A stretch of DNA of 64,000 nt, from positions 26,168 through 90,167 of the forward strand of contig CASFLY010000130.1 of assembly GCA_949295645.1 (NCBI GenBank), given 5' to 3'. The DNA comes from an uncultured Bacteroidales bacterium. Lineage in GTDB: Bacteria > Bacteroidota > Bacteroidia > Bacteroidales > UBA932. The notes beneath the pieces were generated by a model. That model was not told the DNA's origin. It saw only the letters and a list, made by a program, of their open reading frames with translations, and ran no database searches. Of this stretch, positions 1 to 64,000 are shown piece after piece. How positions within the stretch are numbered: position 1 is the stretch's first letter; each line of letters begins with the position of its first letter. The translations under genes and the position numbers were made by a program.

Positions 1-315
1 AGGATGCCCGAAGGGGATATGACCGGAAAAGAGGCGGCCGAAGTCCTTCAGGAACTGTGCGATAATGCCGGTTCCCATCTCTGGTTCGACCTCGAAGCCT
101 TCCTTTTCTACGAGGATTCGTCATTGTACCCGAGGGATATCGAAGGCATCATCGGGGATCTGACGTTCTTAGACAATTTCGAAAAGGTGCTGTGCTACCA
201 GTTCCCCGGCGTCTTCAGCGATCCTGAAGCCGCCATAAGGGTAGGGGAGGAAAAGACCGAAAAGCTTTTCAACGATTACAGGGAATATCTGGACAACATA
301 AATTCGTCGAACTGA
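1..315 (+). CDS. DUF4434-family protein, C-terminal part (5' end outside window)
   Basis: The frame is open from the window edge, so the first visible Met (base 4) is probably internal and this is the end of a longer gene. The visible 100 or so residues contain W-F-D-L-E-A-F, then a P-R-D-I-E-G-I helix and an N-F-E-K-V-L-C-Y-Q strand. These align by eye with the end of the DUF4434 protein at 15258-16355 (W-T-N-A-E-S-F ... Y-D-K-A-I-T-F-E-F ... L-Y-D-R-Y-K-E-Y). DUF4434 proteins are regarded as putative TIM-barrel glycoside hydrolases; no activity can be assigned here. The last residues (N-I-N-S-S-N) and the TGA stop lie inside an interspersed repeat, so the native C-terminus may have been replaced. 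A phosphoesterase gene follows 21 bp downstream on the same strand, suggesting one operon. Confidence 0.6.
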   Translation, partial: RMPEGDMTGKEAAEVLQELCDNAGSHLWFDLEAFLFYEDSSLYPRDIEGIIGDLTFLDNFEKVLCYQFPGVFSDPEAAIRVGEEKTEKLFNDYREYLDNINSSN

Positions 316-321
316 CGTTAA
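294..321 (+). repeat. 28-bp REP-like repeat, copy 1
   Basis: Core AATTCGTCGAACTGACGTTA. All 28 bases are identical to 2774-2801. This copy overlaps the end of the upstream coding region and contains its TGA stop. Confidence 0.8.
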
Positions 322-336
322 AATAAAACAAGGATA

Positions 337-1764
337 ATGAATAAATACAGGATTTGTCTGCTTATGGCAGTGTCTGCCGTCTGTATGGCATCGGCGGCAA
401 GAGAAATTACGGGCAGTGTCGCCTGCTCGGGGAAAGGACTGGAAGGCGTCGTGGTATCCGACGGACTGAATACATCGGTTACGGACAGCAAAGGGCGTTT
501 TGTCCTCGATGCGGAGGATGACGCAAGATTCGTATTCATAAGCACCCCTTCGGGATATGCGTCTCCGGTAGAGGACAATGTCGTCAGGTTCTATCGGGAA
601 CTTTCGGCTGATAACGGCGGATACGATTTTTCCCTTGCGAAGAAAAGACGCGACGATTCGCGGCACAACATCATCGCCATTTCGGACCAGCAGCTGCTCG
701 ACACTACCGAAATCCCCCAGTTCGCTAAGGCGGTAGAGGACATCGCCGCCGTCGTCGAGGGCTTCGGCAGGACGGAAACCACGGGTCTGTGCTGCGGGGA
801 CATCGTATTCAACGACCATTCCCTGTACGGTATCGTCAATACCATGCTCGGCACTACCGGCATCCCGTTCCGCAATGCTATGGGCAACCACGACATGAAA
901 GTCTGGGGCAGGTCATACGAAACCTCGACTTCCGCATACGAGGACGTTTTCGGCCCGGCGTATTATTCGTTCAATATCGGCAAGGTACATTACGTCATGC
1001 TCAACGACAATTTCTTCATCGGCCGCGACTATTTCTATATCGGCTATATCGACGAAAAACAGTTGAAATGGCTCGAAAACGATCTCTCGCATGTCCCGGA
1101 AGGCTCTACTGTCTTCGTTTCCATGCATATCCCGACCACCCTTTCGGCTTCCGACAGGGAGAGGTTCGTTTACGCTGACATTTCGGACATCCTTGCCAAC
1201 AAGGGGGCCCTGTACTCTATCCTGAAACCGTACAATGTACACATCCTCTCCGGACATATCCACACGATAACGAACCAGGTCATTTCCCCTTCGATGTTCG
1301 AGCACAATCTTGCAGCCTTGAGCGGGGCCCTTTATTGCGGCCCGATATGTACGGACGGCACCCCTGGCGGATACTGCATCTTCGAAATCGACGGGGACGA
1401 TGTCCGCTGGGTATGGAAATGTATAGGATACGACGAAGACATGCAGATGAAAGTCTACACCCCGGACGAATATCCGGAACTCGACGGATACACTGTGGCC
1501 AATGTCTGGAACTGGGATCCTGAGTGGAAAGTGGAGTATTTCGAGGACGGGAAAAAGGTCTGCGACATGGAACGGTTCACCGCGATGGATCCGGACGCAT
1601 ACCGCGCCTACCACGACAGCAGCAAGCTGAAACATTCGTTCGTGGAGCCCCTCCTGACAGACCACCTCTTCAGGGTGAAATCCGACAGGAACGCACAGTC
1701 TGCGGAAATCCGCGTCACCGACCGCTTCGGCAACGAATATGTAAATGCTTTCCGCAGAAAATAA
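337..1764 (+). CDS. Secreted calcineurin-like phosphoesterase
   Basis: This 475-residue protein has a signal peptide (about residues 1-21) and is expected in the periplasm or at the cell surface. An N-terminal beta-sandwich (about 22-105; G-S-V ... G-L-E-G-V-V-V-S-D-G ... T-D-S-K-G-R-F) is followed by a metallophosphatase core. Metal-site motifs are visible in order: I-S-D-Q-Q, C-G-D-I-V, G-N-H-D, M-H-I-P and G-H-I-H. A C-terminal beta domain starts near residue 345. This N-core-C layout is common in Bacteroidota phosphoesterases of unknown substrate. The first motif has Q where many family members have H (D-x-H), a known variation. The ATG at 337 is preceded by AAGGATA. The gene converges on the DUF4886 gene with 6 bp between stops. 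Confidence 0.85.
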   Translation: MNKYRICLLMAVSAVCMASAAREITGSVACSGKGLEGVVVSDGLNTSVTDSKGRFVLDAEDDARFVFISTPSGYASPVEDNVVRFYRELSADNGGYDFSLAKKRRDDSRHNIIAISDQQLLDTTEIPQFAKAVEDIAAVVEGFGRTETTGLCCGDIVFNDHSLYGIVNTMLGTTGIPFRNAMGNHDMKVWGRSYETSTSAYEDVFGPAYYSFNIGKVHYVMLNDNFFIGRDYFYIGYIDEKQLKWLENDLSHVPEGSTVFVSMHIPTTLSASDRERFVYADISDILANKGALYSILKPYNVHILSGHIHTITNQVISPSMFEHNLAALSGALYCGPICTDGTPGGYCIFEIDGDDVRWVWKCIGYDEDMQMKVYTPDEYPELDGYTVANVWNWDPEWKVEYFEDGKKVCDMERFTAMDPDAYRAYHDSSKLKHSFVEPLLTDHLFRVKSDRNAQSAEIRVTDRFGNEYVNAFRRK

Positions 1765-1770
1765 TGCGGG

Positions 1771-2724
1771 TTACTCTGCGGATTGGAAATCGGTCATCGG
1801 ATTTACCGTGAACGGGGATTCGACGGCGAAATGTGCGGCGTGCTGTGCGACTGCGGCCTGGGCTTCCGTTACGTTGTCGGGGATATAGGTGTTCCCGACA
1901 GCGGTTTCGCCTCCGGCAAATGTCTCGAACCAGGTGCAGGCTGCGGTGTAGCATCCGTATGAGGTGTTGAGGTGATAGCCGTCGCTGTTGAAAGTGTCTC
2001 CGAGCCAGGACTGGCGGCCGTTCTGGATGGCGGTGCCTGACGGAATCAGGATTTCAATGTTTCCGTAGTCCTCCATCGTCTGTCCGGCGGCATCGAGAAT
2101 GGCATTGTACATGGTCGTCTGATCGCTGTCGTATCTCGGGAAGTCTTTGTGCCCGGAGTCCTCGGAATATGCCCAGGTCTGGTGGAAGGCTATTTTCATG
2201 GCCGGGTTGGTGGACTCCTGGATCACATAGTCGATAAGTCCGGGAAGATACTGCGTGTAGGTGGAATATATCCCCGACAGGCCGCTGGTCTGCTGGAGGC
2301 AGATGTAGTCCCAGTTTTCGTCCTGGATGCCCTGCTGCATTGTGGTCTTGTCCTGTTTGGTCTTGTTTTCCGAGCCGTCGGTGATTTTCCTGTACGAGTA
2401 GCTCGGAGAATTGTTCCGCATGTTGTTGTAATGCGTCTCCAAAGAACATCCGGAGATGTACAGGTTGCCTATGACGGCCTTGATTCCGGCAGCTTCGAAA
2501 AGTTCCCACAGATTCTGTTCGACGGCGTTCTGTGAAAAGCTGTTCCCTATGGCCAGGATCTTGAGCACTCCGTCGTCTTCGACATCGGTATCGGGCCTGT
2601 CGACGGGGTCGTTTTGGCTCGGAAATTCGAAAGTCCCGTCCCCGGCAGTATCTGCAGCGCAGCCTGTGCCCGTAATCAGGCACAGGAAGGCTGCAATCAA
2701 AAGCGTATATGGTATGTGTCTCAT
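1771..2724 (-). CDS. DUF4886 SGNH-hydrolase-like lipoprotein
   Basis: This 317-residue lipoprotein has a type II signal with lipobox G-T-G-C near residue 21. From about residue 55 it shows L-K-I-L-A-I-G-N-S-F-S, the block I nucleophile Ser motif of SGNH/GDSL-like DUF4886 proteins, and near the end S-D-G-Y-H-L-N, matching the D-x-x-H block V. An esterase or deacylase role on a glycan is a family-based inference; no substrate is visible. It is the last gene of the leftward run that starts at SusC (13547), separated from the preceding gene by a long stem-loop repeat (2741-2801), which may lower or stabilise its share of the transcript. Confidence 0.75.
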   Translation of the reverse strand: MRHIPYTLLIAAFLCLITGTGCAADTAGDGTFEFPSQNDPVDRPDTDVEDDGVLKILAIGNSFSQNAVEQNLWELFEAAGIKAVIGNLYISGCSLETHYNNMRNNSPSYSYRKITDGSENKTKQDKTTMQQGIQDENWDYICLQQTSGLSGIYSTYTQYLPGLIDYVIQESTNPAMKIAFHQTWAYSEDSGHKDFPRYDSDQTTMYNAILDAAGQTMEDYGNIEILIPSGTAIQNGRQSWLGDTFNSDGYHLNTSYGCYTAACTWFETFAGGETAVGNTYIPDNVTEAQAAVAQHAAHFAVESPFTVNPMTDFQSAE

Positions 2725-2740
2725 TTTATGCGATGTTACA

Positions 2741-2801
2741 TAACGTCAGTCCGACGAATTTCCTGGTATGTTGCAACATAAATTCGTCGAACTGACGTTA
2801 A
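2741..2801. repeat. Long inverted repeat made of two REP-like units
   Basis: The left arm 2741-2761 and right arm 2780-2800 are 21 nt each and complementary at 20 positions, with an 18-nt loop. The right arm is part of the 28-bp copy shared with 294-321. It lies between the unrecognised lipoprotein gene and the DUF4886 gene. No T-run follows on the minus strand, so it resembles a REP/BIME-type element or mRNA-stabilising hairpin more than a classic terminator. Confidence 0.8.
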
Positions 2802-2805
2802 TTTT

Positions 2806-3732
2806 TCAATATCCGGCACCGTTGATGGTAATCTTTTCCGCTCCGGCCTTTTTCTCCTCGTCGGTAGCCTCGATTTTGAAATATTGCGCATCCGGGCACC
2901 TCATATCCGTGTATCTTCCGGTGTGCATAGGCGCTTTCACGACTTCTCCTTCATACTCCCTGTAAAGCCAGGATGCCTTCCATTCTGCACCTTCGATGAC
3001 GGTTTCGGTGGCCTGTACTGGCTTGCCCTCATTGGAAACCTGGTCTATCGCGTTGACTCTCTTGAATTCACCCTTTTCCCCGAGGATATATTTGTTGCAC
3101 TCATATTCGGTTTTGAACTGTTTGCCGGCCCCGTCCACGATGAATTCCAGAACCCCGTCACGGATGATCCGGATGGAAATGGTGACTTCTTCACCCGGAT
3201 ACCAGTAGTACCTGTCTTCTGCCGGAGCATTGGAATAAGTCGGCTCCTGCCCCGTCCTGCGCATAAAAGGCCGGAATGCCTTGCGCTCCGCGCTGACACT
3301 TCCGTTTTCAAGACGGACCACTTCCCAGGTCAGTCCTATGTCGGTTTCCTGACCTCCCATATTCCCTCCGAGGTAGACCGACGGATTGTCGAGATATTGT
3401 CCTGGCTTGTTCGGATTCGTCCTTTCCGGATCGAAAACCATATCGGGCAGGACCACAGTCCCTCCGATGCCGAGCCAGTAATCCGTGCTCGATACGCATT
3501 TGTGATAATATGCGCCGGCAAAACAGGCAGCTTCTTCAGCCGGGCGGATTTCTCCGGGGAAATAAGTGTTTATCGGATCATCTGCATCTCCGGGTTCATC
3601 CGTATCTCCCGGTTCTTCGCCGGTGGAAGTGGACGGGAATGAATAATCCGGTTCCGGATTGTTGCCGTTGCAGGCCTGAGCCGTAAGGATAGGGAATACG
3701 GCCGCGAATAAAATGGATATAAGATGTTTCAT
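2806..3732 (-). CDS. Unrecognised lipoprotein of the orphan SusCD locus
   Basis: I do not recognise this family. The protein has about 308 residues with a lipoprotein signal (lipobox T-A-Q-A-C near residue 21), an acidic low-complexity linker rich in D, E, G and P (about 33-55), then a region rich in aromatic and beta-type residues (Y-Y-H-K-C, Y-W-L-G-I-G-G, Y-Y-W-Y-P-G-E-E-V-T-I) that looks like a beta-sandwich. The tether plus linker plus beta domain is typical of cell-surface glycan-binding or small glycosidase lipoproteins. A TTG two codons upstream could be read as a start, but the ATG at 3732 gives a normal signal peptide. It follows the oxidoreductase-hydrolase gene by 38 bp and is probably co-transcribed. 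Confidence 0.7.
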   Translation of the reverse strand: MKHLISILFAAVFPILTAQACNGNNPEPDYSFPSTSTGEEPGDTDEPGDADDPINTYFPGEIRPAEEAACFAGAYYHKCVSSTDYWLGIGGTVVLPDMVFDPERTNPNKPGQYLDNPSVYLGGNMGGQETDIGLTWEVVRLENGSVSAERKAFRPFMRRTGQEPTYSNAPAEDRYYWYPGEEVTISIRIIRDGVLEFIVDGAGKQFKTEYECNKYILGEKGEFKRVNAIDQVSNEGKPVQATETVIEGAEWKASWLYREYEGEVVKAPMHTGRYTDMRCPDAQYFKIEATDEEKKAGAEKITINGAGY

Positions 3733-3770
3733 TGTCAATCGTTTTTACAGTCGATAAATTGTGTCGTCAA

Positions 3771-6700
3771 TCAGTCTTTGAAGCGGATGGCGTCAGTGAG
3801 TTCGTCCCACCAGCCGTAATTGACCAGATGTACCATGTCGAAAATCATGAGACCGTCGGATTTCGTAAGGTTCATCCGCACTGCCTTGCGGAACTGTTCG
3901 GGGTTCCCGGCGTAGTCCGGTACGTTGATCCCTCCGAGGAAGGTGTTGTGCCCCATAATCTTCCGGGTGTAGTCGCAGGCCCCTTCGACGCACAGGTATT
4001 CTCCGCTGTGGGCGGTAGAGTCGGTTTCGTTCTGATGAAAGCCGTTGCTTCTGTAGTATTCGTCCAGGGAGACGAGAGGGTAGTAGTTCCCTGTGGTGTA
4101 GATGTCGAGAAGTTCGGCGTACGCATAGTCCCTGTACTCAGGCGTAGCCCAGTCGAATTCTGCAGACGGGTCGTAGTCGCGGCTTGCCCAGTTCACTCCC
4201 ACTTCATAGTATGTCGGATACCATGCTCCGGTGTATGCCCCGAAATCGGCATCCGGATTCGCCGTCTTGACTGCGTCGCGGGCCTCTTCGAAGAAAGAAT
4301 AGATTACGGAAGCCCTCCATTCTATCCATTTGAGGAAATGTTTCCCTCGCCTGATTTCGTATTTTCCGGTTTCGGGATTCGCGACCCATTCGTATATGTC
4401 CTCGGGGAATCTCTCTACCTTTTCTCCGATGTATTCTTCAAACTGCCGCCTGGAGAAATCGGAGAAATCCGACTGGATATTGTCGTATCTGCCCCTGTCG
4501 AGGATGACGCCGTCTATGTCGAACTCGGTCACGAGCTCTGCAAGGAGATTGCAGACGTTTTTGCGCACCTCAGGCAGGGCCGGATTCGAAAACAGCACGA
4601 GCTTGTTTTCGATGTCGGTCTGTTTTACCATGCCTTTCCCGGGAACGTAGTTTACTGCCTGCCATTCAGGATGTTCCTTATAGAGAGGACCGCGCTTTAG
4701 CAGACCGTTCCCCTCTGCAAAGGTGTTGATGGCGCAGTAGATTTTCAGGCCGTTCGCCTTAGCGGCGTCAGTGAATGCCCGGATATAGTCGAATTCCGGA
4801 GCCGGGATGCCTTTCCACTCTTTGATTTCAGGGGCGAAGCCGCTCTTGTACGGGACTTCCCCGCTGGTGCCTTTGACATCGAGGATAATCGTAGTCATCC
4901 CTGTCCGGGCTATTTTCTCGCAATAGAATCTTACGGAATCCAAAGTCTGGAATCTTGCCCAGTTGGCAGACAGATCCACCCACATGAACTTTACGGGAGT
5001 GTCTTTCAGGTTCCCGTAGATGTCGACATCGTATTTGCCGAACGGATCCAGCAGGGAATCTATGGCTATGGCGCATTCGAGGCGGGTCAGGATGTCGGAT
5101 GTCCCGTACGCCTTTCCGCAAGCCATCCCGAGGCAGGTTTTCACTGCGGCGATGCTTGTGCTCAGACTGTCTCCGGTAATTGCGGATATGCAGGAGGCAA
5201 GGGTGCGGATGTCCGCATATTCTGTCTCCGGCTCTGAAAATGTGATGACAGTGCTGTCTGCCCGTTTGAGCCCGGTGTAGAAACTGTCCATCCCGGACAC
5301 GAGGTCGGAAGCGAGCATCTTTTTATCGGGATATATCCACGACTGGTTTTCCCACTCGAAGTTCTTGCCCTCGTACCTGATGATTCCCGTCAGGGCGATG
5401 CGCTGCAGGGTCTTGAACCAGGGGCTGCTTGACGGAAGGTCGAGCAGGGGAACCAGCCAGGCCCCTGCGTCGAGAAGGGTCTTCTGGATTTCGCGCACGG
5501 ACACTTCCGACACTCCGCAGTCATGCTTTACGGCGTATGCTGCGACCGCTCCTGCCGCCTGTCCGAGCTGGAGGACTACCGGCTGGAGCCGGGTGGTGCC
5601 GTTTACGATATTTGTCACGGATATGGATTTTTCTATGACAAGTACGTCATCGTATTCCTTCGGCATCATCACTCCTATAGGGAGGCTGTACGACGGGATC
5701 TGGTGATAATAAAGGTTCGGAAGGTCTTCCCAGCCGTGGTACTGGGTGTGATGCTGGTCCACGGGATAGTCTCCCACACCGATGCCTGTCCTGTACAGTT
5801 TCTTGGTCTGGCCGTAAGGCGACACGATGTCGTTCAGGTTGAACCTTATCCGGCCGTCGATCCTGCGGGACTCCCTGTGATACGGTATGAGCGGGAAGCC
5901 GTCTGCGGTAGGGTATTCCTCGGCGAGCCCGAGATTGGTGAATCCGAGTTCGTTCTGCAGGAAATACAGGAATCGCAGCGACTTCTGTTTTGCAAGTTCT
6001 AAATAGGCTGCGCGTTCCTCCGGCGTGGCATCGATGATATTGCAGTAATAATCATTGCCTTCAAGAGGCCAGTTGATCATATATTTCCCGTTCTGGAGTT
6101 TTCCGTAGGTGATCATTTCGTCTTTCGACCACATGCGGGAGGCTTCCTTCGGGTGTTTGCACAGCACGTTCGTACAGCAGCAGGCAAATTCGGACGGGCT
6201 GTAGTCGTCGGGTTCCGGGACAGGAACCGGATGTCCGTAATCCTGCAGTATCATCACGTATGTAAGATCCTGTACGATGTCGTTCTCTTTTTCAGGGGCT
6301 ATGTCTTCCTTGGTGTCGGCGGCGGAATCCATCCCGATTTCATACGGGATGCCTATGACTTTGGCCACGTCTCCGAGTTCCGTGCCGTCCACGAGGATTT
6401 TCGCGGATACACTCCTGCTCCCGTCCGGCCCGGCAATATCGGCTTTCCAGCCGTCCGGGGTCTTTTCGAAGCCCGAAGCGGAGGTCTTGAACTCTACTGT
6501 GAGGTTCTTTTCGCGGGCGGAGATGTTCCTGAATATCCGTGCTCCGACGGAAGGTTCGAACATCACGTCGCTTACCCAGCCTGTGATAAGGGAGTCTGTG
6601 CCGCCGTACCAGGTTTCGAGACTGTCCCGGAATTCGTCCCAGATGCCGCCTCGGAGGGCATAGCAGCCGTCCGTGGCGCTGACCCCGGCAGAGGTGAGCA

Positions 6701-6905
6701 TGCCTCCGAGCCATTCGTGCTCTTCGACGAGAAGCACTTTGGCCCCGTCCCGTGCGGCCTGGATCGCTGCGGCAGTGCCGGAAGTCCCGCCTCCGACGAT
6801 GAGAACGTCATATTCCCCTTTCTGACAGCCGCAGGAGGCGAGGCCGAGGCCGGAGGCCGATGCTGCGATCATGAGAGAGATGAAAGAAAGTTTTGTTTTG
6901 TTCAT
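3771..6905 (-). CDS. FAD-dependent oxidoreductase fused to GH10-like hydrolase (lipoprotein)
   Basis: This 1044-residue fusion has a lipoprotein signal (lipobox A-S-C-G near residue 25), a dinucleotide-binding fold beginning Y-D-V-L-I-V-G-G-G-T-S-G (G38-G43), and an FAD_oxidored-type module to about residue 480, including V-L-V-D-G-T-E-L-G-D and a C-terminal G-Q-A-A-G-A-V-A-A helix. A helical or SLH-like connector runs to about 640. The GH10-like TIM barrel (GHL10 type, about 645-1000) has F-D-I-D-G-V-I-L-D-R-G-R-Y-D-N, the conserved acidic strand of that family. The oxidoreductase half is expected to act on a sugar or cyclitol and the barrel on a glycosidic bond; both are inferences. A TTG eleven codons upstream keeps the frame open, but the ATG at 6905 starts a clean signal peptide. 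Confidence 0.8.
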   Translation of the reverse strand: MNKTKLSFISLMIAASASGLGLASCGCQKGEYDVLIVGGGTSGTAAAIQAARDGAKVLLVEEHEWLGGMLTSAGVSATDGCYALRGGIWDEFRDSLETWYGGTDSLITGWVSDVMFEPSVGARIFRNISAREKNLTVEFKTSASGFEKTPDGWKADIAGPDGSRSVSAKILVDGTELGDVAKVIGIPYEIGMDSAADTKEDIAPEKENDIVQDLTYVMILQDYGHPVPVPEPDDYSPSEFACCCTNVLCKHPKEASRMWSKDEMITYGKLQNGKYMINWPLEGNDYYCNIIDATPEERAAYLELAKQKSLRFLYFLQNELGFTNLGLAEEYPTADGFPLIPYHRESRRIDGRIRFNLNDIVSPYGQTKKLYRTGIGVGDYPVDQHHTQYHGWEDLPNLYYHQIPSYSLPIGVMMPKEYDDVLVIEKSISVTNIVNGTTRLQPVVLQLGQAAGAVAAYAVKHDCGVSEVSVREIQKTLLDAGAWLVPLLDLPSSSPWFKTLQRIALTGIIRYEGKNFEWENQSWIYPDKKMLASDLVSGMDSFYTGLKRADSTVITFSEPETEYADIRTLASCISAITGDSLSTSIAAVKTCLGMACGKAYGTSDILTRLECAIAIDSLLDPFGKYDVDIYGNLKDTPVKFMWVDLSANWARFQTLDSVRFYCEKIARTGMTTIILDVKGTSGEVPYKSGFAPEIKEWKGIPAPEFDYIRAFTDAAKANGLKIYCAINTFAEGNGLLKRGPLYKEHPEWQAVNYVPGKGMVKQTDIENKLVLFSNPALPEVRKNVCNLLAELVTEFDIDGVILDRGRYDNIQSDFSDFSRRQFEEYIGEKVERFPEDIYEWVANPETGKYEIRRGKHFLKWIEWRASVIYSFFEEARDAVKTANPDADFGAYTGAWYPTYYEVGVNWASRDYDPSAEFDWATPEYRDYAYAELLDIYTTGNYYPLVSLDEYYRSNGFHQNETDSTAHSGEYLCVEGACDYTRKIMGHNTFLGGINVPDYAGNPEQFRKAVRMNLTKSDGLMIFDMVHLVNYGWWDELTDAIRFKD

Positions 6906-6931
6906 ATTTTGTTTTGATTGGGATAGAGGAC

Positions 6932-6977
6932 GACACAAAAGGGGTTTTGCAACTTTTGAAATCCCTCCTTTTGTGTC
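6932..6977. promoter_or_regulatory. 11-bp inverted repeat between operon genes
   Basis: GACACAAAAGG at 6932-6942 and CCTTTTGTGTC at 6967-6977 are perfect complements around a 24-nt loop. The element sits between the DUF5018 stop and the fusion gene start, so it would form a hairpin in the leftward transcript. It could attenuate or protect the downstream part of the operon, or be an operator. Confidence 0.5.
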
Positions 6978-6992
6978 ACCCTCATATTATAC

Positions 6993-8723
6993 TCAGATGT
7001 CGAGACAGTCGAACTGGACGCCGGCCACGTAGCCGTTGCAGTACATTATGTAGAGCTGCAGGTAGTAGCCGTCCTCGGATGAGGTGAGCAGGACTTCGCC
7101 GACGGCATTGCCGTTTGATTTTACTGTTGCACCTTCATCCCGTCCGACAGCAATGGCGTTATACTCATTCTGGCACCACCACTGTACCGCAGGGCAGGTA
7201 GGAGATCCTTGAGTACCGTCATACAGGCTGCCGGAGAAGTCGCTTTCGTTTGTGATATCAAGCAACCACACAGCGTCCCCTATTCCGCTATTCATATTGT
7301 TCGTCTGTTGGGCTGCAAGGAACGTCGCGTTGTTGAATTTGAAAATATCAAGTTCATTTGCAAAATAGTTGGCGCTCGACTGAATTGCAGGAACCTGTGT
7401 CTTAAGTGCATCATTCACTCCTGAAAGCCAGGAAAGGATATTTGCTTTGTAGTTTATCAGGAAATAATCCGCGCCAGGTTCGGTGGACGTGTACATTATG
7501 TCAGCCTGATAATTGTCCCAAGTCACTCCTGCGGTGATTATTTCCGGCTCTTGTGATTGGAGTACGCCGCTTGTGACCGTCCATTTTGCAAAATTACCGG
7601 ATGGAAGCCCTGTCCCTACGGTAGCGGTGATGACAGCATCACCGTCAAGTGACCCGGTGATGGAAACTTTTCTGCCGTATCCGACAGGTGCGCTCCACGT
7701 GATGTATTCTTCAGGTTGCGCATTCAGAATATCTCCCTTTCCGGAGAATTTCCACATCTGGACAGTCCCGGCTCCTGTTGCAAGGCTGTTGACAAGGATG
7801 TTCCCGTCGTCATCGGATGTCATATAGTAATTTTTCAGACTTCCGAGAATAGATGACATTCCGTTCATTTCACCTACGTATTCTCCAGTCATCCTGTTTA
7901 TCACTTTAGCCTTTTCATTCCTGGTGTTGATTACCAGATAGTTTCCTGATACTGCAATACCGGTCGTATTGCTTGTGGCAGCTATTCCGAGATCCGTTTC
8001 CAGTTTCCTGGCAAACAATTCCGTCACACTCTCCGGCCTTATTCCCGAAGGCAGCTTCGACGGAATGTCCTTGACCACCGTATATTCCTTTTTCGTCACC
8101 CCGTCGTGAGCCGTGACCGTCAGTTTCACCTCGCTGTTCCAGTCGATGGCCGTTTCCCTCGGGTCGGGAGAGACGGTGGCGTGAGGGGAAAGGGTGAGTT
8201 CGGCCTTCATCGGGCTTTCGAAGTTCTCCATGGTCACGAGTGAGATGGTCTCGCCTGCGATAATCCCCTCGAGGTCCGCATCCGGCAGGCTGAACGACGT
8301 GATGTCGCATCCCGTAAGTTTGGCGATACGTCCGGTGACCACATATTCTTTCTTGTTTTTTACCTGGTCGGTAGCCACGATATGGTTCTCGGTGTTGAGG
8401 TCCATCCTGAGAAGGACTGGTTCCACGGTGACATTGTTCGCCAGCACGCCTACTACCTTTACGGAACTGAGATCTTCCTCTGTCACCTGAGTGTCGCTTT
8501 CTTCAGGATAAAACCAGGGGAAGACTATTTCGATCCGTCCGTTTTTGTCGGGCTGCCCGGTAAATTCCTCGTCGATTCCGTCTCCGTCTAAGTCGAGCGA
8601 GGCCGTGATGCTCGTTATCGGCTCGGCCGAAGTTTCCGGAGTGAATTCCGAGTAGTCCGGACTGCAGGAAAACATAGCCGGTACCGTCATGGCCGCAGCC
8701 AATATTCCATATATTCTTTTCAT
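6993..8723 (-). CDS. DUF5018 surface lipoprotein, SusE/F-position protein
   Basis: This 576-residue lipoprotein (lipobox M-F-S-C near residue 20) begins with DUF5018-type Ig-like segments (S-I-T-A-S-L-D..., F-S-L-P-D-A-D-L-E-G-I-I, repeated V-K-L-T-V-T-A-H-D-G-V-T-K-K-E-Y-T) to about residue 225. A longer, propeller-like beta region follows (N-Y-L-V-I-N-T-R ... Y-V-G-E-M-N-G ...). DUF5018 proteins commonly lie directly after SusD and are thought to be surface glycan-binding proteins, and the position here fits: SusC, SusD, then this gene, with 24 bp after SusD. Substrate unknown. Confidence 0.75.
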   Translation of the reverse strand: MKRIYGILAAAMTVPAMFSCSPDYSEFTPETSAEPITSITASLDLDGDGIDEEFTGQPDKNGRIEIVFPWFYPEESDTQVTEEDLSSVKVVGVLANNVTVEPVLLRMDLNTENHIVATDQVKNKKEYVVTGRIAKLTGCDITSFSLPDADLEGIIAGETISLVTMENFESPMKAELTLSPHATVSPDPRETAIDWNSEVKLTVTAHDGVTKKEYTVVKDIPSKLPSGIRPESVTELFARKLETDLGIAATSNTTGIAVSGNYLVINTRNEKAKVINRMTGEYVGEMNGMSSILGSLKNYYMTSDDDGNILVNSLATGAGTVQMWKFSGKGDILNAQPEEYITWSAPVGYGRKVSITGSLDGDAVITATVGTGLPSGNFAKWTVTSGVLQSQEPEIITAGVTWDNYQADIMYTSTEPGADYFLINYKANILSWLSGVNDALKTQVPAIQSSANYFANELDIFKFNNATFLAAQQTNNMNSGIGDAVWLLDITNESDFSGSLYDGTQGSPTCPAVQWWCQNEYNAIAVGRDEGATVKSNGNAVGEVLLTSSEDGYYLQLYIMYCNGYVAGVQFDCLDI

Positions 8724-8747
8724 ACAGTTCTAAATTTTAATCGTTGG

Positions 8748-10406
8748 TTATTTCCATTCCGGATATTGCTCGATGGCGGAGTTGTTCGTGAGTTCCGAAT
8801 CGGGTATCGGCAGCACGTACAGCTTCTCCGGGAAATGCCTGTTCTCGCCTGGATAGTTGTCGCAGTCGATGTATTCCCAGGTGAAGTTGCCTTCGGTGCC
8901 CGAGACCTTCAGCCCGTGAAGACGTATTCCCGTATATTCGGTGTGGGCGAGTTTCCATCTGCGCATATCCCAGTACAGATGCCCCTCGTAGGCGAGTTCC
9001 ACCTTCCTTTCGTGGCGGATGGCATCGAAAAGGTCGTTCCCGGACAGACCCTGTTTTGCCGGCAGGCCTACGGCAGACCTTGTCCTGACTGCGTTCATGT
9101 CATTGAGGGCGGAACCGGTGTTCCCGAGCCTGTAATTGGCTTCAGCCCTGTTGAGATAGATTTCCGAAAGACGCAGTTCCACCCAGGTCCTGTCGCTGCC
9201 GTACTTCGTGAGATCCTCCTTGTTTTCCTCGTCGAGGAATTTTCTGAGATAGTAGCCGGTCACGGTACGGCCCTTGGCGATGAGGTCGTCTTTCATCCAT
9301 CTTCCGTGCATTCCGTTTTCCGTAGGGATTATCGTGTTGCCTTTCCACTGCGATCCGCAGTAAAGCACGGTAGCGGCGAAGCGAGGCTCGAGCTGGTCGT
9401 ACGGAGGAGTCTGTGTCGTGGAGCCGGAATGCCAGGGGCTCCAGTCCACCGTTTCTCCCGTAGCGGTTTCATATTCCTCGACCATTTCCTGGGTCGGCGT
9501 TCCGGTGCCTCCGTTCTCCTCGGCTCCTCCCGCCAGAGCATAGTCGCCGTAAGGGACATACCATTTGTCGAAACTGTGCGACGGGCCGGAAATCTTGTTG
9601 TAGGCGAATTCCAGGATGGATTCGTCATTCCCGCCGGCGTATGACTCCTCGTAGGTCGGAGCGAACGAGTAGCCTCCGTTCATTATGACGGAGTCGGCGG
9701 CCTCCTTGGCTGCTTCCCACCTTTCGGCGTAGAGCATAGCCCTGGACTTAAGGGCAAAGGCGGCATATCTCGTCACTCGTCCGCTGTTGGCAGCATCCCA
9801 CCTTTTCGGCAGATTGGCTGCGGCGAAGTCGAGGTCTTCCGCAATGAGGTTCCAGGTATCTTCCGCAGACGAGCGGTTCTTGTCCTTTTCGAAATTCATG
9901 TCGGTGTAGAGAATCACCCCTCCATGCCTTTTGGCTAACTGGAAGTAGTTGAAAGCCCTGAAAAAGCGGGCCTGGGCCTCGTATCTGATGTTCACTTCAT
10001 CGGAAAAGGTGGAGTTTTTCTTCTGTGAATCGAGAAATTCGTTGATTCTTCTGATTCTTTCGTAGGCCGTGCTCCAGATGTCGAGTGCATTCTGGCTCGA
10101 AGTGATGCTTTCAGGATGGAAAGCGTAGTATGAGGCATCCCCGCTGCGTGCTCCGGAAGCTGTGCCTCCGTATTTGAGGGCGTCCGTCAGGCCTTCGGTG
10201 AGGGACCCGTTGAACTGGTCCGTACCGAACTGGCTGTAGCGGTCGATGTGTACGTAGAAGTTGTTTATGTACTGGTCGACGTATTCCTCGGAAGTCCAGA
10301 CCACCTTGTCCGACAGCCTGTCGGTAGGAGTCGTGTCTAAGAAACCGCTGCATCCGGTCACCGCCGCCAGAGACAATACTGATATACCTGCAAATATTCT
10401 ATTCAT
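8748..10406 (-). CDS. SusD/RagB-like glycan-binding lipoprotein (orphan locus)
   Basis: This 552-residue protein is of normal SusD length. The lipobox V-T-G-C near residue 19 is followed by G-F-L-D-T-T-P-T-D, the usual SusD start. The TPR-rich N-terminal half includes R-F-F-R-A-F-N-Y-F-Q-L-A-K-R-H-G-G-V. The C-terminal SusD domain has L-S-E-I-Y-L-N-R-A-E-A-N-Y-R-L-G and H-E-R-K-V-E-L-A-Y-E-G-H. It forms the lid of the SusC transporter at the outer membrane and captures the oligosaccharide. The start lies 12 bp after the SusC stop. Confidence 0.95.
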   Translation of the reverse strand: MNRIFAGISVLSLAAVTGCSGFLDTTPTDRLSDKVVWTSEEYVDQYINNFYVHIDRYSQFGTDQFNGSLTEGLTDALKYGGTASGARSGDASYYAFHPESITSSQNALDIWSTAYERIRRINEFLDSQKKNSTFSDEVNIRYEAQARFFRAFNYFQLAKRHGGVILYTDMNFEKDKNRSSAEDTWNLIAEDLDFAAANLPKRWDAANSGRVTRYAAFALKSRAMLYAERWEAAKEAADSVIMNGGYSFAPTYEESYAGGNDESILEFAYNKISGPSHSFDKWYVPYGDYALAGGAEENGGTGTPTQEMVEEYETATGETVDWSPWHSGSTTQTPPYDQLEPRFAATVLYCGSQWKGNTIIPTENGMHGRWMKDDLIAKGRTVTGYYLRKFLDEENKEDLTKYGSDRTWVELRLSEIYLNRAEANYRLGNTGSALNDMNAVRTRSAVGLPAKQGLSGNDLFDAIRHERKVELAYEGHLYWDMRRWKLAHTEYTGIRLHGLKVSGTEGNFTWEYIDCDNYPGENRHFPEKLYVLPIPDSELTNNSAIEQYPEWK

Positions 10407-10418
10407 GACGATAACTTT

Positions 10419-13400
10419 TTAGAATTGGAGATCGATACCCACACCCATAAGTCTCTGCTGCGGATAGTAGCCGCTGGAAACCCCCGGCATTTCCGGGTCG
10501 ATGTTGTACTTGGTAAGCTGGCTGAATGTCAGAAGGTTTGTCCCCTCTAAGAAAATGCGGCAGCTCCTGAAGCCGATGGCTTTCATCCATTTGTCAGGAA
10601 GCGAATAACCGATCTGCATGTTTTTGAGCCTGACGTAGTTCCCGTTCAGATACCACCAGGTCGAGGCGTAGGAGTTGTTCTTGTACTCCGTGAGGGACAG
10701 CCTCGGGAAACGGGCGTCGCGGTTCGTCTCGGACCAGGAGTTTTCAAGCAGGTATGTCGGGGAGTTCCCGTCGTGATGGAAGGCGCGGGTCATCGCAGTG
10801 TGGTCCATGATTCCTCCCGAATAGACACCTGTCATGGCCACTGTCCTTCCGAGACCCGTGGTCCAGGTCATGGAGAAGTCTATCCCTTTCCATTCCAATC
10901 CGAACGAAAGGCCTCCCTGGAATTTAGGATATGCCGAGCCCGCCACATAGCCGCGGTCCTGGTCGTATGTGATTTTTCCGTCACCGTTCCTGTCGACATA
11001 TTTGATGTCGCCCGGACGTGTGAGGATTCCAGGCATTGTCGCCGAATTCTCGATTTCCTCTTCGCTCTGGAAAAGGCCGTCCGCGATGAAGCCTACCTGC
11101 GCACCCACTTCCTTGCCCGTGAGCTTGAGGTAGTCGGGCGTATTGACCGCATCGGCATAGCGGAGCCAGCGGCGATAGGTATAGGTTCCGACGAGAGAGA
11201 TGTTGTAGTTGAACTCTCCTACGCGGTTCCTGTGTTCGAACAGGAATTCGAAACCTTTGTGATCCTGCTTGTTGCTGTTCTCCGACGACACGTAGAATCC
11301 TCCCCAGGAAGCTGGATAGGTCCCCGATACGGAACTTACCATGTCGTAGACATACTTGTAGAAGACGTCTATTTCAGTCCTGAACATTCCGTTCCACATG
11401 GAAAGATCCACGCCGACGTTGGTCTGGAAGGCTTTCTGCCAGGTCAGGTAGATGTTGGCAGGAGCGGAAGTGTATATCTGGCCCTGTCCTTCGCCTCCTA
11501 TGATGACTGCATTGGGATTTGTCGTCATCGTGTTCAGGTATGTGTACGGGCTTACGCCTCCTGTCGAGCCGGTCAGACCTGTGCCGACGCGCAGTTTCAG
11601 AAGGTCTACCTTGTTCGAGGAGAACCAGTTCTCCCTGTCCATCCTCCATCCGAAAGACGCTGCCGGGAACGGAGACCATCTTTTGCCCGGAACGCTTCCC
11701 GAGAAAAGATACGAGCCGTCGTACCTGCAGGAAAGTTCGACAAGGTACCTGTTGTCCCAGTCGTAGTTTATCCTGCCGACAAGGCCGGCGGAACGTGTGA
11801 GCGAACTCGAGCCTGAAATCGCGTTCTTGGAAGTGTTCGTGGCCTTCGAAAGTTCGTCGAGTTCATAATAGTCGAAGCCGTACCCCGTGGCGGAGAATGA
11901 ATTGGCATCGGTGGCGATGGTCTCGAAAAGCGCGAGAATGTCGAGATTGTGGAGCCCGAAAGAACGCGTGTACTGTGCGCTTACGTTCGTCAGGACTTTC
12001 TGGCTCTTGCTGAGACTTTCCACGAGGGATGCCTCGTCCGTCCCGCGCGAATCGTAAGACAGGGAATAACTGATGTCATCGTTGACGCTCATAGGCCTCT
12101 GCGCCACCTCGGTAAGGAACGGGGTGGAGAAATTCTTGACAGTGGTGTGGTGCAGGTCGTATGCGACCATACCTTTGAGAGAAAGGCCCTTTACGAAAGG
12201 CACGTCATATCTGAGAGAGGCCGTGGCTTCGAACACGTTTCCGGATGTCTTGCCGTAGCCTGATTCCTCTGTCGCTCCTATGGGAGACGTCGTGGATGAA
12301 GAAGTCCTGGTGGACACGACATAGCCGTTATAGTATTTAGGCACATAAGGATGCGCCCTTATTACCTGCTGGCCGATGTTGTTCCAGCTCGATGCGTCGG
12401 CATTGAATCCGGGCCTTTTGGTCGTTGAGAAGCGGCCGGCCATGTTGACGCTCAGGGTCAGGTTTTTGGCTATCTTGGCCTCGATGTTCGCACGCAGGTT
12501 GAACCTGTCGTATGAGTAGCCGTCCACGTTACCGTCCTGGTCGTAGTAACCGAAAGAGGTGAAGTAGTTAATCTTGTCGTTTCCTCCCGTAGCGGTGACG
12601 GAGTGCGACTGGTTGAAGCCTATGCCGAACGTCTCCTTGTACCAGTCGGTATTGCCCCAGCCGTCGGAGTCGTCGCCGTTCATCATCATAGCCACATGTT
12701 CCTGGCTGAACACAGGCTCGTTTCCGTCCATCTGCCTGGCGAGATTGTAGTAGTAGGCATACTGCTGCGCATCCAGGAGATCGAAATTCACCGCATTCTG
12801 GCTGATGTTGAAAGAGCCTTTGTAGTTTATGCGTGACGGCCGGTTGTCTCCCCTTTTCGTGGTGACGATGATTACGGCTTCTGCATCGAGACCGTAGATT
12901 GCGGCTGCGGAGGCGTCTTTCAGAACGGAAATGCTTTCGATTTCGCTCGGGTCGAGCTCGGTGAAGTCCCTTTCCACTCCGTCGACGATACATTTGGCGC
13001 TTGTACCGCGTACGAGAAGCCCTGCCCCGTCAGCTCCAGGCGCTCCTGACTGCTGGTAGGAAACCACTCCGGGAACCACACCGCCGAGCATGTTGGAAAT
13101 GTCCTGGGTCGGAGCCTTCAGAAGTTCTTCTCCGCTTACTTTGGAGACGGCGCCCGTGATGCTCTGCCGTTTCTGGGTGCCGTAGCCGACCACGACGACA
13201 TCATCGAGCACTGTCATATCGTCGTAAAGCGTGATATTGACAGTCTTCTGCCCTTTGTAGACGACTTTTTCTGTTTTCTTTCCGAGAAAATCGAAAAGCA
13301 GAAGGTCGCCCTCATTCAGGCCATTGATAACATAGTGTCCGTCGATGTCTGTGGTGGCGTACTTTTGAGATCCGTCTACATTGATCGTGACGGCTACGAC

Positions 13401-13547
13401 AGGTTCGCCGTTTTCGTCGAGTACAGTTCCTGTTACAGAACCTTGCGCGTATGCTGTTACAGCTGCGCAAAACGGAAGAAGCAGGAATAAAAATGCCTTT
13501 TTACCCCCCCCCTCCGGGTGGAAAATCTTAGAAAAAGACAATTTCAT
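10419..13547 (-). CDS. SusC/RagA TonB-dependent transporter (orphan locus), G9 tract in signal peptide
   Basis: This 1042-residue protein has a signal peptide ending near A-Y-A-Q, an N-terminal carboxypeptidase-regulatory-like domain (about 35-115), and the typical SusC sequence V-V-V-G-Y-G-T-Q-K-R before the plug (about 125-235). A 22-strand type beta barrel ends in an aromatic C-terminus (L-Q-F). It imports oligosaccharides across the outer membrane using TonB. The n-region of the signal peptide is encoded across nine consecutive G (C on the plus strand, 13504-13512), giving G-G-G at residues 13-15. A one-base slip would abolish expression, and no in-frame Met follows soon after. The ATG at 13547 starts the only plausible signal peptide. 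Transcription probably starts from the TATATTTG box at 13585-13592. Confidence 0.95.
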   Translation of the reverse strand: MKLSFSKIFHPEGGGKKAFLFLLLPFCAAVTAYAQGSVTGTVLDENGEPVVAVTINVDGSQKYATTDIDGHYVINGLNEGDLLLFDFLGKKTEKVVYKGQKTVNITLYDDMTVLDDVVVVGYGTQKRQSITGAVSKVSGEELLKAPTQDISNMLGGVVPGVVSYQQSGAPGADGAGLLVRGTSAKCIVDGVERDFTELDPSEIESISVLKDASAAAIYGLDAEAVIIVTTKRGDNRPSRINYKGSFNISQNAVNFDLLDAQQYAYYYNLARQMDGNEPVFSQEHVAMMMNGDDSDGWGNTDWYKETFGIGFNQSHSVTATGGNDKINYFTSFGYYDQDGNVDGYSYDRFNLRANIEAKIAKNLTLSVNMAGRFSTTKRPGFNADASSWNNIGQQVIRAHPYVPKYYNGYVVSTRTSSSTTSPIGATEESGYGKTSGNVFEATASLRYDVPFVKGLSLKGMVAYDLHHTTVKNFSTPFLTEVAQRPMSVNDDISYSLSYDSRGTDEASLVESLSKSQKVLTNVSAQYTRSFGLHNLDILALFETIATDANSFSATGYGFDYYELDELSKATNTSKNAISGSSSLTRSAGLVGRINYDWDNRYLVELSCRYDGSYLFSGSVPGKRWSPFPAASFGWRMDRENWFSSNKVDLLKLRVGTGLTGSTGGVSPYTYLNTMTTNPNAVIIGGEGQGQIYTSAPANIYLTWQKAFQTNVGVDLSMWNGMFRTEIDVFYKYVYDMVSSVSGTYPASWGGFYVSSENSNKQDHKGFEFLFEHRNRVGEFNYNISLVGTYTYRRWLRYADAVNTPDYLKLTGKEVGAQVGFIADGLFQSEEEIENSATMPGILTRPGDIKYVDRNGDGKITYDQDRGYVAGSAYPKFQGGLSFGLEWKGIDFSMTWTTGLGRTVAMTGVYSGGIMDHTAMTRAFHHDGNSPTYLLENSWSETNRDARFPRLSLTEYKNNSYASTWWYLNGNYVRLKNMQIGYSLPDKWMKAIGFRSCRIFLEGTNLLTFSQLTKYNIDPEMPGVSSGYYPQQRLMGVGIDLQF
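13504..13512 (-). repeat. G9 homopolymer in susC-like coding region
   Basis: Nine C on the plus strand (G on the coding strand) inside codons 12-15 of the SusC-like gene. It is in frame as given. Confidence 0.9.
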
Positions 13548-13804
13548 AAATTTTGGCTATTAGATTATATTTACAATGATTGTACAAATATATTTAACTT
13601 TATTAAATGAACAATGATTTTTATTAAAAATATTTAATATTATAAAGATACGGCGAGGTTGTTTTAATATTAAATAAGGTAAAAGAGAGCTAATGCAATG
13701 AGGTAAGGCGAAAATAAAATAATAATTTTCAATAAAACGTCCTTAGTTTTTTAAGTATTTTATTATATTTGTCAGGAATTCTAAAATCAATACCGAATAT
13801 TATT
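13548..13804. promoter_or_regulatory. AT-rich divergent promoter island
   Basis: This gene-free segment between the divergent SusC and DUF5009 genes is strikingly AT-rich compared with its surroundings. A Bacteroidota -7 box TATATTTG is present for each direction: minus strand at 13585-13592 and plus strand at 13764-13771. The -33 elements are not clear. No long dyad operator was noticed. Confidence 0.6.
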
Positions 13805-15238
13805 ATGAGCGGCCAACCTGCCGGACGAATAGCGGCGATCGACATATTGAGGGGGCTGACCATCCTCGGAATGGTCTTCTGCGCCCAGATAGGCTGGGAT
13901 TCCGGTCTTCCCGGGTGGATGTTCCATGCCCAGCTGCCGCCTCCGGATTATAAATTCAGTCCGGATGTGCCGGGCATTACCTGGGTCGACCTCGTCTTTC
14001 CTTTCTTTCTGTTTTCCATGGGCGCGGCCTTCCCGTTCTCTTTACGGAAAAAGCTCGAAAGAGGCGAATCCGCGGGGCAGGTGGTTTCAGGATTGGTGAA
14101 GCGATGGATCATCCTGTTGTTGTTCAGCATCGTTCTCGGCAACGGACAGCTCATCGATTCTGCAGAAACGGGCACCGTGGTGAAATCGCTCCTGCTGCTG
14201 GCCGTATGGTCGGGGATGTTTCTGTCGCTGACAAGGTTCAGGACCGGGAAAAGCCGTACTGCCGCCCTGTTGAATATCTCGGGAGTCGTACTCCTTATAA
14301 TATTGGCCGTACTCGAAGCATCGTTGTTCGATGTGGAATTTTCAGTGAACAGGGTGAATATCATCATCACCGTGCTGGCGAACATCGCCCTTTTCGGAGG
14401 ACTTGTCTGGCTGCTGACTAAAGACCGCCCTGTGTGGAGGTGGGGAATATGGGCAATAGTCATAGCGATCAAGGCTTTGTCGATGTACACTGACCTTTTG
14501 GACTGGGTGCCGTCTTTCGGGACGAAACTCTTCGCATTCGATTATCTGAAATATCTCGGGATAGCCATTCCGGGCTCGATAGTGGGGGATATGCTGATGA
14601 AAGACCGTCCGGCAGCTTCCGGTCGGAATGGGGCGGCGGGATGCCCGGAGACCCGGACGTCTGCCGGAACGGTGCAGGCTTGCGGAAAAATGCGGGAAAC
14701 GGCTGCGGCCGTACTTGTCGTATGTGCTGTCGTGCTCCAGCTCTGGGGGTTGTACACAAGGCAGGTGGCGGCGGATTTCGCCATTTCGGCTGCGCTGGCG
14801 GTTGCCGTATTCCTGCTGACTTTGAAAGACAGGCCGTTATGGGGTCGTATCGCATGCATCGGTTTCGTGCTGATGCTTGCCGGGATTGCCGCAGACCCTC
14901 TTGAAGGCGGCATAAGGAAAGACCCGTGCAATATTTCGTACTTGTTTGCCGCGGGAGGTATGGCAGCCATGACAACAGGGGTATTCCTGTTTTTCGAGCA
15001 CTGCTACGGCTTCAAAGGCAGGATATTGGCCGGCTGCGGACAGAATCCTATGATAGCCTATACTGCGACAGCCTTTCTGATCAATCCTTTGCTGTCGTTG
15101 GCCGGACTGATGGAGCCGTTGGATTCGCTGACTCCGGGGTCGCCGTTCTGGGGCTTGATGCGGGGTGTGCTGATTACTGCCGCGGTCGCACTTGTGACGA
15201 ATATGTTTACACATTTCAAGATATTTTGGAGAAGTTGA
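13805..15238 (+). CDS. DUF5009 / HGSNAT-like multi-pass membrane protein
   Basis: This protein of about 477 residues starts R-I-A-A-I-D-I-L-R-G-L-T-I-L-G-M-V, the signature of the DUF5009 family related to heparan-alpha-glucosaminide N-acetyltransferase. It also has W-V-D-L-V-F-P-F-F-L-F-S-M-G and about ten or more hydrophobic segments. Relatives move acyl groups from cytoplasmic acyl-CoA across the membrane to a sugar; that activity here is inferred. The frame is open from a TTG at 13769, but the -7 box at 13764-13771 overlaps that codon, so the ATG at 13805 is the better start. It is first in a rightward group with DUF4434 (19 bp gap), MFS and ROK genes. Confidence 0.8.
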   Translation: MSGQPAGRIAAIDILRGLTILGMVFCAQIGWDSGLPGWMFHAQLPPPDYKFSPDVPGITWVDLVFPFFLFSMGAAFPFSLRKKLERGESAGQVVSGLVKRWIILLLFSIVLGNGQLIDSAETGTVVKSLLLLAVWSGMFLSLTRFRTGKSRTAALLNISGVVLLIILAVLEASLFDVEFSVNRVNIIITVLANIALFGGLVWLLTKDRPVWRWGIWAIVIAIKALSMYTDLLDWVPSFGTKLFAFDYLKYLGIAIPGSIVGDMLMKDRPAASGRNGAAGCPETRTSAGTVQACGKMRETAAAVLVVCAVVLQLWGLYTRQVAADFAISAALAVAVFLLTLKDRPLWGRIACIGFVLMLAGIAADPLEGGIRKDPCNISYLFAAGGMAAMTTGVFLFFEHCYGFKGRILAGCGQNPMIAYTATAFLINPLLSLAGLMEPLDSLTPGSPFWGLMRGVLITAAVALVTNMFTHFKIFWRS

Positions 15239-15257
15239 AATCAGAAATAACAATGCT

Positions 15258-16355
15258 ATGACAGACAGAAGATCATTCCTCAAGACAGCGGCCGTGGCTG
15301 CCGCATCGGCTGTGGCTATTCCCCGGTTGGGAAAAGCGGCGGAGGTGTCCGGCAATTCCGGACTGCTTTCAATGACCGGAAACCCGGATGACGGAAGCAG
15401 ACTTATCGTGCCGAAAGCCAATGGCTTGCGTATAACAGGAACTTTCCTTGACGAAATCTCTCATGACATCCCGCATCAGAACTGGGGAGAGAAAGAATGG
15501 GATGCCGATTTTGCATATATGAAGGCTATCGGTATCGACACTGTGATAGACATCCGCAGCGGCTACAGAAAGTTCATTACATATCCGTCTCCGTACCTGC
15601 TGAAAAAGGGATGCTACATGCCTTCGGTAGACCTTATCGATATGTTCTGCCGCCTGGCGCAGAAATATGGAATGAAATTCTATTTCGGCCTGTACGATTC
15701 CGGCAAGTACTGGGATACGGGAGACATGACATACGAAATCGAGGATAACAGATTCGTAATCGACGAAGTGTGGGAAATGTACGGCAGCAGGTACGACAGC
15801 TTCGGAGGCTGGTATATCAGCGGGGAGATAAGCCGTAAGACGAAAGGCGCCATAGACGCCTTCCATGCCCTGGGCAAGCAGTGCAAGGAAGTTTCAGGAG
15901 GTCTCCCGACATTCATCTCGCCGTGGATAGACGGCAAGAAAGCCATTATGGGGACAGGAAAGCTGACCAACGACCAGGCGGTTTCTGTAGCCGAACACGA
16001 AAGGGAGTGGAACGAGATTTTCGACGGGATTCACGATGTGGTGGATGCCTGCGCGTTCCAGGACGGACACATCGATTACGACGAGCTGGATGCCTTTTTC
16101 TCGGTGAACAAGAAACTGGCGGACAGATACGGGATGCAGTGCTGGACCAATGCGGAATCGTTCGACAGGGACATGCCGATAAACTTTCTCCCTATCAAGT
16201 TCGACAAGCTGAGGATGAAGCTCGAAGCGGCCAAACGCTGCGGATATGACAAGGCCATAACCTTCGAATTCTCTCATTTTATGAGTCCGCAGTCTGTTTA
16301 CGGGGCGGCGGGAAATCTGTATGACAGGTATAAGGAATATTTTGAAATCGAATAA
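15258..16355 (+). CDS. DUF4434 protein with Tat-like signal
   Basis: This 365-residue protein has an N-terminus (M-T-D-R-R-S-F-L-K-T-A-A) that resembles a twin-arginine export signal, implying export as a folded protein. DUF4434 hallmarks follow from about residue 56: I-T-G-T-F-L-D-E-I-S-H-D-I-P-H-Q-N-W-G then E-W-D-A-D-F. The fold is expected to be a TIM barrel; candidate acidic residues include the E of I-S-G-E-I and the E of W-T-N-A-E-S-F. The family is regarded as putative glycoside hydrolases without an assigned reaction. The next gene begins 1 bp after the stop, so translation is probably coupled to the transporter. Confidence 0.8.
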   Translation: MTDRRSFLKTAAVAAASAVAIPRLGKAAEVSGNSGLLSMTGNPDDGSRLIVPKANGLRITGTFLDEISHDIPHQNWGEKEWDADFAYMKAIGIDTVIDIRSGYRKFITYPSPYLLKKGCYMPSVDLIDMFCRLAQKYGMKFYFGLYDSGKYWDTGDMTYEIEDNRFVIDEVWEMYGSRYDSFGGWYISGEISRKTKGAIDAFHALGKQCKEVSGGLPTFISPWIDGKKAIMGTGKLTNDQAVSVAEHEREWNEIFDGIHDVVDACAFQDGHIDYDELDAFFSVNKKLADRYGMQCWTNAESFDRDMPINFLPIKFDKLRMKLEAAKRCGYDKAITFEFSHFMSPQSVYGAAGNLYDRYKEYFEIE

Positions 16356-16356
16356 A

Positions 16357-17763
16357 ATGGCAAGACATCGCAATACGGGGACCAATACGGGATACATAAT
16401 GTTCCTTTCGGTCGTGGCCGCTATCGGAGGAATACTTTTCGGGTACGACACGGCGGTCATTTCGGGTACGATAAGCAGCGTGACGGCGCAGTTCTCGCTG
16501 GACACCATGCAGCAGGGGTGGTATGTGGGGTGTGCCCTGATAGGCTCGATAGCCGGGGTGATAGTGGCCGGGTCGCTGAGCGACTCTGCCGGCAGGAAAA
16601 AGACGATGCTCATAGCGGCGACGCTGTTCAGCGCCTGCGCGGTGGGCTGCGCCCTGTGTGCCGACTTCGTACAGCTGGTATGTTTCAGGATCATCGGAGG
16701 GATGGGCATCGGTATCGTGTCTATCGTCGCTCCTATCTACATCTCCGAGGTGGCGACCGCCGACAAGAGGGGAACCTTAGTCTCCCTGTACCAGCTGGCG
16801 GTGACCGTCGGTTTCCTGGCGGCGTATATAGTCAATTTCTGGATACAGGATTCCGCGCAGTCCGCAACTTACGGTTCGGCTGCCCTTCACCATCTTCTTA
16901 AAGAGGAGATGTGGAGAGGGATGCTCGGCTCCATGGTCGTGCCGGCCCTGCTGTATCTGACGGTCATATTCTTTATCCCGGAGAGTCCGAGATGGCAGAT
17001 CATCAAAGGCAGGGGAGACAAGGCTGCACGCACCCTGTCGAAAATCTATCTCAGCGAGACCGAGGCGGCAGAGCAGATGGAGCAGACCCGCAGTTCCATA
17101 GCCGGCGAAACGAAAGGGGAGTGGAAAGACCTTCTGCAGCCCGGAATCCTGAAGGCCGTCATCATAGGCTCGGCCATAGCGATACTCGGGCAGTTCATGG
17201 GCGTAAATGCGGTGCTGTACTACGGTCCGAGCATATTCGAGCAGGCAGGCCTCTCCAGCGGCGACTCCATGTTCTCCCAGGTGCTTGTAGGTGCCGTGAA
17301 CATGTTCACCACCGTGATAGCGGTGTTCATCATCGACCGTGTGGGCCGCAAGCAGCTTGTGTACTGGGGCGTTTCGGGAATGATACTGTCCCTGATTATG
17401 ATAGGGCTTTATTTCCTTTGCGGCCCGGCCTGGGGCCTGGGGAACGGTTTCCTGCTGGCGTTTTTCCTGTTCTATGTCTTCTGCTGCGCCATTTCCATCA
17501 GCGCCGTGGTGTTCGTGCTGCTTTCGGAAATGTATCCGAACAGTGTCCGGGGACGGGCAATGTCGGTGGCCGGACTGGCCCTCTGGGCAGGCACATACAT
17601 CATAGGTCAGCTGACGCCGTGGCTGTTGGAAAACCTGTCTCCTGCGGGCACGTTCTTCCTCTTCGCTGCCATGTGCGTGCCTTATATGCTGATAATGTGG
17701 AAGGCCGTGCCGGAAACTACGGGAAAAACACTGGAGGAAATAGAGGCATATTGGAAAAAATAG
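16357..17763 (+). CDS. MFS sugar-porter family transporter
   Basis: This 468-residue inner-membrane protein has twelve predicted segments. Sugar-porter signatures are present: G-Y-D-T-A-V-I-S-G in TM1, G-R-K-K-T after TM2, P-E-S-P-R-W in the central loop, D-R-V-G-R-K in the second half, and P-E-T-T-G-K-T-L-E-E-I-E at the C-terminus. It probably carries a monosaccharide or similar small product into the cytoplasm by proton symport. The frame is open upstream to 16321, but the ATG at 16357, right after the DUF4434 stop, is preferred. Confidence 0.9.
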   Translation: MARHRNTGTNTGYIMFLSVVAAIGGILFGYDTAVISGTISSVTAQFSLDTMQQGWYVGCALIGSIAGVIVAGSLSDSAGRKKTMLIAATLFSACAVGCALCADFVQLVCFRIIGGMGIGIVSIVAPIYISEVATADKRGTLVSLYQLAVTVGFLAAYIVNFWIQDSAQSATYGSAALHHLLKEEMWRGMLGSMVVPALLYLTVIFFIPESPRWQIIKGRGDKAARTLSKIYLSETEAAEQMEQTRSSIAGETKGEWKDLLQPGILKAVIIGSAIAILGQFMGVNAVLYYGPSIFEQAGLSSGDSMFSQVLVGAVNMFTTVIAVFIIDRVGRKQLVYWGVSGMILSLIMIGLYFLCGPAWGLGNGFLLAFFLFYVFCCAISISAVVFVLLSEMYPNSVRGRAMSVAGLALWAGTYIIGQLTPWLLENLSPAGTFFLFAAMCVPYMLIMWKAVPETTGKTLEEIEAYWKK

Positions 17764-17765
17764 CG

Positions 17766-17773
17766 TAAATTTG
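17766..17773 (+). promoter_or_regulatory. -7 box for ROK gene
   Basis: TAAATTTG matches the Bacteroidota TAnnTTTG consensus about 40 bp before the ROK start, so this gene may also be transcribed apart from the MFS gene. Confidence 0.5.
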
Positions 17774-17813
17774 TTGTCGTAAAACAAAAAGGCCTGGGAG
17801 CGACGGAAACCTG

Positions 17814-19013
17814 ATGAAAGATTTTTTGAACAACAACGACGGCAGGAACAATTCCCTCAAGAAGAAAATACTCGGATTGTGCGTGACGGACGGGGATTTC
17901 AGCATCGCCGGGCTCAGCAACGGGCTCAATGCAAGCATACCTACCGTCACCAAGCTTCTGAGTGAACTGATGGAGGAGGGCTTCATCGAGGACCTCGGAA
18001 AGCAGGGGACTTCCGGAGGGCGCAAGCCGAACATCTACGGACTCTGCGCCTCGGCCGGCTATCTGGTCGGGGTGGACATAGGGACGCAGGACGTAAGCGT
18101 GGCCGTCACGGATTTCAAGGGGAACGTCATCGCTTACAGGGAGAACCTGAATGTGACGCTGGAGAGTACCGAGGCCTCGTTCAGGAAGATGTGCGACGCA
18201 CTTCTCGGATATATTTCCACTTTGAACATAGACCGCGACAGGATTCTGGCCTACGGGATAAACCTCACGGGCAGGGTGAACTGCGAGACGGGCTTCAGCT
18301 TTTCCTATTTCATCGGAGAGGATCGCCCTCTTACGGCCTATCTGGAGGAAATGCTCGGCAAGACGGTCTTCATCGACAACGATTCCAGGGCCATGGCTTA
18401 CGGAGAGTATATCTGCGGAGTGGGCAACGGGGAGAAGAACATGCTGTTCATAAATCTCAGCTGGGGTCTCGGGATGGGGATGGTCCTCGACGGGAAGCTC
18501 TCTTACGGCAAGTCCGGGTATTCCGGGGAAATAGGCCATTTCCCGTACAAGGACAACGACATAATGTGCCGTTGCGGAAAAATAGGCTGCCTCGAGACCG
18601 TGGCTTCGGGCTCGGCCATATACAGGTTCTTCATGGACAGGCTCGAAAGCGGCAGGGCTTCCGTCCTGAAGCCGAAATTCGACAGGAAAGAGGAAATATC
18701 GCTGGATGAGATAGTCGATGCCTTGAAAGAGGAGGACGTCCTGGCCATAGAGGCAGTGGAGGCGACGGGCAGGGAACTCGGCCGGGCTATAGCCGGCCTG
18801 ATCAACATCTTCAATCCTGAGCTTGTGGTCATCGGAGGCCGTCTTGCCGTGGCGAAAGACTATCTTATGCTGCCTATTATGGGGGCCATAAACAAATATT
18901 CCCTTATCGTGGTAAGCAAGGACACCGCCGTGAAGTTCTCGAAACTCGGCACGGAAGGTGGGGCTCTCGGGGCCTGCATGCTTTCCCGCAGCAAACTCAT
19001 CGGTCTGATCTGA
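17814..19013 (+). CDS. ROK-family transcriptional regulator / sugar kinase
   Basis: This 399-residue protein has an N-terminal winged helix (about 15-75; I-A-G-L-S-N-G-L-N-A-S-I-P-T-V-T-K-L-L) joined to a ROK domain with the ATP-site D-I-G-T-Q-D, I-N-L-S-W-G-L-G, E-I-G-H and the zinc motif C-R-C-G-K-I-G-C-L-E. Such NagC/XylR-like proteins sense a sugar or sugar phosphate and repress catabolic genes. As the only regulator in the orphan locus it is the best candidate to control the divergent promoters near 13.6 kb; this is inference from context. Confidence 0.88.
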   Translation: MKDFLNNNDGRNNSLKKKILGLCVTDGDFSIAGLSNGLNASIPTVTKLLSELMEEGFIEDLGKQGTSGGRKPNIYGLCASAGYLVGVDIGTQDVSVAVTDFKGNVIAYRENLNVTLESTEASFRKMCDALLGYISTLNIDRDRILAYGINLTGRVNCETGFSFSYFIGEDRPLTAYLEEMLGKTVFIDNDSRAMAYGEYICGVGNGEKNMLFINLSWGLGMGMVLDGKLSYGKSGYSGEIGHFPYKDNDIMCRCGKIGCLETVASGSAIYRFFMDRLESGRASVLKPKFDRKEEISLDEIVDALKEEDVLAIEAVEATGRELGRAIAGLINIFNPELVVIGGRLAVAKDYLMLPIMGAINKYSLIVVSKDTAVKFSKLGTEGGALGACMLSRSKLIGLI

Positions 19014-19090
19014 CGTCAACGGGGCGGACGTCCCGGAGATAATATATTGTCGGAATTTCACATTTTATGCGTGAAGTTCCGACTTTTGCA

Positions 19091-19098
19091 TAAATTTG
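19091..19098 (+). promoter_or_regulatory. -7 box for the activase-related gene
   Basis: TAAATTTG, with the ATG only 15 bp downstream. This argues against the upstream TTG at 19047 as the start codon and suggests a very short leader. Confidence 0.5.
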
Positions 19099-19112
19099 CA
19101 CCTTGTTCCGAT

Positions 19113-22100
19113 ATGCCGATGATGTACTGTTTAGGGATAGACATAGGTTCCACGACTATGAAGGCCGCCCTCACCGATGACGGGGGGAATGTCCTGTTTG
19201 CCGACTACAGAAGGCACAACACCGACATTGTCGCGACAGCGTCCGCCATGCTTTCCGACCTGGAAAAAAGGGCCGGGGACGCGGAGGCGGCTGTGGCGCT
19301 GACAGGCTCGGTGGGAATGGGCTATGCCGAAAGCCTCGGCCTGGAATTCGTGCAGGAAGTGATCTGCGCATCGGAAGCCGTAAGGGAAAAATATCCGGAA
19401 GTGAAGACCCTTGTCGACATCGGAGGGGAAGACAGCAAGATGATCTTCTTCGAGGAAGGCAGGGTGCCCGACATCAGGATGAACGGGAACTGTGCCGGAG
19501 GGACCGGGGCCTTCATAGACCAGACGGCCTCCCTGATAGGGGCCGATCCTTCGGACATCGGTGCCCTGGCCCGGGAAGCGTCCGGGGTCCATCCTATCGC
19601 ATCGCGCTGCGGCGTTTTCGCCAAGACCGACATACAGAACCTGCTCAGCAGGAACGTGGGCAGGGCCGACATAGCGGCCTCTGTTCTCGACTCGGTGTCG
19701 CGCCAGGTGGTCACATCCTTAGCCAGGGGCACCGACATAAAGCCGAAAGTCTTTCTCTGCGGCGGCCCGTTCGCATTCATTCCCGAACTTCGCGAATATA
19801 TGATGAAGGCCCTCGGCCTTCCCGTGAGCGAGTGCATCGTGCCGGAAAACGCCCAGTTCATCCCGGCCACGGGTGCGGCACTGTATGCCCGCAGGCAGGG
19901 CGGTGCGCCTGTCCGGCTGTCGGAACTCAGGAAAAAGTTCGAAAACTACAGGCCCGATGCCGGAGCGGTTTCCGGCAGGCTGGCCCCGCTTTTCGGCAGC
20001 CGGGCCGAATACGACGAGTGGCTTGCCTCGGGAACCTTGTACCGGACTCCCAAGGCGGAGCCTGACTGCTCCAGGCCGGGCCTGTACTGGCTCGGGGTGG
20101 ATTCCGGCAGCACCACGACAAAGGTCGTGCTTGTCGATGCCGGCGGGGCCATAGTGCATACCGACTACCTGAAGAACAGCGGGGACAGTTTCGGAACCTT
20201 CATCGGAAGCATGCGAAGGTTCATGTCTTCTGTCCCGCATCCTGAAAACATACGGATAGTCTCTTCCAGCGTCACAGGCTATGGCGAGAACATGCTCCGG
20301 GGCACTACGGGGATCGAGCACGGCATCGTTGAGACCATGGCGCATTTCATGGCTGCCCGGGAGGTGTCTCCCGACGTGACATTCGTCCTGGACATCGGAG
20401 GCCAGGACATGAAGGCCATTTTCTGCGAAAACGGAAGCATACACCGGATGGAGCTGAACGAGGCCTGCTCATCGGGCTGCGGGTCGTTTTTAGAGAGTTT
20501 CGCGGACAGTCTCGGCTACAGCATAGGACAGTTCGCGGAGATGGCCTGTTTTGCCGGGAACCCCTGCGACCTCGGCTCGCGCTGTACCGTATTCATGAAT
20601 TCGCGTGTGAAACAGGCGATGCGCGAAGGCGCCCTGCCGGAAGACATCGCTGCCGGGTTCAGTTACTCCGTGGTCAGGAACTGCCTTTTCAAGGTCCTGA
20701 AACTTGCCGATACGGCCGAACTCGGAAGGAATATCGTCGTCCAGGGCGGAACGTTCCGCAACCATTCTATCATAAGGGCCCTTGAGAAAAGCCTCGGCTG
20801 CCGCGTCTCGTTTTCGGACATCCCGGAACTGATGGGGGCCTACGGGTGTGCACTGTACGCAAGGCGGAAGTCTCCCGTGGTTTCTGACAGGTCCCTCACA
20901 CTCGACGACTTCATCCGGGACAGCGCTTACACGTCCTCGACAGTGGTCTGCCCGGGATGCAACAACAGCTGCAAGGTTCTCGAGATGACGTTCCGCAGCG
21001 GAAAGAAATATTATTCCGGAAACAACTGCGAAAAGGTGTTCGGCAACGATGTGGAAAAGGCCGCCCGGAAAGGGGTGAATATGTTTGCCGAGAAGTACCG
21101 GATGCTGTTCGGCAGGACTCTTTGCAAAGACGGCAGACGCCTGAGAATCGGCATCCCGCGGGGACTCGGGATATATGAAGACTACCCGTTCTGGCACACC
21201 CTGCTGACACACTGCGGTTTCGAACCCGTGCTTTCGTCTCCTTCAAGCAACGGACTGTACGACAAGGGAATACGTTTTACGATGTCGGACAATATCTGTT
21301 TTCCGGCAAAACTGATGCACGGGCATATCCTCGACCTGGTCGGGAAAAGGGTGGACAGGATATTCTATCCTTATGTGGTCTTCGAGCGCAAGGAAGACGA
21401 AAAATCCCGCAACAGCTATAACTGCCCGGTGGTTTCCGGCTATTCGGACGTCCTGAAAAGCTCCATGGGGGCTGCCATAGGCCGGGGGATCCCGTTCGAC
21501 GCCCCTGTCCTTTCCTTTGCGGACAGGCAGCTGATGTACGCTTCCTGTATCGAATATCTCGGCTCTCTCGGCGTGGATGCCGCCACGGCCCGTGCGGCGG
21601 TGGATGAGGCGGACGAGGCCCAGAAAGCTTTCTCGGCGGCATTGACGGAGAGGGCGGAAGCCGTTCTGGAAAACGCCGTGAAGGAAAACAGGATGGTCAT
21701 CCTCCTTGCCTGCAGGCCTTATCACATCGATCCGCTGGTCGAGCACAGGATATCGGAGGCGATAGCGGATATGGGAATAGACGTCATTACCGTGGATGCG
21801 GCCGCCCGCTCCGGAAGCGGCGTGTTCGGAAACATCAATGCAGTCAGCCAGTGGGCCTGGCCGAACCGCGTTTTCAAGTCTGCCTGGTTCGTGGGCGAGC
21901 ATCCGTATCCGAAGCTCCATTTCGTGGAACTGACTTCTTTCGGCTGCGGCCCGGATGCCTTTATTCTCGACGAAGTGGCTTCTGTCCTGCGGCGTCACGG
22001 AAAGAATCTGACGGCATTGAAGATAGACGACGTGAACAATATCGGTTCCCTGAAACTCAGGATAAGGTCGCTTGTGGAAAGTGCCATGCTGAAGGAACCT

Positions 22101-23432
22101 CCGGCCGGGACGGCGGAAAGCTACAAATGCTCCGCAAAAGACGGTTCCGGGGCAGAAAGAGGCATTGCACCGGAACGCAGTGCAGGTGCTCCCGTAAGGA
22201 CGAAGCCGTTCGGGGTAGAAGACCGTCGCCGCACCATCGTGATCCCTTATTTTGCCGAAGGCTATTCCGAGTTCATCGCCCCCGTGTTCAGGCTTATGGG
22301 CTATAAGGCGATGGTCCTTCCTCCGGGTACGCAGGCCGATGTAGACACGGGGCTGAAATTCGCGAACAACGACATCTGTTATCCGGCTACGATCGTGGTG
22401 GGGTCCATCATCAATTTCCTGAGGAGCGGACAGCTGCCGAGGGAGGAGACGGCCGTGATTATGTACCAGACCGGAGGGCAGTGCCGGGCCACGAATTATT
22501 TCGCCCTTATCCAGAATGCGATGGTGGCCGAGGGGTTTGCGGACGTGCCGGTGATTTCAGTGTCGAAGAGCGCGGCCCTGCTTGACAACCAGCCCGGTTT
22601 TTCCATCGACTGGAAAAAATATGCGAAAATCATAGTGCATACGGTCCTTTTTGCCGACTGCCTGTCGAAACTGTATCATTCGGCAGTCGTCAGGGAGAAG
22701 TCAGCAGGACTTGCAGGCAGCCTGCGTGACAGGTACACGGCACTGGCGGGACAGCGTATCCTTGCGGGAGACAGCAAGGGGCTGAAGAAGCTGATCCGTC
22801 AGGCTGCGGAGGAGTTCGCCGCTTCGATAAGGCCTGACGTGAATGCGCCCAAGATAGGGGTGGTCGGCGAGATATATGTGAAATACAACGGTTTCAGCAA
22901 CAGGAACGTGGTAAAGTGGCTGAATGCCCATGGCGTAGAGGCGGTGGCCCCGTGCATCCTGAACTTTTTCCTTACGGCATTCGCAAACCGGCATGTGAAC
23001 AGGGAAAAGCACATCAGACGGCAGCAGACTCCTCTCTGGGTCACGGACTTTTTCTACCGCTGGATAATGCACTATGCCGTCGATTTCGACAGGGCCTGCT
23101 CGGTGTACCCTTATTATCACAGGTTTTCGGACATATTTCGGGATGCCGAGAAGGCGTCGAGGATAGTGAATCTGGCGGGCGATTTCGGGGAAGGGTGGTT
23201 CCTTCCTGCGGAGATTTCGAACCTGGCCGAGGACGGGGTTATGAACGTGATCAGCCTCCAACCGTTCGGATGTATAGCCAACCATATCATTTCCAAGGGA
23301 ATAGAAAAGAGGGTGAAGCAGCTTTATCCGGGTATGAACCTGCTCTTCCTGGATTTTGACAGCAACACCTCCGAAGCGAATGTGCATAACAGGCTGCATT
23401 TTATGGTGGAAAATGCCAAAAGCGGTGAATAG
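19113..23432 (+). CDS. Giant acyl-CoA dehydratase activase-related protein
   Basis: This protein of about 1439 residues has two tandem BcrA/BadF/HgdC-type ATPase domains. The first starts L-G-I-D-I-G-S-T-T-M-K (residue 5 on) with Cys127 in N-C-A-G-G-T-G and Cys166 in S-R-C-G-V-F, the pair that binds the [4Fe-4S] cluster in the family. The second starts L-G-V-D-S-G-S-T-T-T-K (about 327) with C-S-S-G-C-G. A DUF2229-like region (about 660-880) and a C-terminal part resembling 2-hydroxyglutaryl-CoA dehydratase subunits follow. Related enzymes use ATP-driven electron transfer to start radical dehydration of 2-hydroxyacyl-CoA; large fused versions like this are widespread in anaerobes without a confirmed substrate. 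Repeats begin on the base after its TAG stop. Confidence 0.85.
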   Translation: MPMMYCLGIDIGSTTMKAALTDDGGNVLFADYRRHNTDIVATASAMLSDLEKRAGDAEAAVALTGSVGMGYAESLGLEFVQEVICASEAVREKYPEVKTLVDIGGEDSKMIFFEEGRVPDIRMNGNCAGGTGAFIDQTASLIGADPSDIGALAREASGVHPIASRCGVFAKTDIQNLLSRNVGRADIAASVLDSVSRQVVTSLARGTDIKPKVFLCGGPFAFIPELREYMMKALGLPVSECIVPENAQFIPATGAALYARRQGGAPVRLSELRKKFENYRPDAGAVSGRLAPLFGSRAEYDEWLASGTLYRTPKAEPDCSRPGLYWLGVDSGSTTTKVVLVDAGGAIVHTDYLKNSGDSFGTFIGSMRRFMSSVPHPENIRIVSSSVTGYGENMLRGTTGIEHGIVETMAHFMAAREVSPDVTFVLDIGGQDMKAIFCENGSIHRMELNEACSSGCGSFLESFADSLGYSIGQFAEMACFAGNPCDLGSRCTVFMNSRVKQAMREGALPEDIAAGFSYSVVRNCLFKVLKLADTAELGRNIVVQGGTFRNHSIIRALEKSLGCRVSFSDIPELMGAYGCALYARRKSPVVSDRSLTLDDFIRDSAYTSSTVVCPGCNNSCKVLEMTFRSGKKYYSGNNCEKVFGNDVEKAARKGVNMFAEKYRMLFGRTLCKDGRRLRIGIPRGLGIYEDYPFWHTLLTHCGFEPVLSSPSSNGLYDKGIRFTMSDNICFPAKLMHGHILDLVGKRVDRIFYPYVVFERKEDEKSRNSYNCPVVSGYSDVLKSSMGAAIGRGIPFDAPVLSFADRQLMYASCIEYLGSLGVDAATARAAVDEADEAQKAFSAALTERAEAVLENAVKENRMVILLACRPYHIDPLVEHRISEAIADMGIDVITVDAAARSGSGVFGNINAVSQWAWPNRVFKSAWFVGEHPYPKLHFVELTSFGCGPDAFILDEVASVLRRHGKNLTALKIDDVNNIGSLKLRIRSLVESAMLKEPPAGTAESYKCSAKDGSGAERGIAPERSAGAPVRTKPFGVEDRRRTIVIPYFAEGYSEFIAPVFRLMGYKAMVLPPGTQADVDTGLKFANNDICYPATIVVGSIINFLRSGQLPREETAVIMYQTGGQCRATNYFALIQNAMVAEGFADVPVISVSKSAALLDNQPGFSIDWKKYAKIIVHTVLFADCLSKLYHSAVVREKSAGLAGSLRDRYTALAGQRILAGDSKGLKKLIRQAAEEFAASIRPDVNAPKIGVVGEIYVKYNGFSNRNVVKWLNAHGVEAVAPCILNFFLTAFANRHVNREKHIRRQQTPLWVTDFFYRWIMHYAVDFDRACSVYPYYHRFSDIFRDAEKASRIVNLAGDFGEGWFLPAEISNLAEDGVMNVISLQPFGCIANHIISKGIEKRVKQLYPGMNLLFLDFDSNTSEANVHNRLHFMVENAKSGE

Positions 23433-23647
23433 TGTCATGTCGAGCGGCCCCCACGCTGGTCATGTCGAGCGATCCCCACGCTGTCATGTCGAGCGATCCC
23501 CACGCTGTCATGTCGAGCGATCCCCACGCTGTCATGTCGAGCGACCTCCATGCTGTCATGTCGAGCGTAGTCGAGACATCTGCCCATCATACAAGGAGCA
23601 AAAAAGCAGATCTCTCGACTCCGCCTGCAGCTCCGCTCGAGATGACA
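23433..23647 (+). repeat. 24-bp tandem array plus short and long palindromic repeat copies
   Basis: Five units of 24-25 bp (23433, 23457, 23482, 23506, 23530), each starting with TGTCATGTCGAGCG or nearly so, are followed by a short copy (about 23554-23583, TGTCATGTCGAGCGTAGTCG...) and then an inverted 41-bp long copy (23607-23647). The array starts directly after the upstream stop codon. The short and inverted long copies can pair as a hairpin. There are no spacers between units, so it is not a CRISPR. Confidence 0.9.
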
Positions 23648-23679
23648 ATATGACGGAAACGGTAAGAAGAATTTGAAAA

Positions 23680-24957
23680 ATGGATAAGATGATGAAATAC
23701 AAGAGATTAGTAATCGTGATGGCAGCTGTGGCATCAGTGACGGTGTTCGCCGGATGCCGGCAGGATGGTGCAGGGGAAAGGGCGCATGAGGGGAAGGAAT
23801 CCGTGGCGGAGACCGCGGACGGAGGGTTGTGGGGCTTTGCGGCCGACAGCCTCGAAATGGAGGAAAGCAGGGTGCGCAGGGGCGATTTCTTCTCTACGAT
23901 ACTGATACGCAACGGGCTGACTGCCCAGGAAGCCTACAATCTTTCGGAAGCCGTCGACAGCGCTTTCGACGTGAGGTCCATAAGGGTGGGGAATACCTAC
24001 AGGACGTGGACGGCGCCGTCGGGGCAGCTGGAGTATCTGGCATACGATATCGACAGGATAAGGAGCGTGGTGTTCGGATGCAGGCCTCCTTACGGGGTCT
24101 TCTATACGGAGAAGCCGGTGCTGACGGAAACGAAGTCGGTGGACGTCACCATAGAGTCGTCGCTGTGGAACGACATGACAGCGGCCGGGGCCCCGGCCCT
24201 GCTGATTCTGACCCTTTCGGACATATATGCCTGGACTGTAGACTTTTTCGGACTGCAGAAAGGGGACAGGTTCAGTGTCATCTATGACGAAAAGACCTGC
24301 GACGGGGAGGTGATCGCAGTGGATACCGTACGTTACGCCCTGTTCTCGAGCAGGGGAGAGTCGTGGCCGGCCATAATGTTCGACCAGCACGACGGAGGGA
24401 ATATCTACTGGAACGAGAAAGGGGAGAGTATGAGGAAGGCTTTCCTGAAAGCGCCTCTGCACTATTCGAGGATAAGCTCCGGATTCAGCTATGCCAGAAG
24501 GCATCCTATCACGCGGAAGGTCCAGCCGCACACCGGTGTGGACTATGCCGCCCCGGCAGGAACCCCGGTGGTGACGATCGGTGACGGAGTGGTGACGAGC
24601 GCTAAAAACGAGGGTGCCGGCGGCAATGTCATCAGGATCCGGCACAATTCGGTCTATTCCACAGCCTATCTGCATCTGTCGAAATACGCTTCCGGCATCA
24701 GGGCCGGCAGGCGCGTGAAGCAGGGCGAGGTCATCGGTTATGTCGGCTCTACGGGCCGCAGCACCGGGCCGCACCTCGACTTCCGTGTCTGGAAAAACGG
24801 TACTCCGATCAACCCTCTCAAGATGGAATCCCCTCCGGCCGAGCCTTTGAAAAAGGAAAACGCCGAGGCATTCAGGGCAGTGGCGGAAAAATACCATACC
24901 CGCATCCTCCGCTGCGAGGCATCGGGTATGGTAGAGGAAATCCTGGAACATCTGTAG
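23680..24957 (+). CDS. M23-family peptidase lipoprotein
   Basis: This 425-residue protein has a signal with lipobox F-A-G-C near residue 24. An N-terminal region (about 60-250) resembles the LysM/OapA-like part of Csd3/MepM-type proteins. The C-terminal LytM domain starts at S-S-G-F-S-Y and has the zinc motif H-T-G-V-D-Y (H-x3-D). The second motif reads G-P-H-L-D-F where LytM enzymes usually have H-x-H, so one zinc ligand is Asp; this variant seems common in Bacteroidota. It probably trims peptidoglycan cross-links. The start at 23680 has AAGAAGAA upstream; Met4 or Met5 are alternatives. The 3' end faces the GH2 gene across another repeat. Confidence 0.88.
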   Translation: MDKMMKYKRLVIVMAAVASVTVFAGCRQDGAGERAHEGKESVAETADGGLWGFAADSLEMEESRVRRGDFFSTILIRNGLTAQEAYNLSEAVDSAFDVRSIRVGNTYRTWTAPSGQLEYLAYDIDRIRSVVFGCRPPYGVFYTEKPVLTETKSVDVTIESSLWNDMTAAGAPALLILTLSDIYAWTVDFFGLQKGDRFSVIYDEKTCDGEVIAVDTVRYALFSSRGESWPAIMFDQHDGGNIYWNEKGESMRKAFLKAPLHYSRISSGFSYARRHPITRKVQPHTGVDYAAPAGTPVVTIGDGVVTSAKNEGAGGNVIRIRHNSVYSTAYLHLSKYASGIRAGRRVKQGEVIGYVGSTGRSTGPHLDFRVWKNGTPINPLKMESPPAEPLKKENAEAFRAVAEKYHTRILRCEASGMVEEILEHL

Positions 24958-24998
24958 TCCCCTCTCGGCAATTCCCTTTCTCCGGTCATTTCGACCAA

Positions 24999-25065
24999 TG
25001 TCATCTCGACCGGAGCCGCCGCATTGTCATCTCGAGCGGAGCCGCAGGCGGAGTCGAGAGATCTG
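24999..25065 (+). repeat. Tandem palindromic repeat copies
   Basis: A degenerate copy from 24999 (TGTCATCTCGACCGGAG...) is followed by a full 41-bp long copy at 25025-25065, which differs from the copy at 27673-27713 at one position and from the inverted copy at 23607-23647 at one position. It lies between the convergent M23 and GH2 genes. Confidence 0.85.
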
Positions 25066-25086
25066 TTCCATTACTTCGGAGCGGTG

Positions 25087-27654
25087 CTATAATTCTGCGC
25101 TCCGCAACCCTTTTGCGGAAACTTTCACTGCCGTTCCGCGGGTGACGATGACGGTCAGCTGTCCGTTGAAAAGGTGCATCTGCGGCTTGTGGAACGCTTC
25201 GAGACAGGTCGGGTCTCCGTTGGCCATGGCCACGAAACGCCCCTTGTCCCCGGTTTCCACCTTGACAAGCCTGCTGTCTGTCGGGACAGGATTTCCGTTC
25301 CTGTCGACAACGCTGACATTCAGATATACCAGTTCATCTCCGGTTCCGCACCTTTGATTCCTGCCGGCATCGGTTCCGTTTCCGCATTGCCCGTCCTGCG
25401 GGCATCCCGAACCGTTCCACCGGTCTTCGGTTATTTTCAGGGCGTATGCCTTTCCTGCCGTCCTGACTGTCTTTTCGGCTACAGCCCTCCCGTCGGTGTC
25501 GTACGCCACAACTTTCAGTTCACCGGGTTCGTAGACGACGTCGTCCCACATCAGGCGGAACCTTTCCATCACGGTGCGGGCATCCTCGCCTCCCTTGCCG
25601 CAGGAGCGTACTCCGAAACCTTTGTCACTGAACTTTTTGCGACCATGGCTTACTCCGTTTACGAAAAGTTCGGCTTCAGGCCAGGACGTGTAGACGAAAA
25701 CCGGTGTCGTTTCCCCTTCTCTGCCTTCCCAGTTCCAGTGCGGAAGGATGTGCAGTGTGGGTTCCTCCGTGTTCCAGACGCTTCTGTAGAGCCAGAAACG
25801 GTCTTTGGGAATCGATGCCAGATCGATGATCCCGAACATCGAAGAATGGTTGGGCCAGGCATCCGTGTCGTACGGGGACGGCTCTCCGAGATAGTCGAAA
25901 CCGGTCCACACGAACTGCCCCATCACCCATTTATGGTCTTCATCGGCTGCCAGGTCATCGTCCGGGATGTTCGACCAGGAACAGAATTCGGTGTCGTAGG
26001 AAGACGACTGGTGGTCAGAATGCAAGCGGTCGTATCCCACCTCTACAGGGAAATGGTAAGTCCCGCGCGAACTGACGGTGGAAGCCGTTTCGGAGCCGAG
26101 TATCAGGCCTTGCGGAAGCAGTCTGCGGGCTTCCGTGTAGCGTCCCACCTTGTAGTTGAAGCCGGCCACGTCCAAGCGGGCTGCAAAGCCGTTTTCAAGG
26201 ACGGCATCGAACTGGTCCATACCGCAGGTGACAGGCCTTGTCGGGTCTTCCCTGTGACAGATTTCCTGCAGGAACACGGCGGTTTTCCATCCTCCTTCGG
26301 CCCACTGGGACGGCACTTCGTTCCCGATGCTCCACATCACGACCGACGGGTTGTTGCGGAAATGACGCAGCATATTGACCATATCCTTTTCAGCCCACCG
26401 GTCGAAAAACCTGTGGTACCCGTTCTCGCACTTGGCCACGTCCCATTCGTCGAACGGCTCGACCATCATCATAAAGCCCATCTCGTCGCACAGTTCCACG
26501 AGTTCCTCGGCAGGCATGTTGTGCGAGGTGCGGATGGCGTCGCAGCCCATATCCTTGAGCATTGCAAGCTGGTGGCGTATCGCAGAGCGGTTTACGGCCG
26601 CCCCGAGAGGTCCGAGATCGTGGTGAAGGCAGACGCCCTTGAACTTGCGGGCTTCTCCGTTCAGGAAAAAGCCTTCTCCGGGCCGGACTTCTATGCTGCG
26701 GATGCCGAAGCGGGTGGAACAGGTGTCCTGCAGTTCATACCCGTCTGTAACAGTGATCTTGTGGCGTCCGGTCCAGTCGGTCACGATGCCGCCTCCCGTG
26801 AGAATCTCGGTTTCGGCAGTGTACAGGGAAGGGCTTTCGGGCGACCAGAGCTGCGGACGCTCCACGGTGAGCTGCTGTTCGAAGGGGAGGCCTTCAGCCT
26901 TGCGCCTTGTGTCTGTGGCCGAGGCGACTTCCCGTCCCGAAGGATCCCTGATGACGGTTTTCAGTGTGACGACGTCCCCTGTCTCCACACCCTCCACTTC
27001 TGTCCGGACGCTGACACAGGCATAGTCTTCCCCGGCGTAAGGAGTCGTGATGTACGTTCCCCAGACCGGAACATGCACGGCCGGGACGCACAGCAGCCTG
27101 ACTTTGCGGTACAGCCCGGCTCCCGGGTACCAGCGCGATGACTGGGGTCTGTTTTCCAGGAGGACGGCGATTTCGTTGTCTCCGGCTTCGACCGCATCGG
27201 TGATGTCGCAGTGGAAGGAGTTGTAGCCGTACGGCCAATGGCAGACTTCCTTGCCGTTTATGCTGACGCGGGCTTCGCTCATGGCTCCGTCGAAAAGGAG
27301 GATGTATCTGTAGCCTGCGGCCAATGAGTTACTGTCAATGGCAATGCTGCGTCTGTAGGCTCCTTTGCCCATGTACGGCAGGCCGCCCGAGCGTCCCGTC
27401 TTGACGGAAGCCGTTTCTTCACCGTTCTGGACCACAGCCACTTCCTGCAGGTCGTTGGCCCTGTCGAAAGGTCCGGTTATCGCCCAGTCGTGCGGAATCG
27501 CGACGGTTTTCCATCCGTCTTCCGCAGCGAGGTTATGGTCCTGCCGGAATTCCCACTCGTCCAGCAGGACGCTGCTGCGGTCCTGCGCCGCGGCGGCGGT
27601 GCTTCCGCAGAGGGTGATGACGATTGCTGATAATATTATTGTGTTCAGTTTCAT
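25087..27654 (-). CDS. GH2 beta-galactosidase of the galactan locus
   Basis: This protein of about 855 residues has a cleavable signal peptide (M-K-L-N-T-I-I... A-A-A-A-Q) and is expected in the periplasm. It has the GH2 sugar-binding jelly roll (about 25-200), Ig-like domain (about 200-310) and TIM barrel, with the acid/base Glu446 in S-I-G-N-E-V and the nucleophile Glu522 in L-G-S-E-T-A-S-T. A DUF4982-like domain (about 620-690) and a C-terminal Ig-like domain follow. In the galactan locus it would release galactose from galacto-oligosaccharides made by the GH53 enzyme. The frame extends to an ATG at 27678, but that codon lies in a repeat and spoils the signal peptide, so 27654 is preferred. 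Confidence 0.9.
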   Translation of the reverse strand: MKLNTIILSAIVITLCGSTAAAAQDRSSVLLDEWEFRQDHNLAAEDGWKTVAIPHDWAITGPFDRANDLQEVAVVQNGEETASVKTGRSGGLPYMGKGAYRRSIAIDSNSLAAGYRYILLFDGAMSEARVSINGKEVCHWPYGYNSFHCDITDAVEAGDNEIAVLLENRPQSSRWYPGAGLYRKVRLLCVPAVHVPVWGTYITTPYAGEDYACVSVRTEVEGVETGDVVTLKTVIRDPSGREVASATDTRRKAEGLPFEQQLTVERPQLWSPESPSLYTAETEILTGGGIVTDWTGRHKITVTDGYELQDTCSTRFGIRSIEVRPGEGFFLNGEARKFKGVCLHHDLGPLGAAVNRSAIRHQLAMLKDMGCDAIRTSHNMPAEELVELCDEMGFMMMVEPFDEWDVAKCENGYHRFFDRWAEKDMVNMLRHFRNNPSVVMWSIGNEVPSQWAEGGWKTAVFLQEICHREDPTRPVTCGMDQFDAVLENGFAARLDVAGFNYKVGRYTEARRLLPQGLILGSETASTVSSRGTYHFPVEVGYDRLHSDHQSSSYDTEFCSWSNIPDDDLAADEDHKWVMGQFVWTGFDYLGEPSPYDTDAWPNHSSMFGIIDLASIPKDRFWLYRSVWNTEEPTLHILPHWNWEGREGETTPVFVYTSWPEAELFVNGVSHGRKKFSDKGFGVRSCGKGGEDARTVMERFRLMWDDVVYEPGELKVVAYDTDGRAVAEKTVRTAGKAYALKITEDRWNGSGCPQDGQCGNGTDAGRNQRCGTGDELVYLNVSVVDRNGNPVPTDSRLVKVETGDKGRFVAMANGDPTCLEAFHKPQMHLFNGQLTVIVTRGTAVKVSAKGLRSAEL

Positions 27655-27672
27655 TCTTTGTTTTTTTTTACT

Positions 27673-27840
27673 TGTCATCTCGAGCGGAGCCGCAGGCGCA
27701 GTCGAGAGATCTGTACGTATTATGCGCCTGTTTTATAGGCAGATGTCTCGACTTCGCTCGACATGACACTGTGAAGGGCATTCGACATGACACCGTGAAG
27801 GGCATTCGACATGATACTGTGAGGGGCGCTCGACATGACA
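27673..27840 (-). repeat. Long palindromic copy, inverted short copy and 24-bp units
   Basis: A 41-bp long copy at 27673-27713, then an inverted short copy at about 27741-27768 (ending in CGCTCGACATGACA), then three inverted 24-bp units to 27840 that share the CGACATGA core. This is the same arrangement as 23433-23647 in the opposite orientation. It fills the space between the GH53 and GH2 genes. Confidence 0.9.
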
Positions 27841-27865
27841 TTGAGGGGGCACCCCTCAATGTCAT
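27835..27865 (-). terminator. Perfect 14-bp stem-loop across the GH53 stop codon
   Basis: ATGACATTGAGGGG at 27835-27848 and CCCCTCAATGTCAT at 27852-27865 are perfect complements with a 3-nt loop. The GH53 TGA stop lies in the right arm. No T-run follows in the direction of GH53 transcription, so it may act as a 3'-end stabiliser or partial terminator before GH2. Confidence 0.6.
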
Positions 27866-28980
27866 TCTGCCGCAGCCTCGGTGAAGGCATCGAGGGCGCG
27901 TGTCGGCCTGCCGTTCTCGTCGAAGGCCCCTTTGTAGTAGCCGTTGTAGCCCGGAGGGCATTCAGGCTCCCAGTAGAAGACCCCGAGGCAGTGCCCAGAC
28001 TTCTCGGCCCCTTCCAACAGTTCGCAGAGCTGCCCGTAAGCCGTGTCGGGGTCGTCGTACTGCATACCGGTCTCGCATATCATCACATCCTTGCCGAACT
28101 TGTTGTACAAAGTAGTGATGTTCGAGACGCATTGTCCTATCCTTTCCGATGCGCTTTCAGGGTAGAGGGAAAGCCCGATGACGTCGTATTTGCCGCCGTG
28201 GGCCTTCAGACTGTTGCAGACAGTCCTGGCATAGTTCGCATCATGCCCTCTGTCGATATGGACGATTACAGCTGCATCAGGATAGACCGCCTTGGATGCC
28301 TCATAGCCGGCGTTTATGAATCTTGTGAAGTTGGCAGGGCTGGATGTGAGGTTGCCCCCTGCAGCCGTAGTCGTGGTTCCGTCCGAATTTTCGTCGACGT
28401 CGGTGTGGTAGAGCATCCCGTGGGTAATTTCATTGCCCACCTGGACCCATTCCACATTGGTGATTCTGTTGTTTTTGAGTATGGTCAGGACTTCAGTGGT
28501 GTGTGCGGCTACTGCCTCGGCCAGTTCGTCAGTGGTGTAGTCCAACCAGGCTTCCGGAATGAGCTGTGTGCCCGGGTCGGCCCAGGTGTCGCTGTAGTGG
28601 AAATCTATCATCAGTCTCATACCGAGTTCCTGTGCCCTGGCGGCCTTGACCAAGACATCCCCGGCATTGCACCAGCCGTTGTCGGGATCCACCCACACGC
28701 GGAGCCTTATGGCATTCATCCCGATTTCTTTCATCAGGGCGGTGCACTCCATGGTTTCCCCGTCGGCATTGCTGAATGTGTAGTTCTCGTTTTCGAGCTG
28801 GGTCACCCAGCTGATGTCGGCCCCGAGTGCGAAGCCTGTGCTGACTTCCGTCTTGTTTCCGTCGGATTCTTCCCCGGCAGCAGGAGTATAGACCGGATTT
28901 ACTTCCGAGCATCCCGTCATCAGGAGTAGTACTGTGGCCAAAAGTGCTGTCATTGTCCTTGTATTGTTTGATTGTAGCAT
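27862..28980 (-). CDS. GH53 endo-beta-1,4-galactanase lipoprotein
   Basis: This 372-residue lipoprotein (lipobox M-T-G-C near residue 24) is probably on the cell surface. The GH53 TIM barrel starts at F-A-L-G-A-D-I-S-W-V and shows the family motifs R-L-R-V-W-V-D-P, I-D-F-H-Y-S-D-T-W-A-D-P, the acid/base Glu184 in V-G-N-E-I-T-H-G and the nucleophile Glu303 in M-I-C-E-T-G. It cuts the beta-1,4-galactan backbone of pectic arabinogalactan I into oligosaccharides for the SusCD pair encoded upstream. It is 12 bp after the SusE-like gene, and its stop codon sits inside a repeat-derived hairpin. Confidence 0.95.
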   Translation of the reverse strand: MLQSNNTRTMTALLATVLLLMTGCSEVNPVYTPAAGEESDGNKTEVSTGFALGADISWVTQLENENYTFSNADGETMECTALMKEIGMNAIRLRVWVDPDNGWCNAGDVLVKAARAQELGMRLMIDFHYSDTWADPGTQLIPEAWLDYTTDELAEAVAAHTTEVLTILKNNRITNVEWVQVGNEITHGMLYHTDVDENSDGTTTTAAGGNLTSSPANFTRFINAGYEASKAVYPDAAVIVHIDRGHDANYARTVCNSLKAHGGKYDVIGLSLYPESASERIGQCVSNITTLYNKFGKDVMICETGMQYDDPDTAYGQLCELLEGAEKSGHCLGVFYWEPECPPGYNGYYKGAFDENGRPTRALDAFTEAAAE

Positions 28981-28992
28981 AGATTTTCGGTT

Positions 28993-30792
28993 TTATTGGA
29001 GTTCAAGACTGTATGTCATATTCGTGTAGTCGCCCAGATTCACCTTGATGAGGTAGATGCCTGTGGCTTCAGGCTTGATATTGTTATTGTTGTCGCCCGT
29101 CACAAGTTTCCCGTCGGATCCGCCGTACTTGTATTGCCAGTTGTCTCCGAGGACTATCTGGATGCCGTCGCCTATTTCAGTTATCTCGCAGGTGGCCTGC
29201 CAGGTTCCGGACCCGTAGTCGAACGTCATAGGGTCGGAGGAAAGCGACCAGGCGTTGAATGTCCCGCTGACGCAGAGCGGAAGCGCCTCTTCGGCCCAGG
29301 TCTTGGTGTTCATATCCACCGTTATCCTTGTGAGTCCGTATTCCGCAGGCCAGGCGGCATAGACAGCATTCCCGTCGACAGGAGGCACTATTTCCGCCAG
29401 ACTGTGGCTATCGGAGGACGAAACCCCGTATCTTGTCCCGTCGGCAGCGACTGCTTCAGTGCTGAACGTGAAGTTGTAGTAGCAGGCACCGGTACTTTCG
29501 TCCCAGGTCTCCGGAGTGGAGAAATAACCCGTATAGTGCCCGTCCCTGTCCGGAGAATGGAGGGTGGAGGCAAGCTTCTCGGGCCAGTAGTTCCCGTCTG
29601 CAGTGTTCCAGCTGTAGAAAAGGTAAAGGAATTCAGGCATATCCTCTCCGGTCCCCGGCTCGTACTCCTCTCCCGTGTTGATGTCCACGGCTCCCTTGTG
29701 CAGTTCCCATTTTCCTTCGGTCATTCTCAGGAAAAGGGTGTAGGTACCGGCTTCGGCCGTCGTGATGCCGCCTGTCGCTGTTCCCATAGATGCGTTCGAG
29801 ATGGTCCCGTCCGCAGCTGCCGCTATCGAGCCGGAGGTTTCGGCATAAGAGCCGGTGCCTGTGGTGCTGTTGTACAGGCCTCCGGTGTAGTCGAGCTGTA
29901 TGGTCTGGTTGTCGGCAGTGGTGGCAAACACGAGGTAGAAGGCTTCCTTGCTGCCCGAATAGTTCATTTTCAAGGCTTCGGAAGAGCCTGGAGTCAGCGT
30001 CATTTCGGAAATCGAAGTACATTCCCAAAGGCGTCTGGACGTACTCATAGTCACATAGTAGCATCCGGCAGGCTCAGGGAACCAGGCATTCCAGGTTTTC
30101 ATTTCGGCCTTCTGCTCGAGAGGGAAAGGATTGCCATCTACATATCCGCCCCATATCGTGCCGTTGCCCTCTACGAAATAGAAGTTGTACCAGCTTGCGA
30201 CGTGTACGAAGCCGGCGTATTCTCCGCCTTTTTCAGTTGTGGCGGGCAGAATGGTGTCAGTCCCCCAGTTGCCCATGAAGCCGACCAATCTGACCCTGCT
30301 CATATCTATGGTGTACGGTGTCACGGTGATGCTTATCGTGTTCCCGTAGGAAGCAGTGCCGGTGTTGGTGCCGAGGGCGGTGCATATTCTGATGTATATG
30401 GTCGAAGGCACTTCTCCCTGCAGCCCGAGGCCGGAGAGAAGGTTGTTCAGTTCCATGGCAGTAAACTGGATGTTGGAAGAACCTTTCGGGATGATCTGCT
30501 CCACACTGGTCCCGAAATCTTCGGACGTGGAGAACTGGATGGAATATACGGTGACGTCATCCGTCATCTGGGCGTCCGGATTGCTCAGAGTAGCGTTCCC
30601 GAGTTCGTCCCACCATAGAGTCAGTGCTAAGGAGGAGCCCATATCCTCGAGCAGGACGATGTCCGTATCGGCCGTGCCTATGGTCGCGCCGTCTTTGTCG
30701 ATGGTCGCCGTCAGCATCTCTCCGTCCTTTGCACAGGAAAAGAGAAGAAGCGAGGCTGCCGCCAATGATAGTATATGCTGTAATTTTTTCAT
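28993..30792 (-). CDS. SusE-like surface glycan-binding lipoprotein
   Basis: This 599-residue lipoprotein (lipobox L-F-S-C near residue 20) has C-A-K-D-G-E, an acidic stretch after Cys like the Bacteroidota surface-export signal. A SusE-type Ig domain (about 25-160; L-A-L-T-L-W-W-D, Y-S-I-Q-F-S-T-S-E-D-F) is followed by several starch-binding-like beta domains with aromatic patches (F-M-G-N-W-G, Y-L-F-Y-S-W-N, F-N-A-W-S-L). It should bind galactan at the surface beside SusD. Its position after SusD and before GH53 equals that in known galactan loci. Confidence 0.88.
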   Translation of the reverse strand: MKKLQHILSLAAASLLLFSCAKDGEMLTATIDKDGATIGTADTDIVLLEDMGSSLALTLWWDELGNATLSNPDAQMTDDVTVYSIQFSTSEDFGTSVEQIIPKGSSNIQFTAMELNNLLSGLGLQGEVPSTIYIRICTALGTNTGTASYGNTISITVTPYTIDMSRVRLVGFMGNWGTDTILPATTEKGGEYAGFVHVASWYNFYFVEGNGTIWGGYVDGNPFPLEQKAEMKTWNAWFPEPAGCYYVTMSTSRRLWECTSISEMTLTPGSSEALKMNYSGSKEAFYLVFATTADNQTIQLDYTGGLYNSTTGTGSYAETSGSIAAAADGTISNASMGTATGGITTAEAGTYTLFLRMTEGKWELHKGAVDINTGEEYEPGTGEDMPEFLYLFYSWNTADGNYWPEKLASTLHSPDRDGHYTGYFSTPETWDESTGACYYNFTFSTEAVAADGTRYGVSSSDSHSLAEIVPPVDGNAVYAAWPAEYGLTRITVDMNTKTWAEEALPLCVSGTFNAWSLSSDPMTFDYGSGTWQATCEITEIGDGIQIVLGDNWQYKYGGSDGKLVTGDNNNNIKPEATGIYLIKVNLGDYTNMTYSLELQ

Positions 30793-30822
30793 TTTCCTTG
30801 TTTTTAGAATCCGGAAGCGTTT

Positions 30823-32439
30823 TCAGAATCCGATAGCGTTGTTTATTTTCTGGAGTTCGGGGTTGACGGAATATTCCGCCTCCGGAATCGGCAGATAGCA
30901 GTATTTGTCATCTGTTCCTGCACCTTCCTGTACCCCGGCTTTCCATTGCCAGAGATAGTCGGAAGAAGTGTATTTCCCGAACCGGATAAGGTCGGTGCGG
31001 CGGATGCACTCCATATACAGTTCCCGCAGCCTCTCATCACAGAGGAAGTCGAGGGTCACGTCAGCGTCCTGGACATCCCCGGAATCATCCCCGTAAGCCC
31101 TGCCGCGGACTTCATTTACATAGTATGATGCGCTCTGGGCCGCTCCGGTCCCGCCTCTGACTATGGCTTCGGCCATCATCAGATACACGTCGGCAAGCCT
31201 GAGTACGGGGAAGTCCGTATTGGCCCCGTCGGTGCTGCAGTCGCTGGCCGCCTCGCCCCCGTCCGTAAGGTTGGTCCATTTGCAGATGCGGTATCCGGTG
31301 GAAGCGTCATCGTGGCCGGATATTTCGACATCCCTGTCGGTCACTGTGTATGTCACCTCTCCGCCTGCCCCGGTGACAGGATCCGATCTGTCATAGCCGA
31401 TGAAGCGGTACCTGGAGTCCGATGCCGGGTCGAAGGCCTGAACCAGGTCAGGACGGGCCCTGAGGTTGTTCCAGGCTCCGGAGTTCAGCGTGCCCCAGAC
31501 ATTTGCATAGTCGGCGAAGTTGTCGAGGACGCAGCCGCAGGTGATGAAGGTCGTGGCATCCCAGGTGCTGGTGCGGGTGGCGTCGCAGGCAAGGGCGAAG
31601 ATGATTTCGTCCGTACGCTTGTGGTTGTCGGCATTGAACAGCTGCGAATAGTCTCCGGCAAGGGAATAGCCTGACCCGATAACATTGTTGCAGGCGGCGA
31701 TGCACTCGTCGTAGTACTTTTCTCCGGTGTAGACTTCGCCGTTCAGGTACACTCTTGCAAGCAGGGCGTAAGCCGCTCCCGTAGTGGCGTGCCCGTAGTT
31801 GTCGGCTTCAAGCAGCGGGGCTATTTCCTCGAGTTCCGATGTCACGAAGGAAAAGACCTGTTTCCTGTCCCGTATTTCAGGGATGATATTGGCGCCTATC
31901 GGGCTGTTCTCATCCACGAACGGCATTTTGGCGTAGAAATCGATGGCGTGCGAATAGGCGTATGCCCGGAGGAATCTGGCTTCATTCCGGTATTTTTCTA
32001 TCAGAGCACGTTCGGAATCCCCGAAAGCCGAAAGCAGTTCCTCATCGGAGGCGTTCCGGATAAGGTCGTTGCTCATGGCAATGATGTTGTAGATATGGTA
32101 GTACATGGCCGAGCACCAGGGGTCGCTGGCCGTCCAGGAGAGTCCGTTTATGTCGGTGAGGCTTTCGCCGGCGAGCCAGATGGCATCGCAGGCGTCGGTA
32201 GAACAGTCCTGGAACATCATCAGCGTCCTGAGGTAGTTCTGGCTGCGGGTCTCGTCCGAAACGCTTGCTACCCTCTGTATCAGGGCTGCATAGATGCCGT
32301 TAAGGGTGCTCTGGTAGCCCTCTACCGTAGAAAATACCTGACTCGACGTGAAACTTGTGTGCGGTTTCTGGTCCAGGTCGCAGGACGAAAGCCCGGTCAT
32401 CATCACGGCAGCAGCCATTGCATATATAATCTTTTTCAT
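30823..32439 (-). CDS. SusD/RagB-like lipoprotein of the galactan locus
   Basis: This 538-residue protein has lipobox L-S-S-C near residue 19, then D-L-D-Q-K-P-H. The SusD N-terminal TPR region includes E-A-R-F-L-R-A-Y-A-Y-S-H-A-I-D-F-Y-A-K-M. The C-terminal domain has L-R-L-A-D-V-Y-L-M-M-A-E-A-I-V-R-G and C-D-E-R-L-R-E-L-Y-M-E. It presents galacto-oligosaccharides to the SusC barrel. The start is 13 bp after the SusC stop. Confidence 0.95.
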   Translation of the reverse strand: MKKIIYAMAAAVMMTGLSSCDLDQKPHTSFTSSQVFSTVEGYQSTLNGIYAALIQRVASVSDETRSQNYLRTLMMFQDCSTDACDAIWLAGESLTDINGLSWTASDPWCSAMYYHIYNIIAMSNDLIRNASDEELLSAFGDSERALIEKYRNEARFLRAYAYSHAIDFYAKMPFVDENSPIGANIIPEIRDRKQVFSFVTSELEEIAPLLEADNYGHATTGAAYALLARVYLNGEVYTGEKYYDECIAACNNVIGSGYSLAGDYSQLFNADNHKRTDEIIFALACDATRTSTWDATTFITCGCVLDNFADYANVWGTLNSGAWNNLRARPDLVQAFDPASDSRYRFIGYDRSDPVTGAGGEVTYTVTDRDVEISGHDDASTGYRICKWTNLTDGGEAASDCSTDGANTDFPVLRLADVYLMMAEAIVRGGTGAAQSASYYVNEVRGRAYGDDSGDVQDADVTLDFLCDERLRELYMECIRRTDLIRFGKYTSSDYLWQWKAGVQEGAGTDDKYCYLPIPEAEYSVNPELQKINNAIGF

Positions 32440-32452
32440 ATCTGTTCCTTTT

Positions 32453-35428
32453 TTAGAAGTTGAGACCTATTCCGAGAGAGTATATCCGCGGCCTCGGGTA
32501 GAAATTCTGGTCGATGCCGAGGTAGATTTCAGGATCCACTCCGGAGTATTTCGTGATGGTGAAGACGTTCTGTACCATAAAGGAGACGTTTAGTCCTACC
32601 TTGTCCTTTATCTTTCCGAAATCATAGCCGAGGATGATGTTGTCCATTTTCAGGAAAGACGCGTTCTCGACATAATGGTCGGAAAGTATCTGTCTGGTCT
32701 TGAAACCGGTCTCCAAATAGCTCGTGGAGAGGTTGTACAGTGCGTTGTCTGCATATTTGAGGGTTTCGAGCGCTCCGTTGTTGGACGCTGTGGCATTGTA
32801 TGCGTAGTTGCCGACATTCGCTCTCAGGGCCGTACTGAGTGTAAGTTTTTTCCATCTCAGGGAGGTGCTCAGTCCGAACATCCAGTCCGGCGACGGAGAA
32901 TGGTAGAAATACCTGTCGTCGGTGGTTATCTGCCCGTCTCCGTTCAGGTCGGCGTATGCGCCCTCTATCGGAGTCCCGTTCTCGTCGTATATCTGCTTGT
33001 ATACATAGTACGAGTAAGGCGCCTGGCCCACGGCGAATGCCTGGATGTATTTGGCATCTACTGTCGAACCGACCAGGGTAGGGGCCACTTCGGCGTCATC
33101 CGAGAGCGAGAGATTGGTGATTTTCACCTGCTGCCAGGTGGCGTTGGCGGAAATGCTCCAGGTCCAGTCCTTCGTGTCGACGGGAACGGCATTGATGTTG
33201 ACTTCCACTCCCTGGCTGTACATATTCCCCACATTGGTGGTTATGGTACGGGCGAAGTTCGTCCCCGCAGCGGCCGGTACGGTAGCGAGCAGGTCTCTCG
33301 TGTTTCGGGTATAGTAGTCTACCGTTCCGGAAATCCTGTCGTTCAGGAAGCCGAAATCGAGACCGAAGTTCCAGGATGAGGTGGTTTCCCAGGTCAGATC
33401 CGGAATGTACGCTCCGGGCTGATAATACAGGTTGTAGTTCCCGTAGCCGTTAGTGATGTACTGGGAGTTGCTGCCGGTGGACTGGTAGTAAATCGGCAGG
33501 TAGCCGTAGTTCCCGATTCCGTCCTGTTGCCCGGTGATGCCGTACGATGCACGCAGCTTCAGGTTGTTCAGCACTCCGTTGTCTTTCAGGAAACCTTCCT
33601 CCGCGATGTTCCAGGCAAAGGCCACCGACGGGAAAGTGCCCCATCTGCAGTCTTTGGCGAAGCGGGAAGAGCCGTCCCGGCGGATTGTGGCTGTCAGGAG
33701 GTAGCGTCCGTCGACAGACCAGTTGATTCTGGCATAATATGACATAAGGGCGTGCCTCTGGTCGTCAGCCGACCACGGCGAGTTGATGCCGGTGACCTTG
33801 TCGGCCTTGTAGCTGTCGCCTGCCGCAACGTACGATCTCCAGTACTGCCAGTCGTATCCGGCGGTGATGTCGATTCTGGACTTGATGGATTCGAATTCCC
33901 TGTTGTAGTTCAGATAGGCCGTGAAAAGCCGGTTTTCAGCAGAGTTCGGCCCTGACGGGGTGTACAGGCCGCCTTGCCTGTAGTATTGGGCCGCACTTTC
34001 CGGCACGAACACTTCGCTTTCGGCCGAAGCGTAGTCATAGCCTCCGGTCACGTGCAGTTTGAGTTCCGGGAGGAAGTGCATCCTGTAGTCGATGTCGATG
34101 TTGGCTATCACCCTGCTCATCGATTCCCGGCTGTCATACTGTTCGACAAGTCCCAGAGGGTTGTATGTGCCGCTTACCGTGCTCGGCATCCCGTTGCTGA
34201 GGATTTCGCTGTATCCCCCGAATGCGTCATTGCCGGAATATACCGGTCTTGTCGGGTCGCCCACCGTAGCATTGTAGATGGCCAGGCCGGACTGCGCATA
34301 CCGGTTCTTGTTTATCGCACCCTTGGCGCTGAGGGTGATTTTCAGATGGTCGTCGAAGAAAGACGGGCTCAGGTTCAGGTTGCCGGTGTAGCGGGTGGCG
34401 TTGTCGGTCTTTACGATACCGTCCTGGTCGTAATAGCCGACAGATATTCTGAATGGGAAGTTTTTCGTGAAGCGGCCTGCAACGCTGAGGTTGTTGTCTG
34501 TTCCGAACGCAGTCCGGTATATCTGATCGTTCCAGTCTGTAAAACCGTTCGTCTGCCAGTCTCCGAGCAGGTCCGCGTGTCCTGCTTCAGCGGCTGTCTG
34601 CACGAACTGTTCCGGGGAGAGCATGTCGGCAGTCCTGGTCTTGTTCTGCAGGGAGAGGGTAGAGTTGAATGCGATGTCGAGCTTGTCCCCGCGGCCTTTC
34701 TTGGTGGTGATGATGACCACGCCGTTCGATGCACGCGAGCCGTAGATGGCTGTGGACGAGGCGTCTTTAAGAACCGTCATGGATTCTATGTCGGACGGGT
34801 TGATAAGGGAAAGGAAATTCGTCCCCATCCCGATGACCCCGCCGCTTTCGAGAGGCACTCCGTCGAGCACGATAAGAGGGTCGTTCGAGGCGTTGAGGGA
34901 TGCCCCGCCCCTGATCCTGATGGTGCTTCCGCCTGTAGGCGATCCGCCTGAAGACGTAATCTGTACGCCGGACACTTTCCCGTTTATAAGCTGTTCCGGC
35001 GAAGATATGAGGCCTTCGTTGAAGTCATCGCTGTTGACTGCCGAGATGGAGCCTGTCATGTCTTTCCGTGTGGTCGTACCGTAGCCGATCACTACGGCGT
35101 CGGCAAGCAGTTCCGTGTCGGGGAAGAGCTGGATGTCGATGACGCCCCTGCCTCCGACAGCAGTCTCCTGCGTGGTGTAGCCGAGATATGAGAACACGAG
35201 TACGGCGTCCGAAGGCGCCTCTATTGAATAATGACCGTCAAGGTCCGTCACTGCACCTGTAGTCGTGCCGGAAATGACCACTGTCAGTCCGACAAGAGGG
35301 GTGCCTGTCTCGTCCGTAACCGTACCTGTGACCGTATTGACATCCTGCAATGCGGGAGCTGCAGAAGCCGTCACGGCCCAGACTGCCGGCAGGCAGACGA
35401 GAAGGATAGTTCTGAATGGATTTTTCAT
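32453..35428 (-). CDS. SusC/RagA TonB-dependent transporter of the galactan locus
   Basis: This 991-residue protein has a signal peptide ending near A-S-A-A, a carboxypeptidase-regulatory-like domain (about 32-110; V-T-G-T-V-T-D-E-T-G-T-P-L-V-G), V-V-I-G-Y-G-T-T-T-R-K-D before the plug, R-I-R-G-G-A-S-L-N-A, then the barrel with a final aromatic residue (L-N-F). It imports galacto-oligosaccharides. It is the first gene of the leftward operon, with a TACCTTTG box at 35479-35486 about 50 bp upstream and direct repeats just beyond it that may bind the divergent HTCS. Confidence 0.95.
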   Translation of the reverse strand: MKNPFRTILLVCLPAVWAVTASAAPALQDVNTVTGTVTDETGTPLVGLTVVISGTTTGAVTDLDGHYSIEAPSDAVLVFSYLGYTTQETAVGGRGVIDIQLFPDTELLADAVVIGYGTTTRKDMTGSISAVNSDDFNEGLISSPEQLINGKVSGVQITSSGGSPTGGSTIRIRGGASLNASNDPLIVLDGVPLESGGVIGMGTNFLSLINPSDIESMTVLKDASSTAIYGSRASNGVVIITTKKGRGDKLDIAFNSTLSLQNKTRTADMLSPEQFVQTAAEAGHADLLGDWQTNGFTDWNDQIYRTAFGTDNNLSVAGRFTKNFPFRISVGYYDQDGIVKTDNATRYTGNLNLSPSFFDDHLKITLSAKGAINKNRYAQSGLAIYNATVGDPTRPVYSGNDAFGGYSEILSNGMPSTVSGTYNPLGLVEQYDSRESMSRVIANIDIDYRMHFLPELKLHVTGGYDYASAESEVFVPESAAQYYRQGGLYTPSGPNSAENRLFTAYLNYNREFESIKSRIDITAGYDWQYWRSYVAAGDSYKADKVTGINSPWSADDQRHALMSYYARINWSVDGRYLLTATIRRDGSSRFAKDCRWGTFPSVAFAWNIAEEGFLKDNGVLNNLKLRASYGITGQQDGIGNYGYLPIYYQSTGSNSQYITNGYGNYNLYYQPGAYIPDLTWETTSSWNFGLDFGFLNDRISGTVDYYTRNTRDLLATVPAAAGTNFARTITTNVGNMYSQGVEVNINAVPVDTKDWTWSISANATWQQVKITNLSLSDDAEVAPTLVGSTVDAKYIQAFAVGQAPYSYYVYKQIYDENGTPIEGAYADLNGDGQITTDDRYFYHSPSPDWMFGLSTSLRWKKLTLSTALRANVGNYAYNATASNNGALETLKYADNALYNLSTSYLETGFKTRQILSDHYVENASFLKMDNIILGYDFGKIKDKVGLNVSFMVQNVFTITKYSGVDPEIYLGIDQNFYPRPRIYSLGIGLNF

Positions 35429-35478
35429 TGACTGATGTGTTATAGTGGTTTATAATGTTTTCGGGAATTTCCGGAACA

Positions 35479-35486
35479 CAAAGGTA
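35479..35486 (-). promoter_or_regulatory. -7 box for the galactan susC gene
   Basis: Minus-strand TACCTTTG matches TAnnTTTG. A CAAA (TTTG on the minus strand) at 35513-35516 is further away than the usual spacing, which fits an activator-dependent promoter. Confidence 0.5.
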
Positions 35487-35514
35487 TCCTGAATGCCGGG
35501 ACGCCATTACCACA

Positions 35515-35545
35515 AATCGGACAAGATGTAATCCGAATCGGACAA
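35515..35545. promoter_or_regulatory. Candidate HTCS binding site: direct repeat AATCGGACAA, 21-bp period
   Basis: AATCGGACAA occurs at 35515-35524 and 35536-35545, two helical turns apart, just upstream of the SusC promoter and inside the HTCS promoter region. AraC-type activators bind such tandem sites on one DNA face. The assignment to this HTCS is inferred. Confidence 0.5.
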
Positions 35546-35559
35546 AAAGAAAAAATCGT

Positions 35560-35567
35560 TATCTTTG
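35560..35567 (+). promoter_or_regulatory. -7 box for the HTCS gene
   Basis: TATCTTTG about 50 bp before the HTCS start codon; the direct repeats lie immediately upstream, so the regulator could affect its own gene. Confidence 0.5.
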
Positions 35568-35617
35568 ACCTGGCCGCATATTGTCCTTTGACCTGCCATA
35601 TAATGAAATGACACCAA

Positions 35618-38600
35618 ATGAAAAACTGTCTTGTTACAATATTGTCCGCAGCCGCACTCTTTCTGCCGGCGCTGTGTCCCGGTGCGGAAAACGCATCCCT
35701 CCCGACAGGCTTTTACAGGCCGGCGGGAATGGAAAAGTATGATGACCCCGCTTATGCCGCGGTGCAGGACGGCAGCGGCTATGTGTGGGTAGGTTCGGAA
35801 ACCGGGCTTTTGCGCTATGACGGCTGCCACGTACTCCGCTATCAGTACGATCCGGAAGATGCGCACAGCCTTTGCAACAATCATGTAAGTGCTCTCCTTT
35901 ACTGCCCGGACTCCGGAAAGATGGTCGTCGGGACCGATACCGGAGTGTCTGTCTACGATTTTGCCGCGGACAGGTTTTCCACGATGCCGGCCTGCGGATA
36001 CAGGCAGGTGAAGACCCTGCTCAGGGATGCCGATACCCTGTATATAGGGACTGTGGAAGGCGTAATGCGCTTCTGTCTGCCGGACGGGAATATCAGCGCG
36101 GATATGGAGCCGGATCCGGACTTCGTCATAGATGACCATATAGCCTGTGCCAGGAAAACCGGCGGAGGAATCTGTTTCGGTGGTTACGACTGTTTCTACC
36201 GCTATGACGGTTCTTCGGGAAAAATCGAAAAATTCTCTCTCGGGACGGAGCGTAAGCTGGTTCTGGATATTTTGGAAGACGATGAGGATCCCTCGAGGCT
36301 GTGGCTCGGGACAGAGCAGGGACTTGCCGATTATGACCTGCGCACCGGCAGGACCGGGATGCAGCTCGGGAATATCCCTGTAAAATATTTCTTCAGAAAT
36401 GCAGGCGGCGGCCTGTGGATATGTACGGACAACGGACTTTTCATAAAGAACGGCGATGCCGTCGAAAGGTTCCGCCATTATGCCGGAAATGACAGCTCCC
36501 TGCCTGACAATGTGGTATGGGCCGTCTTCAAGGGAAAGGAAGACAATATTTTCATCTGCACCGATTCCGGCATAGTGATGCCGCGGATTTGCAGATACGG
36601 CGAATTCTGTCCGCTCCTTTCATTCACCGGCAGCGGAGAGGGCATGAATGTCGGGTCCATGGCTGTCGATCCGTCCGGCGGCCTTTGGCTCGGCGGAATG
36701 AACGGCCTTGTGATGCGGGACAAGGACGGCAAGGGCGGCCTGTGGTACAGGTCGGACCGGGGAAATCCGGGCAGGAGGCTGTCCCACAACAAGGTCCGGG
36801 ATCTGTACGATGACGGCAGCGGCCTTTTCATAGCTTCCGACGGAGGATTGGACAGGCTCGGCTATTCTACCGGAGAAATAAGGCATTTCGACGTGTCCGG
36901 CCCTTCCGGGGAGGATTGTTCCACCTGGATGTACTGCATTGCGGAGGATGGATATGGCAGGCTGTGGGCAGGGTCTTTCGACGGTCTGCTGATGTTGGGA
37001 GACAGGAAAGGGCTTGCAGCCTCGCCGGGCGCGGAAGTCAGGGCCGCGATGAAGTTCGACCAGGGGTCCTCGCCGGCGATTTCCGGAAAATCGGTAATGG
37101 ACATAGCCTTTGCGGACGGGTTCGGGGCTGTGCTTTCCAACGGAACGGTGGATTTTATCCGGTTTTCGTCCGGGGGGGGGTACGAAATATTATATGCCGG
37201 CCTGCCTGGCGGCCTTTATGCCACATCGTTGGCAGAAGACAGCGACAGGATATGGATAGGGACGAGCAAAGGCCTGTTCTGCCTGACTGCGGACGGAAAA
37301 GTCCGGCAGACGGAGGGTTTCGGGCTGCAGGCGGATGACGTCATTGTGGACGGAAGCCGTGTCCTGGCCGTCAGCGGAAAAAGCCTGTATATACTCGACA
37401 CTGTCACCGGCGAATGGTCGCACTGTCCTTTCGGCAAGAGCCCGCTTTTCTGCGGGATCGCCGACGGTGACGGAACCGTGTATCTCGGCTCTGCGGACGG
37501 ATATTTCAGGTCGGGCCCGGATATGCTGGACGGGACATCCCGGCAGCGCCCTGTGACCGTGACCTCGCTTTATGCCGACGGCCGTCGTATCCCCTTCTCG
37601 GATGCAGTGACACTCAGGCATGACCAGAATTCTTTCATTCTGGAGTATTCCTCTTTCGACTTTTCCGAAGAGGAGGAGAATTTCGTCTACAGGCTGGCCG
37701 GGTTCGATGACAGCTGGCAGTCCACTACGGAAAGCCGGGCTGTCTTTATCAATGTGCCCGGCGGGAAATACCGTTTCGAGACGGCCGTTGCTGCCGCAGA
37801 CGGGGGCATGCCCGAATATGTGACCTCTTTCCCGATAAGGGTAAGGACTGTCTGGTATGCGACGCCATACGCCTGGGCGCTGTACGTCCTGGCCTTTTTC
37901 GGGCTCTGCGCCTGGGTGTTCTATTATCTCAGGATGCGGCATCAGCTGCAGATAGAGCATATGGAAAGGGACAGGGCGCTGAAAAGCGCGGATATGAAGA
38001 CCGAGTTCCTGTCGAACGTGTCGCATGAGTTCAAAAGTCCGTTGAGCATCATCCTCGGTTTTGCAGGCAGGATGATAGCGTCGGAGTCCGATGCCTTGCG
38101 GACCAGGGAGCTGAATACGATCAGGCAGAACGCCGAGAAGATGCACCTGCTCCTGGACCGGATGATGCAGTTCAATGAGGACGGCCGCGGGACTTCGCTT
38201 TTTATGCCGTCGGCGACATCCCTGCAGGAGATGGCCCGGGCCGTTTTCGACAGATATGCCGATGTGTTCGCGCAGAAAAACATAAATGCGAGATTCGTGG
38301 CTGATGAAATCGGCTACATTTTTATGGTGGACAGGGTGAAAATGGAGTCCGTGCTGTCGAATTTTCTGTCCAATGCCTTGAAATTCACCCCTTCCGGCGG
38401 AAGCGTCCTGGTGAGTGTGACGGTGAGCGGGGAGACGGAAGACATGTTGTATGCCGACCTGAAGGTGGAGGATACCGGATGCGGGATCGCGGCCGGGGAA
38501 CTGCCGCTGGTGTTCAACCGTTATTACCGCGCCCCGTCCGGCTACAGGGACAATCCCGGAGGCTCCGGCATAGGGCTCGCCCTCGTGAAGGAAATCGTGG

Positions 38601-39565
38601 AGCAGCACAAGGGAAAGGTCTGGGCCGAATCCGCACCAGGCAAGGGTGCTGCGTTTACGGTCAGGCTGTCGACGATGAAGGCGGATTCGTTTGTCCTGAA
38701 ATCGGGAGTCAGGGAAGAGTTCTCTCTCCACAGCCTGTCGAACGTGTGGCAGCACGACCGGAAACCTATCATCCTTTTGGTGGAGGACAATGCCGATATC
38801 CGGGATTTCATCACGGCATCTCTCGGGAAGGACTATGTCTTCATATCGGCCGGGGACGGCAAGGCCGGTCTCGAAGCTGTCTCTAAGGAAAAGATCGATC
38901 TGGTGATCACCGACATAGCGATGCCTGTGATGGACGGACTGTCCATGAGCCGCGCCATACGCAATTCGCTCGCGACGGCTTTCCTTCCCATCATAGTCCT
39001 GACCGGAAAGAACGACGAGCGGACGGAGCTGAAGTCGTTCGAGTACGCCGATGCGTTTATTGCCAAGCCGTTCAGCCTGAACTACCTGAACAACCGTATC
39101 ATACAGCTTCTGATAAAGCACGAGCAGTATCTGGCCAAGGTGCGCCAGCAGAAGATGCTGGAGCCTGCCGCCGTGGAGTCCGGAAAGTCGTATGACGAGG
39201 AGCTCCTGCAGAATGTGGTGGAGATAGTGAACAGGCATATCGGAGATCCGGATTTTTCCGCTTCGGCCCTCTGCGGGGAAAGCCGCTACGGCAGCAAGCA
39301 GATTTACCGCAGGATCAAGCAGCTCACCGGGCTCAGCATAGTGGAGTTCATCCGCGACACCCGCCTCCGGACTGCAGCCCGCTATCTGTCCCAGGGCAAG
39401 TTTTCCGTCACAGAGGTGATGTACAAGGTCGGCTTTACCACGGCATCCTATTTTTCAAGATGTTTCAAGGAAAAATTCGGAGTCTCCCCGTCGGAGTATT
39501 CTTCGGGCCCGGCTGCCGGAATCGGGGACAAAGAGCCTTCGCGGGGGCTTGGCGGTTCGGAATAA
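35618..39565 (+). CDS. Hybrid two-component system regulator of galactan use
   Basis: This 1315-residue protein combines sensor, kinase and DNA-binding output. It has a signal peptide (1-23), two seven-bladed-type Reg_prop propellers (about 30-640; repeated V-W-V-G-S-E-T-G-L, L-W-L-G-T-E-Q-G-L, I-W-I-G-T-S-K-G-L), a Y_Y_Y domain (about 650-735), one membrane segment (about 748-770), HisKA with His803 in S-H-E-F-K-S-P, HATPase_c (N-A-L-K-F-T-P, D-T-G-C-G-I, G-S-G-I-G-L), a receiver with Asp1099 in T-D-I-A-M-P, and an AraC-type HTH (about 1210-1300). It senses oligosaccharides in the periplasm. Codons 519-521 form a G9 tract (37172-37180) in the second propeller, a possible slippage site. Confidence 0.95.
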   Translation: MKNCLVTILSAAALFLPALCPGAENASLPTGFYRPAGMEKYDDPAYAAVQDGSGYVWVGSETGLLRYDGCHVLRYQYDPEDAHSLCNNHVSALLYCPDSGKMVVGTDTGVSVYDFAADRFSTMPACGYRQVKTLLRDADTLYIGTVEGVMRFCLPDGNISADMEPDPDFVIDDHIACARKTGGGICFGGYDCFYRYDGSSGKIEKFSLGTERKLVLDILEDDEDPSRLWLGTEQGLADYDLRTGRTGMQLGNIPVKYFFRNAGGGLWICTDNGLFIKNGDAVERFRHYAGNDSSLPDNVVWAVFKGKEDNIFICTDSGIVMPRICRYGEFCPLLSFTGSGEGMNVGSMAVDPSGGLWLGGMNGLVMRDKDGKGGLWYRSDRGNPGRRLSHNKVRDLYDDGSGLFIASDGGLDRLGYSTGEIRHFDVSGPSGEDCSTWMYCIAEDGYGRLWAGSFDGLLMLGDRKGLAASPGAEVRAAMKFDQGSSPAISGKSVMDIAFADGFGAVLSNGTVDFIRFSSGGGYEILYAGLPGGLYATSLAEDSDRIWIGTSKGLFCLTADGKVRQTEGFGLQADDVIVDGSRVLAVSGKSLYILDTVTGEWSHCPFGKSPLFCGIADGDGTVYLGSADGYFRSGPDMLDGTSRQRPVTVTSLYADGRRIPFSDAVTLRHDQNSFILEYSSFDFSEEEENFVYRLAGFDDSWQSTTESRAVFINVPGGKYRFETAVAAADGGMPEYVTSFPIRVRTVWYATPYAWALYVLAFFGLCAWVFYYLRMRHQLQIEHMERDRALKSADMKTEFLSNVSHEFKSPLSIILGFAGRMIASESDALRTRELNTIRQNAEKMHLLLDRMMQFNEDGRGTSLFMPSATSLQEMARAVFDRYADVFAQKNINARFVADEIGYIFMVDRVKMESVLSNFLSNALKFTPSGGSVLVSVTVSGETEDMLYADLKVEDTGCGIAAGELPLVFNRYYRAPSGYRDNPGGSGIGLALVKEIVEQHKGKVWAESAPGKGAAFTVRLSTMKADSFVLKSGVREEFSLHSLSNVWQHDRKPIILLVEDNADIRDFITASLGKDYVFISAGDGKAGLEAVSKEKIDLVITDIAMPVMDGLSMSRAIRNSLATAFLPIIVLTGKNDERTELKSFEYADAFIAKPFSLNYLNNRIIQLLIKHEQYLAKVRQQKMLEPAAVESGKSYDEELLQNVVEIVNRHIGDPDFSASALCGESRYGSKQIYRRIKQLTGLSIVEFIRDTRLRTAARYLSQGKFSVTEVMYKVGFTTASYFSRCFKEKFGVSPSEYSSGPAAGIGDKEPSRGLGGSE
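37172..37180 (+). repeat. G9 homopolymer in HTCS coding region
   Basis: Nine G encode G-G-G at residues 519-521 of the sensor. In frame as given. Confidence 0.9.
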
Positions 39566-39570
39566 AATGA

Positions 39571-39578
39571 TAAATTTG
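39571..39578 (+). promoter_or_regulatory. -7 box for miaB
   Basis: TAAATTTG just after the HTCS stop codon. It lies downstream of the alternative miaB start codons at 39549 and 39567 and therefore supports the ATG at 39603. Confidence 0.5.
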
Positions 39579-39602
39579 CAGCGCACGAAGAAAAATACGG
39601 AT

Positions 39603-40994
39603 ATGAAGAACATAAGGCCCCTGACGGGCAATGCGGACTCGAAAAAGGTGTACATCGAGACATACGGCTGCCAGATGAATGTCAATGACAGCGAAGTGAT
39701 ACTGTCGATACTTCAGGATGACGGGTATGTCCTGACGGACAATATGGGTGAGGCGGATCTGATACTGGCAAACACCTGTTCCATCCGGGACAATGCGGAG
39801 CAGCGCGTATGGGGGCGCATCGAACAGTTCCGCCTGCAGAAGAACCGCAGGCCGGGGGTGCTGGTCGGCATAGTGGGATGTATGGCGGAAAGGCTGAAAG
39901 ACGGGCTTCTCGACAGCGGGGCGGTCGACATTGTGGCCGGTCCGGATTCGTACAGGTCGCTGCCGGAACTGCTCGCCGCCGTTACTCCGGATTCTCCCCA
40001 GATGAACGTAACCCTGTCTCATGAGGAGACTTACGGGGACATCACCCCCGTAAGGATGGACAGGAACGGGGTTTCTGCCTATATCTCGATAATGAGGGGG
40101 TGCAACAATGTCTGCTCTTACTGCATAGTCCCGTATACCCGTGGCGTGGAGCGCAGCAGGGATCCGCAGACGATTCTCCGCGAGGCGGAAGAACTGTTCG
40201 CCAACGGTTACAGGGAAGTGAGCCTGCTGGGACAGAATGTGGATTCGTACCTGTGGAAGGGGCCGGAAGGGCAGACGGATTTCGCCACCCTGCTCGCTAT
40301 GGTGGCGCAGGTCAGTCCTGAACTCCGTGTAAGGTTTTCCACCTCCCACCCCAAGGATATAAGCGACGAAGTCATATACACTATGGCCGGGTACGACAAT
40401 ATCTGCCGGCATATCCATCTCCCGGTGCAGTCCGGAAGCAATGCGATGCTTGAGAAGATGCGCAGGAAATACACGCGGGAATGGTATCTGGAGAGGGTGG
40501 AGAAGATCCGCTCCGTGATGCCGGACTGTGCCCTGACCACCGATATCATCGCCGGTTTCTGCGGTGAGACACGGCAGGACCATCTCGACACGCTGTCCCT
40601 GATGGAAGAGGTGAGGTTCGACTATGCCTTTATGTTCCAGTATTCCGAACGCCCCGGGACGCTCGCGGCGCGGAAATACCCCGATGACGTGCCTCCCGAG
40701 GTCAAGACGGCCCGGCTGAACGAGATCATCGCCCTGCAGAACAGGCACAGCCTGGAAAGCAATGAAAAAGATGTAGGAAAGACGTTCAGGGTGCTTGTCG
40801 AGGGAGTGTCGAAGCGGAATCCCGGAGAACTATACGGCAGGACTTCCGGCAACAAGGTCTGCGTTTTTCCCGCGCAGGGACACAAGGCCGGCGATTTCGT
40901 GGAAGTGAAAGTCTTGTCCTGCACTTCCGCCACCCTTATCTCCGAGTGCGTCAGCGGGCAAAAAATTGTCGATTTATGGCAGCAGGAACAATAA
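39603..40994 (+). CDS. miaB: tRNA-2-methylthio-N6-dimethylallyladenosine synthase MiaB
   Basis: This radical-SAM methylthiotransferase of about 463 residues converts i6A37 to ms2i6A37 in tRNAs that read UNN codons. The UPF0004 domain has Cys23 (E-T-Y-G-C-Q-M-N), Cys59 (A-N-T-C-S-I-R) and the Cys of V-G-C-M-A-E-R for the auxiliary cluster. The radical-SAM triad is Cys167, Cys171 and Cys174 in G-C-N-N-V-C-S-Y-C. A C-terminal TRAM domain follows. Length is normal. miaA, the preceding enzyme in the pathway, lies 1.5 kb away on the opposite strand. The next gene overlaps its 3' end by 19 bp. Confidence 0.95.
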   Translation: MKNIRPLTGNADSKKVYIETYGCQMNVNDSEVILSILQDDGYVLTDNMGEADLILANTCSIRDNAEQRVWGRIEQFRLQKNRRPGVLVGIVGCMAERLKDGLLDSGAVDIVAGPDSYRSLPELLAAVTPDSPQMNVTLSHEETYGDITPVRMDRNGVSAYISIMRGCNNVCSYCIVPYTRGVERSRDPQTILREAEELFANGYREVSLLGQNVDSYLWKGPEGQTDFATLLAMVAQVSPELRVRFSTSHPKDISDEVIYTMAGYDNICRHIHLPVQSGSNAMLEKMRRKYTREWYLERVEKIRSVMPDCALTTDIIAGFCGETRQDHLDTLSLMEEVRFDYAFMFQYSERPGTLAARKYPDDVPPEVKTARLNEIIALQNRHSLESNEKDVGKTFRVLVEGVSKRNPGELYGRTSGNKVCVFPAQGHKAGDFVEVKVLSCTSATLISECVSGQKIVDLWQQEQ

Positions 40995-42418
40995 TAGCCT
41001 ATTCTTTTTTCCTTCTCGTGATAGTCGGGACCATCCTCGTCATCATTACCGACGACGATGCCGATTCCGGCAGGAAAATAGCCTGGATACTGGTCGTGGC
41101 CCTCCTCCCGGCCATAGGCATCTTGGCCTATATAGTCTTCGGACTGAATCCGAGGCGGAATTCCAGACATGAGGAGTATTCCGGACTTTTTCACGAGGCT
41201 TTTGCAAAAATTTCCGGCAGCGACGCTTACGGAAAGCTTTTCGGAGAGAAGAACAGGGCTGCGATCCGCGAAGGTTACAGGGAACTTTCCGTCCTGCTTT
41301 CGCACAGCAACGGCACTACCGTTACCGACAGCAACAGTGTCGAAGTCATCACTTCCGGCAAACGCAAGTTCGAGGCTTTGGTAAATGACCTTGAAAATGC
41401 GAAAAGCCATATCCACATGGAATATTTCTATTTCAGGAAGGATACTGGCAGCAAACGCATCAAGGAAATCCTGATGCGGAAGGCCAAGGAAGGGGTAAAG
41501 GTCCGCTTCATCCACGAGAACATAGCCAATATCACCATCAGCCCGAGGTACTACAACGAGATGAAAAAGGCGGGCGTGGAAGTGGTCAAGTTCACCCGTC
41601 CGCGTTTCAGCCTGCTCAGGCTCAGTGCCATGCTCAACTATCGCGACCACCGGAAGATAGTGGTCATAGACGGCAGGATAGGCTATACGGGCGGGATGAA
41701 TATCGGTGACGACTATTTCGTAAGGTGGAGGGACACTCACATGCGGATCACCGGGAATGCCGTCTATGCCCTCCAGTACAGTTTCTTGTATTCATTCGTC
41801 ACTTCCGGCGGGAAAATCCCCAAGGCATCTGATGAATTTTTCCCTGCGCAGCCGTCGCTCCCGTCCGGCGGGAAGCTTGTCCAGATAGTTCCGGACCAGC
41901 CGGTGGACAGGTGGCCGATCCTGCAGATGGGGGCTGTGTGGACCGTGCAGCATGCCCGCAGCTATGTCTATGCCCAGACCCCTTACTTCGTTCCTCCCGA
42001 GCCTCTGCTCCAGGCCTTGAAATCTTCCGCCCTGAAAGGCGCCGACGTCAGGATTATGACCCCGCGCAAAACGGATATGATCTATATGACCCTGGCAAAC
42101 AAGGCATATTACAGGGAGTGCCTCGAGGCCGGAATACGTATTTTCGAGAAAAAGGGCAGTTTCATCCATTCCAAGACCATAGTCTCGGACGATTATCTGT
42201 CCGTTATCGGTTCCGCGAATATGGATTACCGCAGTTTCCAGCTCGACTATGAAATCAACGCGTACATTTACGATGAAGAGACCGCAGCCGGCAACCGCCG
42301 TATTTTCGAAGCGGATCTCGGCGAGTGCGAGGAAATCACCCTCGAATCCTGGAACCGCCGGCCGTGGTACCTGAAGCTCTTCCAGTCCCTTGTCCGTCTT
42401 TTCGCACCTCTCCTCTGA
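40976..42418 (+). CDS. cls: Cardiolipin synthase-like phospholipase D protein
   Basis: This 480-residue membrane protein has two N-terminal hydrophobic segments (about 5-25 and 37-57), then two phospholipase D domains with H-x-K-x4-D motifs: H-R-K-I-V-V-I-D near residue 226 and H-S-K-T-I-V-S-D near residue 400, each followed by G-G-M-N or G-S-A-N-M-D. Such enzymes join two phosphatidylglycerol molecules to cardiolipin. The chosen ATG at 40976 overlaps miaB by 19 bp, so the two genes are probably translationally coupled. Confidence 0.9.
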   Translation: MAAGTIIAYSFFLLVIVGTILVIITDDDADSGRKIAWILVVALLPAIGILAYIVFGLNPRRNSRHEEYSGLFHEAFAKISGSDAYGKLFGEKNRAAIREGYRELSVLLSHSNGTTVTDSNSVEVITSGKRKFEALVNDLENAKSHIHMEYFYFRKDTGSKRIKEILMRKAKEGVKVRFIHENIANITISPRYYNEMKKAGVEVVKFTRPRFSLLRLSAMLNYRDHRKIVVIDGRIGYTGGMNIGDDYFVRWRDTHMRITGNAVYALQYSFLYSFVTSGGKIPKASDEFFPAQPSLPSGGKLVQIVPDQPVDRWPILQMGAVWTVQHARSYVYAQTPYFVPPEPLLQALKSSALKGADVRIMTPRKTDMIYMTLANKAYYRECLEAGIRIFEKKGSFIHSKTIVSDDYLSVIGSANMDYRSFQLDYEINAYIYDEETAAGNRRIFEADLGECEEITLESWNRRPWYLKLFQSLVRLFAPLL

Positions 42419-42454
42419 TTTGTTCGCGGGTATCGGGAAGGCGGTCAACGGGAG

Positions 42455-43450
42455 TCAGACTTCTACCCAGTGGATTTTCACGCCGCGGCGTTCCATGCCG
42501 CGGAACCAGGTCATCTGCCGTTTGGCGAACTGATGGATGGCGGTGGCGAGCAGTTTGCGCATATCTTCGTATCCGAGTACGCCTGTGAGGTACAGCGTGA
42601 CGAATTTGTATTCGAGACCGTAATATATAAGGTCTTCCGCCGGGATTCCGCTGTCTATGAGCCTGCGGACCTCCTCCACCATCCCTTCTTCAAGCCTTGC
42701 GTCCAGCCGTCTGTCTATTCTGGCATTGCGTTCCTCCCTGCTGACAAGCGTCCCGATGAAGTACGTGTTCTTGGGCAGGCTGACAGTCCTGTTTACGGGA
42801 TGCTCCTTTTCATATATGGCGATTTCAAGGGCCCTTATCAGCCTTTTCCTCGTGTCATAGTCCGTAGAATTGTGCAGCGGTTTCAGCGATGCAAGCATTT
42901 CTATCAGGGCAGGCGTGTCGATTTGCTCCAGCTCCTCCCTCAACCGCGGATTCGCCGGCACGTCCGGAAGCGAATACCCCATAGTCGCCGCTTCGATGTA
43001 GAGTCCCGACCCTCCGCAGAGCACGGGAATGTTCCCCCGCTCCCTTATCTCCGTCCAGACCTTCTCGAAATCCCGCTGGTATTCGTAAATATTGTATTTG
43101 CTCCCTGCATCGGCGATGTCTATCAGGTGACAGGGCACCTCTTCGTATTCGCACAGGTCTTTCCCCGTCCCGATGTCCATCCCCCTGTACACCTGCCTCG
43201 AATCCCCCGAGATGATTTCCGCCCGCATCCCCGCCGGTATCGCCCCCGCTTCCGCCATTTCCCGTATCTCCCCGGCAATCCTTACCGCATACGCCGTTTT
43301 CCCCGAAGCCGTCGGCCCGAGTACGCATACAAGGTCATACTGCCCGCCAATATACCGACGGACCACCTCTCCGATGTCTATCGTCTCTCCTTCCGGCAGC
43401 TCCGCCGGCGGCGGCACTCCTTTTTTTTCAACGGATCTATCCTTTGCCAT
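42455..43450 (-). CDS. miaA: tRNA dimethylallyltransferase MiaA
   Basis: This 331-residue enzyme transfers a dimethylallyl group to A37 of tRNA. The P-loop G-P-T-A-S-G-K-T is at 45-52, followed by I-S-G-D-S-R-Q-V-Y-R-G-M-D-I-G-T-G-K, the substrate-binding motif, and later R-L-I-R-A-L-E-I and Q-M-T-W-F-R. The N-terminal extension of nearly 40 residues before the P-loop is long for the family and contains an A8 run in the coding strand (E-K-K-G). The frame is open to an ATG at 43489, but 43450 is a simpler start. It is convergent with the cls-like gene. Confidence 0.93.
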   Translation of the reverse strand: MAKDRSVEKKGVPPPAELPEGETIDIGEVVRRYIGGQYDLVCVLGPTASGKTAYAVRIAGEIREMAEAGAIPAGMRAEIISGDSRQVYRGMDIGTGKDLCEYEEVPCHLIDIADAGSKYNIYEYQRDFEKVWTEIRERGNIPVLCGGSGLYIEAATMGYSLPDVPANPRLREELEQIDTPALIEMLASLKPLHNSTDYDTRKRLIRALEIAIYEKEHPVNRTVSLPKNTYFIGTLVSREERNARIDRRLDARLEEGMVEEVRRLIDSGIPAEDLIYYGLEYKFVTLYLTGVLGYEDMRKLLATAIHQFAKRQMTWFRGMERRGVKIHWVEV

Positions 43451-43464
43451 CTCTATATAATGTC

Positions 43465-44670
43465 TTAGTATAAGAAACCGAAAGCCCAAAGCGGGATTTT
43501 GCGGAAAACTGCGGAATCTATGCCGTCTGCGGCGACATAGCCGTGAGGGTCATTCCCTATTTGGCTGAAATCCTTGTCCGGGCCCCCGACTTCGATGATG
43601 TATTTTCCGTCGATACGGAAATCTCCCGATTTCATCCCTCCGTATTCGATGGTGTGGCCGCTGCCTGCTGCCTGATTGCAGAAAAAGGTTTCTCTTAGTG
43701 TGCCTGTTTCCGGTGTCGCCGGAGAAAGCGCACACAGAAGATTCGGGTTGTCCAGCAGAATCTTGTCCGGCTTCTGCAGGCTGCTTGTCGAATGGAGATC
43801 GGCGAACAGTCTCCGGATAATATCCGCCTCTTCGAGATATTTCAGATACTTGAGTGTGGTGAGACGCTGGATGCCTGTATTCCTTGATATTTTGGCTATG
43901 TCCACTTCAAACGGCACAGAGCCGGCGATAATCTGGAGCAGGGCCTTTATCTTTCTGACATTTCCCGGTTCAACGCCTCTTAAAATAGTCAGTTCCGAAT
44001 CGATCGTATAGTTTATGACGCTTTCGAGCCGGGATTCGTATGTCGCCTTGTCTTCAAAATAAAAAGGATAGCAGCCGGTCCGGAGGTATTGTCCGAAATA
44101 CTCCAGAGGGCGGCATTTTTCCCTGATTCCGGCACATATCCCGGATGCGTCGGACAGCAGATCTTCGAGAGTAACGGCATCGAACCTGAGCCCTGTCTCG
44201 AAGCAGAGATATTCTCTGAACGACATTCCGGGCATTTCGTACTCTATCATCCTCCTCGACAGATCGGCTTTCCCGTCATTGATTTCCAAAAGCGAACTTC
44301 CGCTGACCACAACGTGCAGATGCCTGTAAAGATCGTAAATCTCTTTCAGTTCACGACTCCAGCCATCGTATTTGTGGATCTCATCGATGAAAAGATGTGT
44401 GCCTCCGATTTTGGAAAAACGCTCTGCTGTTTCCACTAATGTGTGGGTGGAAAAATAACCGGTATCGGCAGAGCAGTAGAGCACATGCCTGTCCCCTTCT
44501 GCAAACCCTGACTTTATTTTCTGCAAAATCAGCGTCGATTTTCCGACGCCTTTCGGCCCTTTGAGGCATATCAGTCTGCTGTCCCAGTTGATTCTGTTTG
44601 TGAAGTTTCTGACAAAATCCGTCGGGACTGTCCTGACGTACTCGTCATGCCGTTCAAAAAGCTTGTCCAT
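43465..44670 (-). CDS. AAA ATPase with DUF4143 domain
   Basis: This 401-residue protein has an AAA_14 ATPase (Walker A G-P-K-G-V-G-K-S-T at 38-46; Walker B H-L-F-I-D-E-I-H-K at 92-100; sensor-like V-V-V-S-G-S-S), a winged-helix-like middle (I-S-R-N-T-G-I-Q-R-L-T-T-L-K-Y-L-K-Y-L) and a DUF4143 C-terminus with D-G-K-Y-I-I-E-V-G, similar to a PD-(D/E)XK core strand. The family is abundant in Bacteroidota, and its function is unsettled: suggestions include nucleic-acid or defence-related ATPases. It is a stand-alone gene between core genes, looks somewhat richer in AT than its neighbours, and has its own promoter overlapped by three 16-bp dyads. The stop is 14 bp from miaA. Confidence 0.85.
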   Translation of the reverse strand: MDKLFERHDEYVRTVPTDFVRNFTNRINWDSRLICLKGPKGVGKSTLILQKIKSGFAEGDRHVLYCSADTGYFSTHTLVETAERFSKIGGTHLFIDEIHKYDGWSRELKEIYDLYRHLHVVVSGSSLLEINDGKADLSRRMIEYEMPGMSFREYLCFETGLRFDAVTLEDLLSDASGICAGIREKCRPLEYFGQYLRTGCYPFYFEDKATYESRLESVINYTIDSELTILRGVEPGNVRKIKALLQIIAGSVPFEVDIAKISRNTGIQRLTTLKYLKYLEEADIIRRLFADLHSTSSLQKPDKILLDNPNLLCALSPATPETGTLRETFFCNQAAGSGHTIEYGGMKSGDFRIDGKYIIEVGGPDKDFSQIGNDPHGYVAADGIDSAVFRKIPLWAFGFLY

Positions 44671-44689
44671 ACCCTTATCTTAACTTATC

Positions 44690-44719
44690 CAAAGGTAAGT
44701 GTTTTTTGCAGAAAACAAA
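44690..44719 (-). promoter_or_regulatory. Promoter of the AAA/DUF4143 gene
   Basis: Minus-strand -33 TTTG (CAAA at 44716-44719) and -7 TACCTTTG (44690-44697) with an 18-bp spacer, a good Bacteroidota consensus. The first 16-bp dyad fills the spacer. Confidence 0.65.
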
Positions 44720-44781
44720 AATATTCGGAAAATGTTTTTTATAAAAAACACTTCGACTCAAAAATGTTCTTTGCAAGAAAC
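44701..44781. promoter_or_regulatory. Three 16-bp dyads, candidate operator array
   Basis: GTTTTTTGCAGAAAAC (44701-44716), GTTTTTTATAAAAAAC (44734-44749, perfect palindrome) and GTTCTTTGCAAGAAAC (44766-44781). Start-to-start distances are 33 and 32 bp, about three helical turns, so all three face the same side. The first overlaps the promoter spacer. The outer two are both followed by AAAAAT. Confidence 0.65.
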
Positions 44782-44907
44782 AAAAATCGGCTGAAATGAC
44801 CTTCCCTGAAAAAGGTTGACACTTTTAGAGCGGTTCAACTAATATACTTTACATATTCACTGACTGGGTTTACAGCCGAAGAGTGCTGTTTTATTGCAAA
44901 AAGTTTC

Positions 44908-44915
44908 TAAATTTG
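44908..44915 (+). promoter_or_regulatory. -7 box for smpB
   Basis: TAAATTTG about 95 bp before the smpB start codon. Confidence 0.5.
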
Positions 44916-45009
44916 CCGGTTCCGCAGGAGTGTGGAGCGGAAATTGCTGTGGGCCTGCGCCTGTGCCGGAAGCGGGCGGCAGGAGGCGGCTTTGACAAAG
45001 GGAAAGATT

Positions 45010-45459
45010 ATGCCGAAAGCAAAAAGCAAAGTGGAGATAAAGAACAGGAGGGCGTCGTTCGACTATGAATTCATAGAGACTTACGTCGCCGGGATAGTGC
45101 TGACCGGTACCGAAATAAAATCCATAAGGGCCGGGAAGGCTTCGCTTGTGGATGCTTTCTGCTATTTCAACGGAGGGGAGCTCTATGTGAAGAACATGAA
45201 TGTCGCCGAATACCACTGGGGCAGCTGGGGAAAGCACGACCCGCGGCGGGACAGGAAGCTGCTGCTGAAGAAAAAGGAGCTGGACAAGCTGCAGCGGGCG
45301 GTGAAGGAAAAAGGGCTGACGATAGTGGCGGTGAGGCTTTTTGTGGCGGACAACGGCTATGCCAAACTGGCTATATCATTGGCCCGGGGTAAAAAGGAAT
45401 ACGACAAGCGCCAGACCATCAGGGAGAAGGACCTCCGGCGCGAGATGGAGCGGATGTAG
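45010..45459 (+). CDS. smpB: SsrA-binding protein SmpB
   Basis: This 149-residue protein, normal length for SmpB, binds tmRNA and brings it to stalled ribosomes. Hallmarks are [27 protein letters not shown], the central beta barrel, [11 protein letters not shown], and a basic C-terminal tail (K-K-E-Y-D-K-R). The frame is open to 44932, but the ATG at 45010 gives the conserved start (M-P-K-A-K-S-K) and has GGGAAAG upstream. No ssrA gene was seen in the window. Confidence 0.95.
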
Positions 45460-45536
45460 CTGCCGGCGGGATGCCCGCAATGCCGTGCCGGATAAGAATG
45501 GCGCAAATGCAAATACAAGGATTTAATTGAAAAAAT

Positions 45537-46526
45537 ATGGCAAAGAAAATTTCGACAGTCGGGATTCTGACTTCCGGAGGGGATGCCCCGGGAATGAATG
45601 CGGCGATCAGGGCCGTGACCCGTGCCGCAATATATAACGGATGGAAGGTAAAAGGCATATACAGAGGGTATGAGGGGCTGATAAACAATGAAATAAAAGA
45701 CCTGACCACAGAAAGTGTCAGCAGTACCATCCAGAGAGGGGGCACGATCCTGAAGACAGCGCGTTCGCAAGAGTTTATGACGGAGGCCGGAAGGACCAAG
45801 GCTTACGAAAACCTCGTCGCAAACGGCATAGATGCCCTTATCGTCATCGGAGGAAACGGTTCCCTGTCGGGGGCGCAGGCTTTGGCCCAGGAACATGACA
45901 TTACCTGTATAGGCCTTCCAGGCACCATCGACAACGACCTTTACGGGACGGATTCCACCATCGGTTACGACACTGCGTTGAACACCATAGTGGAATGTGT
46001 CGACAAGATCAGGGACACGGCCACTTCCCACGACCGCATCTTCTTCGTTGAAGTGATGGGCCGCGATGCCGGATTCCTGGCGCAGAACAGCGCCATTGCG
46101 GCAGGTGCGGAAGCCGCCATTATCCCGGAAGACCAGACAGACATCGACCAGCTTGAACAGTTCATCAGCAGAGGGGTGCGCAAGAGCAAGAACAGCAGCA
46201 TCGTCATCGTGTCCGAGGCCAACAAGAACGGTGTCGGGGGAGCGATGCACTATGCCGAGAGGGTCCGGAAGGAATATCCCCAGTATGACGTCCGCGTGAC
46301 TATCCTCGGGCATCTGCAGCGCGGAGGAAAGCCGAGCGCATTCGACCGGATTCTCGCCAGCCGTCTCGGGGCCGCCAGCATTGAAGCCCTTCTCGAGGGG
46401 CAGAGGAATATTATGATAGGCATTGCCAATGATCAGATCGTCTACGTCCCGTTCTCGAAAGCCATCAAGAAGGACAAGCCTATCGACAAGGAACTGATCA
46501 ATGTCCTGAGTGTCCTCTCCATCTAA
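45537..46526 (+). CDS. pfkA: ATP-dependent 6-phosphofructokinase
   Basis: This 329-residue glycolytic enzyme phosphorylates fructose 6-phosphate. It has the [11 protein letters not shown] nucleotide loop near the N-terminus, the catalytic P-G-T-I-D-N-D segment (Asp as base), [16 protein letters not shown] and the C-terminal [15 protein letters not shown]. The length fits group I bacterial PfkA. It lies between smpB and the ribosomal operon; no clear -7 box of its own was found. Confidence 0.95.
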
Positions 46527-46529
46527 TAT

Positions 46530-46560
46530 TTTGCCGAATTGAAAATAATTGCTATCTTTG
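46530..46560 (+). promoter_or_regulatory. Strong consensus promoter of the rplM operon
   Basis: -33 TTTG at 46530-46533, a 19-bp spacer, and -7 TATCTTTG at 46553-46560: the best promoter match in the window, as expected for a ribosomal operon. Confidence 0.75.
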
Positions 46561-46586
46561 CGACCCCTATTTAGCGTAGGGATCGC
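46560..46586 (+). promoter_or_regulatory. Hairpin in rplM leader
   Basis: GCGACCCCTA (46560-46569) pairs with TAGGGATCGC (46577-46586) with a single mismatch and a 7-nt loop at the start of the transcript. It may be an L13 autoregulatory element or simply protect the 5' end. Confidence 0.45.
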
Positions 46587-46619
46587 AATTTTAGTATTAA
46601 CCAATTAAAGATCAAGACA

Positions 46620-47072
46620 GTGGACACACAAAGTTACAAAACAGTATCGCTCAAAGCCGGCGATATCAAAAAAGAGTGGGTTCTCATCGATGCTACCGAT
46701 CTGGTACTCGGACGTCTTGCTTCCCGCGTAGCCCTCATACTTCGCGGAAAGAACAAGCCAAGCTTCACTCCGCATATGGACTGCGGGGACAATGTCATCA
46801 TTATCAATGCTGACAAGGTGAAGCTTACCGGGAACAAGATGACCGACAAGGTGTATGTCCGTCATACCGGCTATCCGGGAGGACAGCGCTTCACCACGCC
46901 GAAGGAGCTCATGAAAAAGAAGCCTACCGAGCTTGTAAGGATGGCTGTTAAGGGTATGCTTCCTAAAAACCGTCTTGGCGCCAAGCTCATCAACAACCTG
47001 TATCTCTATCAGGGAAGCGAGCATCCGCACCAGGCACAGCAACCAAAAACAATCAAGTTAAACGAAATTTAG
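46620..47072 (+). CDS. rplM: 50S ribosomal protein L13 (uL13)
   Basis: This 150-residue large-subunit protein begins with a GTG codon (M-D-T-Q-S-Y-K-T), which matches the known Bacteroidota L13 start. Family motifs include [37 protein letters not shown], and G-M-L-P-K-N-R-L-G. It is the first gene of rplM-rpsI-rpsB-tsf; rpsI starts 4 bp after its stop. Confidence 0.97.
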
Positions 47073-47076
47073 ACAG

Positions 47077-47466
47077 ATGAAAGTAGTAAACGCCCTTGGA
47101 AGACGTAAATCGGCAGTCGCTCGTGTTTATGTCGTTGCCGGGAAAGGCAACATCGCTATCAATGGTCGTGAAATCGAGAATTATTTCAAAGATGACACGC
47201 TCCGTTATATCGTGAACCAGCCTTTCGAAGTCACCGGTACGACAGGACAGTTTGACGTGAAGGTCAATGTCGACGGAGGCGGACTCAAAGGTCAGGCAGA
47301 GGCTATCAGGCTCGGTATCGCCCGCGCTCTCAGCGAGATAGACAGAGAGGCCTATCGCCCTGCATTGAAATCCAACGGATTTCTTACCCGCGATGCACGC
47401 GAAGTCGAAAGAAAGAAACCTGGTCAGCCTGGTGCACGCAAGCGCTTCCAGTTCAGCAAACGTTAG
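47077..47466 (+). CDS. rpsI: 30S ribosomal protein S9 (uS9)
   Basis: This 129-residue small-subunit protein has the typical N-terminal [39 protein letters not shown] and the basic C-terminus R-K-R-F-Q-F-S-K-R, whose last Arg reaches the P-site tRNA. It is tightly coupled to rplM. A structured 222-nt gap follows before rpsB. Confidence 0.97.
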
Positions 47467-47688
47467 TATTTGTCTGACGATTTACATTTATGTGCGGCCG
47501 GTAGCATAAATCCGAGGATCCGGAAGAGGATGTGAATCCCCGCCGGCTACCCAGATTTGAAAGGCTGCAGAAAATTCGGGAGACCGGCCATGGCCGCTAC
47601 TCCGGATTGATGGAAACCACCGCGGACAATGCTCCGGAAACGGACGGAAAATGTCCCGGAAAGTAAAAACAAGTAAAACTTATTGAAA
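47467..47688 (+). ncRNA. Candidate structured leader RNA upstream of rpsB
   Basis: This 222-nt gap inside a ribosomal operon is GC-rich and rich in possible stems, for example GGTAGC (47500-47505) with GCTACC (47546-47551). GGAGACCGGCC at 47579-47589 differs by one base from the GGAGACCTGCC core of the cobalamin-riboswitch B12 box, and GTGAATCC then CCCGCC occur upstream in the order seen in cobalamin aptamers. Either a cobalamin-type riboswitch or an S2 autoregulatory leader is possible; the sequence alone does not settle which. Confidence 0.4.
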
Positions 47689-48588
47689 ATGCCAAGAACA
47701 AATTTCCAAGAACTGCTCGACGCAGGTGTTCATTTCGGACATTTGGCAAGGAAGTGGAACCCTAAGATGGCTCCTTACATCTTCGACCAGAAGAACGGGA
47801 TCCACATCATCGACCTGCACAAGAGCATAGTCAAGATAGACGAGGCTGCGAACGTGATGAAACAGCTTGCGCGTTCAGGACGCAAGATCCTGTTTGTAGC
47901 TACAAAGAAACAGGCAAAGGATATCGTGGCCGAGAAAGCCGCATCCGTAAACATGCCTTTCGTGACAGAAAGATGGCCGGGCGGAATGCTTACCAACTTC
48001 CCTACCATCCGTAAAGCTGTCAAGAAGATGAATACCATTGACAAGATGATTGAAGATGGTACTTTCGACACCCTTGCAAAACGTGAGCGTCTCCAGATCA
48101 CCCGCCAGAGGGCCAAACTGGAGAAGAACCTCGGATCCATCAAGGATCTGACCCGCCTTCCGTCCGCACTTTTCGTAGTGGACGTACAGAAAGAGATGAA
48201 TGCCGTAAAAGAGGCAAACCGTCTGAATATCCCGGTTATCGCAATGGTTGATACTTGCTGCGATCCTACTCCTATTGATTATGTGATTCCGGCGAATGAC
48301 GATGCGGCTAAATCCATCTCCTATATCGTGGACGTACTCTGCGCAGCAGTGTCCGAAGGTCTGAACGAGAGGAAACTCGAAAAGGAAAAGGAAGTTCCGG
48401 AGCAGACCGATTCCCAGGCCCAGTCCGGAAAGAAGCTCCGTGCACGCAAGGCAAAGGCCGAGGAGACCGTAGAGGAAGAGCCGAAAGCCGCTGAGGCAGC
48501 TCCGGCAGAAGAGGTTCCTGCAGCCGCTCCGGCAGAGGCCGAGGTTCCGGCAGGGAAGACAGAAGCCGCCGAGGAAAAGGCCGAATAA
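47689..48588 (+). CDS. rpsB: 30S ribosomal protein S2 (uS2)
   Basis: This 299-residue protein has the S2 core to about residue 230: L-L-D-A-G-V-H-F-G-H, W-N-P-K-M-A-P-Y-I-F, F-V-T-E-R-W-P-G-G-M-L-T-N-F and P-V-I-A-M-V-D-T-C-C-D-P. A low-complexity tail of about 65 residues rich in Ala, Glu, Pro and Lys follows, making it longer than the roughly 240 residues of E. coli S2. The TTG at 47683 is a weaker alternative; the ATG at 47689 gives the usual M-P-R-T-N start. Confidence 0.97.
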   Translation: MPRTNFQELLDAGVHFGHLARKWNPKMAPYIFDQKNGIHIIDLHKSIVKIDEAANVMKQLARSGRKILFVATKKQAKDIVAEKAASVNMPFVTERWPGGMLTNFPTIRKAVKKMNTIDKMIEDGTFDTLAKRERLQITRQRAKLEKNLGSIKDLTRLPSALFVVDVQKEMNAVKEANRLNIPVIAMVDTCCDPTPIDYVIPANDDAAKSISYIVDVLCAAVSEGLNERKLEKEKEVPEQTDSQAQSGKKLRARKAKAEETVEEEPKAAEAAPAEEVPAAAPAEAEVPAGKTEAAEEKAE

Positions 48589-48616
48589 GGTACTAACATT
48601 CTAAATTCTTGTGAAT

Positions 48617-49612
48617 ATGGAAATTAAAGCAGCTGACGTAATGAAATTGCGTCAAATGACCGGCGCAGGTATGATGGACTGCAAAAAAGCTCTCGTAGAA
48701 GCTGAAGGCGACTATGCAAGGGCGCAGGAAATCATCCGCGAAAAAGGCAAACTCGTGGCAGCCAAAAGGGCTGACAGGGAGACTTCCGAGGGTGCCGCCA
48801 TCGCCAAGGTGGACGGAAACAAGGCTATCCTCGTGGCTCTCGGATGCGAGACCGATTTCGTAGCCAAGAACGAAGAATTCCAGGCTCTCGCAAACGCCAT
48901 AGCAGATGCCGCCCTGACTCAGTTCCCAGCAGATGCAGAGGCTCTGAAAGCCTGCAAACTGGCAGACGGCAGGACAATCGAGGCCGCTGTTACCGAACAG
49001 ACCGGAAAGACAGGCGAGAAACATTCCATAGCCTACTACGCCTGCGTTGAGGCTCCTTATATCTCGTCCTACATCCACAAGATCAACGGCAAGCTCGCAG
49101 CTGTCGTGGCGTTCAACAAGGAAATCCCTGCGGAAGCCGGCAAAGGCATCGCCATGCAGGTCGCCTCTATGAACCCGGTAGCAGTGAACAAGGAGTCCGT
49201 GGCTCAGAGCGTTATAGATAATGAACTCGCGGTGGCCGTAGAGAAGACCAAGGAAGAACTCGTGAAGAAAGCCGTGAACTCAGCTCTCGAGAAGGCCGGA
49301 ATCAACCCTGCCCATGTCGACAGCGAGGATCACATCGCTTCCAACACTGCCAAAGGCTGGATTACCGCAGAGCAGGCAGACAAGGCCCGCGAAATCATAA
49401 AGACCGTGACGGCAGAGAAGTCCGCAAATCTTCCTGAGGCCATGATCAACAACATCGCCAACGGCCGTCTGAACAAGTTCTTCAAGGAGAACACCCTCGA
49501 AGAGCAGGAATACCAGATGGGAGACGGCAAGGTTTCCGTAAAGGACTACCTCGCTTCCGTCGACAAGGATGCCAAAATCATAGCATTCAAGCGTTTCTCC
49601 CTGAACGACTAA
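48617..49612 (+). CDS. tsf: Translation elongation factor Ts
   Basis: This 331-residue nucleotide exchange factor for EF-Tu has the conserved N-terminal segment [19 protein letters not shown] and the core motif C-E-T-D-F-V-A-K-N. The insertion with [12 protein letters not shown] and the extra C-terminal part are normal for Bacteroidota. A GTG two codons upstream is possible, but the ATG at 48617 fits the family. A strong hairpin terminator follows. Confidence 0.97.
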
Positions 49613-49630
49613 TGATGTATCATTATAGAG

Positions 49631-49677
49631 CGGGTGGGTCAAAAGTCTCGGTCATTTCGTGACTTTTGACCCACCCG
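49631..49677 (+). terminator. Strong terminator after tsf
   Basis: A perfect 17-bp stem: 49631-49647 (CGGGTGGGTCAAAAGTC) and 49661-49677, with a 13-nt loop, followed by TTCTTT. It ends the rplM-tsf operon. Confidence 0.85.
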
Positions 49678-49740
49678 TTCTTTCCGTTTATCCCCATCGG
49701 TTTTTTGACGTGAGTCCGGCAAATCCCTTGTCCTGTGCGG

Positions 49741-49763
49741 CATGAATTCGTCGTACTGACGTC
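49741..49763 (+). repeat. REP-like repeat, diverged copy
   Basis: AATTCGTCGTACTGACGTC matches the repeats at 294-321 and 2774-2801 with few differences. It lies between the tsf terminator and glmS, followed by a small direct repeat (AAGACATCAT twice). Confidence 0.6.
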
Positions 49764-49803
49764 GGTTCAAGACATCATCAAGACATCATAAAGCGAACAT
49801 AAC

Positions 49804-51645
49804 ATGTGTGGAATTACAGGGTACATCGGCACCAGGGATGCCTGGCCCATATTGATTGAAGGACTGAAGCGTCTGGAATACAGAGGTTATGACAGTGCCG
49901 GGGTCGCTCTCGTGAAAAAAGGGGCTATCTCGGTCTATAAGGCCAAAGGAAAGGTGGCTGATCTGGAAAATTCAGCAGCCGATAAAGACCTCTCCGGAAC
50001 TGCCGGAATCGCCCATACGAGATGGGCGACGCACGGAGAGCCGAACACTGTCAATGCCCATCCTCATCTTTCTCCGTCAGGACGTCTGGCAATAGTTCAT
50101 AACGGAATCATCGAAAACTACTCTACGATAAAGTCCAGACTTCAGGAAGAAGGCTATGTGTTCAGAAGCACAACTGACACGGAAGTTCTCGTGTACCTGA
50201 TAGAATATCTGATGCAGAAGCAGGGTAAAAACCTTCTGGAAGCAGTCCAGTCTGCCTTGCGTGAAGTGATAGGAGCCTATGCCATCGCCTTGGCCGACCG
50301 GGACGACCCTGACATGCTTATAGCAGCCCGCAAAAGCAGTCCTCTCGTGATAGGAATCGGGGACGGTGAATTTTATGTGGCATCCGACGTCAGTCCCATT
50401 GCCGGCTACACGGACAGGGTGGTATATCCCGAAGATGAGGAAATAGCTGTCTTGCGCAGGGGCGTGCCTTTGAAAATAGTGAATCTGATGAATGAGGAAT
50501 GCAGCCATGAGGTCAGACCCGTCCCCGAAAACATAGGCCTTACCGGCAAGGAGGGATTCCCTCACTTTATGCTCAAGGAAATATATGAGCAGCCGGACTG
50601 TATCGTGGACTGTATGAGAGGCCGTGTCGATACCTCGCTCGGAACCGTGAGACTGTCTGCCGTGACCGAAAATGCGGAAAGGCTTTCGACGGCAAAGCGT
50701 TTCATCATCGTGGCCTGTGGCACATCCTGGCATGCAGGACTTATCGGCAAACAGTATCTCGAAACCTTCTGCCGTGTCCCTGTCGAGGTTGCCTATGCCT
50801 CGGAATTCCGATATTCGAATCCGGTTATCGACGACAGCGACGTGGTTATTGCCATATCCCAGAGCGGAGAAACTGCCGACACCTTGGCTGCCATAGAACT
50901 CGCCAAAAGCAGGGGCGCCTTTATCTACGGTATATGCAATGTTGTCGGTTCAAGCATTGCAAGGGCCACTGACACAGGGTCTTACATCCACGTTGGGCCG
51001 GAGGTCGGTGTCGCTTCCACGAAAGCGTTTACAGGTCAGGTGGCTGTATTGCTTCTTCTGGCCCTCAATCTTGCCGAAGTAAAGGGGACTATGAAGCCCG
51101 AGGCGTACCATTCCACGGTAAAGGCCCTGTTGGAAATTCCTGATAAGATGCGTGAGGTCCTGAAATCGGATAAAGGCATCGCAGAGCTGTCCAGAACATT
51201 TACCTATGCTCATAATTTCATCTATCTCGGACGCGGTTTCTCCTATCCCGTGGCCTTGGAGGGAGCCCTGAAACTGAAGGAAATCTCGTACATCCACGCC
51301 GAGGGTTATCCTGCAGCCGAAATGAAGCATGGCCCTATAGCGTTGATAGATACGGAAATGCCTGTGGTTTTCATAGCTACGAAGAATACAATGTACGAAA
51401 AGATACTGAGCAATGTGCAGGAAATCAAGGCAAGAAAGGGACGGGTACTTGCGGTCGTGACTTCGGGAGACAAAGTCATAAGCGCTGTGGCGGACAATGT
51501 ACTGGACGTTCCGGAGACCTTGGAATGTCTTGACCCGCTTTTGGTCTCTATCCCGCTCCAGCTTCTCGCTTATCATATCGCCGTGTGCAAGGGCAAGGAT
51601 GTCGACCGTCCGAGGAACCTTGCGAAAAGCGTTACTGTGGAATAG
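49804..51645 (+). CDS. glmS: Glutamine-fructose-6-phosphate aminotransferase (isomerizing)
   Basis: This 613-residue enzyme makes glucosamine 6-phosphate for cell-wall synthesis. Catalytic Cys2 follows the initiator Met (M-C-G-I-T-G-Y-I-G). The glutaminase domain has H-T-R-W-A-T-H-G-E-P and H-N-G-I-I-E-N-Y. Two SIS domains follow (C-G-T-S-W-H-A-G near 300, S-Q-S-G-E-T-A-D-T, and H-A-E-G-Y-P-A-A-E-M-K-H-G). The C-terminal K-S-V-T-V-E is typical. No glmS ribozyme is visible upstream. Confidence 0.97.
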   Translation: MCGITGYIGTRDAWPILIEGLKRLEYRGYDSAGVALVKKGAISVYKAKGKVADLENSAADKDLSGTAGIAHTRWATHGEPNTVNAHPHLSPSGRLAIVHNGIIENYSTIKSRLQEEGYVFRSTTDTEVLVYLIEYLMQKQGKNLLEAVQSALREVIGAYAIALADRDDPDMLIAARKSSPLVIGIGDGEFYVASDVSPIAGYTDRVVYPEDEEIAVLRRGVPLKIVNLMNEECSHEVRPVPENIGLTGKEGFPHFMLKEIYEQPDCIVDCMRGRVDTSLGTVRLSAVTENAERLSTAKRFIIVACGTSWHAGLIGKQYLETFCRVPVEVAYASEFRYSNPVIDDSDVVIAISQSGETADTLAAIELAKSRGAFIYGICNVVGSSIARATDTGSYIHVGPEVGVASTKAFTGQVAVLLLLALNLAEVKGTMKPEAYHSTVKALLEIPDKMREVLKSDKGIAELSRTFTYAHNFIYLGRGFSYPVALEGALKLKEISYIHAEGYPAAEMKHGPIALIDTEMPVVFIATKNTMYEKILSNVQEIKARKGRVLAVVTSGDKVISAVADNVLDVPETLECLDPLLVSIPLQLLAYHIAVCKGKDVDRPRNLAKSVTVE

Positions 51646-51732
51646 CCCGGCTGTTCCTGATCTTTGTTACGGAAAAGCCGGTTGGCCGAGTGACCTTGAC
51701 ATATTCCTGCTGCTGAAGCCGCGTGACGGAAG

Positions 51733-53142
51733 TTATTTCAGGAATCTGCGGATCAGACGCAGTTTTGCGGGCGTATATGGCTGGTATCTCATAGGCAGGT
51801 CGAGCCATACGGGCTTGTCCACTATGCTTTTCAGATGGGAAAAGGTCTCGAAGCCGAACTTCCCGTGGTAATGTCCCATTCCGCTTTCCCCGACTCCGCC
51901 GAACGGAAGGGTCTCGGAGGCAAGGTGGATAATGGTGTCATTGATGCAGCCGCCCCCGAAATGCAGCCTGCGCAGCAGATCTTTTCCGGTACTTTTGTTC
52001 CCGGTGAAGATATATGCGGCAAGCGGCCGCTCGTGGCTTTCCACATAGCGGACGGCGTCATCGGGATTCCCGTATGTCAGTACAGGCATCAGAGGGCCGA
52101 AGATTTCCTCCTGCATTATTTTCAGGGCGTCTGCCGCATAGCGCCCCTCTGAAGACAGGGCGGCGATGTCCCCGAGTCTGATTACCGTCGGGGAAATCCG
52201 CAGGCTGTTGTCGTCCGTATCTCCTCCGAACACGCATTTGTCCCGTACCTGGCCTAAAATCCCGCAGAGCCTGTCGAAATGCTTCCTGTTGATGATTTTC
52301 CCGTAGTCGGGATTGGAGAGCGGATCCAGTCCGAACATCCCGAGAATCTCCCGCTTGCAGGCTTCTATGAACCTGTCGCAGATATCCTCGTGTACCAGGA
52401 CATAGTCGGGCGCCACACAGGTCTGCCCGCAGTTCAGGTATTTGCCGAAGACCGTCCTGGCGGCAGCCGTGCCGATGTCGGCGGAAACATCCACTATCAC
52501 GGGACTTTTCCCTCCAAGTTCCAGTGTCACCGGAGTCAGATGCTCTGCAGCCTTTGTCATGACGAGTTTCCCGACAGACTTGCTGCCAGTGAAGAATATA
52601 TAGTCGAACTTCTGTTCCAGAAGATCCGAATTGACATCCCTCCCGCCTTCGATGACGCTTGCATATTCTTCAGGGAAGACCTTTTCCACGAGCCTTTTGA
52701 TTACCGAAGAAGAAGCAGGCGAATATGCGCTCGGTTTCACGACGGCCGTATTCCCTGCAGCTATTGCGCTGACAAGAGGCGAGATGCAGAGCAGGAAAGG
52801 ATAGTTCCACGGACTCATTATCAGGACATTGCCGTAAGGCTCCGGCATTATTGCGCTCCGTGCCGGGAATTGTGCCGGCGGTGTCCGTACTTTCCGCACC
52901 CTGCTCCAGCGTCCGATGTTTTTTATGGCGCAGCCGAGTTCGGAAAGCACCATCCCTATTTCGGTCATATATGCTTCCGTGGCGCTTTTCCCCAAATCCG
53001 CCTTCAGAGCCGCTTCGATTTCGCCTTCCATCTCCACGACAGTTTCGCGCAGCCTTTTCAGGCATGCCGTCCTGTATGGTACGGAAAGAGTCCTTCCGCT
53101 GCGGAAGAACTCTCTTTGCTTTTCCAGTATCTGTCCTGTCAT
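51733..53142 (-). CDS. Aldehyde dehydrogenase (class 3-like)
   Basis: This 469-residue NAD(P)-dependent enzyme oxidises aldehydes to acids. It has P-W-N-Y-P-F-L-L in the coenzyme fold, F-F-T-G-S-K-S-V-G-K, catalytic Glu in L-E-L-G-G-K-S-P, the nucleophilic Cys in N-C-G-Q-T-C-V-A-P, and E-E-I-F-G-P-L-M-P. The lack of an N-terminal extension and the length suggest the fatty-aldehyde/class 3 branch. It starts 28 bp after the trpS stop, so it is probably the last gene of recA-trpS-ALDH. It converges with glmS. Confidence 0.92.
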   Translation of the reverse strand: MTGQILEKQREFFRSGRTLSVPYRTACLKRLRETVVEMEGEIEAALKADLGKSATEAYMTEIGMVLSELGCAIKNIGRWSRVRKVRTPPAQFPARSAIMPEPYGNVLIMSPWNYPFLLCISPLVSAIAAGNTAVVKPSAYSPASSSVIKRLVEKVFPEEYASVIEGGRDVNSDLLEQKFDYIFFTGSKSVGKLVMTKAAEHLTPVTLELGGKSPVIVDVSADIGTAAARTVFGKYLNCGQTCVAPDYVLVHEDICDRFIEACKREILGMFGLDPLSNPDYGKIINRKHFDRLCGILGQVRDKCVFGGDTDDNSLRISPTVIRLGDIAALSSEGRYAADALKIMQEEIFGPLMPVLTYGNPDDAVRYVESHERPLAAYIFTGNKSTGKDLLRRLHFGGGCINDTIIHLASETLPFGGVGESGMGHYHGKFGFETFSHLKSIVDKPVWLDLPMRYQPYTPAKLRLIRRFLK

Positions 53143-53170
53143 GTCCTCTGCCGGATTTTTACCCGCGGTT

Positions 53171-54160
53171 TCAGAATGCCTTGAACCCTACGGCCTGTTT
53201 TACGAGGGCGAGGGTGGCGGCTGCACTGGCCCGTGCTTTCTCACGGCCGGATGCCACGACTTCCGACAGGTAGGATTCGTCGTTGTATATGGCATCTATC
53301 CTTTCCCTGATGGGCAGGGTCACCTTGCATATATCCGCCGCAAGCTGCTTTTTCAGGTCCCCGTAACGGATCGAACAGTCATTCCACTTTTCCGTGAAAT
53401 AATCCACCGTGGACCGGTCCGAAACAAGCCCGAGCAGGGTGAACAGGTTCGCTATCACCTCCGGCATCGGAGAATCCGGCTCTGTCGGGCCTGAATCCGT
53501 CACTGCCTTCATAACCTTTTTGGTAATCGTCTTTTCGTCATCGTAGAGGTAGATGCCGTTCCCGTTGCTCTTGCCCATTTTCCCGCTGCCGTCCAGCCCC
53601 GGAACCTTGACGGCCCCGCCGGTAAACACAAGGTTGTGCGGCTCCGGGAAAATATCGGCCCCGTACATGTTGTTGAACCTGCGGGCGAATACGCGTGCGA
53701 GTTCCAGATGCTGTTCCTGGTCCTTGCCTACCGGAACCCATTGCGCCCTGTGTATCAGGATGTCCGATGCCATCAGTACCGGATATGTCAGGAGCCCTGC
53801 ATTCACATTGTTGGGATTTTGCCGGACCTTTTCCTTGAAGGTTACGGTCCTTTCCAGTTCCCCGACGTATGAAATCATATTCAGAAGTACGTACAGTTCG
53901 CTTATTTCCGGCACGTCGCTCTGGATGTAGATCGCCGACTTCTCCGGGTCGAGTCCCGCCGCAAGGTATTCGGCAAGGATGGTCCGTACACTCGAATGGA
54001 AATCATCCGGATGCGGGTGCGTGGTCAGCGAATGCAGGTCCGCGATGAAAAAGAAACACCTGTAGTCATCCTGTATCTTTACGAAATTCTTCAGCGCTCC
54101 GAAATAGTTCCCCAGATGGAGATGTCCTGTGGAGCGGATTCCACTCAAAACCGTATCCAT
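53171..54160 (-). CDS. trpS: Tryptophanyl-tRNA synthetase
   Basis: This 329-residue class Ic synthetase charges tRNA-Trp. The HIGH-like motif H-L-G-N is in T-G-H-L-H-L-G-N-Y near the N-terminus; the KMSKS-like motif is K-M-G-K-S-N near residue 195. G-K-D-Q-E-Q-H-L-E-L-A-R is the usual substrate-site helix. Normal length. It starts 4 bp after the recA stop. Confidence 0.95.
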   Translation of the reverse strand: MDTVLSGIRSTGHLHLGNYFGALKNFVKIQDDYRCFFFIADLHSLTTHPHPDDFHSSVRTILAEYLAAGLDPEKSAIYIQSDVPEISELYVLLNMISYVGELERTVTFKEKVRQNPNNVNAGLLTYPVLMASDILIHRAQWVPVGKDQEQHLELARVFARRFNNMYGADIFPEPHNLVFTGGAVKVPGLDGSGKMGKSNGNGIYLYDDEKTITKKVMKAVTDSGPTEPDSPMPEVIANLFTLLGLVSDRSTVDYFTEKWNDCSIRYGDLKKQLAADICKVTLPIRERIDAIYNDESYLSEVVASGREKARASAAATLALVKQAVGFKAF

Positions 54161-54164
54161 AGCC

Positions 54165-55193
54165 CTAATCTTTCATATTTGCCATTGCCTCGCGGATTCT
54201 GGCTTCGATTTCGTCCGCCAGTTCCACATTGTCGGTAAGAAGCTGTTTCACGGCTTCACGCCCCTGCGCCAGCTTCGCATCCCCGTAGCTGAACCATGAG
54301 CCGCTTTTCCTGATGATGTCGAACTCTACCCCGAGGTCGATGATCTCGCCTATATGCGAAATCCCTTCGCCGAACACGATGTCGAATTCTGCTTTCTTGA
54401 AAGGCGGGGCCATCTTGTTCTTGACTATCTTCACCCTGGTCCTGTTGCCGAGAGCCTCTTCCCCGTCCTTGATCTGGGTCGTCCTGCGCACGTCCACACG
54501 TACCGAGGCATAGAATTTCAGCGCATTCCCGCCCGTGGTCGTCTCCGGATTCCCGAACATCACACCGATCTTGTCCCTGAGCTGGTTGATGAAGATGCAG
54601 CAGGTGTTGGTCTTGCTTATGTTCGCGGTAAGTTTCCTGAGGGCCTGGCTCATAAGACGCGCCTGGAGCCCCATTTTGGAATCTCCCATCTCACCCTCGA
54701 TTTCGGCCTTTGGCGTCAGTGCAGCCACGGAGTCGATGACTATTATGTCGATGGCCCCGGAGCGGATGAGGTTGTCCGCGATTTCGAGGGCCTGCTCTCC
54801 GTTGTCAGGTTGCGATATCAGCAGCGTCTCGAGATTTACCCCGAGATTCTTTGCGTATGTCCTGTCGAATGCGTGTTCCGCGTCTATGATGGCAGCGATT
54901 CCGCCCTGTTTCTGGGCCTGCGCTATCGCGTGGATGGCAAGAGTGGTCTTGCCGCTGGATTCCGGTCCGAATATCTCTATGACACGTCCCCTCGGATATC
55001 CTCCGATGCCCAGTGCGTGGTCGAGGGCTATGGAACCGCTCGGAATCACGGAAACTTCCCATTTAGGCTGATCCCCCAACTTCATAATCGTCCCCTTCCC
55101 GTAATCTTTCTCGATCTTGTCGATGGTCGCCTGCAGCGCTTTCAGTTTTGCAGCGTTCACATCGGCCGTTTCCTTTTCAACTTCTTTAGCCAT
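54165..55193 (-). CDS. recA: Recombinase RecA
   Basis: This 342-residue strand-exchange protein and SOS co-protease has the Walker A motif G-P-E-S-S-G-K-T at 76-83, I-D-A-E-H-A-F-D, the Walker B region [14 protein letters not shown] and the DNA-binding loop with E-G-E-M-G-D, plus G-G-N-A-L-K-F-Y-A. It is first in a probable recA-trpS-ALDH operon from a -7 box at 55259-55266; recX lies about 4 kb away on the other strand. Confidence 0.98.
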
Positions 55194-55230
55194 AAATGTT
55201 TGTCTTTTAATATTTTTAATTTGTCAGACG

Positions 55231-55249
55231 GCCCCGGTCTTTCCGGGGC
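55231..55249 (-). promoter_or_regulatory. Hairpin in recA leader
   Basis: GCCCCGG (55231-55237) pairs with CCGGGGC (55243-55249) with a 5-nt loop, in the 5' leader between promoter and start codon. It could affect mRNA stability; no obvious LexA-like box was recognised. Confidence 0.45.
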
Positions 55250-55258
55250 AATATCATA

Positions 55259-55286
55259 CAAACATACGAAAAAAATATTAAGTTTG
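55259..55286. promoter_or_regulatory. Divergent -7 boxes of recA and rlmN
   Basis: Minus-strand TATGTTTG (55259-55266) for recA and plus-strand TAAGTTTG (55279-55286) for rlmN, back to back within 28 bp. The rlmN box is only 15 bp from its start codon, implying a very short leader. Confidence 0.55.
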
Positions 55287-55301
55287 TTGAAAATTTAGGC
55301 A

Positions 55302-56345
55302 ATGAAGATAAAATTACTCGGCAAGACGCCTGACGATCTCAAACGGATAGTGGAGGAGGAAGGACTTCCTGGCTTTACGGCAAAGCAGATAGCCAGATGG
55401 ATGTATGTCAGAAAAGCCGTGTCGATAGAGGAGATGACCGACATTTCGAAGGCCGGACGGGAGAAACTGGCGGAAAAATACGAAGTGGGGGTGACAGGAT
55501 ACGCCTCTGCGGCAGTGTCCCGTGACGGTACGAAAAAGTATCTGTTCCCGGTGTCGCCCGGGGAAAACGGCGGATCGGGCCAGGCTGCCGTTGAGGCCGT
55601 TATGATTCCGGACGGTGACCGTGCCACGCTCTGCGTATCGTCGCAGTCCGGGTGCAGGATGGGATGCAGGTTCTGCATGACCGGACGCCAGGGTTTTCAC
55701 GGACATCTCCGGACAGAGGAAATCCTGTCCCAGTTTCTGGCCATAGACGAGGCCGGCAGTCTGACCAATGCCGTGTTTATGGGAATGGGGGAGCCTTTAG
55801 ACAACTATGACAATGTCATGCGGGCCATCGAAGTGCTCACCGCCGACTGGGGTTTTGCCTGGAGTCCGAAAAGAATAACGGTTTCCACCATAGGCGTGAT
55901 TCCGGCCTTGAAAAGGTATCTGGACGAAAGCAGATGCCATCTTGCCGTCAGCCTGCACGATCCTTTTCCGGAGGAGCGGCTTTCGATAATGCCTGTCGAG
56001 AAAGCCTGGGGCATCGGAGAGATTGTCGGGCTGATCCGCCGGTACGATTTCTCTGGACAGAGGCGGGTCAGTTTCGAATACACGATGTTCGCCGGCTTCA
56101 ACGATTCCGTCCGCCATGCGGATGCCCTGATCAGGCTGCTGAAAGGTCTGGAGTGCAGGGTAAACCTTATCCGCTTCCACAGGATTCCGGACTTCCCGTA
56201 CGACTGTTCCCCAGACATCATGATGAAGCGTTTCCAGGAAAGGCTGAACAATGCCGGAATCACAGCCACCATAAGGGCTTCCCGCGGTGAGGACATCCTG
56301 GCCGCCTGCGGTATGCTGGCCGGCCGGTTCCGGGACGGAAAATGA
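55302..56345 (+). CDS. rlmN: Dual-specificity 23S rRNA/tRNA adenine-C2 methyltransferase
   Basis: This 347-residue radical-SAM enzyme methylates A2503 of 23S rRNA and A37 of some tRNAs. The cluster cysteines are Cys118, Cys122 and Cys125 (C-R-M-G-C-R-F-C-M-T-G), and Cys336 (A-A-C-G-M-L) is the mechanistic C-terminal cysteine. Other motifs are M-G-M-G-E-P-L-D-N-Y and V-S-T-I-G-V-I-P. Normal length. Confidence 0.96.
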   Translation: MKIKLLGKTPDDLKRIVEEEGLPGFTAKQIARWMYVRKAVSIEEMTDISKAGREKLAEKYEVGVTGYASAAVSRDGTKKYLFPVSPGENGGSGQAAVEAVMIPDGDRATLCVSSQSGCRMGCRFCMTGRQGFHGHLRTEEILSQFLAIDEAGSLTNAVFMGMGEPLDNYDNVMRAIEVLTADWGFAWSPKRITVSTIGVIPALKRYLDESRCHLAVSLHDPFPEERLSIMPVEKAWGIGEIVGLIRRYDFSGQRRVSFEYTMFAGFNDSVRHADALIRLLKGLECRVNLIRFHRIPDFPYDCSPDIMMKRFQERLNNAGITATIRASRGEDILAACGMLAGRFRDGK

Positions 56346-56419
56346 CGGAGAGGCATTGCCGGTACCGATTTTTTCGTATTTTTACCGTCGCCAGCCTTCC
56401 GTAGAAGTTTTACAGAGCC

Positions 56420-58903
56420 ATGCACAGGATATTGTCCCTAATATTATATCTGCTTCCGGTGCTTTTCTGCACCCCGGTATCGGCGCGTCCCGGCTCCGGG
56501 CCTGCATCGCCGTCCGGAAATACGGCCCGGACAGCTTCTCCGGCAAAGCCGCTTTCCGTGCGGTCCTATCCGATGAGTGCGGGCGACTCCATAGCAAAGG
56601 CCGGAATCAGGGCGAGGATGGACAGTATCCGCAGCCACAGGCCGACGGTGGCTTTGGTCCTGAGCGGCGGAGGGGCGAAAGGGGCCGCCCAGATAGGGGT
56701 GATGGAGTACCTCGAATCTGTCGGCATGCCGATAGACATGGTCCTGGGCACGAGTATGGGAGGCCTCATAGGAGGCATCTACGCACTCGGCTACACGGCG
56801 CACCAGATAGATTCCATAATCAGGACGATAGACTGGAATGCGGTGATGAGCGACGCCTTGCCGAGGGAATACATTTCCTATGCGGAGTCGGTGTACAAGG
56901 AAAAATATGTCCTTTCCGTGCCGTTCTACTATGACCCCGACTACTATAAGACCGTTGTCGAAGACGAGATGAGATACGTCGATACCAAAAGGCATGAAGA
57001 AGACCGGATACTGCTCGGGGCGGATGCAGGGAAGCCGCATCATGATTTCCTCAGGGACAACATCATAGGCAGTCTGCCGTCGGGCTATATCTTCGGGCAG
57101 AACGTGTACAATATCATAAACAGCCTGTCGGTGGGGTATCAGGACAGCCTGAATTTCGCCGACCTGCCTCTCCCGTACGTCTGCGCCGCTACGGAAATGG
57201 TCACAGGTACGGCAAAATACTGGCTCAGCGGGAGCTTTGCGGCAGCCATGCGTTCCACGATGTCCATCCCCGGGGTCTTCGCGCCGGTAAAGATGGACGG
57301 GATGGTCCTGGTGGACGGAGGTATGAGGGACAATTATCCTACGTCTCTGGCCCGCGAACTCGGGGCGGACATCGTCATCGGAGTGGAAGTGTCCTCCAAA
57401 CCGAAACAGTACAATGAAATCAACAATATAGGCGACATCATCAGCCAGGGGGTGGATATGCTCGGGCGTTCGGTGTACGAATACAATATGAACGTCGCTG
57501 ACATAAACATCCATACCGACCTGCCCGAATTCGACATGATGAGTTTCGACCGGAAAAGCATCGACACCATCATCCGCAGAGGCTATCGGGCCGCGGCCGG
57601 GCGCCATGACGAACTTATGGCCCTGAAAGCCCTTGCAGGCAAGGATTCCTTGGTGCTTTACAACAGGAAGGCTGTCGACATCAATGCCCGTCCGGTCACG
57701 GTGTCCGGGGTGGAGATCCGCGGGGTGAGCGAAAAGGAAAAGGCCATCCTGATGCGCAGGATCGACATAGAACCCGGAGACAGCGTAAGCAGAAAGGATG
57801 TGGAACACATGGTGGCGGAAATTTTCGGAACCCAGTGCTACGATTACGTGACATACGAGATGGAAGGGACAGGCGAGCCTTTCCACCTGGTTATCAACTG
57901 CAAGCCCGGCCCGATCCATCAGCTCGGCGTAGGACTGAGGCTGGATTCGGAAGAACTTGTATCGGTCCTTCTCAACGTGGGGCTCAATGCACACAGGCTT
58001 CAGGGGTCGAGATTCGATTTTACGGGACGCATAAGCGTGAATCCGTATTTCCGCTTCCATTATTCGTATGACGCGCCCAAGATGCCGACCATGAACGCCA
58101 CGGCCTCCGTCCGGTGGACGGACCTGAATTTCCTGACCTTCCTGGACCAGTCCGCGGCCAAGTTCAATATGAGCTATCTGAATGTGCGGGAGGAGTTTTA
58201 CCTGTCGAATCTCAAATGGTCGTTTCTCGACCTGAATGTCGGGATCAGAAACGATTTCTTCAATGTCCGTTCCCTGCTGTCCTCTGCCGAGATCCCCGGC
58301 GACTATGATCTGGACCAGCTCAGGAACGACTATGTCTCCCTGTTCCTGAACACCAGGAGCGTGACTTTCGATGACGGGTATTTCCCCTCCAAAGGCTATT
58401 CTGCAGGGATTTCATACGCCTGGACTTTCGCCGGTTTCCCGCACAGGTTCAACAATTTCCACTCCGCCCAGATCGACGGCAGGTTCGTGATTCCGGCAGG
58501 CCGTGTCTTCGCGTTCATCCCGTCCGTGAACTGCCGCTTCCTGTTCGGCCGGAACATCCCGCTTCCGTACATCAATGCCATGGGAGGCAGTATCCCCGGC
58601 AGGTATGTCGACCAGCAGATTCCGTTCGTGGGGATCAACGACATCTCCACGATGCGCAACATACTGACCGTTTTCAGGACCGACTTCCGTTTCCGTGCGG
58701 CAAAAAACCATTACATTACGGGAATCGTCAACTATGCGAGGGACTGCGACGGCTTTGCGACCTATACCGAGGGTCCCGGGTATTTCGGGGCGGGGCTCGA
58801 GTATTCGTTCGATGCCGTTTTCGGTCCGGTCTCGGCCGACGTACACTGGTCGGGCCTGTCGAAGAAGGTCGGCTTTTACATAAACATCGGGTACTTTTTC
58901 TGA
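56420..58903 (+). CDS. Patatin-like phospholipase with outer-membrane barrel (PlpD-type)
   Basis: This 827-residue exported protein has a signal peptide (1-22) and a patatin domain (about 75-290) with the oxyanion loop G-G-G-A-K-G, nucleophile motif G-T-S-M-G-G and catalytic D-G-G. A POTRA-like domain (about 415-500) with S-G-V-E-I-R-G-V-S follows, then a BamA/Omp85-type beta barrel ending in aromatic Y-F-F. Proteins of this build (type Vd secretion family) display or release a phospholipase at the outer membrane. It starts 74 bp after rlmN. Confidence 0.9.
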   Translation: MHRILSLILYLLPVLFCTPVSARPGSGPASPSGNTARTASPAKPLSVRSYPMSAGDSIAKAGIRARMDSIRSHRPTVALVLSGGGAKGAAQIGVMEYLESVGMPIDMVLGTSMGGLIGGIYALGYTAHQIDSIIRTIDWNAVMSDALPREYISYAESVYKEKYVLSVPFYYDPDYYKTVVEDEMRYVDTKRHEEDRILLGADAGKPHHDFLRDNIIGSLPSGYIFGQNVYNIINSLSVGYQDSLNFADLPLPYVCAATEMVTGTAKYWLSGSFAAAMRSTMSIPGVFAPVKMDGMVLVDGGMRDNYPTSLARELGADIVIGVEVSSKPKQYNEINNIGDIISQGVDMLGRSVYEYNMNVADINIHTDLPEFDMMSFDRKSIDTIIRRGYRAAAGRHDELMALKALAGKDSLVLYNRKAVDINARPVTVSGVEIRGVSEKEKAILMRRIDIEPGDSVSRKDVEHMVAEIFGTQCYDYVTYEMEGTGEPFHLVINCKPGPIHQLGVGLRLDSEELVSVLLNVGLNAHRLQGSRFDFTGRISVNPYFRFHYSYDAPKMPTMNATASVRWTDLNFLTFLDQSAAKFNMSYLNVREEFYLSNLKWSFLDLNVGIRNDFFNVRSLLSSAEIPGDYDLDQLRNDYVSLFLNTRSVTFDDGYFPSKGYSAGISYAWTFAGFPHRFNNFHSAQIDGRFVIPAGRVFAFIPSVNCRFLFGRNIPLPYINAMGGSIPGRYVDQQIPFVGINDISTMRNILTVFRTDFRFRAAKNHYITGIVNYARDCDGFATYTEGPGYFGAGLEYSFDAVFGPVSADVHWSGLSKKVGFYINIGYFF

Positions 58904-58939
58904 TTATCGGCGTATCCCGGATTTTTAGGACAGTTTTAT

Positions 58940-59482
58940 ATGGAAATGAACAGAGCCGCTGACGGCAGCGGAACAGACGACGGCAGACCGGTCGGGGACA
59001 ATGATGCGCTGCTGCTCCGTATCCTGGACCGGATGCGGATGCAGTGCGCAAGGCGGGAATACTGCGAAACCGACATAAGGAAAAAGATTGCAAGGGAGCT
59101 CGGCCCCGGGCAGTGCCCCGGCATTGCATCCGATATTGTCGACCGGATCATAGCATCCCTGAAAAACGACGGATATATCGACGATTTCCGGTACAGCCGG
59201 GCCTTTGCACGCGACAAATCATCCATTTCAGGCTGGGGACGGCTGAAAATCAGGCACAGCCTTGCGGCAAAAGGCATAGACAGGGACTGTATCGCTTCCG
59301 CTATGGATGAAATAGAGGACGGCGCGGGCATGGAGAAGCTGGAGAAAGCCCTGGAAGCCAGGGCGAAAAAACTGAAGGATGACCCTTACCGCAAGTTCCG
59401 GCTGCTGAAATTCGCACTGAGCCGCGGATTCTCTTACGACGAGGTCAGTGATATGGTTGACAAGGTATTGGAAGAAAATTAA
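58940..59482 (+). CDS. recX: Regulatory protein RecX
   Basis: This 180-residue helical protein modulates RecA filaments. It has the repeated three-helix pattern with Y-C-E-T-D-I-R-K-K-I, L-K-N-D-G-Y-I-D-D-F-R-Y-S-R-A-F-A-R-D and G-W-G-R-L-K-I-R-H-S-L-A-A-K-G-I, all typical of RecX. Met3 is an alternative start. DUF4954 starts 11 bp downstream, suggesting co-transcription. Confidence 0.9.
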   Translation: MEMNRAADGSGTDDGRPVGDNDALLLRILDRMRMQCARREYCETDIRKKIARELGPGQCPGIASDIVDRIIASLKNDGYIDDFRYSRAFARDKSSISGWGRLKIRHSLAAKGIDRDCIASAMDEIEDGAGMEKLEKALEARAKKLKDDPYRKFRLLKFALSRGFSYDEVSDMVDKVLEEN

Positions 59483-59493
59483 ATTCGACGATT

Positions 59494-61485
59494 ATGACAG
59501 AATACAGGAAACTCACGGGCGAGGAAATCCTCCGGCTTCAGGCGCAGATGTGTTCGGCGTCCGACTGGAACGACATCGAAGTGGCTGAAGGTTTTTCCCC
59601 CGACTATGTATATTATACCCGCTTCTCGGGAAAGGTGAGGCTCGGGCGTTTTACCAAGGAATTCGGAATGGCCGGCGGAATCAGGAAACATTCGGGCCTG
59701 TACCACACGACTCTGCACAATGTCACCGTCGGGGATGACTGCTGCATAGAGAACGTGAAGAACTATATCGCGAACTACGAGATCGGCCACGATTCGTTCA
59801 TCGAAAACGTGGACATCATCCTGACCGACGGGCTCAGCAGTTTCGGCAACGGGGTCGAGGTGTCTGTCCTGAACGAGACCGGAGGCAGGGAAGTGATGAT
59901 CCATGACCATCTTTCAGCCCAACAGGCCTACATTATGGCCCTTTACAGGCACAGGCCGGCTCTGGTGGCCGGTCTGAAGCGGACAGTCGGGAACTATGTG
60001 GCCTCGGTCACATCGGACAGAGGCACCATCGCCCCGAACGTGACCATTGTGGATGCCGGCTACATAAAGAATGTAAGGATAGGGGAGTACTGCAAGATAG
60101 AAGGGACATCCCGCCTGAAAAACGGCAGCATAAACAGCAACCGCCACGCTCCGGTACACATCGGGGTGGGCGTCATAGGTGACGATTTCATCATCTGCAG
60201 CGGGGCTTCGGTCGAGGACCGTTCCACCATTTCAAGATGTTTCATAGGCCAGTCCTGCCATATAGGGCACACCTATTCTGCATCGGACTCCCTCTTTTTC
60301 AGCAACTGCCACGGGGAAAACGGCGAGGCCTGCGCCATCTTTGCCGGCCCGTTCACCGTCACCCACCACAAGTCCACCCTCCTGATAGCCGGAATGTTCT
60401 CATTCATGAATGCCGGCTCCGGTTCAAACCAGAGCAACCACATGTACAAGCTGGGGCCTATCCACCAGGGAATCATGGAACGCGGCGCCAAGACGGCTTC
60501 CGACTCGTATCTGCTGTGGCCTGCGAAGGTGGGGGCCTTTTCCTTAGTGATGGGGCGTCATGTCTCGCACCAGGACACCTCCGATCTGCCGTTTTCCTAT
60601 CTTATCGAGCAGCAGAACACTTCCTACATTTTCCCCGGAGTGAACCTGCGCAGTGTCGGCACCATCCGCGATGCCCAGAAATGGCCCAGGAGAGACAGGC
60701 GCACCGACCCTGAAAAACTGGACTGCATCAACTACAATCTCCTGAGCCCGTACACTATCCAGAAAATGTTGAACGGCAGGTCCATCCTTCAGGATCTTGT
60801 GAAGGTCTCCGGCGAGACTTCCGACACCTATTCGTACCAGAGCGCGAAAATCAAGAATTCGTCGCTGCGCAAGGGTCTGATGTTCTACGATCTGGCGATC
60901 AACAAGTTTTTCGGGAATTCCCTGATAAAAAGACTGGAAACCGTCCCTGACGGCAATATCGAAGCCATAAAGGAGAGACTGCGTCCGGATACTCCTGTCG
61001 GAACCGGACAATGGGTGGACATTTCCGGTCTCATCGCCCCTAAATCGGCTGTGGATGCCATTATAGAGGATATCGAAAACGGCATTATCACTGATGTCCG
61101 GACCCTGAATGCGCGGTTTATGGAAATCCATTCCAACTATTATACTTACGAATGGACCTGGGCCTATGAACGCATGATGGATTATTACGGCCTGAATCCC
61201 GAGAAAATCACCACGCAAGACATCATCTCCATCGCATTGAAATGGAAGGAATCCGTCGTCACTCTCGACAAAATGGTTTACGAAGACGCCCGCAAGGAAT
61301 TCTCCCTTTCCGCAATGACCGGCTTCGGAGCTGACGGGGATATCGATCAGAGAACGCGTGACTTCGAGGAGGTTCGGGGCGGGCTATTCGATTCGAATAC
61401 TTTTGTGAAGGCGGTGTTGGAGCATATACGCGTTAAGTCTGCCCTGGGCGACGAATTCCTGGCCCGGATGCGGGATAACGGGTAA
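59494..61485 (+). CDS. DUF4954 protein with left-handed beta-helix
   Basis: This 663-residue cytoplasmic protein belongs to DUF4954, a conserved Bacteroidota and spirochaete family without an established function. The N-terminus (Y-R-K-L-T-G-E-E-I-L-R-L) is followed by hexapeptide-like turns (V-T-V-G-D-D-C-C-I-E-N-V-K-N-Y, V-R-I-G-E-Y-C-K-I-E-G, V-I-G-D-D-F-I-I-C-S-G-A-S-V-E) as in nucleotidyl- and acyltransferase beta-helices, and a helical C-terminal half. A sugar-nucleotide or acyltransfer role is only suggested by the fold. Its neighbour recX gives little functional hint. Confidence 0.8.
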   Translation: MTEYRKLTGEEILRLQAQMCSASDWNDIEVAEGFSPDYVYYTRFSGKVRLGRFTKEFGMAGGIRKHSGLYHTTLHNVTVGDDCCIENVKNYIANYEIGHDSFIENVDIILTDGLSSFGNGVEVSVLNETGGREVMIHDHLSAQQAYIMALYRHRPALVAGLKRTVGNYVASVTSDRGTIAPNVTIVDAGYIKNVRIGEYCKIEGTSRLKNGSINSNRHAPVHIGVGVIGDDFIICSGASVEDRSTISRCFIGQSCHIGHTYSASDSLFFSNCHGENGEACAIFAGPFTVTHHKSTLLIAGMFSFMNAGSGSNQSNHMYKLGPIHQGIMERGAKTASDSYLLWPAKVGAFSLVMGRHVSHQDTSDLPFSYLIEQQNTSYIFPGVNLRSVGTIRDAQKWPRRDRRTDPEKLDCINYNLLSPYTIQKMLNGRSILQDLVKVSGETSDTYSYQSAKIKNSSLRKGLMFYDLAINKFFGNSLIKRLETVPDGNIEAIKERLRPDTPVGTGQWVDISGLIAPKSAVDAIIEDIENGIITDVRTLNARFMEIHSNYYTYEWTWAYERMMDYYGLNPEKITTQDIISIALKWKESVVTLDKMVYEDARKEFSLSAMTGFGADGDIDQRTRDFEEVRGGLFDSNTFVKAVLEHIRVKSALGDEFLARMRDNG

Positions 61486-61567
61486 ATTGCGGCGTTGTCG
61501 GCGGAGGCGTGTCGGTCATTTACGGGAGTAAACTCCCTTCCACGCCTCCTTGACGGCCTTGCACTTC

Positions 61568-61774
61568 ACCCGTTCTGCCGCATCCGGCGGGAGTATGATA
61601 ATGAGTGAATGCTGCGTTGACCCGCTCTGCCGCATCCGGCGGGGTATGATAAGAGGTAAATGTTGCGTTGACTCGCTCTGCAGCATCCGAGTGGGTGATA
61701 AAAGGTAAATTGCCGCATCCGGCGGGGGTATGATAATGGGTAAATGCTGCATTGACCCGCTCTGCCACAAGAGG
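61568..61774. repeat. Degenerate tandem repeat of about 52 bp
   Basis: Units begin at 61568, 61620, 61671, about 61711 and 61755 (third and fourth shortened, last partial). Shared pieces are CTCTGCCGCATCCGGCGGG, TATGATAA and GTAAATGCTGC. It fills most of the 306-base gene-free space between the convergent DUF4954 and GT2 genes. Antisense frames through it translate to a repeated D-A-A-E-R-V-N peptide and are not believed to be genes. Confidence 0.85.
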
Positions 61775-61791
61775 GGGGAAATGCGGGGCTG

Positions 61792-62760
61792 TCAGAAGCG
61801 GGAGCGGATGTTGTAATGGTTGCGGTCGGAACTGCTGCGGGAGATCATTTCGGCGATGAAGCCGGAGAGGAAAAGCTGGATGCCGACGATGAGGGCGACC
61901 AAGGCGAGGTAGAACAGCGGCTGGTCCGTCACCGGGCGGAATCTCAGGCCATGGGCCTGCGAGACGAGCTTGTCGATGATGAGCCACAGGGCGATAATGC
62001 CTCCGGCAAGGAATGTCAGAGTGCCGGTGAGCCCGAAAAAGTGCATCGGTTTTTTTCCGAAAGTGCTCAGGAACCACAGCGAAAGCAGGTCGAGGAAGCC
62101 GTTCATAAAACGGCTTATGCCGAATTTGCTTTTCCCGTATTTCCTTTTCTGGTGGTGCACCGGTTTTTCGGTGATTTTGCAGAAGCCTGCATTCTTGGCG
62201 AGATAGGGGATGTACCTGTGCATTTCCCCGTACACCTCGATGTTTTTCACCACCTCGTTCCGGTAGGCTTTCAGCCCGCAGTTCATGTCGTGGAGCTTCA
62301 GTCCGGTGATCAGCCTTGCGGTAGCATTGTACAGCTTGGAGGGCAGGTTCTTTGTGAGCTTGTTGTCCTTGCGGTGCTGTTTCCAGCCCGAAACCAGGTC
62401 GTAGCCCTGCTCTGTTATCATCCTGTACATTTCAGGTATCTCCTCGGGCGAATCCTGCAGATCCGCGTCCATCGTCACCACGACCCTTCCCTGCGCTGCC
62501 TCGAAACCGCAGTACAGGGCTGCGGACTTGCCGTAATTCCTCCGGAAGGATATCCCGCGGATACGGCTGTCGGAGGATGCCAGCTCCAGGATTTTCTCCC
62601 ACGACCCGTCACGGCTTCCGTCATCGACCATAATAAGCTCGTAGTCATAGTGTTCCCTGTCCATCACCTTTGAAATCCAGGCGGTGAGTTCCGTCAGGGA
62701 CTCCACTTCGTTGTAGATGGAAACCACTATTGAAAGGTCTTTGGTAAACTCCTGTGCCAT
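61792..62760 (-). CDS. GT2 glycosyltransferase, polyprenyl-phosphate sugar synthase type
   Basis: This 322-residue protein has a GT-A domain (L-S-I-V-V-S-I-Y-N-E, V-D-D-G-S-R-D-G-S, D-A-D-L-Q-D as the metal-binding DxD) and two C-terminal membrane segments (about 232-255 and 270-300). This DPM1/GtrB-like form moves a sugar from a nucleotide donor to a lipid phosphate at the inner membrane. It starts 4 bp after the DUF4199 gene, a pairing often seen in Bacteroidota. Confidence 0.9.
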   Translation of the reverse strand: MAQEFTKDLSIVVSIYNEVESLTELTAWISKVMDREHYDYELIMVDDGSRDGSWEKILELASSDSRIRGISFRRNYGKSAALYCGFEAAQGRVVVTMDADLQDSPEEIPEMYRMITEQGYDLVSGWKQHRKDNKLTKNLPSKLYNATARLITGLKLHDMNCGLKAYRNEVVKNIEVYGEMHRYIPYLAKNAGFCKITEKPVHHQKRKYGKSKFGISRFMNGFLDLLSLWFLSTFGKKPMHFFGLTGTLTFLAGGIIALWLIIDKLVSQAHGLRFRPVTDQPLFYLALVALIVGIQLFLSGFIAEMISRSSSDRNHYNIRSRF

Positions 62761-62764
62761 AATG

Positions 62765-63325
62765 TTATTGCTCGTTATTCTTCATAAAGTCGGCAAACGG
62801 GTCTCTGCGCGGGATGGAGCGCGACAGTATGGCCGACAGGACTACACCGTACAGCCAGCTGTAGATCAGCGTGGAAAAAAACATAATCTGCGGATAGGAA
62901 TCCTCGATGTACTGCAGGGCGGTGCGTGTGTTGTTGTCCATTCCGGGGCCGTACATTTCATAAAGCAGGTCCATCTGTGTGGAAACCGTTTCCGGAGCGA
63001 TGAAAAGCACGTCGGAAAGCATGGCGGCGGAAAAGATCAGGCTGGATGTCAGGGCCAGGAGCCGCCCGTATTTTGCCGTGGAGCGGTTGTCAACGCCATC
63101 GTATTGTCTGACAAGCCGTTCCATCAGGAATTTCATTATCCAGATACATCCTGTGAACTGGACGAGCCAGACGATACCGTTGAGGACTGCCGTACCTGCC
63201 GAGACCGTCCCGGCCGACGTGAGGTACTGGGAGACAAGACGGCAGGCGGCGGTGAAAAGTCCGAGGACCAGGCCGTTTTTTGCGGCCTTGTTCCATAATA
63301 TTTTCGATGAAACGGGGTTGTTCAT
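62765..63325 (-). CDS. DUF4199 membrane protein
   Basis: This 186-residue protein has about four hydrophobic segments (about 17-38, 44-66, 88-108, 148-170), matching DUF4199. No function is established. Its stop is 4 bp before the GT2 start, so it may help the lipid-linked sugar made there to be used or flipped; this is inference. A minus-strand -7 box TATCTTTG lies at 63349-63356. Confidence 0.8.
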   Translation of the reverse strand: MNNPVSSKILWNKAAKNGLVLGLFTAACRLVSQYLTSAGTVSAGTAVLNGIVWLVQFTGCIWIMKFLMERLVRQYDGVDNRSTAKYGRLLALTSSLIFSAAMLSDVLFIAPETVSTQMDLLYEMYGPGMDNNTRTALQYIEDSYPQIMFFSTLIYSWLYGVVLSAILSRSIPRRDPFADFMKNNEQ

Positions 63326-63348
63326 AAAAAACAGGCGGTAAGTCGGCG

Positions 63349-63376
63349 CAAAGATAGAAAAAAAATTGTACCTTTG
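63349..63376. promoter_or_regulatory. Divergent -7 boxes of DUF4199 and thrS
   Basis: Minus-strand TATCTTTG (63349-63356) and plus-strand TACCTTTG (63369-63376). Both match TAnnTTTG. Confidence 0.55.
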
Positions 63377-63416
63377 CGTCCCTGTATGAAATTAAGGAAT
63401 AACAACATTGACCATT

Positions 63417-64000
63417 ATGATAAACGTAACATTTCCTGACGGTAGCGTGAAGTCCTGCGAGAAAGGCGTTTCCGCTTATCAGATAGCCCAGGGCATCAGT
63501 CCGAGGCTTGCATCAGAGGTGCTTGCAGCAGCAGTGAAATTCGATGACGACGCTACGGGAAAGACTGTTATATACGATCTCGACCGCCCTCTCGAAGGGA
63601 ACTGTTCCCTCAGGCTTCTGAAATGGGAGGACGATGAGGGGAAACAGGTGTTCTGGCATTCTTCGTCCCACCTGATGGCGGCGGCTCTGGAGAGCCTGTA
63701 TCCGGGCGTGAAGTTCGGAATCGGGCCTGCCGTGGAAAACGGGTTCTACTATGACGTGGATCTCGGCGACAGACAGATTACCGAGGCCGATCTCAAGGCT
63801 GTGGAGGACAAGATGATAGAACTTGCCCGCACGAAGGAGCCGTTTATCCGCAGGGAAGTGCCCAAGGCCGAGGCCCTGAAGACTTTCCGGGAAAAGGGGG
63901 ACGAGTACAAGTGCGAACTGATCGGCGACCTGGAAGACGGTACGATCACTTTCTATACGAACGGCGATTTCACCGACCTCTGCCGCGGCCCTCACCTGAA
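63417..64000 (+). CDS. thrS: Threonyl-tRNA synthetase, N-terminal part (runs off window)
   Basis: The frame is open from the ATG at 63417 to the window end (about 194 residues). The N-terminal TGS domain ([21 protein letters not shown]) is followed by the editing domain with [10 protein letters not shown] and [14 protein letters not shown], and then the F-T-D-L-C-R-G-P-H motif at the edge. The full enzyme would be about 640-650 residues. The gene has its own promoter, divergent from DUF4199. Confidence 0.95.

Follow-up and report, generated by a model that had tools for sequence, protein, structure and literature searches.

Three 16-bp dyads lie at regular intervals over the promoter of a gene for an AAA/DUF4143 ATPase, a member of a common and as yet unstudied family, in the genome of an uncultured Bacteroidales bacterium. 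The question that they raise is which protein reads them, and to what effect on the gene. The dyads are probably operators of the DUF4143 ATPase itself and serve its cooperative autorepression; there are no binding or expression data. The window, as the term is used here, is the whole stretch of DNA that was analysed, 64,000 nucleotides in length.

The dyad array and its gene

The array and the promoter boxes span positions 44690–44781 of the window and comprise the following features:

44690–44697, minus strand: -7 box, TACCTTTG, at a similar position in relatives
44701–44716, no strand: dyad 1, GTTTTTTGCAGAAAAC, putative operator site 1, filling the -33/-7 spacer of the DUF4143 promoter
44716–44719, minus strand: -33 box, TTTG
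44734–44749, no strand: dyad 2, GTTTTTTATAAAAAAC, putative operator site 2, 33 bp upstream of dyad 1
44766–44781, no strand: dyad 3, GTTCTTTGCAAGAAAC, putative operator site 3, a variant, 32 bp upstream of dyad 2

The original prediction had described three 16-bp dyads in this region, the first of them occupying the interval between a -33 and a -7 box. All three are present, with start-to-start distances of 33 and 32 bp, and dyad 1 does lie between TTTG and TACCTTTG, which flank it on the minus strand with a gap of 18 bp. The two flanking sequences correspond to the -33 and -7 boxes of the Bacteroidota promoter consensus.

With up to one mismatch allowed, the dyad pattern has five matches on both strands of the 64-kb window, all at the three dyad positions; shuffles of the window average 0.25 matches, and none of 100 reaches five. 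A motif that was equally frequent elsewhere in the genome would have spoken against an operator. The exact pattern has no occurrence in the whole 2.31-Mb genome (84% complete) besides the array locus, and the paired dyad form occurs once, at that locus. Loose matches to single dyads do exist: a degenerate 18-bp form, at up to three mismatches, has 31 matches per strand of the genome versus 13 for a reversed control. The three dyads carry 0, 1 and 2 mismatches to this form. Three further places in the genome also stand at two mismatches, but they do not combine the TGTT end with the AACA end.

Other readings of the dyads were considered and rejected. They lie upstream of the -7 box and are GC-poor, which argues against an RNA hairpin or terminator, and neither of the two terminator-like sites predicted in 43400–45100 falls on them. 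Chance AT-rich palindromes are ruled out by the shuffles and by the control upstream regions described below. A regulon elsewhere in the genome was likewise discarded, there being no second paired site and no second exact dyad, with loose single matches present.

The gene behind this promoter, the parts of its product and its two neighbours are arranged as follows:

42455–43450, minus strand: miaA, one flank of the insertion site
43465–44670, minus strand: AAA_14/DUF4143 ATPase gene, 401 aa, matching the PADLOC candidate PDC-S01
43468–43707, minus strand: C-terminal part, residues 322–401, PD-(D/E)XK-like by motif only
43753–43968, minus strand: winged helix, residues 235–306, from the AlphaFold2 model and co-variation
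43828–43869, minus strand: recognition helix 269–281 with residue 268, a candidate specificity position
44206–44580, minus strand: AAA_14 ATPase domain, residues 31–155, from a Pfam scan
45010–45459, plus strand: smpB, the other flank of the insertion site

The protein exceeds the Pfam gathering scores for both AAA_14 (91.8 bits, cut-off 27) and DUF4143 (29 bits, cut-off 28.1). It also matches the PADLOC profile for PDC-S01 with an E-value of 1.9e-23 (the E-value, not the PADLOC score cut-offs, was used). It is a candidate single-gene phage defence on the strength of this profile match only, and any anti-phage activity is inferred.

The AlphaFold2 model of the protein (mean pLDDT 91.7, pTM 0.90) contains a winged helix composed of helices 235–250, 258–265 and 269–281 and strands 285–288 and 303–306, with residue 268 directly preceding helix 269–281. 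A winged-helix-like middle segment, first proposed from the translation, is therefore confidently predicted, and it co-varies with the operator. In the C-terminal part, D350, E360, K366 and Q370 are shared by all 45 aligned members. They resemble a PD-(D/E)XK motif with a displaced lysine, six residues after the glutamate, and no nuclease fold is among the 50 fold matches listed for residues 206–401. The resemblance is one of motif only, and nuclease activity is not shown.

Paired dyads across the family

Relatives of the gene with more than 340 residues, an identity of 35% or more and an upstream sequence of 120 bp or longer were collected, giving 123 distinct relatives from 162 loci. Each upstream region was scored for two dyads with a common half-site, with the spacing left free between 18 and 60 bp and dinucleotide shuffles as the reference. 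The pair score exceeds the 95th percentile of the shuffles in 111 of the 123 relatives (the other 12 fall under it) and the 99th percentile in 97. The chosen spacing is 32 bp in 27 members, 33 bp in 80 and 34 bp in one, which amounts to 108 of the 111. Control upstream regions from the same loci pass the threshold in 12 of 88 cases, with a flat distribution of spacings. Palindromic sites over the gene's own promoter at a fixed helical spacing are what is observed. Single dyads are weaker: the 95th percentile is exceeded by 57 of 123 relatives with shuffles as the reference and by 41 of 123 with the controls; the distribution of the best single dyads is nevertheless shifted towards stronger scores relative to the 88 control upstreams (Mann–Whitney p 2e-15).

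These counts bear out the expected enrichment upstream of homologues, the absence of which would have refuted the original prediction. Two of its details need amending. Paired dyads are enriched as proposed, but a search for GTTYTTT alone would understate them, the exact motif being one clade's version. Similarly, the dyads do stand at a fixed pitch, but two of them are usual and three are a variant.

The pairs are also placed regularly with respect to the promoter. No more than 25 bp from the centre of dyad 2, 83 of the 108 members have a TAnnTTTG box, which in 76 of these is 11–16.5 bp downstream (where several boxes lay near dyad 2, the one closest to +12 was used); a strict -7 box near dyad 2 is missing in 25 of 108. 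In 13 members, the sole TAnnTTTG box coincides in part with dyad 1, the second dyad being downstream of it at an unchanged spacing of 33 or 34 bp.

Mobile elements carry the same arrangement. A plasmid and phage search returned 34 plasmid records and one phage-labelled record (label unverified), and 11 of the 16 matches listed were analysed, none of them having been used in setting the test. For seven of these 11 plasmid- or phage-labelled copies, at most one of 200 shuffles reaches the score, and all seven have a spacing of 32–33 bp, although two of them (L285 and L288) are near-identical. Three copies are weaker, the score being reached by 11 (L280), 9 (L284) and 5 (L289) of 200 shuffles at spacings of 33, 34 and 33 bp, respectively. 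One copy, L287, has no significant pair (51 of 200). The copy on a Segatella copri plasmid, in which the helix starts VSKNN, has TCCCTCATTGAGGGA twice, similar to the operators of chromosomal relatives with the same helix.

Beyond the subfamily, a wider set of 71 P-loop ORFs was taken from DUF4143 loci, most of them belonging to other subfamilies. They were chosen by motif rather than by profile and, in contrast to 103 control genes, irrespective of any overlap with neighbouring genes. A repeat at p ≤ 0.0167 is found for 37 of the 71 versus 16 of the 103 controls. One of the 71 (L191) is itself a subfamily member, and the result holds without it (36/70). By the same measure, about half of the other DUF4143 genes have no repeat. 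Significant dyad pairs occur in 31 of the 71 versus 14 of the 103, pairs at 32–34 bp in 17 versus 4 (Fisher p 8e-5) and pairs at 21–23 bp in 7 versus 2 (p 0.02). Among the 31 archaeal ORFs there are 18 significant pairs, 13 of which are 32–34 bp apart; the 40 non-archaeal ORFs have 13, of which four are at that spacing. Because the 13 shifted arrays keep 33 or 34 bp and most significant archaeal pairs stand at 32–34 bp, it seems to be the protein, and not the promoter, that sets the spacing. A pitch of 32–34 bp in both bacteria and archaea points to the geometry of a protein assembly.

Individual DUF4143 loci gave some separate observations. In three archaeal loci (L177, L242 and L249), dyad pairs 33–34 bp apart appear by eye to bracket a TATA-like box. 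In the window's own genome, a gene of another DUF4143 subfamily (L005, contig C104) has about five direct repeats of TTTGAGAATTYYG in 22-bp steps over its promoter, located 120 bp before the gene, and another DUF4143 gene (L007, contig C91) has upstream of it the palindrome TATTTTATTGGAGAAAAATGG, each arm of which is about 20 bp long.

Co-variation with the winged helix and transfer as a cassette

The half-sites vary among relatives, with examples including TGTTTTTT, TGTTTATT, GGTTATT, TGTTGC, TGCAC, TGCGG, TCCCT, CAATCTT and CACTTTT, and the palindrome sequence differs between protein clades. When operator similarity is set against the identity of protein segments, the winged helix has a standardised coefficient of 0.111, compared with 0.009, 0.022 and 0.048 for other parts. 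A scan of 75 windows of 30 residues, controlled for the rest of the protein, gives residues 246–275 as the best window across all 108 members (5778 pairs), with 341–370 in third place. Among 29 representatives of less than 60% identity, the best window is 241–270 (r 0.271), and none of 2000 permutations reaches this r, the test having been made for the chosen window only.

Among single columns, C66 in the AAA domain ranks first (0.359), perhaps as a clade marker, and Q268 ranks second (0.334). Residue 268 agrees with the half-site in 50 of the 50 members with a GC-type half-site: it is S (32), G (2) or N (1) in the 35 members with GCAC/GCAT half-sites and D in the 15 with GCGG/GCCG half-sites. 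The GCGG clades, of 12 and 5 members, are not sisters, and column 268 is the only one of 401 that is fully common to both and absent from the 35 GCAC-like members. On a tree built without residues 245–290, the switch represents two independent changes, which are too few for a significant sign test. A simple one-residue code for all members is ruled out by L281 and L286, which lie outside the GC clade and have S/G-R-N at 268–270 together with TGTTTT-type dyads. Since two D268 members also have half-site consensuses of TGCAG and TGGGG, there is no simple universal code. A palindrome that changes in step with the DNA-reading helix suggests, from sequence comparison alone, that each protein may switch itself off.

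Array and gene form a cassette, which in the window lies between smpB and miaA. In orthologues from different contexts, the common DNA starts 72–115 bp before the ATG (1 bp in one pair) and ends within 7 bp of the last codon, except in L046 versus L047 and L051, where it ends 41 bp past it. L046 and L051 are 92–93% identical from -81 and differ in both flanks, while L046 and L047 have a left neighbour in common. On these sequence comparisons, array and gene are shown to travel together. A miaA-protein search of 61 genomes yielded 29 loci for analysis besides the window's own; smpB is in the miaA flank of 25 of these 29, and none of the 29 has a DUF4143 relative at the miaA flank. In two of these 25 loci, L252 (2486–3745) and L254 (2492–3751), an ahcY-like gene lies between smpB and miaA, at the site of the window's cassette.

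DUF4143 paralogues within one genome mostly differ in their operators, with a mean similarity of 0.247 over 27 pairs and a highest value of 0.87 for a pair that is 86% identical. Extra insulation between such paralogues was rejected: the mean of 0.247 compares with 0.241 predicted from divergence, and similarity is lower than predicted in 11 of the 27 pairs.

Some further sequences deserve mention. TTCGTCGAACTGACGTTAA occurs in the window at 303–321, 2740–2758 and 2783–2801, as three copies, one inverted and with 2 mismatches, and may be one end of a short repeat element; a similar sequence is found close to the arrays of L328 and L330. L328 (368–418) and L329 (1501–1550) each have an array with no DUF4143 gene beside it, and in both the neighbour is the same radical-SAM gene.

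Proposed autorepression, its rivals and known systems

Under autorepression, a symmetric AAA/winged-helix assembly, probably a dimer, would read each dyad, contact being made by the winged helix in the middle of the protein. Two or three of these assemblies would bind jointly on the same side of the DNA, separated by some three helical turns, and the promoter-proximal one would cover the DNA from -33 to -7 and shut off transcription. The gene would be tightly self-limited as a result, and repression might be lifted by the ATP state or by an infection signal, a step that is itself inferred. The earlier suggestion of a cooperative repressor operator with autoregulation draws support from the observed spacing, promoter position and winged-helix co-variation, to which the dyads themselves, the joint transfer of array and gene and the single occurrence of the paired form in the genome can be added as demonstrated. 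Direct binding, dimer stoichiometry, cooperativity and repression rather than activation are inferred only. With a predicted operator for most subfamily members (111/123) and a helix position that matches the half-site in one clade, the family is directly testable.

A separate host regulator or nucleoid protein that binds the dyads and silences foreign AT-rich genes is hard to reconcile with the data and very unlikely. The sites of the window's clade are AT-rich, and the dyads overlap the promoter, as is typical of many repressors. However, such a regulator would have to accommodate a paired form that occurs once in the genome, DUF4143 genes within one genome that mostly have different operators, and an operator that follows gene and recognition helix across hosts, up to and including the VSKNN helix and TCCCTCATTGAGGGA of the Segatella plasmid. 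The protein could instead bind its own array for autoactivation or as a nucleoprotein hub. The outer dyads do occupy activator-type positions upstream of the promoter, and the layout of AAA+ plus winged helix resembles that of initiator ATPases (ORC, RuvB and RFC in Foldseek), but the proximal dyad fills the -33/-7 spacer, a position typical of repression, and the 13 members with a dyad over the -7 box and its partner downstream also have repression-type positions. Activation is therefore considered improbable.

The remaining alternative, also improbable, is that the array is (or is also) an address for the cassette, at which the gene would be gained or lost in the manner of an att or homing site, either through the DUF4143 protein or through ordinary recombination between arrays. 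Copies in different contexts have common DNA only from near the promoter to about the stop codon, as an address would have it. In 400 genomes of the same genus, the paired form has 15 matches in 12 genomes, compared with none for a reversed control. A relative lies beside the array in 10 of the 12 (in G052, only its residues 233–401), while G113 and G424 have an array without a DUF4143 relative in the adjoining stretch and no close protein anywhere in the genome (best 29% and 42%, respectively). In L044 and L045, the gene lies between two direct arrays, the downstream copies being at about 4215–4300 and 4210–4270. The flanks of G424 are 94% and 92% identical to those of L044, but the gene is absent from between them and the arrays have collapsed; in G113, the array stands beside the same radical-SAM gene as in L044/L045, and on its other side the contig ends after 367 bp. 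Nevertheless, the radical-SAM site can be explained by a cassette that was first duplicated in tandem and then removed by ordinary deletion between the repeats. At smpB/miaA, moreover, the window has no dyad at the 3' end, and none was seen by eye in six empty sites. Downstream dyads were found in only three of 108 members, in one case at a distance of 2.8 kb, so a homing signature at every copy was rejected; the scan, which had at least 128 bp to examine, was insensitive and caught one of the three downstream dyads of L044. The two relatives with an array but no gene leave open a second role in gene gain and loss. In its fullest form, the proposal would make DUF4143 ATPases self-addressed single-gene cassettes, in which the gene's own array, read by a fast-changing recognition helix, is both operator and place of entry and exit. 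The 33-bp pitch would then be dictated by an ATPase assembly that has been conserved between Bacteroidota and Nanoarchaeota-type archaea. This would be a long shot.

Autorepression by the ATPase itself remains the preferred reading, and it can be placed beside several known systems. No AAA autorepressor was found in the open-access literature searched, and the AAA_14 matches listed consisted of unrelated text. In the portions of that literature accessible to the search, DUF4143 appears in one paper, in a table, PDC-S01 is named in three, and no operator is described for PDC-S01 or DUF4143.

Orc1/Cdc6 and RuvB represent AAA+ initiators with a winged helix. The order of AAA+ followed by winged helix is the same in the DUF4143 protein, whose Foldseek matches include ORC, RuvB and RFC chains. 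In contrast to initiators, the DUF4143 protein is encoded by a single mobile gene and has a DUF4143 C-terminus, and TM-scores among the matches listed are low (0.22–0.32 by query length). MarR-type repressors are similar in fold: with the model of residues 206–401, they come top in the PDB and supply most of the best Foldseek matches, some of them DNA-bound. The likeness is limited, however, as these matches have E-values of 8e-3 or worse, none reaching 0.001, and the Pfam scan gave no match of the protein to the MarR profile.

The PADLOC phage defence candidate PDC-S01 is a single gene, and its profiles are matched by the window protein and by all 45 aligned members. PDC-S01 is itself defined by profiles. 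According to the available part of the source, PDC-S01 is the fourth most common defence across prokaryotes, and validation is pending for most such candidates (PMC12988326). Its genes are among the most numerous unvalidated defence candidates.

A parallel in regulation is with CapW and BrxR, the WYL repressors of CBASS and BREX, which likewise combine a winged-helix protein with promoter-overlapping palindromes; those of CapW, in the accessible portion of the source, are 19–24 bp long and overlap the -10 site of the defence promoter (PMC9122588). CapW and BrxR are separate WYL regulators, whereas the ATPase/DUF4143 protein itself contains the winged helix and has no WYL match in a Pfam scan up to E 1. 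Its array also differs from theirs in consisting of two or three dyads at a pitch of 32–34 bp.
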